A DNA stretch of 33,341 nucleotides from an uncultured Gammaproteobacteria bacterium (GTDB taxonomy: Bacteria > Pseudomonadota > Gammaproteobacteria > JAADHQ01). The translations under genes and the position numbers were made by a program. Location: positions 1,990 to 35,330 of the forward strand of contig CAMYJD010000039.1 of NCBI GenBank assembly GCA_947258655.1, read 5' to 3'. The notes beneath the pieces were generated by a model that saw only the letters and a list, made by a program, of their open reading frames with translations, was not told the DNA's origin and searched no databases. Positions 1-33,341 of the stretch are shown here, one piece after another. Position 1 is the first letter of the stretch. The number at the start of each line of letters is the position of its first letter.

Positions 1-116
1 TAGAACAGGTAGAACAGGTAGAACAGGTAGAACAGGTAGAACAGGTAGAACAGGTAGAACAGGTAGAACAGGTAGAACAGGTAGAACAGGTAGAACAGGC
101 AGAACAGGCAGAACAG
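1..116 (+). repeat. 9-bp in-frame tandem repeat (Val-Glu-Gln units)
   Basis: A 9-bp unit, GTAGAACAG, is repeated about ten times without interruption. Two GCAGAACAG variants follow, before the sequence becomes unique near position 117. The unit is three codons long and lies in the frame of the downstream TPR protein, so it encodes (Val-Glu-Gln)n then (Ala-Glu-Gln)2. The array reaches the left edge, so its full length is unknown. Near-perfect unit identity suggests recent expansion by slippage. Copy-number changes would not shift the reading frame. Confidence 0.95.
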
Positions 117-1076
117 CCTAAGGAAATAGCAAAGACTGATCAATCTGTTAAGGCTGTGCAGTCGATTGATGTCAACAGTTCGAGCAACAAGGTAGTAGCA
201 AAGACCCAAGCGCGAACAAGCGAAGTGGAGAGTATGCAACAGGATGTGGCGGATGTTGCAAAGCCTGACCAGCAACCTGTTGTCGAGAAAACACCACACG
301 AAGCCGGGATTGCTACAGATAAGTCTGATCCCCGTGTGTCTATGGTTGATGAAGGCAGTCCTGTGGGGCCTGCCAAGAGCGCAAAGGCAGAGCAGGACAG
401 TGCAGTCGCGACGAGGACTCCACAACAACCCGGAACTGCCACCGTCAATGAGGAAGCGGCTGGTCCGGCGAGAATGGCGTCAGGGATGATGAAAGATCCA
501 CTCAAAACCATGTCAGGCATGATGCAAAATCCGGCGCAAACGATGTCAGGAATGATGAACCCGGCGGCTCCGGGTAGTAGTGGTGTTAGCAAAGATTCTG
601 AAAATACACAAACTCAAACGCTAGCGCCAGAAGCTTCCACAGGCCAAAGACAAATTGCTGAAGGACATGCGCCTGCGTACAGGCCGCAAATGTCAGCTCC
701 ACCTCCACCTTTGCCTCCTGTAACTGCGACCGGGCAGCAAGCAGAAATACCACCACAACAACAATATTACCAGATCATCAACAAGGCACGTCATGCCTAT
801 TGGCAAGGCCAGTATCAGCAGTCAGTGGAGGACTATCAGCAGGCGATAGAGTTAATGCCAGAGTCGCCAGATGGTCATGGGGAACTGGGTAATGTTTATT
901 ATGCACAGGGTGAGTGGGACAAAGCGGGTGAAAGTCTCTATCAAGCAGCAATACGCTTGTTGGACAAGGGCCGCAGTGACAAGGCCAATAACATGTTGTC
1001 GATAATACGCGGACTTCGGCATGAACGTGCCATGGAACTGGAAAAGCGTCTGCAAACACAAAGGTCTCGTCAATAA
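3..1076 (+). CDS. TPR-domain protein with low-complexity N-terminal region (5'-partial)
   Basis: The reading frame is open from the left edge to the TAA at 1074-1076, so the real start lies outside the window. The GTG at 156 is not needed as a start, because the VEQ repeat is in the same frame. The visible protein has three parts: the acidic/Gln VEQ-AEQ repeat; a long low-complexity Ala/Gln/Ser/Pro-rich stretch that contains three copies of a Met-rich 11-residue unit (core SGMM, about 475-570); and a C-terminal TPR region (about 775-1010) with helix pairs typical of TPRs, such as AYWQGQYQQSVEDYQQAIEL and LGNVYYAQGEWDKAGESLYQ. TPRs mediate protein-protein contacts. No signal peptide can be judged because the N-terminus is missing. 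The partner and function are unknown. It lies 100 bp upstream of a DUF302 gene on the same strand and may be cotranscribed with it. Confidence 0.8.
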   Translation, partial: EQVEQVEQVEQVEQVEQVEQVEQVEQVEQVEQAEQAEQPKEIAKTDQSVKAVQSIDVNSSSNKVVAKTQARTSEVESMQQDVADVAKPDQQPVVEKTPHEAGIATDKSDPRVSMVDEGSPVGPAKSAKAEQDSAVATRTPQQPGTATVNEEAAGPARMASGMMKDPLKTMSGMMQNPAQTMSGMMNPAAPGSSGVSKDSENTQTQTLAPEASTGQRQIAEGHAPAYRPQMSAPPPPLPPVTATGQQAEIPPQQQYYQIINKARHAYWQGQYQQSVEDYQQAIELMPESPDGHGELGNVYYAQGEWDKAGESLYQAAIRLLDKGRSDKANNMLSIIRGLRHERAMELEKRLQTQRSRQ

Positions 1077-1176
1077 TGTACTAATGCAGTTTTCTACTTT
1101 GGAGTGGACGCTGCTTATTGGTATTGTTTTTATATTCAAACAGGCTTCGATTTAATTATTAAATCAGGAGAGCTAT

Positions 1177-1764
1177 ATGTCTATTATCAGAAATGTACTG
1201 GCACTAATTGGCCTGGCTATTATCATTCTTGCTATCGTTGTCATTACCCGTTATGCAGACCTGGTCAAGTTGACAGCAGATCTGGATCCGAAGGCCGGTG
1301 CAGTCTACCTGGAACTGGCCAATAAACTGGCCGAGACCGGGAGCGCGGTCGAAGCGACAATCTGGCGTGCTGCGGTACAGGACGGGATGACGGCCGAAGA
1401 TGTCGAGGATGTCATGAAATCGGTTGCCAGTGAACACAATATCAAGAATGTAGGCGAGCTACCTCTTTACAAGCAAGTGGCTTCGATGAGTGGAAAGCCA
1501 TATCGTTACGCTAAGATATTTATGTTTTGTGATGCACTGACCGCATCAAGGATGATGGATTATAATGATGCGTTTTCTGCGTATTTACCCTGTCGTGTCA
1601 GTTTGATCGAAGACAAGACCGGGAAACTGTGGATATATACCATGAATATGGATCTGATGATTCATGGCGGTAAGCCATTGCCAGCGGCATTGAAGAAAGA
1701 GGCAGAGCAGGTGAGAACTATTATCACAGATATCATGAACCGGGGTGCTGCAGGTGATTTCTGA
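1177..1764 (+). CDS. Membrane-anchored DUF302-family protein
   Basis: The product is 195 aa. The ATG at 1177 is preceded by an AGGAGAG ribosome-binding site at good spacing. Residues 5-26 form a hydrophobic segment (uncleaved anchor or signal peptide), placing the rest probably in the periplasm. The C-terminal half (about 105-180) resembles DUF302: a KIFMFCDA strand, then AYLPCRVSLIEDKTGKLWI and a terminal helix. DUF302 domains are small folds of unknown biochemical role, common in sulfur-oxidising and other aquatic proteobacteria. The central segment (about 35-100) is helical and unassigned. Upstream is the TPR protein; downstream are the coiled-coil membrane protein and the dynamin-like GTPase, all on the same strand. 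Recognition of DUF302 is by eye, so the family call is likely but not certain, and the function is unknown. Confidence 0.75.
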   Translation: MSIIRNVLALIGLAIIILAIVVITRYADLVKLTADLDPKAGAVYLELANKLAETGSAVEATIWRAAVQDGMTAEDVEDVMKSVASEHNIKNVGELPLYKQVASMSGKPYRYAKIFMFCDALTASRMMDYNDAFSAYLPCRVSLIEDKTGKLWIYTMNMDLMIHGGKPLPAALKKEAEQVRTIITDIMNRGAAGDF

Positions 1765-1871
1765 TATTTATGCATATGCCAGCGCTGTCTGCAGAATGCA
1801 CTGATGGCTTAATGGCCGCTAATATATTAAAATATACTGAAATGCGATTATAACAGCTGGTTGGTGCACAC

Positions 1872-2402
1872 ATGACAGAAAAGAAAGCGGCTGAAGATTC
1901 GAAGAAGATGGAGGAGGGTCACTTACTATTAGATGATGACGCCTCTGTCAGTAGTCTTGAAAAGATATACGAGGTCTTCGCTGCGAGTGCCAAGCGTTGG
2001 GAGGCCATTGTCTATCCGTCCCTGTTCGCCTTTATTATTCTGGCGGTCTATGGTTTTTACCTGATTTTCAGCTTGACTACGGATGTGGACAAGGTTGTCG
2101 ATGAAATGAAAGTAATATCCAGCAACATGGTAAGTATATCTAAAAACATCAACAATATGACTGGTAGTGTAGTTGCAATGTCTACGAACGTTGATGCAAT
2201 GACGGCATCAGTTGCATCGATGGATAGTCAGTTCGACAATCAATTGGCAGAAATGAAACACCTGAATAAAAACTTCATCGATATGAATCGTTCGGTCCAT
2301 ATCATGACAGTTGCTGTTAACCAGATGCGTCGTGACATGTCTATCCTGAATAATAATGTATCCAGACCCATGAATTTTATGAATTCCTTCATGCCGTGGT
2401 AG
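1872..2402 (+). CDS. Single-TM coiled-coil protein, function unknown
   Basis: The product is 176 aa. It has a charged N-terminal cytoplasmic segment (1-45), one clear membrane helix at about 46-68 (IVYPSLFAFIILAVYGFYLI), and a Ser/Asn/Met-rich C-terminal region (about 70-165). That region has heptad-like hydrophobic spacing and recurring 'NMTGSVVAMSTNVDAMTASV' type units. The pattern resembles the helical stalks of chemoreceptors or phage-tail-type trimeric coiled coils, but no signalling tip is present. I do not recognise a named family. Its stop codon is 35 bp before the dynamin-like GTPase, so the two are probably cotranscribed and may act together at the membrane. That link is inferred only from position and from both being membrane-attached. 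Confidence 0.7.
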   Translation: MTEKKAAEDSKKMEEGHLLLDDDASVSSLEKIYEVFAASAKRWEAIVYPSLFAFIILAVYGFYLIFSLTTDVDKVVDEMKVISSNMVSISKNINNMTGSVVAMSTNVDAMTASVASMDSQFDNQLAEMKHLNKNFIDMNRSVHIMTVAVNQMRRDMSILNNNVSRPMNFMNSFMPW

Positions 2403-2437
2403 TATCTAGATAATTCACACTGAGACTGGAATGCATT

Positions 2438-3904
2438 ATGTGGTATGCCTCGAACAGGATAAGCAAACATCTGCAGGAATTGGAACGCCATCTTGGTAAT
2501 GAAAACCCACTGCTTGTTACGGTCGTAAAAAGTTTTCATAAGCTGGATAAGGTTGGTTATTCAACCGGTTTGCTTGAGCATGAAGAATCTTTCGCTAGTC
2601 AGATATCCTGGTGGCCGTTGATATCAATACTGGGCACATTCTCGGCGGGCAAATCCACATTTATAAATCACTACCTCGGGCAGCAGATTCAGCAGACCGG
2701 TAATCAGGCGGTTGATGACAAGTTTACAGTTATTTGTTATAGCGAGGATACTACCAGCAGGGTGCTGCCTGGTATTGCGCTCGATGCTGATCCGCGTTTT
2801 CCCTTTTATCAGATCAGTAAAAGTCTGGATGAAGTCGCGCCGGGTGAAGGGCAGCGGATTGATTCCTACTTGCAACTAAAGACCAGTTCCAGTGAAGTGG
2901 TTCGGGGAAGGATTCTGATCGATTCTCCAGGTTTTGATGCCGATGCACAAAGACAGGCTATCCTTCGCAGTACCGAACATATTATCAATCTATCCGATCT
3001 GGTGCTGGTGTTTTTTGATGCACGTCATCCCGAGCCAGGGGCCATGCGTGAAACACTTAGCCATCTGGTTGCAAGGACTATAGAACGTCAGGATGCTGTA
3101 AAATTTCTTTTTATACTAAACCAGATCGATACTGCGGCCGGGGAAGATAATCCAGAAGACGTGGTCGCATCCTGGCAACGTGCATTGGCACAGGAAGGCC
3201 TCACTGCCGGCAAGTTTTTCACAATCTATAATCCTGATGTCGCTGTGCCGATAGAGAATGCAGAATTACGTAAACGCTATGAAGATAAGCGTGACAGGGA
3301 TCTGGCCATGATTCATGAGCGCATGTCCAATGTCAGTGTAGAACGCGCCTATAGGATTGTATCCCTCCTCGATCAGACAGCTAAAGATATAGAGCGAAAA
3401 TGGATCCCTGATCTCATCGAGTGTATACGCCGCTGGCGCGTCAGGACCCTGACGTTGGATACTGTTTTCTATTCATTACTGTTATTGGTCTTTGTCGGAA
3501 TAACCACAGCTCTGGATTATTGGGATGGCCTGCGTTTCTCGCCTCCATGGCTTGAGAGTATTGGTAATATCGGTTGGCTGGCAGTTATCGCTGTGATCAT
3601 TGGGGTATTTTTAGCATACCTTCATTTTATGGCGCGCAAGATTGCATGCAGGCATGTGATTCGCTGGATACGGAAGAAGTTTACTAATGAAGAGGATGCG
3701 GCCAGGCTCACAAGTGCATTTGTGAATAATTGTCGCCCATGGCGCAGTATATTTGTCAGGCAACCCGCAGGCTGGGGCCAGCGCGCAGGCAAAAGGCTAA
3801 AGGAAATAGTGCAGGAGGCAGATTCCTACGTGCAAATGCTGAATGACAGGTTTACCAATCCATCTGGTATAAAGAGAAGTGAGCGAGTCCAGGAAAATGA
3901 CTAA
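2438..3904 (+). CDS. Dynamin-like GTPase with two C-terminal membrane segments
   Basis: The product is 488 aa. Canonical GTPase motifs are visible: G1/P-loop GTFSAGKS at 66-73, G3 DSPG at 162-165 and G4 NQID at 228-231. The FSAGKSTFIN context is typical of the dynamin/Era-like superfamily used in bacterial dynamin-like proteins. Two hydrophobic helices at about 341-358 and 377-396, with a short loop between them, form a membrane hairpin, followed by a basic cytoplasmic tail. Bacterial dynamin-like proteins use GTP binding and hydrolysis to tether, remodel or fuse membranes, and some protect against membrane damage or phage. The partner could be the preceding one-TM coiled-coil protein. The ATG at 2438 is 35 bp after that gene. 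The specific role is unknown. The GTPase assignment is firm; 'dynamin-like' rests on the P-loop context and TM hairpin. Confidence 0.82.
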   Translation: MWYASNRISKHLQELERHLGNENPLLVTVVKSFHKLDKVGYSTGLLEHEESFASQISWWPLISILGTFSAGKSTFINHYLGQQIQQTGNQAVDDKFTVICYSEDTTSRVLPGIALDADPRFPFYQISKSLDEVAPGEGQRIDSYLQLKTSSSEVVRGRILIDSPGFDADAQRQAILRSTEHIINLSDLVLVFFDARHPEPGAMRETLSHLVARTIERQDAVKFLFILNQIDTAAGEDNPEDVVASWQRALAQEGLTAGKFFTIYNPDVAVPIENAELRKRYEDKRDRDLAMIHERMSNVSVERAYRIVSLLDQTAKDIERKWIPDLIECIRRWRVRTLTLDTVFYSLLLLVFVGITTALDYWDGLRFSPPWLESIGNIGWLAVIAVIIGVFLAYLHFMARKIACRHVIRWIRKKFTNEEDAARLTSAFVNNCRPWRSIFVRQPAGWGQRAGKRLKEIVQEADSYVQMLNDRFTNPSGIKRSERVQEND

Positions 3905-3944
3905 ACGGGTAAATGTGTTGATTGTAAGCAAGGGTTAGGTTGCC

Positions 3945-4679
3945 TTGATACAAACAATAAAGTGTTTACTACTGTCGTTAATGAGCAGCTCCAGAGATTT
4001 GCTGCCAATCATTCTGGTCGTCAGTTTCTTTCAGCTGTTTGTCTTGCAGCAACCATTCCCGAATCTTGGAACAATAATAACAGGTTTCCTGTTTGTATTG
4101 ATAGGAATGACCCTGTTTATACGCGGACTCGAAATGGGCCTGTTCCCAGTTGGTGAGTCCATGGCCTATGCCTTTGCACGTAAAGGCAGTCTGTTTTGGT
4201 TATTACTATTCGCTTTTCTGCTGGGCTTTGGTACAACGATAGCCGAACCAGCATTGATTGCAGTTGCCGATGAGGCAGCGACAGTTGCAGCTAATGGCGG
4301 TATGATCGCGGCCGATGAAGCGGCCAGGAAGAAGTATGCCTACGGTCTGCGCTTGACCGTGGCGATCTCGGTCGGATTTGCCATCCTTGTGGGTGTAATA
4401 AGGATCCTCAAGGGCTGGCCTATTCATTACCTGATTACAGCCGGATATATCGGCGTGGTCATCATGACAGCATTTGCTCCCGATGAAATTATTGGTATCG
4501 CCTACGACTCCGGGGGTGTGACCACATCAACGATAACGGTGCCACTTGTCACCGCCCTGGGTGTCGGTCTGGCTTCCAGTATCAGTGGCAGAAATCCGAT
4601 GATTGACGGTTTCGGTCTGATTGCGTTTGCATCGCTGACACCGATGATATTCGTGATGGGTTACGGGATGATTATATAA
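3945..4679 (+). CDS. umpA: DUF1538 membrane protein, UmpA-like half of a cation/H+ antiporter
   Basis: The product is a 244-aa polytopic membrane protein of the DUF1538 family. Conserved blocks seen are FGTTIAEP (95-102), DSGGVTTS (188-195) and [11 protein letters not shown] (221-231). The next gene encodes a clear paralogue with the same blocks. A DUF1538 pair (UmpAB) from Halomonas was described as a two-component Na+(Li+,K+)/H+ antiporter that needs both subunits; the function here is inferred from that. The start is the TTG at 3945. An ATG at 3981 is possible, but only the TTG gives an N-terminus that aligns in length with the paralogue (17 versus 16 residues before D-L/V-LPI). Its stop overlaps the next start (TAATG). 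Which paralogue corresponds to UmpA versus UmpB is not certain. Confidence 0.8.
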
Positions 4680-5482
4680 TGACGTTTGTTGCCGAAATAT
4701 TCTTTATAACGCTCGCAACAATCAAGGATGTATTGCCTATTGTACTGATTATCTTCGGTTTCCAGTTTTTTGTGATCAAACGGCCACTGCCGAATATGAA
4801 AAAGGTGGTTATTGGAATACTGTATGTCATTCTGGGTCTGTCCTTCTTCCTCGTGGGTCTCGAAGAGGCATTGTTTCCGCTGGGCCGTCTGATGGCGCAG
4901 CAATTGACCGATCCGGCATTCATCCGCGCGGGACTGGACTCGGTCAGTGAAGTATTACAGTGGAGTGATTATACCTGGGTTTATATATTTGCCGCCGCAA
5001 TCGGCTTCTCAACGACCATTGCCGAACCTTCATTGATAGCTGTTGCAATCATGGCCAATAACGTGTCCGGCGGCAGTATTAACGCGCGTGGCCTGAGAGT
5101 GGCGGTGGCGATCGGTGTTGCCGCCGGTATAGCGCTGGGTGCATACCGGATAATCTCGGGCACACCGTTGCATTACTATATTATTGCCGGTTATATCATC
5201 GTCATAGTGCAGACATTCTTTGCGCCGCGAATCATTATAGGTCTGGCCTATGACTCCGGTGGGGTAACGACATCAACTGTAACGGTCCCGCTGGTGGCGG
5301 CCCTTGGTCTCGGCCTCGCTTCGACCATACCGGGCAGAAATCCGCTCCTGGATGGATTCGGTCTTATTGCATTTGCCAGCCTGTTCCCTATCATGTCAGT
5401 AATGTTCTATGCCCAGATTAGCGAATGGATAGCGCACAGAAAGTCCAATAATTCAGCCACGCAAGATAATGGAGGTGAATGA
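4679..5482 (+). CDS. umpB: DUF1538 membrane protein, UmpB-like half of a cation/H+ antiporter
   Basis: The product is a 267-aa multi-spanning membrane protein, paralogous to the preceding one. Shared blocks are FSTTIAEP (110-117), DSGGVTTS (192-199) and the [18 protein letters not shown] region near the end. The ATG at 4679 overlaps the upstream TAA (TAATG), and its own TGA overlaps the PII-like gene, which indicates translational coupling and matched stoichiometry. The repeated block order in two separate chains suggests a heterodimer with pseudo-twofold symmetry. By analogy with the characterised Halomonas UmpAB pair it probably exchanges Na+, Li+ or K+ for protons across the inner membrane. 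A short hydrophilic tail (from about 248) follows the last membrane segment. Confidence 0.82.
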   Translation: MTFVAEIFFITLATIKDVLPIVLIIFGFQFFVIKRPLPNMKKVVIGILYVILGLSFFLVGLEEALFPLGRLMAQQLTDPAFIRAGLDSVSEVLQWSDYTWVYIFAAAIGFSTTIAEPSLIAVAIMANNVSGGSINARGLRVAVAIGVAAGIALGAYRIISGTPLHYYIIAGYIIVIVQTFFAPRIIIGLAYDSGGVTTSTVTVPLVAALGLGLASTIPGRNPLLDGFGLIAFASLFPIMSVMFYAQISEWIAHRKSNNSATQDNGGE

Positions 5483-5832
5483 TGCACTTCAAGTTAATAA
5501 TCGCTTTTGTCGAGGATGACAGGACTAACAAGATCATGGATGCAGCCAGAGAGGGCGGTGCAACCGGAGCCACCGTGATTAATCATGCGCGTGGCGAGGG
5601 GCTAAAAAAATCGAAGACGTTCTTTGGCTTGAGCCTGGAAACCCAGCGTGATGTCGTGTTATTCCTGGTAGAAGAACACCTTAGTCGGAAAATTCTCGAA
5701 TTAATAAATGAAGTAGGTAAATTCGAGCAACATCCAGGAACAGGGATAGCCATACAAATAGATGTTGAGGATGCCGTCGGCGTCGCACAACAGGTTGAAA
5801 AGTTGTCCGAAGCTGTCGAGGAGGAGATATGA
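5482..5832 (+). CDS. PII-like signalling protein linked to DUF1538 transporter
   Basis: The product is 116 aa from the ATG at 5482. An in-frame ATG at 5479 also exists, but the GGAGG at 5471-5475 sits 6 nt from 5482 and only 3 nt from 5479. The fold pattern is that of the PII (GlnB) superfamily: an opening beta strand (KLIIAFVEDD), a flexible loop at the T-loop position (ARGEGLKKSKTFFGLS), and a terminal HPGTGIAIQIDVEDAVGV that matches the PII C-terminal GTG...VEDA segment. The T-loop lacks the uridylylated Tyr context of GlnB/GlnK, so this is a PII-like protein rather than a nitrogen regulator. PII-like proteins encoded beside transporters usually bind an adenine nucleotide and gate the transporter. 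Here it probably regulates the DUF1538 pair; the ligand is unknown. Its stop overlaps the CBS gene (ATGA). Confidence 0.8.
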   Translation: MHFKLIIAFVEDDRTNKIMDAAREGGATGATVINHARGEGLKKSKTFFGLSLETQRDVVLFLVEEHLSRKILELINEVGKFEQHPGTGIAIQIDVEDAVGVAQQVEKLSEAVEEEI

Positions 5833-6227
5833 GTGAACACCAAATAGTGCGCGTGCGCGATGTCATGAAGAAAAAATTCGATATGGTCGATGGTATGGCA
5901 ACCATATCTGAGGCGCTCAATACCATGAAGCATGTTGAGACCAAATGTCTGATCGTCGACAAGCGCCATAATGACGATGAATATGGAATGTTGCTAATTT
6001 CAGATATTGCCCGGCATGTACTGGCGCAAAACAGGTCGCCGGATCGAGTCAATGTGTATGAAATAATGGCCAAGCCGGTCATTACCGTCGATCCTGCCAT
6101 GGATATCAAGTACTGTGCACGACTGTTTGAACGTTTTCAGCTGTCACGGGCGCCAGTCACTGAAAACGACAAGGTAATGGGCGTTATAAGTTTTACGGAT
6201 ATGGTGCTGAAAGGTGTTTGCAAGTGA
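5829..6227 (+). CDS. Two-CBS-domain protein
   Basis: The product is 132 aa and consists almost entirely of a tandem CBS pair (Bateman module). CBS1 runs from about 8 to 70 (VRDVMKKKFDMVDGMATISE ... YGMLLISDIARHVL) and CBS2 from about 75 to 130 (VYEIMAKPVITVDPAMDIKY ... VMGVISFTDMVLKG). Such modules bind adenosine nucleotides and sense energy charge or ionic strength. The ATG overlaps the PII-like stop codon (ATGA) and is preceded by GAGGAGG, so it is the fourth, translationally coupled gene of the DUF1538 operon. A role as a second, nucleotide- or ion-sensing regulator of the antiporter is inferred from context only. No catalytic domain is attached. Confidence 0.85.
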   Translation: MSEHQIVRVRDVMKKKFDMVDGMATISEALNTMKHVETKCLIVDKRHNDDEYGMLLISDIARHVLAQNRSPDRVNVYEIMAKPVITVDPAMDIKYCARLFERFQLSRAPVTENDKVMGVISFTDMVLKGVCK

Positions 6228-6259
6228 GTGATAGTGCTAAATAGTGAGGATAGACAGAC

Positions 6260-7180
6260 ATGGCGCGGTCGAGACTAAGCCGTATCCCGTTGCATGACAG
6301 GGAATTGATAGAGCGCTTTTGCGATAGTTTATGGATGGAGAATGGTCTCAGCCAGAACACCCTTGCTTCCTATATTAGTGATCTGTCCGGACTGTCGGAG
6401 TGGATTAGTGATTCACATTCCGGCCTGTTGCAGGCCGGTCGCGATGTGTTGCTGGATTATCTCTCCATCAGGGTCAAGCAGGGCAATAGTCCCAGAACTA
6501 CGGCACGTCTGCTTTCAACAATACGGCGCTTTTACCGCTATTTGCTACGTGAAAAACTGATCGATACCGATCCCAGCGCCCAAATCGATTCACCGCGCCT
6601 GGGGCGACCCTTGCCCAAAACCCTGACCGAAAAGGAAGTGGAAAGCCTGTTGCAAGCCCCCGACCTTGATAGCCTCGAAGGCTTCAGGGACAGGGTGATG
6701 CTCGAAGTCCTGTATGCAACCGGACTACGTGTCTCAGAACTGGTCGGCCTTACAGTGGAACAGGTGAATCCCAGGCAGGGCGTGGTGCGACTGAGTGGCA
6801 AAGGTAACAAGGAACGCCTGGTGCCGCTGGGTGAGGAGGCCCTCGACTGGTTGATTCGCTACCAGCAGGAGCCGCGCAAGTCACTGTTAAAGGACCGTAC
6901 ATGTGATGCGCTGTTTCCGACCCGGCGTGGCGCGGCAATGACCAGACAAGCCTTCTGGTACCTGCTGAAACGTTATGCCAGGCTCGCACACATCACGACC
7001 GATCTGTCGCCGCATACATTGCGTCACGCTTTTGCATCACACCTGTTGAACCATGGCGCCGATTTGAGGGTTGTACAACTGTTGCTTGGTCATTCTGACC
7101 TGTCCACCACGCAGATATACACACATGTGGCCCGCGAGCGCCTCAAAGATCTGCATGCACAACATCACCCACGTGGCTGA
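6260..7180 (+). CDS. xerD: Site-specific tyrosine recombinase XerD
   Basis: The product is 306 aa, the usual XerD length. It has an N-terminal SAM-like DNA-binding domain (about 12-100) and a C-terminal catalytic domain with the full active-site set: R157 (ATGLRVSELVG), K181, H252 and R255 (PHTLRHAFA), H278 (LLGHSD) and nucleophile Y287 (YTHV). XerD works with XerC at the dif site, under FtsK control, to resolve chromosome dimers. XerD rather than XerC or a phage integrase is supported by the downstream dsbC, the order seen in E. coli and many gammaproteobacteria, and by the absence of mobile-element genes nearby. The ATG at 6260 has a GAGGA ribosome-binding site about 10 nt upstream. Confidence 0.93.
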   Translation: MARSRLSRIPLHDRELIERFCDSLWMENGLSQNTLASYISDLSGLSEWISDSHSGLLQAGRDVLLDYLSIRVKQGNSPRTTARLLSTIRRFYRYLLREKLIDTDPSAQIDSPRLGRPLPKTLTEKEVESLLQAPDLDSLEGFRDRVMLEVLYATGLRVSELVGLTVEQVNPRQGVVRLSGKGNKERLVPLGEEALDWLIRYQQEPRKSLLKDRTCDALFPTRRGAAMTRQAFWYLLKRYARLAHITTDLSPHTLRHAFASHLLNHGADLRVVQLLLGHSDLSTTQIYTHVARERLKDLHAQHHPRG

Positions 7181-7390
7181 GTTGGCTTTGGAAGTAAAAA
7201 CCCTGTTAAGAATGATAATATCAACTACTTCAATCAAAGGCAGATAATCCAGAGCATTTATGGAAAAGCTATGCAGCCGCGGAGTGCTGGCTGCCAGGGT
7301 ATCGTAGATGGTATGATAGATGGCTATACCATTCATATTTTTCAGGCAAAAGCCTGAACTTATGCATTACTGCAGGTCTAATGAGTTTGT

Positions 7391-8128
7391 ATGAAAATTT
7401 TATCAAGTATATTTATAGCAGGGTTTTTGTCTGTAGCGCCTTTATCTCAGGCAGAAGAAGCGCTACCGCAGGCTGATAAGGCTGAGTTTACCCGCAATCT
7501 TCAACAGTACTTCCCGCAAATCAAGCCCGATAGTGTCAGCTACAGTCCTGTCAGTGGTTTGTATGAGGTTATTGTTGGTCCCCGAGTATATTATTTGAGT
7601 CGGGATGCACGTTATCTTGTCACCGCCAATATCATCGATCTAAAGGACGGTGCCAATCTGACCAAACCCAGAATGCAGATGGCCAGAAGGGACGTGCTGG
7701 AACGTATGGGTGAGGGCAAGATGATCATTTTTTCACCCGCGAAACCACAATATCTAATTTCGGCTTTTACCGATATCGATTGCGGCTATTGCCGGAAAAT
7801 GCATAGCCAGATCAAGGAGTATAACAAGCTGGGTATCGGCATCCGCTACATGTTTTATCCGCGTGCCGGTATGGGTTCCGAAAGTTACAAGACAGCGATA
7901 TCCGTGTGGTGCAATCAGGACAGGAAAAAGGCCTTTACCGATGCCAAGGCAGGCAGGAAAATCGAGTCCAAATCCTGTGACAATCCGATAACAGAGCACA
8001 TGAAACTGGTGCAACAAATGGGATTAAGGGGTACGCCGGCACTGGTGCTGCCATCGGGTGAGTTGGTTGAAAGCTATATTCCGCCTGCCGAGCTACTGAA
8101 ATTGCTGCGTTCGCGTGAATCGCAATAA
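7391..8128 (+). CDS. dsbC: Periplasmic disulfide isomerase DsbC
   Basis: The product is 245 aa with an N-terminal signal peptide (about residues 1-21, ending near SQA). An N-terminal dimerisation domain (about 30-90) is followed by a thioredoxin-fold domain with active site C131-G-Y-C134, cis-proline loop T215-P216 (GLRGTPAL) and a second cysteine pair, C174 and C196, as in E. coli DsbC. The enzyme reshuffles wrong disulfides in periplasmic proteins and is kept reduced by DsbD. The CGYC dipeptide and length favour DsbC over DsbG. The gene lies 210 bp downstream of xerD, a conserved neighbourhood in gammaproteobacteria. The intervening sequence shows no gene. A 32-bp perfect palindrome lies 75 bp beyond the stop codon. 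Confidence 0.93.
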   Translation: MKILSSIFIAGFLSVAPLSQAEEALPQADKAEFTRNLQQYFPQIKPDSVSYSPVSGLYEVIVGPRVYYLSRDARYLVTANIIDLKDGANLTKPRMQMARRDVLERMGEGKMIIFSPAKPQYLISAFTDIDCGYCRKMHSQIKEYNKLGIGIRYMFYPRAGMGSESYKTAISVWCNQDRKKAFTDAKAGRKIESKSCDNPITEHMKLVQQMGLRGTPALVLPSGELVESYIPPAELLKLLRSRESQ

Positions 8129-8203
8129 GTCCGGGCGATAGTAATCGTTCTATACGGCCGTTTGCTTATATCCACGCCGTTGATGACGATAGGGATACTT
8201 CTG

Positions 8204-8235
8204 AAATACGTGTAGGAATATTCCTACACGTATTT
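8204..8235. promoter_or_regulatory. Perfect 32-bp palindrome with GacA/UvrY-box-like core
   Basis: The two 16-bp arms (8204-8219 and 8220-8235) are exact reverse complements with no spacer. The central 18 bp (8211-8228) read TGTAGG-N6-CCTACA. The known GacA/UvrY upstream activating sequence is TGTAAG-N6-CTTACA, so the core differs by one base per arm and keeps the symmetry and spacing. Its centre is about 155-160 bp upstream of the predicted start of the GGA-rich sRNA, like the placement upstream of rsmY/rsmZ genes in Pseudomonas. It could instead act as a dsbC terminator, but no T-run follows. Confidence 0.6.
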
Positions 8236-8341
8236 AAATCAAGTCTAATATATATCATAATACATTGATTATAATATATAAAATTGCTAAAAGAATTTCT
8301 ATATTAGAAAATTGTTAATTATTACTAATCAAGATGAGTGC

Positions 8342-8369
8342 TTGAATTATTTCTGATTAAGTTCAGAAT
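8342..8369 (+). promoter_or_regulatory. Predicted sigma-70 promoter of the GGA-rich sRNA
   Basis: A -35-like TTGAAT (8342-8347) and a -10-like CAGAAT (8364-8369) are separated by 16 bp, at the end of a very AT-rich stretch (about 8237-8375). Transcription would begin near 8376-8378, just before the first GGA motif. The -10 match is moderate (4 of 6), as expected for a promoter that needs an activator. Confidence 0.4.
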
Positions 8370-8376
8370 AACTTCA

Positions 8377-8484
8377 TAGCAGGGTGGCGAGGGAGTGACC
8401 CAGGGAAATGTCAAAAGGACTTGTGAGGATATGGATTTCCTTAGAAGGATACAGGCGGTCGTGCAAACGACCGCCTTTTTTTTT
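8377..8484 (+). ncRNA. Putative CsrA-sequestering small RNA (Rsm/Csr family)
   Basis: The predicted transcript is about 108 nt with no plausible coding frame. It carries six GGA motifs in about 60 nt (8392, 8404, 8417, 8427, 8433 and 8447). The first lies in the loop of a GGGT/ACCC stem (8382-8385 with 8398-8401). Two (8427 and 8433) lie in the loop closed by AAGGA/TCCTT (8415-8419 with 8438-8442). It ends in a strong intrinsic terminator. Repeated GGA in loops and linkers is the hallmark of CsrB/RsmY/RsmZ RNAs that titrate CsrA, and its size matches the RsmY/RsmZ class. csrA is encoded at 32811 in this window, and a GacA-box-like palindrome lies upstream. The class is inferred from architecture because primary sequence is poorly conserved in this family. 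The 5' end is approximate. Confidence 0.72.
8453..8484 (+). terminator. Intrinsic terminator of the putative sRNA
   Basis: A perfect 10-bp stem, AGGCGGTCGT (8453-8462) with ACGACCGCCT (8467-8476), encloses a stable GCAA tetraloop. It is followed directly by a nine-T run (8476-8484). No open reading frame ends just before it, so it most likely terminates the non-coding transcript. Confidence 0.93.
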
Positions 8485-8517
8485 GGCCACGGATGGCCTT
8501 ATGCCGCGAAGCCCAAG

Positions 8518-8596
8518 GAAGGGCGAGAGCGGCGTCTCACCGGATTTATCGCATTATACAAGTGCTACAGCAGCCGAAGGGTGTGATATGCCGCGA
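8518..8596 (+). repeat. 79-bp direct repeat, copy 1
   Basis: This copy is identical over 79 bp to 8654-8732; the two are offset by 136 bp. It begins with the motif GGGCGAGAGCGGCGTCTCAC and ends with ATGCCGCGA. Shorter, degenerate pieces of the same motif lie around it: ATGCCGCGAAG at 8501 and 8589, and CGACGTCTCAC at 8613. GCCGC and GCGGC can pair into hairpins with a nested GCCC/GGGC. It looks like a structured, dispersed intergenic repeat. Overlapping open frames here have no ribosome-binding sites or family resemblance. Confidence 0.9.
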
Positions 8597-8653
8597 AGGA
8601 TGAAGTGCGTAGCGACGTCTCACAGTACGTATTCCAGTAAAAAATGAGTACCC

Positions 8654-8732
8654 GAAGGGCGAGAGCGGCGTCTCACCGGATTTATCGCATTATACAAGTG
8701 CTACAGCAGCCGAAGGGTGTGATATGCCGCGA
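8654..8732 (+). repeat. 79-bp direct repeat, copy 2
   Basis: This is an exact second copy of 8518-8596. The two copies are separated by 57 bp of partly related sequence. The remaining 86 bp up to the end of fdxA show no gene. Complete identity implies recent duplication or ongoing homogenisation. Confidence 0.9.
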
Positions 8733-8818
8733 GAGCACACGGAAGTGCTTATTGCCGTTTTTTTGAATTTTCGAATGTTTGGCACGATGTACGCGGAGGC
8801 CATGGAGGGCCGTGAGCG

Positions 8819-9142
8819 TCAGCGCTCCAGATACTGCAACTTGTCCGGCTTGCCATCCCATTCCTCTGCATCTGCAGGAGATTCCTTTTGCTCGGTGATA
8901 ACGGGCCATATCTCTGCCAGTTCGCGGTTCAATTCCAGAAAGTGCATCTGAGCTTCCGGTAAATCATCTTCGGCGAATATGGCTTCGGCGGGGCACTCTG
9001 GTTCACACAGACTGCAATCAATACATTCTTCAGGATCAATTGTCAGAAAGTTTGGACCCTCATGAAAGCAGTCTACCGGGCAGACCTCGACACAATCGGT
9101 ATATTTGCAGCGAATACAATTTTCGGTAACTACATAAGTCAT
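8819..9142 (-). CDS. fdxA: 7Fe (3Fe-4S/4Fe-4S) ferredoxin FdxA
   Basis: The product is 107 aa. Two iron-sulfur cluster motifs are visible: C9, C12, C17, C21 and C25 near the N-terminus ([17 protein letters not shown]) and C40, C43, C46 and C50 ([12 protein letters not shown]). The spacing, and the C-terminal extension of about 50 residues, are those of the Azotobacter-type seven-iron ferredoxin that carries low-potential electrons in the cytosol. In many gammaproteobacteria fdxA follows mutS directly. Here the whole Wsp operon lies between them, 173 bp upstream of this gene on the same strand. The ribosome-binding site before the ATG at 9142 is weak (AGG). Confidence 0.92.
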
Positions 9143-9314
9143 CTAATGCCTGGCCCCATACGAAAAAATGAATATGTTACTCGTTCTTTACTGTTTTTGG
9201 AATGCCCTGAGGTGTCATATTTGTGGGTCTGTATTGTAATGGATTGCGGGCTGGAGTGCGTTGTATACGATTGAGGCGATCCCGTGCTGCCTACAGTCTC
9301 GTTTGTCGCAGCTG

Positions 9315-10328
9315 TCAGGATCGATAGACTGTATAGCAGTTTCTTCCCTTGGCCTTGGCCTCGTACAGGGCCTCGTCAGCGAACTTGATAATATCCTCAA
9401 GCTTCCTGTCGGCGTCGGGAACCAATGTTGCAATGCCCTGGCTGATAGTAACGTTATTGGATACCTGTGAGGATTTGTGTTCCAGCCCCAGTTCATTGAT
9501 GCTGTTTTGCAGGTTTTGCGCTAATTGTCTGGCCCCTTTGGCATCGGTTAATGGTGCGATCAGTGCGAATTCCTCGCCACCATAACGTGCCAGAAAGTCA
9601 GCCGGGCGCATCGCGTGTTTGTCAAGGGTTTTTGCTACTAATGATAAAGCCTCATCTCCCATGAGGTGGCCATAGGAATCGTTATAGGGCTTGAAATAAT
9701 CGATATCGATCAGAATCAGGCTCAAGGTCGTCTGCTCACGCAGCGCGCGTTTCCATTCCTTTTCCAGTGTTTCGTCGAAGAATCTGCGATTGGCGATGCC
9801 GGTCAGGCCGTCAAGCGAAGACAGTCGCTTCAGTTCTCTGTTGGTTTTTTGCAGTTGTAGTTGCATTTCGCGCAGCGCGAAAAACGCCGCATTACGTTCC
9901 AGTTGAAGCATATAGTGCTTGGCGTGCGAACGGATGCGTGCGATCAGTTCTATTTTATCCGGTAGTTTGACCAGGTAATCATTGGCCCCGTACTGGAATG
10001 CATCCTGTTTGACGACAGGATCTTCCTTGCTTGATAACACAATGACAGGGATATCCTTGGTGGCATCATTGCCGCGGTAGAAACGTACCAGGGTCATGCC
10101 GTCAATATCGGGTAAAACCAGGTCCTGCAGGATGATAGTGGCTTCCATGTCGCTGGCAACAGTAACGGCCCTGGCAGGATCCTGGCAATAATGCAGTTCA
10201 ATATCTGCTTCATCGGCGAGCATGCGCTTGATGCCTTCAGCCACCATCGGTTGATCATCGACCAGTAATACCTTGATGGTTTGTTGATCCAGGGGATCAT
10301 CTTCATAGTTGAAGTGTTCTTCTACCAC
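9315..10328 (-). CDS. wspR: Diguanylate cyclase response regulator WspR (REC-GGDEF)
   Basis: The product is 337 aa. An N-terminal receiver domain (about 18-138) has acidic pocket D24/D25 and phospho-acceptor D69 (ILQDLVLPDIDG). A helical linker (about 139-168) leads to a GGDEF domain with active site GGEEF (250-254) and the inhibitory I-site R241-x-x-D244 (RPAD). It condenses two GTP into c-di-GMP once phosphorylated by WspE and should be feedback-inhibited through the I-site. Order, domain plan and the GANDYLVKLPD block match Pseudomonas WspR. The start is a GTG at 10328, 9 bp after the wspF stop. It is the last gene of the wsp operon. Confidence 0.94.
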   Translation of the reverse strand: MVEEHFNYEDDPLDQQTIKVLLVDDQPMVAEGIKRMLADEADIELHYCQDPARAVTVASDMEATIILQDLVLPDIDGMTLVRFYRGNDATKDIPVIVLSSKEDPVVKQDAFQYGANDYLVKLPDKIELIARIRSHAKHYMLQLERNAAFFALREMQLQLQKTNRELKRLSSLDGLTGIANRRFFDETLEKEWKRALREQTTLSLILIDIDYFKPYNDSYGHLMGDEALSLVAKTLDKHAMRPADFLARYGGEEFALIAPLTDAKGARQLAQNLQNSINELGLEHKSSQVSNNVTISQGIATLVPDADRKLEDIIKFADEALYEAKAKGRNCYTVYRS

Positions 10329-10337
10329 CTGGTCTGC

Positions 10338-11393
10338 CTATACCCTTTGTGCCTTGTCATCAGATAGCGTTCGTTGCTGCGACAGCAATTTAATCAGCGC
10401 GGCAGCAATACCTTCAATCGGTAATATCATCGCGGCCGCACCCAGTTTCGCTGCCGCCTGTGGCATGCCATAGACGGCGCTGCTGCTTTCATCCTGTGCA
10501 ATAGTGGGGTTATTACTGTTTTTAAGCGCGAGCAGACCTTGCGCGCCATCACTCCCCATGCCGGTTAGCAATACGCCTGTTGTCGCTCCACTCCAGTATC
10601 GATTTACACTGTTAAAAAAGATATCGATCGAGGGTCGATAGGCATATTCAACAGGGTCGATGGTGTATGCGAACTGCAATTGCGAAGTCAATTGCAGATG
10701 TTTGTTACCACCGGCGATATAGACCTTGCCTGTCTCGGGTTTGTCTCCCTGTCTTGCCACACTGACGTCAAGCCTGCATTGGTCATCGAGCCAGTCTGCA
10801 AGGCCGGGGGTAAAGTTTTCGTCAACGTGTTGTACAATAACGATACTGGCAGGTAAATCTGCCGGCATATCAGCCAGAATAGTGGCTACCGCACCGGGCC
10901 CACCAGTAGAGGCGCCTATGCATATCAACGGGTGATTACCGTCTTCCCGGCTGATTTGTGCTGCAGGTATTTGCGGCGGACGGCTTGCCGGTTTTTTGTT
11001 GGAAATCAATCTGTCGATGACGGCTAGTTTCTGCAGTAATGGCGCGATACCTTCATCGCTTGCGCTTGCAGACATATTCGGGGTCGATATGGCGTCGAGT
11101 GCACCATGGGCCATTGCAGAAAAAACCATATCCGCGTTTTGATCAACACTGGCAGTAACGACAACAATGGCACAGGGTGTAGAACTCATGATTTCACGAG
11201 TGGCGCTTATCCCGTCCATGATCGGCATGATCAGGTCCATCAATATAAGATCGGGTGTATCCTGCCTGGCCTTGTCAATCGCAACTGCGCCATTTTCTGC
11301 AGTCCAGATCACCTGGTGCGGGCTGTGTTCATGAATAAGCCTGGTCAGTAGTGTGCAAATCATCGGCACATCGTTAACGATGGCAATGTTCAT
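10338..11393 (-). CDS. wspF: Chemoreceptor methylesterase WspF (CheB family)
   Basis: The product is 351 aa. An N-terminal receiver domain carries phospho-acceptor D53 (LMDLIMPIMDG). A linker (about 125-155) precedes the CheB methylesterase domain with catalytic triad S162 (GASTGGPG), H189 (VQHVDENF) and D282 (GMGSDGAQG). It removes methyl groups from the WspA receptor and so damps the signal; loss of WspF in Pseudomonas locks the pathway on and gives wrinkly, biofilm-forming colonies. The ATG overlaps the wspE stop (ATGA). All catalytic residues are present, so it should be active. Confidence 0.93.
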   Translation of the reverse strand: MNIAIVNDVPMICTLLTRLIHEHSPHQVIWTAENGAVAIDKARQDTPDLILMDLIMPIMDGISATREIMSSTPCAIVVVTASVDQNADMVFSAMAHGALDAISTPNMSASASDEGIAPLLQKLAVIDRLISNKKPASRPPQIPAAQISREDGNHPLICIGASTGGPGAVATILADMPADLPASIVIVQHVDENFTPGLADWLDDQCRLDVSVARQGDKPETGKVYIAGGNKHLQLTSQLQFAYTIDPVEYAYRPSIDIFFNSVNRYWSGATTGVLLTGMGSDGAQGLLALKNSNNPTIAQDESSSAVYGMPQAAAKLGAAAMILPIEGIAAALIKLLSQQRTLSDDKAQRV

Positions 11394-14158
11394 TCTGTGG
11401 GTTCTCCTATCAGGTCGATAACGCCTGTAATCAGGCCTTCATCGTGAAAACTGCCCTTGGTCAGGTAATAATCGGCGCCGGCCTCCAGACCTTTTTGCCT
11501 GTCTTCGGGATTGTCCTTGTAAGACACGATCATGACCGGGATGGTGTTCAGGCGTGCATCATTTTTCAACATGGTCACCAATTCAATACCATTCATTCTG
11601 GGCATATCGATATCCGTGATAATCAGGTCAAATGCCTGTTGTTTGACCGTGTTCCAGCCGTCGACTCCATCGATGGCTACCTTGACATCGTAGCCCCTGG
11701 AATCGAGCAGGTTCCTCTCAACTTCCCTGACAGTCAATGAATCGTCAATCACAAGGATTTTCTTTAGGTTTTTGCTGCTTTTTTTATTGCTGTTGCGCTC
11801 CACGATACCCAGTTTGTTAATGCCGATGAGTTCCTGGATATTGATAAGCAGGTCATCAATATCGATAACAAGCACGGGTCTGCCGTCATCGGCAATGGCT
11901 GCAGCACTGATGTCCTTGATTTTGCCCAGGCGTGGATCTATAGGATGCAATGCCAGGTTGGCTTCAGCGACGATCTTGTCCACGACGATTGCATAGTATT
12001 CGCTGCGTTCGCTGAGGATAACGATCTCCATTAGCTCGTTATTAGTTAGTTCTGATTGCGCACATTCGAGAATCTGACGGCCATTAATCAGGCTTACATC
12101 CTGGTCTGCATATTTTATCAGTTGCTTGTTTTCCAGTGTAAATATTGCGTCTGTATGTGTCTTGATAATGGCATGGATTCTTGTCAGCGGAAAGGCATAA
12201 TATTCACCGCCGATATCGGTTAGCAGGCTGTGCAGTACCGACAGAGTCAGTGGTAGTTGTAACTGTACCTTGAGACCCTGATCCGGCTTGCTGCTGCTCC
12301 TTATCTGACCGCGCATGCTGGTGATGACGCTATGTACGACATCGAGACCGACACCGCGTCCGGAAAATTCGGTAACATTGTCACGGGTCGAAAAGCCGGG
12401 TAGGAATAGAAATTCAAGTAGCTCAGACTCGGACAGCTTGTCTGCCATCTGTTGATTGACCATGCCCTTGCCGATAATTTTATGTTTTAGTTTTTCCAGG
12501 TCGACGCCCTTGCCGTCATCCTTGATCGTGATGTTGAGTCTACCGGCATTATGATAGGCGGAAACAGTAATCAGGCCTTGGGGTGATTTACCTTTTTGTG
12601 TGCGGGTGTTAGTTGTTTCTATGCCATGATCAATGGCATTACGGAGCAGATGGGTGAGCGGTGCCTCAATCTTGTCAAGGATATCGCTGTCGACGAGTGT
12701 GTCCAGTCCATCCAGTTCCAGTGTTACTTCCTTGCCCAGGGATTGTGACACATCGCGTACCATCCTCTTGAATCCATGTGTGCCATCTGCGAACGGGCGC
12801 ATTCGGCTGGCAATCACTTCCTGGTTCAGTCGCGATGATAATACATATGATTTCCTGTCATATTCATCGACCTGACTGATATTCTGATGTAAGGATTGTC
12901 TGCAAATATCGATACGATTTTCTGTTTCCAGCAAGGTGGTATAGATTTCCTCGGGCAGGTCAAGCTCTTCAAGGCCCTGGCGTAATTTTGCCATGCTCGT
13001 TGCGAGTTCTGTCTGACGTTTTTTCAACAGTTGCAACGAGCCGTGATGTCCCTGTATCCAGTGTTGCGAAACCAGTAATTCATTGGATACGGCCAGCATC
13101 CTGTTCAGACGTTCAGATTGTATGCGTACAGAACTGTCCTGCTGCGTAGTATTGTCTGCTGGCCTGGCGGGTTTTGCGATGCTGTCACCGATAATGTCGT
13201 CGGAGTTCGTATCACTGATACTGTTATCAGTCTTTTGTAGACTGGCGAGGGCACTGATGTCCACTTCCTGTCCATTGGCAAGCGCTTCAAGCATAGTCAG
13301 GCTGCTATCAAATGCCTCCTGGTTAGTCTCCAGCCATGCCGATAACTGTTCATTGGGCATCATTGCAATCGTTTCAAGGAAATCATTGCAATACAACAGC
13401 AGGTCTATTGCGGCGTTATCCAGATTGATCTTGCCTTTCTGTGAATGGACAAAACAATCCTCCATGCGGTGGGAAATGGCAACAATTTCCTCGAAACCGA
13501 TCATACGTGCTGCGCCTTTAATCGAATGCGAGGCACGCATTAGAGGTTCGAGCAAGCTGTTATTGCCAGGGTCGTTTTCAAGTGCAAGCAGGTTTTCATT
13601 GATATTTCGGGCCTGTTCCTCGGCTTCAACCTTGAACAGGTCCAGCATCGTGGTGTCGATGTTGCTGCTTTTCCTGGCAGGCTGTGCTTGCTTCTGATTT
13701 GTTGAATCGGGTTCGATGACTGACGAAGTGGCTGGTTCCGAATGCTGTTTGTTTGCCAGTGATGTCAGCTCGGCAAGGATCTGGGTGATATCGCCGTCAT
13801 TATCTTCGAACCACTGTGTTACATCATCGGCAGCGGTCTTGTTCAAGTCGTCGAGTATGGCGATCGCATTACTGAGTGTAGTGTAGGTTTGCGTATCAGC
13901 ATGGATTTTATTGTTACTGAGCAACAGCAGTGTAGCGGCAATGCCATCGGTCACTTGCGGGATACGTGGGATATTGCATAATTTTGCACCACTGCTGATT
14001 GACTGTACCGCCTTGGTAGCAGCATTGAGCATGGCGTCCGTCAATTCGCTGTCGGCGGCTGAATCCAGGATCCCTGCTAAGGTCTGAGTATGAATGCCGG
14101 CATCACCGACATAGAGTTGATACATGTTATTGTCGATATCTTGTGCTGTAGAACTCAT
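11390..14158 (-). CDS. wspE: Hybrid chemotaxis histidine kinase WspE (CheA-REC) with extra N-terminal HPt-like domain
   Basis: The product is 922 aa, longer than the roughly 750 aa usual for WspE. In order: a degenerate HPt-like domain (about 10-135); a functional HPt domain (about 170-290) with phospho-acceptor H211 (RASHSIKGAARMIG); a dimerisation segment; a CheA ATPase domain with N-box N507 (LLRNAIDHG), DDGKG (547-551) and GRGVGLDVV (600-608); a CheW-like domain (about 635-780); and a C-terminal receiver with D849 (ITDIDMPRMNG). It autophosphorylates when the receptor is active and passes phosphate to WspR and WspF. In the first domain the aligned region (AVQSISSGAKL, 50-60) has Q52 where the true HPt has histidine, so it cannot be phosphorylated there. 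The gene overlaps both neighbours by 4 bp. Confidence 0.93.
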   Translation of the reverse strand: MSSTAQDIDNNMYQLYVGDAGIHTQTLAGILDSAADSELTDAMLNAATKAVQSISSGAKLCNIPRIPQVTDGIAATLLLLSNNKIHADTQTYTTLSNAIAILDDLNKTAADDVTQWFEDNDGDITQILAELTSLANKQHSEPATSSVIEPDSTNQKQAQPARKSSNIDTTMLDLFKVEAEEQARNINENLLALENDPGNNSLLEPLMRASHSIKGAARMIGFEEIVAISHRMEDCFVHSQKGKINLDNAAIDLLLYCNDFLETIAMMPNEQLSAWLETNQEAFDSSLTMLEALANGQEVDISALASLQKTDNSISDTNSDDIIGDSIAKPARPADNTTQQDSSVRIQSERLNRMLAVSNELLVSQHWIQGHHGSLQLLKKRQTELATSMAKLRQGLEELDLPEEIYTTLLETENRIDICRQSLHQNISQVDEYDRKSYVLSSRLNQEVIASRMRPFADGTHGFKRMVRDVSQSLGKEVTLELDGLDTLVDSDILDKIEAPLTHLLRNAIDHGIETTNTRTQKGKSPQGLITVSAYHNAGRLNITIKDDGKGVDLEKLKHKIIGKGMVNQQMADKLSESELLEFLFLPGFSTRDNVTEFSGRGVGLDVVHSVITSMRGQIRSSSKPDQGLKVQLQLPLTLSVLHSLLTDIGGEYYAFPLTRIHAIIKTHTDAIFTLENKQLIKYADQDVSLINGRQILECAQSELTNNELMEIVILSERSEYYAIVVDKIVAEANLALHPIDPRLGKIKDISAAAIADDGRPVLVIDIDDLLINIQELIGINKLGIVERNSNKKSSKNLKKILVIDDSLTVREVERNLLDSRGYDVKVAIDGVDGWNTVKQQAFDLIITDIDMPRMNGIELVTMLKNDARLNTIPVMIVSYKDNPEDRQKGLEAGADYYLTKGSFHDEGLITGVIDLIGEPTE

Positions 14159-14817
14159 GCAATCGCCTCCGCAAGCATGGAGTCCATACAGCTCTCGTCT
14201 ACCAGGCCCACGTGTGTTTCGTTATATTCGAAAATACCGCTGGTTAGCGCAGTGTCAGCCTTGGCAATCGATGTGGGTGGCTGCTTTATGTCCTGTGTGT
14301 TGATTCTGAATATACCCATCACTTCATCTGCCTGAAAAGCATATTTACCTGATGCAAGGTTGATGATGACAATACGTGATTTATTATTGCTTACGGCAGA
14401 CTTCTGTTCATTCGTGAATGCCGCGAACGATATACAGATTTCCATCTCACCACGAATATTGACCAACCCATCCACTGCCATGTTACGATTATGCGGAATG
14501 CTGTGTATTTCGGTGAGTTCGTTTATTTCACTCAAGGCGCCGGTCTTGATCGCATACCATTCCTGGCCGATACGAAAGATCAGACACGAGGTCTGTGTAT
14601 CGTTCTTATGATGTTTTTCGGTCTTGTATACCTGCGCATTTTCCTGGCTGTATTGTTCGGGTAGTTCCCTGTCAAGCAGGTTCAGCCCTGCATTGATATA
14701 GGAACTGCAATTACGGCAATGGATGACCGAGGCCAGTTGCGGGCATACTTCATCGCCCTGACGCCACACGCCAATACTATTCCAGCAATCCGTTATGTTT
14801 TCGTGGTGATTACTCAC
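14155..14817 (-). CDS. wspD: CheW-type coupling protein WspD
   Basis: The product is 220 aa. The N-terminal 40 residues carry the pattern C11-W-N-x-I-G-V, C25-P and H33-C-R-N-C37, a four-cysteine set also seen in WspD proteins and able in principle to bind a metal. A CheW fold follows (about 75-210): CLIFRIGQEWYAIKTGALSE, GLVNIRGEMEICISF and VIINLASGKYAF. It couples receptor WspA to kinase WspE. The start codon is GTG at 14817, overlapping the wspC TGA by 4 bp. It is the second CheW of the operon, as in the Pseudomonas wsp cluster. Confidence 0.9.
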   Translation of the reverse strand: MSNHHENITDCWNSIGVWRQGDEVCPQLASVIHCRNCSSYINAGLNLLDRELPEQYSQENAQVYKTEKHHKNDTQTSCLIFRIGQEWYAIKTGALSEINELTEIHSIPHNRNMAVDGLVNIRGEMEICISFAAFTNEQKSAVSNNKSRIVIINLASGKYAFQADEVMGIFRINTQDIKQPPTSIAKADTALTSGIFEYNETHVGLVDESCMDSMLAEAIA

Positions 14818-16094
14818 GTGGCCAGTTCCTTGTCCATGTCGCGGTTACGGGATTTTGCGGCGCGTTTGTTGAGTAGTTGCGCATTTTTGCTGTCGCCCTT
14901 GCTCTGTAGCAAAAAGGCCAGTTGAACGAGTGCATCATAATCATCCGGTTCAAGAAAAAGGGCCTTTCTGAAGGACCTTTCAGCCTCTATTGAATTATTC
15001 ATCGCGCCGTAGATGGTGCCGAGCAGGGTATAACGCTGCGCTGATTGCATGCTATCGCCGTCAGACAATATCAATGTCAGCGCTTCATCGAGTCTGCCAC
15101 TGTCCGCAAGCTGTTTTGCCTGCCTGAGCGATGAGTTGATCGGCGCCTTGTTAGTAGTGCTGCGCGTATCGGTTTCAGCTTCCGCCCGTTTCCTGTTGCT
15201 GGCCTGTGTTGGCCTGTTGCGGGGTGGCGTAATTTTTCCTGCATTGGCGGAAACGGTTTTGATGTTTCTTTTTGTGATGGCGGGTTTCTTTGTCGCCGCC
15301 TGTCTACCGGTTTTGATAAAGCCGAATGAGCGTACTGTAGTGCAGGGTGTATAAGCCCCGCTCGGTATTATCGCGCTCTCGGAGTGTCCGATCAGTAATA
15401 TGCCTTTGTCCTTCAGTGCAGCATCGAGTTTTTCGATCGCTGTACTTTTTTGCCTGGAATTAAAATAAATGAGCAGATTCCTGCAAAAAATGGCATCGTA
15501 TTGTTGCTTGCTGTTCAGTGCTTCTGAATCGAACAGGCTGGCGCGACTGAAGTTGACCGCCTGTTTGACCTTGTCACAGACTTCGTATCCGTCGCGATCA
15601 GAAATGAAATATTTTTGCATGATATGATCGGGCAGGTGATTGCGAAAAGAATGTTGGCGGTACAAACCGCGTCTGGCCGCATTGATATTGCGCTGACTGA
15701 TATCGATTGCATCAATTGAGAACATCTCTGCTGTATAACCACTTTCAAATAATTTAATCGCAATCGAGTAGGCCTCTTCACCGCTGGAGGATGGCACACT
15801 CAATATCCTCCTGGGGAACGGATTAACGCGACTGGAGCTGTTCAGTGCAGTCACTAGTGCATCGAATGCGTGCTGGTCCCTGAAGAACCATGTCTCCGGC
15901 ACTACGATATCATCGACCAGCTGTCCCATTTCATCGGCGGATTGATGCAGCAATTCGAGGTATTCACGCTGATCGCTGATGTTGAGACTTTGCATACGAT
16001 TTTTTATCGCGTATACGTAGGAACGCTCACCCGTGATACTGGCGTCTATGCCAGTTTCTGTGTGTAGTAAGTGGATGATTGCGTCGGTGCTCAT
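14814..16094 (-). CDS. wspC: Chemoreceptor methyltransferase WspC (CheR with TPR tail)
   Basis: The product is 426 aa. The CheR methyltransferase domain (about 1-270) shows VPETWFFRD (65-73), the SAM-binding region LSVPSSSGEEAYSIAI (98-113) and AIFCRNLLIYF. A basic, low-complexity linker (about 275-325) leads to C-terminal TPR repeats (about 330-420; LLGTIYGAMNNSIEAERSFR and the following helices). It methylates glutamates of WspA using S-adenosylmethionine, opposing WspF. The TPR tail is characteristic of WspC/CheR2 types and stands in for receptor-pentapeptide tethering. It overlaps wspB by 4 bp (ATGA) and wspD by 4 bp. Confidence 0.92.
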   Translation of the reverse strand: MSTDAIIHLLHTETGIDASITGERSYVYAIKNRMQSLNISDQREYLELLHQSADEMGQLVDDIVVPETWFFRDQHAFDALVTALNSSSRVNPFPRRILSVPSSSGEEAYSIAIKLFESGYTAEMFSIDAIDISQRNINAARRGLYRQHSFRNHLPDHIMQKYFISDRDGYEVCDKVKQAVNFSRASLFDSEALNSKQQYDAIFCRNLLIYFNSRQKSTAIEKLDAALKDKGILLIGHSESAIIPSGAYTPCTTVRSFGFIKTGRQAATKKPAITKRNIKTVSANAGKITPPRNRPTQASNRKRAEAETDTRSTTNKAPINSSLRQAKQLADSGRLDEALTLILSDGDSMQSAQRYTLLGTIYGAMNNSIEAERSFRKALFLEPDDYDALVQLAFLLQSKGDSKNAQLLNKRAAKSRNRDMDKELAT

Positions 16095-16555
16095 GGATAT
16101 CCTGCCGCAGACTTCAGGCAGCCGGCTTCCTGAGGTATCAGCTTTTCAATATCCAGCAGCTGTATTTCACCCTGCTCATCGTTCAGGGTCTTGCCAAGAT
16201 AGGCCGTGTGCTGTTGGGTCAGGCGATGTTCGCTGATCTGTTCGCTATCATATTTGACCGTCCTGTTGGCGCTCTCGACAATAAGTCCGACGTGGCTAAG
16301 GCAGTCTTCGTCTGTGCTGCTTAGTATAATGATACGTGTGCAGATCTTGCGTTGGTGCGGTTTATCATACAGCAGCATGACCGTGTCGATGACAGGCATG
16401 GTTTCACCGCGATAGTTAAGCAGCCCGGCAATATAGGGCGCGGTCTTCGGTACCTTGGTCAATGTGACCAGGGGTATGATCTCGCTGATCGACTCGGTGC
16501 CGACAGCAAAGCGTTCATCGTTCAGATTAAACAGCAGGAATAATTTGTCAGCCAT
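16091..16555 (-). CDS. wspB: CheW-type coupling protein WspB
   Basis: The product is 154 aa from the ATG at 16555-16553 ([19 protein letters not shown]). The frame is open upstream to 16672, but the extra 39 residues are basic, unlike CheW, and lie entirely within the end of wspA, so they were rejected. The chosen start overlaps the wspA stop by 8 bp. The protein is a single CheW domain: [31 protein letters not shown] and [12 protein letters not shown]. It bridges the WspA receptor and the WspE kinase. No strong ribosome-binding site is visible, in line with translational coupling to wspA. Confidence 0.92.
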
Positions 16556-18800
16556 TTTTTCGTACTTTGAAGATGGAAACGGCGCTTTGTAGTCCGTTGG
16601 CAGCGTCCTTGAGCTGTTGAATGGACTGGTTCGATTGTTTGATCGAGTCGGCCGTCTGATGTGCGGTTTCATTTAACTGCACCATACTGTCGCTGATTTG
16701 CGATCCTCCCAGTGCCTGTGATTGCATACCCTCGGTGACCGTTTCGAAGCGTGGTGTCAGTGCCTGTACCTCATCAATGATACTGCCCAGTTGTCCGCCG
16801 ATCATGCCGATTTCATCGACACCGCGACTGACATCATCGGAGAACTTATCCATACCCATGACCCCGGCGGATACGGCAGACTGCATTTCCTTGATCATTT
16901 GTTCGATATCCCAGGTAGCTACGGCGGTCTGGTCAGCCAGGCGGCGGATCTCGGCGGCGACTACGGCAAAGCCCTTGCCGTATTCGCCGGCCTTTTCCGC
17001 TTCGATGGCGGCATTCAGTGACAGCAGGTTGGTCTGGTCGGCGACCTTGTTAATCGTCGTTACAACGGTATTGATATTGGCGGCCTTATCGTTCAACACG
17101 GCCAGTTTGGCAGCTATGCTGTCCGTGGATTTACGCATCTTCTGCATTGCATTTTCCATGCGCTCCATCGATTCCTGACCCTGTGCGGCCGATGTGGCTG
17201 TGCTCTCGGCAACATCGGTCACCTCTTCCATCGTATTCAGCAGTTCCTTTGAGGTTGCCGATATCTCGGTGACGGTGGCCATGATCTGATTGGTGCTGGC
17301 GGCCTGTTCGCTGACTGTGGCTTCCTGCTGTTTCGAGGTTGCGGCGATCTCGGTGGCACTGGAATTGACCTGGATGCCGGAACGCTGCACCTTGGATACC
17401 AGCTCGCTGAGACTGTTGACCATCTTTTGCATATCATTGGCCAGTTCATCGATCGGCTCGTTGCCGGAAAACTCCACAATCTGGCCGGTCAGGTCACCGG
17501 CAGAAGCGCGCCTGACCACGTCATGGATCATTTCTATGCGGGTTTTCAATTCCTCGTTGATCTTTTGTTCACGGACGATGGTGTTTTCCAGTGCCTTGCC
17601 CATGACGCTTAGCGCCTTTTCGACATTATTGATCGCATCATCGCTCTTCGAGAAATCAGCGTCGAAGTCGCTGGCATCGTTGGACGAGAAGTTCTCCATG
17701 ACTTTCTTGATCGAGCCGATACCGCTGCTGACGGCCGTGGTCATCGGATTGATGATACCCGTGAGTAGCAGGTATGCCAGCAGGATGACACCGACGATCG
17801 CAAGCGTGGAATAGAGCAGGATGGATGTAATCGTGTTGTCCGCATTATCAACGAGGTCGGCGCTAATAGCGGTGATATCCGTGGTCTCTTTCTGTGTTAA
17901 TTGGATAAGGCTGTTATTGAGACGTGTTAGGACAGGCCCGAGCTTGCTACGGATCAGAAAGGCGTCCTGGCGCCATTCATCACTGCCATGGAATTTGATT
18001 ACCTCATCCAGTTTCTGCGGAAAGTCAGCGAGATTACTATCGATGTTTTCGATGGCTTCTTCCTGCTCCAGGGTCAGGTTATCGCGATATTCATGTTTGA
18101 ATGCTGCATACTGGCTGTAGAAGCTTTCCCTGTAATTATTAATTTCATCCAGTGACGTGGGGTTGCGGAATCCCAGATAGGCACGAATCCCGCTCATCTG
18201 GCGTGCCCAGGCATAACGCATGCTTTCCAGAGCGCTTAACAGTTTTATGCCATGTGTACGTTTTGAACGATCTTCCTCGAACTGGATCATGGCCTCGAGA
18301 TTCTGCAGCAGAGTCTGACTGATCGGATTGATATGCTGGGTCGAATTGCTCATGCTAGGATAGTTCTTCTGACTGTCCATGGCCAGTTCCAGTAATGTCT
18401 GCTGGTAGGAACGGAAAACATTGAAGTCGGTTTCAATATTACCCAGCAGGGCAGCACTGTCTGCGCTGGCGCTCATCGCATGCTGGCCTTTCAGTTCCTT
18501 GATCAGTTTCTCGGCTTCGAGAATACCCTGGTTGAAATTATCCTTATAGGCAGTTTCCTTGCTAAGCAGATACAGGCCCAGGCCGGACAGGGTTTTCTCG
18601 ATCGTCTGCGACAGTTTCATCGCCTTGATGACCGAAACCTGTCGATCCTCGACCACTTCCCTGACCGAGTCCTTGATGCCGAGCAGGCTGTACAGGGTCT
18701 GTACGGCAATCAGTACCAGTATGATCAGCATCGTCCCAAAGCCGAATAGCATTTTCTGTTTGATACCCAGGCCGCCGATCTTGTCAAACAATGACTTCAT
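16548..18800 (-). CDS. wspA: Methyl-accepting chemoreceptor WspA
   Basis: The product is 750 aa from the ATG at 18800, which has AGGGAT 7 nt upstream. A TTG 18 bp further out is in frame but lacks a ribosome-binding site. It has TM1 (17-40), a long periplasmic helical region (about 41-325), TM2 (326-350), a HAMP-like segment (about 420-465), then the cytoplasmic MCP domain with the signalling tip at about 585-635 ([20 protein letters not shown] ... [16 protein letters not shown]). There is no C-terminal CheR-binding pentapeptide. WspA receptors respond to surface contact and drive c-di-GMP synthesis through WspE and WspR. First gene of a seven-gene overlapping operon. About 70 residues separate TM2 from the HAMP-like part. 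Confidence 0.93.
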
Positions 18801-18913
18801 GTTCTTATCCCTTTGCAATGTGCCTGTTTCAGGGGCGTGCCCGACGGGTGATATGCCCGTTTGTGCTGGCAGGCAGCATCGCCTGAAACAAAAATTTAAC
18901 TTTTACAGGGGGT

Positions 18914-18941
18914 TCATCGGCTTTTATCAGCCAAAACTTTA
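18914..18941 (-). promoter_or_regulatory. Sigma-28 (FliA)-like promoter upstream of wspA
   Basis: On the minus strand TAAAGTTT (18941-18934) is followed, after 12 bp, by GCCGATGA (18921-18914). The FliA consensus is TAAAGTTT-N11-GCCGATAA, so all eight -35 bases and seven of eight -10 bases match, with spacing one base too long. It lies in the 200-bp gap between mutS and wspA, about 105 bp before the wspA start. A short GGCT/AGCC inverted repeat within it could be an alternative explanation. Confidence 0.42.
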
Positions 18942-19000
18942 GAATAACGGTAAGAATTGTACAGAAAAAAAAGAATTTAACTATTTGAAATTAATGGATA

Positions 19001-21571
19001 TTAGTGATTGGTAGTGTTTTTCAGAGCATAAATCAGTTCCAGTGCCCGTTTCGGCGTCAGCTCGTCAGGGTCTATCGCATCGAGTTGTTCCCGGAGCGGA
19101 TCAGGCGCTGGCTGATTGAATAATGAATACTGTTGCACCGGTTCTTGGCGGGTGTGTTGATGGTCGGCATTTTCCAGTTCTGCCAGCCGTTCCCGGGCAA
19201 AGCCGATTACATCGCTCGGCACGCCGGCGAGGGCGGCGACATGCAGGCCGTAGCTGCGATCCGCCGGACCATCCTTGACCGCATGCATGAATATGATGCT
19301 TTCCTCATGCTCGATAGCGTCGAGATGGACATTACAGATTGTGCTGTGGCTGGCCTCGAGATCCGTTAGTTCGAAATAATGTGTCGCGAACAGCGTGAAT
19401 GCGCCTATGTTGTTAGCCAGGTACTCGGCACAGGCCCATGCCAGCGACAGGCCATCATAGGTACTGGTACCACGACCGATCTCATCCATTAGTACAAGGC
19501 TGCTGGCAGTGGCATTATTGAGAATATTGGCGGTCTCGGTCATCTCGACCATGAAGGTCGAACGCCCGCTGGCAAGATCATCGGAGGCGCCGATACGGGT
19601 AAAGATACGGTCGATCAGGCCGATCTCGGCACTCTCGGCCGGCACAAAGCTGCCAATGTAGGCCATCAGGCAGATCAGCGCGGACTGGCGCATATAGGTC
19701 GATTTGCCGCCCATGTTCGGGCCGGTAATCATCAGCATCTGGCGGCGTTCATTCAGGACCGTATCATTGGCAACAAATACCTGTTCGGATACCTTCTCAA
19801 CGACCGGGTGTCTGCCGCCGCGTATATTAAGGCCGGGCCTGTCACTGAGTGTCGGGCGCACATAATTCAGTGTTCGTGCGCGCTCTGCCAGGTTGCACAG
19901 CACATCGAGTTCGGCCAGGGCACTGGCGCACGCCGACAGCGGCTGATGTGATTCGGCCAGGGTCTGCAGCAGCTCCTCGTACAGGTATTTTTCCCGTACC
20001 AGCGCCTTCTCCCGGGCACTGAGGACCTTGTCTTCGAAGGCCTTCAGATCCGGGGTGATATAACGCTCGACATTTTTCAGGGTTTGCCGGCGAATATAAT
20101 CTTCCGGGATATGGCCTGCCTGGGCCTTGGAGATCTCGATATAATAGCCGTGCACACGGTTGTAACTGACCTTCAGGGTGTTGATGCCGGTGCGTTTTTT
20201 CTCATGCTCCTCGAGATCGACCAGGAACTGGTCGGCGTGCTGGCTCAGTGCGCGCAGTTCATCCAGTTCCGCATCAAAGCCTGCGGCTATAACGCCGCCG
20301 TCACGAATCAGCATAGGTGGTTGTTCGATCACGGCGCGCGTCAACAGCTCCACAATGTCCGGGTGCTGGCCAATGCCAGCAGCCAATGTTTGCGCCAGCT
20401 CATTGTCCAGTCCTGCCAGACTTTCATGTAATGCGGGCAACTGGACCAGTGAATGACGCAGCGTGGTCAGGTCGCGTGGACGCGCGCTGCCCATGATAAT
20501 GCGCGTCAGGATACGTTCGATATCGCCCATGCCGTTCAGTATCTGCTGCATGTCGGCATAGCTCTGTTGCAGGTACAGTTCCTCGATGCAGTCATAGCGC
20601 CGGTTCAATGTAGTCGTGTCCCTGAGTGGGCGGTTAATCCAGCGCCGCATCAGGCGACTGCCCATGCTGGTTGTGCAGCGATCGAGGATGCCGGCGAGGG
20701 TATAGTCATGCTGGTCTGACAGGCTGCGGTCCAGTTCCAGGTTCCGGCGCGTGGCCGCATCGAGGATCACCGAGTGCTCACGCTGCTCGACCGTGAGACG
20801 CTTGATATGTGGCAGACTCGAGCGTTGGGTCTCGCTGGCGTAATGGGTCAGGCAGCCGGCAGCGCCCAACGCGATGGGCAGGGCTTCACAACCAAAGCCG
20901 GATAAATCATGGGTGCCGAATTGTTCACTGAGCAGGCGGGTGGCAGTCTTTAATTCAAAATTCCACGGCGGCGTGTATTTAAAGCCCCTGAAATGCTGCA
21001 GCGATGACGCGACTGCACTGTCTTCATTGACCAGTAACTCAGCCGGCTGGATCCTTTCCAACTCACTGAGCATGGCCTCTTCGCCGCTGACCTGCAGGAT
21101 AATGAAGCGGCCATTGGTGATATCCAGTGAGGCAATACCGAACTGTTCATTAGACTGGTGCACGGCGCATAACAGGTTATCGCGGCGTTCTTCGAGCAGG
21201 GATTCTTCGGTAATCGTACCCGGGGTGATAATGCGCACAACCTCGCGCTCAACCGGTCCCTTGCTGGTGGCCGGGTCGCCGGTCTGTTCGCAAATGGCAA
21301 CGGACTCACCTCGTTTGACCAGCTTTGACAAATAAGAATCGGCGGCATGATAGGGGATGCCGGCCATCGGGATCGGTTCGCCGCCAGACTGACCGCGCGC
21401 GGTGAGGGTAATATCGAGTATCTGTGCCGCCTTGCGGGCGTCATCATAGAACAGCTCGTAGAAATCCCCCATGCGGTAAAATAAAAGAATATCAGGATGT
21501 TGCGCCTTGATGCGCAGGTATTGCTGCATCATCGGCGTATGTGTTTTGCTGTTTTTCGTCGCTCCGGCCAT
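19001..21571 (-). CDS. mutS: DNA mismatch repair protein MutS
   Basis: The product is 856 aa, full length. The mismatch-recognition motif G-D-F37-Y-E39 lies in the N-terminal domain. The connector, lever and clamp regions follow. The ATPase domain has Walker [10 protein letters not shown] (617-625) and Walker B/signature DEIGRGTST (696-704), and a C-terminal tail carries the dimer/tetramer segment. MutS binds mispaired or looped bases and recruits MutL. The ATG at 21571 has an AGG-type ribosome-binding site. Large open frames on the opposite strand are codon-bias shadows. Its usual downstream neighbour fdxA has been displaced by the wsp operon. Confidence 0.97.
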
Positions 21572-21646
21572 AAGCCTGTCAGTTTATATAAATCATCGGT
21601 GCAGGTCTATCGGTCATGATCAGCCGGAACGGATTCTCATTTTCTA

Positions 21647-21673
21647 TCAATAGTCAGCGCGGGCTGCCGATAA
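21647..21673 (+). promoter_or_regulatory. Sigma-28 (FliA)-like promoter upstream of pilZ gene
   Basis: TCAA (21647-21650), a 15-bp spacer and GCCGATAA (21666-21673) match the FliA core pattern TAAA-N15-GCCGATAA at 11 of 12 positions with exact spacing. It lies in the mutS-pilZ divergent intergenic region, points toward the PilZ gene and would give a leader of about 85-90 nt. One 8-bp match can arise by chance in a window this size. Confidence 0.42.
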
Positions 21674-21768
21674 AGTTTCAGGAATACGGGATGTCTGATA
21701 CATTTATCAGGATAATAAATAGCAGATCAAGGTAGTAATACAGATCAATCAAAATCTAGAGGTTGTTA

Positions 21769-22068
21769 ATGATGGTGGATTCTTCCGACAAGCGGGATTT
21801 CAGGCGTATGAGCGTCGAGATCGGTGCTCGATTCAGGATTAAAGGAAATGGCGAATACCATGAAGGGACAGTTGCTGACTTGAGTGCGACCGGGATCTTA
21901 TTGACCACACAGACACCTCTCGCCAACGGGGATGAACTGGAGCTCAAGGTCAAGCCGGAAAAGGCCGTTGTGCCGCCTTTGTATGCTAAGGTTAAGGTAT
22001 TGCGCGTGGATATCGAAAATGGGGAGCTGTACCGCGCCGGGTGCAAGATCACAGAAATGTTGTCCTGA
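21769..22068 (+). CDS. Single-domain PilZ protein (c-di-GMP receptor)
   Basis: The product is 99 aa from the ATG at 21769, preceded by AGAGG (21758-21762). An in-frame TTG two codons upstream and an ATG one codon downstream are alternatives. Both c-di-GMP-binding motifs of PilZ are intact: RxxxR (R9-DFR-R13) and D37-x-S39-x-x-G42 (DLSATG). The rest is the beta-barrel of the PilZ fold, with no additional domain, so it probably signals by binding a partner. It is divergent from mutS and close to the wsp operon, so it is a candidate effector of WspR-made c-di-GMP. The pairing is inferred. Confidence 0.85.
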   Translation: MMVDSSDKRDFRRMSVEIGARFRIKGNGEYHEGTVADLSATGILLTTQTPLANGDELELKVKPEKAVVPPLYAKVKVLRVDIENGELYRAGCKITEMLS

Positions 22069-22091
22069 ATCGTATTGGGAGCCATTGTCAA

Positions 22092-22586
22092 ATGTCTGAA
22101 CAGGAATGTCGTCAGTTGGCAGAACATGTCGGCCAATGCCTGCTACAGGCAAATGCGGTCATGGTGACGGCTGAATCCTGCACCGGCGGCTGGGTTGCCT
22201 GTGTTGCCACGGCAATACCGGGAAGCTCACGCTGGTTTGAGCGCGGTTTCGTGACCTATACGAATGAGTCCAAGCATGAAATGCTGGGTGTAGCCAACAC
22301 CACGCTGGATCAGTACGGTGCCGTCAGCGAGCAGACCGTACGCGAAATGGCCCGCGGCGCACTGCAACACAGCCATGCCCAGGTCTCGGTTGCAATCAGT
22401 GGTATTGCCGGTCCGGGAGGCGGCAGTGCCGAAAAACCGGTCGGTACCGTATGGTTGGCCTGGGCCCGTGGCGAACAGCTGCGCACACACCGGGCCCTGT
22501 TCTCCGGTGATCGCGACCAGGTCAGGGAGCAGGCCGTTATAACCGCATTGCAGGGAATCATCGATATCATCACGGCTGATGACTGA
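22092..22586 (+). CDS. pncC: Nicotinamide-nucleotide amidase (CinA C-terminal domain type)
   Basis: The product is 164 aa from the ATG at 22092. The frame is open to 22041, but that would overlap the PilZ gene, and GGGAG lies just before 22092. Visible motifs are TAESCTGG (26-33) and SGIAGPGGG (near 102-110), with the late segment HRALFSGDRDQVREQAVITA. It has the stand-alone length of E. coli PncC and lacks the N-terminal MoaB-like domain of full CinA. It deamidates nicotinamide mononucleotide to nicotinic acid mononucleotide in NAD recycling. Its place just upstream of the recA region is conserved in many gammaproteobacteria. Confidence 0.9.
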   Translation: MSEQECRQLAEHVGQCLLQANAVMVTAESCTGGWVACVATAIPGSSRWFERGFVTYTNESKHEMLGVANTTLDQYGAVSEQTVREMARGALQHSHAQVSVAISGIAGPGGGSAEKPVGTVWLAWARGEQLRTHRALFSGDRDQVREQAVITALQGIIDIITADD

Positions 22587-23127
22587 TTTTACCCGAATCT
22601 TCTTTGCACTGTGGCCGCCGGACGCAGTGCGCAGCGCCATCGCCACCCAGGCAGAACCGTTATTGCAGAACCATAAACGGATAGTGCCTGTAGCCAACCT
22701 GCATTTAACCCTGGCCTTTATCGGTAACATCGAAACAGCAAAGCTGGTCGACTATCGTGAGGCTGCAGCCACGGTGCATACACAGGCCTTTGATTTGATC
22801 CTGGACAGGGCCGGTACATTTTCCCGTGCCCAGGTCCTGTGGCTGGGTTGTTCATTGGTGCCCACTGAAATACAGGTGCTGGTGGAGCGCCTGAATAATG
22901 CGCTACAACATTGCGGCTATACGCCCGACCACAGACCCTATGTACCGCACCTGACCCTGGCGCGTAAATACCGTAAAAAAGCACCGCAGGATGTCATGGT
23001 CAATATCCCCTGGGCGGTGCGTGATTTCTGTCTGGTCGAATCCAGGCCTGCACAAGGCGGAGGCGGGGTAGAGTATCATGTATTGGAGTCGTGGCCGTTG
23101 GTGGATGGAGCTGCGGTGGAGGATTAG
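22579..23127 (+). CDS. thpR: RNA 2',3'-cyclic phosphodiesterase (LigT/2H family)
   Basis: The product is 182 aa. It has two H-x-T motifs, HLT at 42-44 (LHLTLAFIG) and HLT at 124-126 (PHLTLARK), which form the active site of 2H phosphoesterases. The opening RIFFALWPPDAVR is typical of ThpR/LigT. It opens 2',3'-cyclic phosphates on RNA and can reversibly join tRNA halves through 2'-5' bonds. The ATG at 22579 overlaps the pncC stop by 8 bp, so the two are translationally coupled. The pncC-thpR pairing next to recA is a recurrent gammaproteobacterial arrangement. Confidence 0.9.
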   Translation: MTDFTRIFFALWPPDAVRSAIATQAEPLLQNHKRIVPVANLHLTLAFIGNIETAKLVDYREAAATVHTQAFDLILDRAGTFSRAQVLWLGCSLVPTEIQVLVERLNNALQHCGYTPDHRPYVPHLTLARKYRKKAPQDVMVNIPWAVRDFCLVESRPAQGGGGVEYHVLESWPLVDGAAVED

Positions 23128-23197
23128 TCTTTCCTGGCGCGAAGAAATAGGCTTTATATTCCCCCTCTCGAAATAGTGCATAGAGATGCCGCAGTTT

Positions 23198-23218
23198 CCC
23201 CCTCCCTCCGGGAGGGGG
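23198..23218. terminator. Strong GC hairpin between convergent thpR and WYL genes
   Basis: A perfect 9-bp stem, CCCCCTCCC (23198-23206) with GGGAGGGGG (23210-23218), has a TCC loop and lies in the gap between two convergent genes. No T-run follows on either side, so it is not a classic intrinsic terminator, but it could pause or stop transcription from both directions. It could also be a dispersed repeat. Confidence 0.4.
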
Positions 23219-23280
23219 GATTCGGTGGCACCTGTGTGCGCTGTTATCTAGTGCCTTCGTGGTTAATCCCTAAACGAAAA

Positions 23281-24171
23281 CTATAAAAACGCCCACCCTG
23301 CATACGGCTCTATCTCGTCACGATTGACCAGGATCAACTGATAGGCATTCGGGTTCAGTGAATGATCGGCTGTTGTATCGACTGCAAGACGCTGTAATAC
23401 ATAGCCGAGCAACGCACGTCGGACCTCTACGTCAATAAACGCATCACTGACACCGTAGTCAATCATCAGGTTGCGTTGTTTGCGTTCGCTCATGCCACTA
23501 TGTGGCGCCAGTTTCAGGGTCACGGTCTCCATCCAGTCATCGTCATAGAGCTTGCTGGACTCGGCCTCATCCTCGAGCACACTTGCAGAGACAAAGCGCG
23601 ACAACACGAAATCACGGAAGTCGAAGCTTTGTTCATTGTATGCGCGTACATGCCAGCGCAGGCCGTTATTAACGAGCGAATGCGGCTCGATGATGCGTTG
23701 CTGCTGATCATCGTCGTCGGACAGGGAGTGATAGCCGGCCAGTAGTTTTTTATGATTCCTGATCGCCTGGATAATCTGCGCCAGCACCTGCTTGTCCGGC
23801 AGGCGCGATGGCAATGGCAGGGTCTCGACGCCAACACCGTAGACGAGGGTATGTTCGGCCGGGCCGCCCGGGCTCGGCAGGTTATCCGCAATCAGCGGTA
23901 GCACGGCAGCTGGCGACAGGTCCGTGAACACTGCATCGAATGACGGGGCAGGGACAAAACCGAATACATTATGCCGGTAGATCAGGTTGTCGGGGGCCAT
24001 CTGCCCATACAGCTTCAGGTCCTTGGTCGCGGCCGCATCCGAGATGCCGAAGGTCCGCGCCACATCGCTGCGTGTCACCACGCCGGTATAAAAGGCCATC
24101 AGTTCGATGTACTGAAAACGCTGGCGTGTGTTCCATTTTATGTCTGCAGGTGTCTTGTCGGCGGTTGCCAT
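23281..24171 (-). CDS. WYL-domain transcriptional regulator (CapW/BrxR-like)
   Basis: The product is 296 aa. An N-terminal winged-helix region (about 12-60; QRFQYIELMAFYTGVVTRSD then FGISDAAATKDLKLY) is followed by a WYL domain (about 125-200) in which the signature reads W173-H-V-R-A-Y, and a C-terminal WCX-like region (about 210-296). This order and length match the CapW/BrxR group of WYL repressors, which often control defence or DNA-damage genes. Here no defence genes are adjacent; the gene is divergent from recA, 199 bp apart. It could regulate itself, recA or a distant target. AGGAG lies 7 nt before the ATG. WYL domains are thought to sense a nucleic-acid-type ligand. The CapW/BrxR relation is judged by eye. 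Confidence 0.83.
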   Translation of the reverse strand: MATADKTPADIKWNTRQRFQYIELMAFYTGVVTRSDVARTFGISDAAATKDLKLYGQMAPDNLIYRHNVFGFVPAPSFDAVFTDLSPAAVLPLIADNLPSPGGPAEHTLVYGVGVETLPLPSRLPDKQVLAQIIQAIRNHKKLLAGYHSLSDDDDQQQRIIEPHSLVNNGLRWHVRAYNEQSFDFRDFVLSRFVSASVLEDEAESSKLYDDDWMETVTLKLAPHSGMSERKQRNLMIDYGVSDAFIDVEVRRALLGYVLQRLAVDTTADHSLNPNAYQLILVNRDEIEPYAGWAFL

Positions 24172-24240
24172 AAAATGCTCCTGTTAAAAAACCTGAGTAA
24201 TAATAAAGCATTATAGACGAGTTGCATGATAAAATATACA

Positions 24241-24303
24241 TAGGTGGTAAAAAATATCTAGGTGATAAAAAATATTGACATATGAAAATGTATAGTCTAT
24301 TGT
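24241..24303 (+). promoter_or_regulatory. recA promoter with upstream 17-bp direct repeats
   Basis: The -35 TTGACA (24275-24280) and -10 TATTGT (24298-24303) have an ideal 17-bp spacer and face recA. Two copies of TAGGTGRTAAAAAATAT (24241-24257 and 24259-24275) differ at one base, repeat every 18 bp, and the second abuts the -35 box. They look like tandem operator sites. No CTGT-N8-ACAG LexA box was found between the WYL gene and recA. Confidence 0.6.
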
Positions 24304-24370
24304 TTATTCCATACCGTCGTTGAGTGGAAGACGGACAACATCAAATATCGATCAAACTGTGGAGAGAGCA

Positions 24371-25405
24371 ATGGATGAAAACAAGAAAAAGGCCCTGAGT
24401 GCTGCGCTGGGCCAGATTGAGAAGCAATTCGGCAAGGGGTCGGTCATGCGCATGGGCGACGCCGGTGCCAGCCGTGATATCGAGGCGATCTCCACCGGCT
24501 CACTGAGCCTGGATATTGCCCTCGGTGTGGGCGGCCTGCCCAAGGGCCGAGTCGTCGAGATCTATGGTCCTGAGTCCTCCGGTAAAACCACGCTGACCCT
24601 GCAGGTGATTGCCGAGGCGCAAAAGATCGGCGGCACGGCCGCATTCGTCGATGCCGAGCATGCGCTCGATCCTCTCTATGCCGAGAAACTCGGCGTCAAT
24701 GTCGATGACCTGCTCGTGTCGCAACCGGATACCGGCGAACAGGCACTGGAAATCACCGATATGCTGGTGCGCTCCGGCGCCGTCGACATCGTCGTCGTTG
24801 ATTCGGTCGCGGCCCTGACGCCGAAGGCGGAAATCGAGGGCGACATGGGCGATCATCATGTCGGCCTGCAGGCGCGTCTGATGTCACAGGCCTTGCGTAA
24901 ACTGACCGCCAATATCAAGCGTTCCAATACCCTGGTGATCTTCATCAACCAGATCCGTATGAAAATCGGCGTCATGTTCGGTAATCCTGAAACGACAACC
25001 GGTGGTAACGCGCTGAAGTTCTACTCATCTGTACGCCTGGATATCCGTCGGACCGGTGCGATCAAGAAGGGTGACGAGATCCTTGGTAATGAAACCCGCG
25101 TCAAGGTTGTCAAGAACAAGGTCGCACCGCCGTTCAAGCAGGCCGAGTTTGAGATCCTGTACGGTGAAGGTATCTCGCACGAGGCCGAACTGGTCTCGCT
25201 GGGTGTACAGCATGGTTTTGTTGAAAAGGCCGGCGCCTGGTACAGCTATAGCGGTGACCGTATCGGCCAGGGCAAGGACAATGTGCGCAACTTCCTGAAA
25301 GACAATCCGGATATTGCCGATGAGATCGAGGGCAAGATCAGGGGGAAACTGTTGGGTACACAGAGCACGGCAACGCCTGAGCAGGATGAGGAAGTCGAAG
25401 TCTGA
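24371..25405 (+). CDS. recA: Recombinase RecA
   Basis: The product is 344 aa from the ATG at 24371 ([13 protein letters not shown]), preceded by GGAGAGAG. The frame is open to a TTG at 24320, but that extension is not RecA-like and runs across the likely 5' leader. Walker A is GPESSGKT (66-73), followed by a [11 protein letters not shown] Walker B region, the DNA-binding loop with [20 protein letters not shown], and [20 protein letters not shown]. RecA forms filaments on single-stranded DNA, drives strand exchange and triggers LexA cleavage. The acidic C-terminal tail (EQDEEVEV) is present. recX, its usual partner, is displaced by 2.3 kb. Confidence 0.97.
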
Positions 25406-25412
25406 CATGCAT

Positions 25413-25442
25413 GCCTGTTCTCCCCGGCACGGGAGGACAGGC
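25413..25442. terminator. Bidirectional hairpin between recA and the PAS-GGDEF-EAL gene
   Basis: A 12-bp stem, GCCTGTTCTCCC (25413-25424) with GGGAGGACAGGC (25431-25442), has one T.G pair and a 6-nt loop. It starts 8 bp after the recA stop and ends in the stop codon region of the convergent gene. No strong T-run follows, but the position between convergent genes fits a shared terminator or barrier. Confidence 0.55.
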
Positions 25443-27598
25443 TAATCTTCCTTCATGTCAAGTTTCCACGGCCCCGGTCTGGAAATAGCGAAGCCCTGCA
25501 CATAATCCACACCGATCTCCGTGAGCATATCGACAAGCGCCTGGTTCTCGGCATATTCGGCTATGGTCTTCAGGCCCATGATATGGCCGACCTTGTTGAT
25601 CGACTCGACCATGGCCTGGCTAACCACGTCATTTCCCAGTTCGCGGACGAAGCTGCCATCGATCTTGAGAAAGTCGACCGGCAGATGTTTCAGGTAATTG
25701 AATGAGCTGAGACCGCTGCCAAAATCATCGAGGGCAAACGAACAACCCATGCCTTTCAGGATTTGCATGAAGCGTTTGGCAAATTCAAGATTGGAGATCG
25801 CGGCTGTCTCGGTGATCTCGAAACAGATGCATTCGGGATTGGCGTGACTGTTTTCCAGTTCAGAGATTACAAAACCGAGGAAGTCATTATTATTTATCGA
25901 TGCGCCGGATAGATTGATTGCAAATATCTGTCTGTTATCGCCGGGTCCGGGACATTTTCGCAGTGCGGCAAAGAAATTTTTCACGACCCAGCGATCGATT
26001 TGTTGCATCAGGCTATAACGCTCCGCAGCCGGGATAAAGGCCATCGGTGGAATGATCTTGTCGTGCTGATGCAGGCGGATAAGAATTTCCGTGTATTGGG
26101 GAAAATCAGGGCAGGACGAGTTGACACACCTGAGCGGCTGACAATAGAGGGTGAATTCGTTTTGTTCGAGCGCGTGCTTGATCTTGTATGACCAGTGCAT
26201 TTCCTCGCGTTGCTTGTTGAGCGCGGCATCGTCCGTCTGGAACACATGGATACGGTTGCGACCCTGATCCTTGGCGATGAAGCAGGCCGAGTCGGCCATG
26301 CCTAAAACCTCGGTCACCCCCTGTGAATGATTGTCGATGCATGCCAGGCCGATACTGACACCGATTTCAAACAGTTTATTGTTCCATGAGAAGCGGAAGC
26401 TATTGACTGTGTTGAGTATGTTCTCGGCCACTCGCGTACCCTGATCAAGCGGACAGTTTTCTATCAGGATACCGAATTCATCACCGCCGAGGCGGGCGAA
26501 GGTATCGTTCTCACGGACTTGTGCATGCAAGGTACTGGCCAGGCGTTTCAATAAGGCATCACCAGCAATATGACCACAGGTGTCATTGACAATCTTGAAC
26601 TGGTCGAGGTCGAGGTAGCAGACTACATGCTCCATATCCTGCTGCTGAGACTGTTCAATGGCATGCGCCAGGCGTCTTTCGAATTCGCGCCGATTGGTCA
26701 GGCCGGTGTGTGCATCGTGCGTAGCCTGGTAAGAAAGTTGCCGCGACATATCGCGTATACGGGTAATATCATGAATGACCAGCACCGCGCCGATGATGTT
26801 ACCATGGCTGTCGCTGATCGGGGAGACGGACTCACGAATCGCAAACTCCTGTTTGTCACGGCAGGTCAGTGAGCGAATCAGCGGGACATCGATGCTTTCA
26901 CCCCGTCTCAGACAGGTATAAACCGGGTGTTCTATGTCTTCGTCACCCTCATCCGTGCTTGGATTGAAAACGGTTTCAATTTTTCTGCCCCTGGCTGATT
27001 CGAGTGACCAGCCGCAAATGGTCTGCGCCATCGGATTGATGTATTCGATCCTGCCATCGATATCGGTGGTAATGACGCCATCGGCTATCGAATGGAGTGT
27101 GACCAGCGCCTTTTCACGTTCTTCATTCAGGGCCTGCTCGGCCTGCTTGTAACGGGTGATATTACGGATCAGTCCTTCAATGCCGGCCACATTGCCATCG
27201 TTGTCATAGGTGTTGCGGACATTGATCAGTACCCAGATACCATGACCCTGCTTATGTTTAAGCTCGACCTCATAGTTGTTCAGGTGGCCGCCGGATTGGC
27301 TCAGCAGCTGCAGGAACTCACTACGTTTTTCCGGGTGCATGTACAGGTCGGTGACCTTTTTGCCGAGTAATTCTGCAATGCTGTAACCGGTCAGCTGTTC
27401 GGCGGCGGGGCTGACATAGCTCAGGCAACCCGTTGTATCGACTCGATACAACGTGTCTTCCATATTCTTGATTATCAGCTCGGCATCTGCAGCACTGATT
27501 CCTGCGTGCTGTTGATTGTCGGTCTGACTGCCAGTATCGTTCATTATGATTGCTTTAACTGCATCAGCAATATCCACCGTTTGGCAGATAGTCGACAT
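25442..27598 (-). CDS. PAS-PAS-GGDEF-EAL c-di-GMP turnover protein
   Basis: The product is 718 aa. It has PAS1 (about 38-150), PAS2 (about 163-282), a GGDEF domain (about 290-455) with an intact GGDEF (371-375) and I-site R362-x-x-D365, then an EAL domain (about 470-715). The EAL signature reads E504-I-L506; E and L are kept, as are INLSGAS, FEITETAA, DDFGSG (624-629) and FLKIDGSF. So phosphodiesterase activity is likely, and cyclase activity possible. No TM segments or signal peptide are seen; input is probably a cytosolic ligand or cofactor sensed by the PAS domains. It is inserted antisense between recA and recX, which are normally neighbours. The start at 27598 is uncertain because no clear ribosome-binding site is seen; M19 is an alternative. 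Confidence 0.92.
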   Translation of the reverse strand: MSTICQTVDIADAVKAIIMNDTGSQTDNQQHAGISAADAELIIKNMEDTLYRVDTTGCLSYVSPAAEQLTGYSIAELLGKKVTDLYMHPEKRSEFLQLLSQSGGHLNNYEVELKHKQGHGIWVLINVRNTYDNDGNVAGIEGLIRNITRYKQAEQALNEEREKALVTLHSIADGVITTDIDGRIEYINPMAQTICGWSLESARGRKIETVFNPSTDEGDEDIEHPVYTCLRRGESIDVPLIRSLTCRDKQEFAIRESVSPISDSHGNIIGAVLVIHDITRIRDMSRQLSYQATHDAHTGLTNRREFERRLAHAIEQSQQQDMEHVVCYLDLDQFKIVNDTCGHIAGDALLKRLASTLHAQVRENDTFARLGGDEFGILIENCPLDQGTRVAENILNTVNSFRFSWNNKLFEIGVSIGLACIDNHSQGVTEVLGMADSACFIAKDQGRNRIHVFQTDDAALNKQREEMHWSYKIKHALEQNEFTLYCQPLRCVNSSCPDFPQYTEILIRLHQHDKIIPPMAFIPAAERYSLMQQIDRWVVKNFFAALRKCPGPGDNRQIFAINLSGASINNNDFLGFVISELENSHANPECICFEITETAAISNLEFAKRFMQILKGMGCSFALDDFGSGLSSFNYLKHLPVDFLKIDGSFVRELGNDVVSQAMVESINKVGHIMGLKTIAEYAENQALVDMLTEIGVDYVQGFAISRPGPWKLDMKED

Positions 27599-27703
27599 GC
27601 CAGCATGGGATATGTGGTTAACGTACGTTTAAAGTAAGTTATTTATTTAATTAATACAAAAAAATATACACCATTATTATATTAAGGTAAATATAAACAG
27701 GAT

Positions 27704-28162
27704 ATGGATGAGGAACTGAAAGAGGCCTGGAACATCTCGGTGCGCCTGTTGAGCCGACGTGAATATACGCGCAAGGAAATCCGCCTGAAGCTCAGACAGC
27801 GCGATTACACAGATGCGCTGATCGACCAGGTTCTGGAGCAGTTAATGACCAATGGTTACCAGAGTGATGAACGCTTCGCCGAGCATTACACCCGCTTTCG
27901 CGCCGGCAAGGGTTATGGTCCCAAACGCATTCGCGTCGAGCTGCAGGATAAGGGTGTCGATGATGGCCTGATTGATATTGGCTTGCAGCAGTCTGATGTC
28001 GACTGGTTTGAACGCGCCGCTGCAGTTCGTGACAAGAAGTTCAAGGGCCAGGTAGCGGATAGCTGGGAGGAAAGGAGCCGGCAGACGCGCTTTCTGGACT
28101 ACCGCGGCTTTACCCGCGAGCAGATCGACGCCTGCCTCGGGCATGATGGCGAATATGACTGA
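27704..28162 (+). CDS. recX: RecA regulator RecX
   Basis: The product is 152 aa, typical of RecX. It is made of three-helix repeats with the family patterns LLSRREYTRKEIRLKL, GYQSDERFAEHYTRFRAGKG and YGPKRIRVELQDKG, ending in FLDYRGFTREQIDACL. RecX caps RecA filaments and limits their growth and co-protease activity. It is usually cotranscribed with recA by readthrough. Here a 2.2-kb antisense gene separates them, so recX needs its own promoter. The AT-rich 105-bp region upstream (27599-27703) is where it would lie, but I see no convincing -35/-10 pair. Confidence 0.92.
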   Translation: MDEELKEAWNISVRLLSRREYTRKEIRLKLRQRDYTDALIDQVLEQLMTNGYQSDERFAEHYTRFRAGKGYGPKRIRVELQDKGVDDGLIDIGLQQSDVDWFERAAAVRDKKFKGQVADSWEERSRQTRFLDYRGFTREQIDACLGHDGEYD

Positions 28163-28396
28163 ATTGTATTGCTGAGCGCCAAACAGGGCAGAGCAAGCTG
28201 TAGTATAGATAGATGATTTTGTAGGTTTTTCACTTCTGTTTCTGGATATGTACAGGTAGAATGCCTAGGTCATGGCGCTAGTCGTCCGCTGTGCGCGATA
28301 ATAATCCGCTGGCGGTATATGATGAGCAGATTATGGATAACCCGCATGCGGGGCGGGTAGATTAGCGTGGTTAAGGAAAGATTTATTAAGTTGATT

Positions 28397-28510
28397 TGTA
28401 ATTGCGAGCCAATGAGCCATGCATTAGATATTCATATGGTGGTCGCAGCGATGCAATCTGTATCTGCATGATTCTATTCAACAGATTGCCACGCTACGCT
28501 CGCAATGACA
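28397..28510. repeat. Palindromic intergenic element (ATTGCGAGC type)
   Basis: The outer inverted repeats TGTAATTGCGAGC (28397-28409) and GCTCGCAATGACA (28498-28510) match at 12 of 13 bases. The inner pair GCAATCTG (28453-28460) and CAGATTGC (28482-28489) is exact, and the sequence between outer and inner arms is also partly complementary. The ATTGCGAGCGnAGCGnnGCAATCT pattern is a commonly met dispersed intergenic palindrome in proteobacteria. The remaining recX-alaS gap (28163-28396) holds only a 12-bp palindrome, CCCGCATGCGGG (28341-28352), and no gene. Confidence 0.75.
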
Positions 28511-28572
28511 TGTCATTCAGAATTGATGATTTATTTTATATTCGACATTAGTAAAGCGGGAAAGACGGAATA

Positions 28573-31200
28573 ATGATCAGCAGTGCAGACATACGAAAAC
28601 AGTTCCTGGACTATTTTGCCGAACAGGGCCATCAGGTTGTTGCCAGTAGCCCACTGGTGCCTGCCAATGACCCGACCCTGTTGTTCACGAATGCCGGCAT
28701 GGTGCAGTTCAAGGATGTATTTATCGGTCGTGAACAACGCCCGTATACACGCGCCTGTTCATCGCAACGTTGTGTACGCGCCGGCGGCAAACACAATGAT
28801 CTCGAGAATGTCGGCTACACGGCCCGCCATCATACCTTTTTTGAAATGCTCGGTAATTTCAGTTTCGGCGATTATTTCAAGCGCGAGGCGATTCGCTATG
28901 CGTGGACCTTTTTGACTGAGGTTGTCAATCTGCCGGCGGAAAAATTATGGGTGACGATCTATCAGGATGACGATGAGGCCGCCGCAATCTGGCTCGACGA
29001 GATCAAGGTCGACCCCAAACGTTTCAGTCGTATTGGCGACAAGCCCGGCGGCAAACAATACGAGAGCGATAATTTCTGGTCGATGGGTGACACCGGCCCG
29101 TGTGGACCGTGCTCGGAAATCTTTTACGACCATGGCGAGGAAATCTTTGGTGGCCCGCCCGGCACCCCGGATGAAGACGGTGATCGTTACATCGAGATCT
29201 GGAACCTGGTGTTTATGCAATACAACCGTGATGCCGATGGCACGATGCATGAATTGCCTAAACCCTCGGTTGATACCGGCATGGGCCTGGAACGTCTCGC
29301 TGCCATCCTCCAGGGTGGTCACAGCAATTACGACATCGACCTGTTCCAGAACCTGATCAAGGCCGCTGCTGCGGCGACCGGCTGCAAGGATCTGGACGAT
29401 AACTCACTCAAGGTCATCGCCGATCATATTCGCGCCTGTGCCTTTCTGATCACCGACGGCGTGTTGCCTTCTAATGAAGGGCGTGGTTATGTATTGCGGC
29501 GTATTATCCGCCGTGCCATTCGTCATGGTTACCAGTTGGGTCAGAAGCAGGTCTTTTTCCACAAACTGGTCGATGCCCTGGTCACGGAAATGGGCGCGGC
29601 CTATCCGGAACTGGTCAATGCACAGGAGCAGGTCAAACGCACATTGCGCATCGAAGAAGAAAAATTTGCCGAAACCCTCGAGCAGGGTATGAAAATACTC
29701 GAGGCCGACATCAAGGATATGCAGGGCAGCGTTATTGCCGGTGACACGGTGTTCAAGCTGTACGACACCTATGGTTTCCCGGTCGACCTGACCGCCGATA
29801 TTGCCCGCGAAAGGAACCTGAGCCTGGACATGCACGGCTATGAACAGGCCATGGAACAGCAGCGCGAAATGGCACGTTCGGCCAGCACCTTCGGTGTGGA
29901 TTACAATGTCGGTGTCGAACTGCAGGGGACGACGGACTTTAGCGGTTATGAGCATGTCGATGACCAGGCCGAGATCACGACATTGATCAGGGATGGTGAG
30001 CGGGTCGAGGTGCTGCGGGCCGGCGAGCAGGGCCTCGTGGTACTGGACAGGACGCCGTTCTATGCCGAGTCCGGTGGTCAGGTCGGTGACAGCGGCCGGC
30101 TTCAAGGTGAGCAGGCTATGTTCAGCGTACAGGATACGCAGAAACAGGCCAGTGGTGTATTCACGCATATCGGCACGGTCGAGCAGGGAGAGCTGCATGT
30201 CGGTGATAAGATCGACGCTCATGTCGACAAGACCAGGCGTCAGGCCACGGCGCTGAACCATTCTGCCACACACTTGTTGCATGCTGCGCTTCGGACCGTA
30301 CTCGGTGAACATGTTACGCAGAAGGGCTCACTGGTCGATGCCGAACGTCTGCGCTTCGACTTCTCGCATTTTGAGCCGCTCACGAACGAGCAATTGCAAA
30401 CCATAGAGATCATGGTCAATGAACAGGTGCGCCTGAATACTGCGGTCGAAACCCGCGTGACCGATTATGACAGTGCTGTTGCCGCCGGTGCCATGGCCCT
30501 GTTCGGCGAAAAATACGGCGATGAAGTACGCATGCTGCGCATCGGTGATTTCTCCACCGAGCTGTGTGGTGGCACACATGTCGAGCGTGCCGGTGATATC
30601 GGCTTGTTCAAAATCATCAACGAAACCGGTATTGCCTCCGGCGTGCGCAGGGTCGAGGCCTTGACCGGTCAGACCGCACTGGAATATGTAGCGCAGACAG
30701 ACGCGAACCTGCGTCAGGTGGCCAACCTGCTCAAGGGCGCGCAGGAGGATGTCGGTAACAAGGTTCAGCAGATGCTGGACAAAAATCGCAAGCTCGAAAA
30801 AGAGCTCGAACAGCTGAAGTCCAAACTGGCCAGCTCGGCCGGCAGTGAATTGAGCGAATCCGCTGTCGACGTCGACGGCATCAAGGTCCTGGCGGCTCGC
30901 CTGGACGGCGCCGATCCCAAATCGCTACGTGATACCGTCGACCAGCTCAAGAACAAGCTCGGTTCGGCAGCCGTGGTGCTGGCCACAGTCAAAGGCAACA
31001 AGGTCAGCCTGATTGCCGGCGTAACCAAGGACCAGACCGCGCGCATCAAGGCCGGCGACCTGGTCAATGCCGTGGCCCAGCAGGTCGGGGGCAAGGGCGG
31101 TGGCCGTCCGGATATGGCCCAGGCCGGTGGCAATGATCCCAGTGGTCTGGACAAGGCATTGGCCGATGTGCCGGACTGGGTCGGACAGCAAATTGGTTAA
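28573..31200 (+). CDS. alaS: Alanyl-tRNA synthetase
   Basis: The product is 875 aa, full length. An N-terminal class II catalytic core (about 1-240; [44 protein letters not shown]) is followed by a tRNA-recognition region (to about 460). The editing domain has zinc-ligand motifs H563-x3-H567 (HSATH) and C665-x3-H669 (CGGTH). A coiled coil (about 725-765) and the C-Ala domain with the terminal Gly-rich [13 protein letters not shown] complete the protein. It charges tRNA-Ala and clears Ser and Gly mischarging. The recX-alaS-(lysC)-csrA order is standard for gammaproteobacteria. A large antisense frame (29404-30312) is a codon-usage shadow. Confidence 0.97.
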
Positions 31201-31388
31201 CTATCGACGCATCTCCGTTACGCTGCCAGGAGCATGTCATCGAGTCTGAAAATGTCCGATAGAGTGGCAAAATCCGCATAATTATCCATACTGAATTAAC
31301 CGGATAGCGCAAAAAATGCCAAAATTCTTTATTTGTAACGCATTTTAGTGTTTAATCACCGCTTTTTGGTGGCTGGAAACCGGCGAAA

Positions 31389-32615
31389 ATGGCATTATTA
31401 GTTCAAAAATACGGTGGTACATCGGTCGGTAGCGTCGAACGTATTGAAAATGTTGCCAAAAAAGTAAAGTCCGCACGCGACGCCGGTAATGACATCGTCG
31501 TCGTTGTCTCGGCGATGAGCGGCGAAACCAATCGCCTTGTGGATCTGGCCACGCAAATATCCGACAATCCGGCGCCCCGTGAGCTGGATGTACTATTATC
31601 AACAGGGGAGCAGGTGACAATTGCACTGCTCAGTATGGCTCTGGAGAAGCTCGGCTGCCCGGCACGATCCTATACCGGCTCCCAGGTCCATATCCTGACC
31701 GATAGTGCGCATAACAAGGCCCGTATCAAGGACATCGATGGCGCACGCATGCGTGAAGATCTGCAACTGGGGCGGGTCGTCGTTGTCGCCGGATTTCAGG
31801 GCGTCGATGAACACGGTAATATCACCACACTGGGCCGGGGTGGTTCGGATACGACCGCAGTGGCCCTGGCCGCGGCTCTGAGTGCCGATGAATGTCAGAT
31901 CTATACTGATGTGGACGGGGTCTATACAACCGATCCCAGGCTCGTGCCCGAGGCACGCAGGCTGGAGCGCATCACCTTCGAGGAAATGCTGGAAATGGCC
32001 AGCTTGGGTTCGAAGGTATTACAGATTCGCTCGGTTGAGTTCGCCGGTAAGTACGATGTGCCATTACGTGTATTGTCATCGTTTGAACCTGGCGAAGGCA
32101 CATTGATTACATTAGAGGAAGAAGCAATGGAACAGGCAGTTATATCAGGTATTGCCTTTAATCGTGATGAAGCCAAGCTCACCATTGTCGGTGTGCCGGA
32201 CCAGCCCGGTGTGGCATCGAAAATACTGGGCCCGATCGCCAATGCCAATATAGAAGTCGATATGATTATCCAGAATATCGCCGAGGATGCCACTACCGAC
32301 TTTACCTTCACGGTTCACCGCAACGACTATGACCGCGCTATATATGTGCTCAATGAAACAGCGCAGGAACTGGGCGCGCGCGAAGTCAGCGGTGACAACA
32401 AAATCATCAAGATCTCCCTGGTCGGCGTCGGCATGCGCTCACATGCAGGCATCGCCAGCACGATGTTCAAGGCACTTGCGGACGAAGGTATCAATATACG
32501 CATGATATCGACTTCCGAAATAAAGATTTCCGTCGTAGTCGACGAAAAGTACCTCGAGTTGGGCGTTCGAGCATTGCATGAAGCATTTGAGCTGGATAAA
32601 AAGCCGGCAGCTTAG
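31389..32615 (+). CDS. lysC: Aspartokinase (alpha subunit, ACT-regulated)
   Basis: The product is 408 aa, the length of monofunctional aspartokinases of the Pseudomonas/Bacillus type. The amino-acid-kinase domain (1-245) begins with VQKYGGTSVGSVERI and contains GRGGSDTTAVALAAAL and YTDVDGVYTTDPR. Two ACT domains follow (about 262-400; KLTIVGVPDQPGVASKILGP and IKISLVGVGMRSHAGIASTM), which bind lysine and/or threonine as feedback inhibitors. It phosphorylates aspartate at the head of the Lys, Met, Thr and diaminopimelate routes. No homoserine dehydrogenase domain is fused. The upstream 188-bp gap holds no lysine riboswitch that I can recognise. The ribosome-binding site is weak (GGCGA). Confidence 0.95.
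   Translation: MALLVQKYGGTSVGSVERIENVAKKVKSARDAGNDIVVVVSAMSGETNRLVDLATQISDNPAPRELDVLLSTGEQVTIALLSMALEKLGCPARSYTGSQVHILTDSAHNKARIKDIDGARMREDLQLGRVVVVAGFQGVDEHGNITTLGRGGSDTTAVALAAALSADECQIYTDVDGVYTTDPRLVPEARRLERITFEEMLEMASLGSKVLQIRSVEFAGKYDVPLRVLSSFEPGEGTLITLEEEAMEQAVISGIAFNRDEAKLTIVGVPDQPGVASKILGPIANANIEVDMIIQNIAEDATTDFTFTVHRNDYDRAIYVLNETAQELGAREVSGDNKIIKISLVGVGMRSHAGIASTMFKALADEGINIRMISTSEIKISVVVDEKYLELGVRALHEAFELDKKPAA
32127..32615 (+). CDS. lysC: Probable aspartokinase beta subunit from an internal start within lysC
   Basis: An in-frame ATG at 32127 (codon 247) is preceded by GAGGA (32115-32119) at 7-nt spacing, a better ribosome-binding site than the one for full-length lysC. It falls precisely at the junction of the kinase and ACT domains (MEQAVISGIAFNRDEAKLT). 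Translation from here gives a 162-residue ACT-only chain. In Corynebacterium, Bacillus and related lysC genes such a nested beta subunit assembles with alpha into an allosteric alpha2-beta2 enzyme. It is predicted here from sequence only. Confidence 0.6.
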   Translation: MEQAVISGIAFNRDEAKLTIVGVPDQPGVASKILGPIANANIEVDMIIQNIAEDATTDFTFTVHRNDYDRAIYVLNETAQELGAREVSGDNKIIKISLVGVGMRSHAGIASTMFKALADEGINIRMISTSEIKISVVVDEKYLELGVRALHEAFELDKKPAA

Positions 32616-32810
32616 GCAATATATAAAAGCCTTTTTTGTATATAATTGTAGCGGATAAAAAAACGAGCAATATCAATAATATAAATTTAGGATTAAAAAT
32701 AAAAATCTGGCACTACAGTTTCCTGGGGTATGGTCGATACAATTGGCTAACGGGATAATATGTTTACACTGTGGTAATTTGGTGATTGAAGTAAAGCAAG
32801 GAGACATGCA

Positions 32811-33002
32811 ATGTTAATTTTAACGCGACGTGTGGGTGAAACCCTCATGATCGGTGACGAAGTAACAGTGACAGTATTAGGTGTTAAAGGCAACCAGGTT
32901 CGAATTGGTGTAAACGCACCCAAAGAAGTGGCTGTCCACCGTGAAGAAATCTATGACAGAATCCAGAAGGAGAATGACTCCGATGCTGCGGGCAACGAGT
33001 AA
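32811..33002 (+). CDS. csrA: Carbon storage regulator CsrA (RsmA)
   Basis: The product is 63 aa, full length. The family hallmark [18 protein letters not shown] opens the protein, and [19 protein letters not shown] contains the RNA-contacting V-A-V-H-R-E-E segment, with the conserved L4 and R44-type residues in place. The homodimer binds GGA motifs near ribosome-binding sites and blocks or stabilises mRNAs governing motility, biofilm and carbon flow. The ribosome-binding site AAGGAGAC 8 nt upstream itself contains GGA, which fits the known CsrA autorepression. The order alaS-lysC-csrA-tRNA-Ser is conserved. The putative titrating sRNA is at 8377-8484. The lysC-csrA gap (195 bp) probably holds its promoters, but I see no firm box. 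Confidence 0.97.
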
Positions 33003-33043
33003 TTTTTCTGTTTTTACTGTTTAAAACCTTCTCAATTAAAAAA

Positions 33044-33086
33044 ATGTCCATGTAAACTCTATTTTTAGGGTCATGGGCATTTTTTT
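33044..33086 (+). terminator. Intrinsic terminator downstream of csrA
   Basis: The stem ATGTCCATG (33044-33052) pairs with CATGGGCAT (33072-33080) through one G.U, with a 19-nt loop. A run of T's follows (33080-33086) and a matching A-run precedes the left arm. It sits about 40 bp after the csrA stop and before tRNA-Ser. Confidence 0.75.
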
Positions 33087-33172
33087 ATGCGCCACATTTT
33101 GCTATTCTAGCGCCCGACTGATGATAAGTCAGTCAGCTATAAACGTGCGAACACGTAGTATTATAACAATTT

Positions 33173-33264
<92 letters not shown>

Positions 33265-33323
33265 AAAAGCAGTAGCTAGTTGCGAGTAGCTAGTAGCGAG
33301 GAAAAAAACCAGTATGTTTAACG

Positions 33324-33341
33324 GGAGGGATTTGAACCCTC
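33324..33341 (-). other. Inverted near-copy of the tRNA-Ser T-arm at the window edge
   Basis: The last 18 bases, GGAGGGATTTGAACCCTC, are the reverse complement of the tRNA-Ser T-arm plus one acceptor base, with one mismatch (17 of 18). It could be the 3' end of a minus-strand tRNA cut by the window edge; in that case the acceptor would end in CCGTTAA and no CCA is encoded. It could also be an inverted tRNA-derived attachment remnant. The spacer (33263-33323) has a short imperfect repeat built on TAGCTAGT and GCGAG. Confidence 0.45.

Follow-up and report, generated by a model that had tools for sequence, protein, structure and literature searches.

The small RNAs CsrB and CsrC of Escherichia coli carry multiple GGA motifs and a terminator, as does the candidate RNA described here, although CsrB is longer and has many more GGAs than this RNA of about 109 nt with six GGAs. 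The E. coli csrB gene has a UvrY-type inverted repeat centred at -183/-182 (PMC4682653). In Pseudomonas, synteny of fdxA and rsmZ has been published for P. aeruginosa and P. knackmussii (PMC3395598), and the same organisation is described in a further report (PMC4353343). The Alcanivorax RNA CsrR2 adjoins a ferredoxin gene (PMC9788540), and in Marinomonas one arm of a suspected GacA box reads TGTAGG (PMC8523701).

We analysed a 33,341-nt stretch of DNA from an uncultured gammaproteobacterium, referred to as the window. Its sequence makes it very probable that the gap between dsbC and fdxA holds a gene for a UvrY-activated, CsrA-sequestering small RNA (sRNA) of the CsrB/RsmZ type. An initial annotation had proposed an sRNA of the Csr/Rsm type controlled from a UvrY/GacA-like box far upstream. 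Good support for this proposal comes from sequence conservation, the spacing and the synteny with fdxA, and from the genome encoding CsrA, UvrY and a BarA-like kinase. The features are as follows.

7391-8128, plus strand: dsbC-like gene for a disulfide isomerase, lying upstream of the box (above cut-off for Pfam DsbC_N and Thioredoxin_2)
8211-8228, no strand: proposed UvrY/GacA box TGTAGG-N6-CCTACA, the conserved core of the palindrome at 8204-8235
8236-8341, no strand: AT-rich spacer, poorly conserved in sequence and conserved in length
8342-8369, plus strand: candidate sigma-70 promoter TTGAAT-N16-CAGAAT, found by eye in the four-congener alignment
8376-8484, plus strand: proposed Csr/Rsm-type sRNA, about 109 nt, 5' end estimated
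8426-8441, plus strand: possible hairpin AGGA-N8-UCCU with the GGA at 8433-8435 in its loop; four pairs can form in all four congeners
8453-8484, plus strand: intrinsic terminator with a 10-pair stem (8453-8476), a 4-nt loop and nine T's (8476-8484)
8819-9142, minus strand: fdxA, encoding a 7Fe ferredoxin (NF045490, 171 bits, over cut-off), convergent with the RNA
32811-33002, plus strand: csrA, which follows an aspartate kinase gene and encodes the proposed target protein (NF002469, 119 bits; TIGR00202, 103 bits; PF02599)

The palindrome AAATACGTGTAGGAATATTCCTACACGTATTT is a perfect 32-bp repeat, as the initial annotation had stated, and lies exactly at 8204-8235, with TGTAGG-N6-CCTACA as its core. 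A scan of the window found no other perfect palindrome of at least 16 bp. Each arm of the 18-bp box has one base that departs from TGTAAG-N6-CTTACA and five that agree with it. Among the four congeners, 11 of the 12 columns of the box arms are invariant, compared with five of 14 in the outer palindrome; selection therefore appears to act on the core, as on a protein-binding site rather than a hairpin. The distance from the box centre to the TAGC at the 5' end of the RNA is 155-157 bp in all four (about 157 here), which bears out the earlier estimate of about 155 bp. With a variant box at about -157 whose arms and distance are conserved, the locus appears to have the UvrY/GacA box typical of the CsrB/RsmZ class.

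The genome scan for TGTAGG-N6-CCTACA that the initial annotation had suggested returned three sites in 3.48 Mb, against one for the reversed control pattern, and both extra sites, on contig C16, lack an adjacent GGA-rich RNA. These two perfect boxes (G000:C16:20648 and 23152; L001 and L002 at 1501) are separated by 2.5 kb. Both lie about 300 bp upstream of a small minus-strand protein gene, and the two genes are similar to each other. The extra TGTAGG boxes of the congeners revealed no shared neighbour gene. One congener has a box just past an rplQ-like gene that itself follows an rpoA-like gene (L217 1439, G001:C90), and no box was found at the equivalent place in the other congeners.

Within the proposed RNA, GGAs occur at 8392, 8404, 8417, 8427, 8433 and 8447, and five of the six fit A-N-GGA. 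Six GGAs within 78 nt are found at only three places in the window, counting both strands. Their number exceeds that of mononucleotide shuffles (p = 0.03), whereas dinucleotide shuffles match it in 15% of cases (p = 0.15); the count alone is thus weak evidence, and the comparative support is decisive. The six GGAs, the perfect 10-bp terminator stem with nine T's and the predicted length of 108 nt (about 109 nt here) were all recovered as first described. The claim that several GGAs sit in hairpin loops held in part: the AGGA-N8-UCCU hairpin, which appears in the predicted fold of the window's RNA, is possible in all four congeners, and the other predicted folds outside the terminator vary among them. 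The terminator is strong and conserved, with paired, compensatory changes across relatives. The hexamers of the candidate promoter are weak and fall under the threshold of a consensus scan; all four congeners share the TTG of the first hexamer and the A.AAT of the second.

The alignment comprised the window's genome (G000) and three congeners (G001, G002 and G003). G001 and G003 have the element in the dsbC-fdxA gap; the contig of G002 runs from xerD into the element and ends shortly past it. Invariant columns make up 70% of the RNA and 22% of the spacer (8236-8373; p = 8e-15), and five of the six GGA triplets are fully invariant, compared with 24 of 69 other triplets (p = 0.03). The multiple GGAs characteristic of the CsrB/RsmZ class are thus present and largely invariant. 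The congeners differ by indels of 1-2 nt, which disfavours a coding sequence. This comparison of the syntenic gap, another check that had been proposed, found the box core, spacing, five of six GGAs and terminator kept while the spacer drifted.

Around the element, the dsbC-like gene scores under the NCBIfam DsbC cut-off (181 vs 215 bits). Between the sRNA terminator and fdxA lies an exact 79-nt direct repeat (8518-8596 and 8654-8732, spacing 136). Text similar to it (GCGGCGTCTCA) adjoins the element in G003, and the repeat may therefore be an interspersed one.

The protein partners of such an RNA are encoded in the same genome. As first annotated, csrA lies in the window itself, and its matches to NF002469 and TIGR00202 are both above cut-off. 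There is one clear UvrY/GacA orthologue (G000:C55), which shares 57% identity with E. coli UvrY (the query agrees with the E. coli record except for the first residue, codon TTG) and exceeds the NCBIfam UvrY/SirA/GacA cut-off (309 vs 280 bits). Its gene (L057) is followed by a thioredoxin/NHL-repeat-like gene, at the place where E. coli has uvrC. A BarA-like hybrid kinase on contig C1 has HAMP, HisKA, HATPase, receiver and Hpt domains and scores below the NCBIfam BarA cut-off (628 vs 890 bits).

The sequence elements are present and conserved at a fixed spacing, and the genome has csrA, uvrY and a barA-like gene; from these observations we infer transcription, UvrY binding, CsrA binding and titration. 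Phosphorylated UvrY, a member of the GacA family, would bind TGTAGG-N6-CCTACA far upstream and activate the putative sigma-70 promoter at about 8342-8369. The resulting transcript of about 109 nt would end at the terminator near 8484, and its GGA motifs would bind CsrA dimers, keeping CsrA off its target mRNAs.

A covariance search for the known Csr/Rsm families, also suggested at the outset, gave no family at threshold: in the window no Csr/Rsm family of Rfam reached its gathering score, and only a tRNA did so. A permissive threshold added chance matches only, among them a CsrC-type match of 9.7 bits that spans the terminator alone. The PrrB_RsmZ model RF00166 (gathering score 44 bits) matched neither the window nor G000; used to search for relatives, it returned one true rsmZ, the remainder being sub-threshold. 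The window's own genome was searched by pattern and by covariance model, and two such models found no second copy of the RNA. A plasmid search gave no match.

A covariance model built from the four congener RNAs (R1) was run over 369 gammaproteobacterial genomes and matched in 27 of them at E <= 0.01, most of the weak matches being driven by the terminator. Many box-less matches were set aside, as the terminator GGCGG...CCGCC alone accounts for them. Several matches in other families have a box about 150-190 bp upstream:

G187: box CGTAGGAATATTCCTACA, RNA likewise between dsbC and fdxA
G161: box TGTAGGACACGTCCTACA
G092: box TGTAGTCCTGATCCTACA
G004: box TGTAAGGGTTATCTGACA, with a TGTAAG half-site instead

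In G161, G092, G004 and G057 the RNA lies between UvrD-like helicase and PD-(D/E)XK nuclease-like genes, names that come from reading the translations. GGA-rich RNAs of this type with these flanks (L031, L032, L033 and L043) occur in four genomes of three families. In G057 (L032) the RNA is followed, after about 55 bp, by an additional perfect TGTAGG box.

The RNA (8376-8484, plus strand) lies beside fdxA and converges with it, and P. nitroreducens (L166) has the same geometry. The 80 loci nearest by FdxA sequence were scanned with strict criteria for box, GGAs and terminator, and six have such a GGA-rich RNA on the strand opposite fdxA: one is the congener G003 (L089 is its contig too), four are Halomonadaceae, and in Pseudomonas nitroreducens the RNA is rsmZ. 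Reading by eye added Halomonas lysinitropha and an uncultured lineage (L102). Imperfect terminators escape the strict scan, so that six is a lower bound. Judged by its position, the RNA of the window may be orthologous to rsmZ, though the rsmZ family model gave no match to it.

The TGTAGG box is not private to the window's lineage. Across the 369 genomes TGTAGG-N6-CCTACA occurs about 82 times, compared with about 37 for the reversed control (table count), and within the genus 10 times compared with once. The recognition helix of UvrY reads KTVSTYRHR here; the E. coli protein has KTVNSYRYR and that of Pseudomonas nitroreducens KTVNTYRYR. Among the first eleven genomes, TGTAGG-type boxes went with His or Arg at the last variable position of the helix and TGTAA-type boxes with Tyr, with the exception of G004 (His and TGTAAG). 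A general tie between box variant and recognition helix was rejected, as the Halomonadaceae break it: they pair TGTAGG boxes with the ordinary Tyr helix KTVNTYRYR, and the shifted box alone therefore does not imply an altered regulator specificity. The lineage-specific response-regulator specificity suggested by the initial annotation was accordingly not upheld, since GGA-rich RNAs of distant families also have TGTAGG boxes upstream and the Halomonadaceae helix is ordinary. It seems doubtful that, in this and adjacent lineages, half-site position 5 (TGTAAG to TGTAGG) changed in step with the UvrY helix residue (Tyr to His or Arg in KTVxTYR[Y/H/R]R). If true, such a co-change would define a UvrY sub-family with altered DNA specificity, and the Halomonadaceae would have reached their box by another route.

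Since the box is one base per arm off TGTAAG-N6-CTTACA, and the neighbours of the other TGTAGG boxes in the genus are unrelated genes, with no GGA-rich RNA beside them, the palindrome of a genuinely CsrA-titrating RNA could be bound by a regulator other than UvrY. We consider this unlikely, because the site fits a GacA/UvrY box in its position, in its symmetry, in its length of 18 bp and in five of the six bases of each arm, TGTAGG-type boxes precede Csr-like RNAs at a GacA-like distance in Halomonadaceae and other families, and the related RNA in G004 has a TGTAAG half-site. It is more improbable still that the sRNA works mainly by base pairing, for example as an antisense RNA to the 3' end of the fdxA mRNA, rather than by titrating CsrA. 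The RNA does converge with fdxA, and a dual function of this sort has been proposed for Alcanivorax CsrR2 (PMC9788540). However, 335 bp separate the end of the terminator at 8484 from that of fdxA at 8819, so the RNA does not overlap fdxA, and the conserved feature is the GGA triplets.

Dinucleotide shuffles can reach the observed number of GGAs, as would be expected if there were no gene here at all and a chance GGA-rich stretch with a terminator, or the 3' end of a dsbC transcript, had been mistaken for one. Box, spacing, GGAs and terminator are strongly and selectively conserved next to a drifting spacer, and other families have similar RNAs, which leaves this explanation with almost no probability. 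A UvrY-activated, CsrA-sequestering RNA is the reading we prefer. The RNA is new as a previously unlisted member and ordinary in kind. In this uncultured gammaproteobacterial genus, where Rfam finds no such RNA, it would be the output arm of the BarA-UvrY-Csr cascade. Search rules for Csr RNAs should accept TGTAGG besides TGTAAG, and two neighbourhoods of such RNAs recur, one beside fdxA and the other between the helicase-like and nuclease-like genes.

Among the described systems, the window's RNA resembles RsmZ of Pseudomonas (RF00166) in its far-upstream GacA-type box, short GGA-rich RNA, intrinsic terminator and convergent fdxA; it differs in having no RF00166 match, a dsbC flank in place of rpoS, and TGTAGG where RsmZ has TGTAAG. 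Compared by description, CsrR2 of Alcanivorax dieselolei is likewise CsrA-related, with six GGAs and a ferredoxin neighbour, but it is reported to be antisense to the ferredoxin gene (PMC9788540), whereas the window's RNA has no such overlap. The position of the csrB box at -183/-182 is comparable to the distance of about -157 found here. The fdxA-side RNAs of Halomonadaceae (L118, L135, L151, L156 and L164) share a TGTAGG-type box, GGA-richness and the strand opposite fdxA. Four of them (L118, L135, L156 and L164) lie close to fdxA; the RNA of L151, whose box is TGTAAG/CCTACA, lies further away. The Halomonadaceae RNAs are longer, with 10-14 GGAs in the four scanned, and their UvrY helix is KTVNTYRYR as opposed to KTVSTYRHR in the window's genome.
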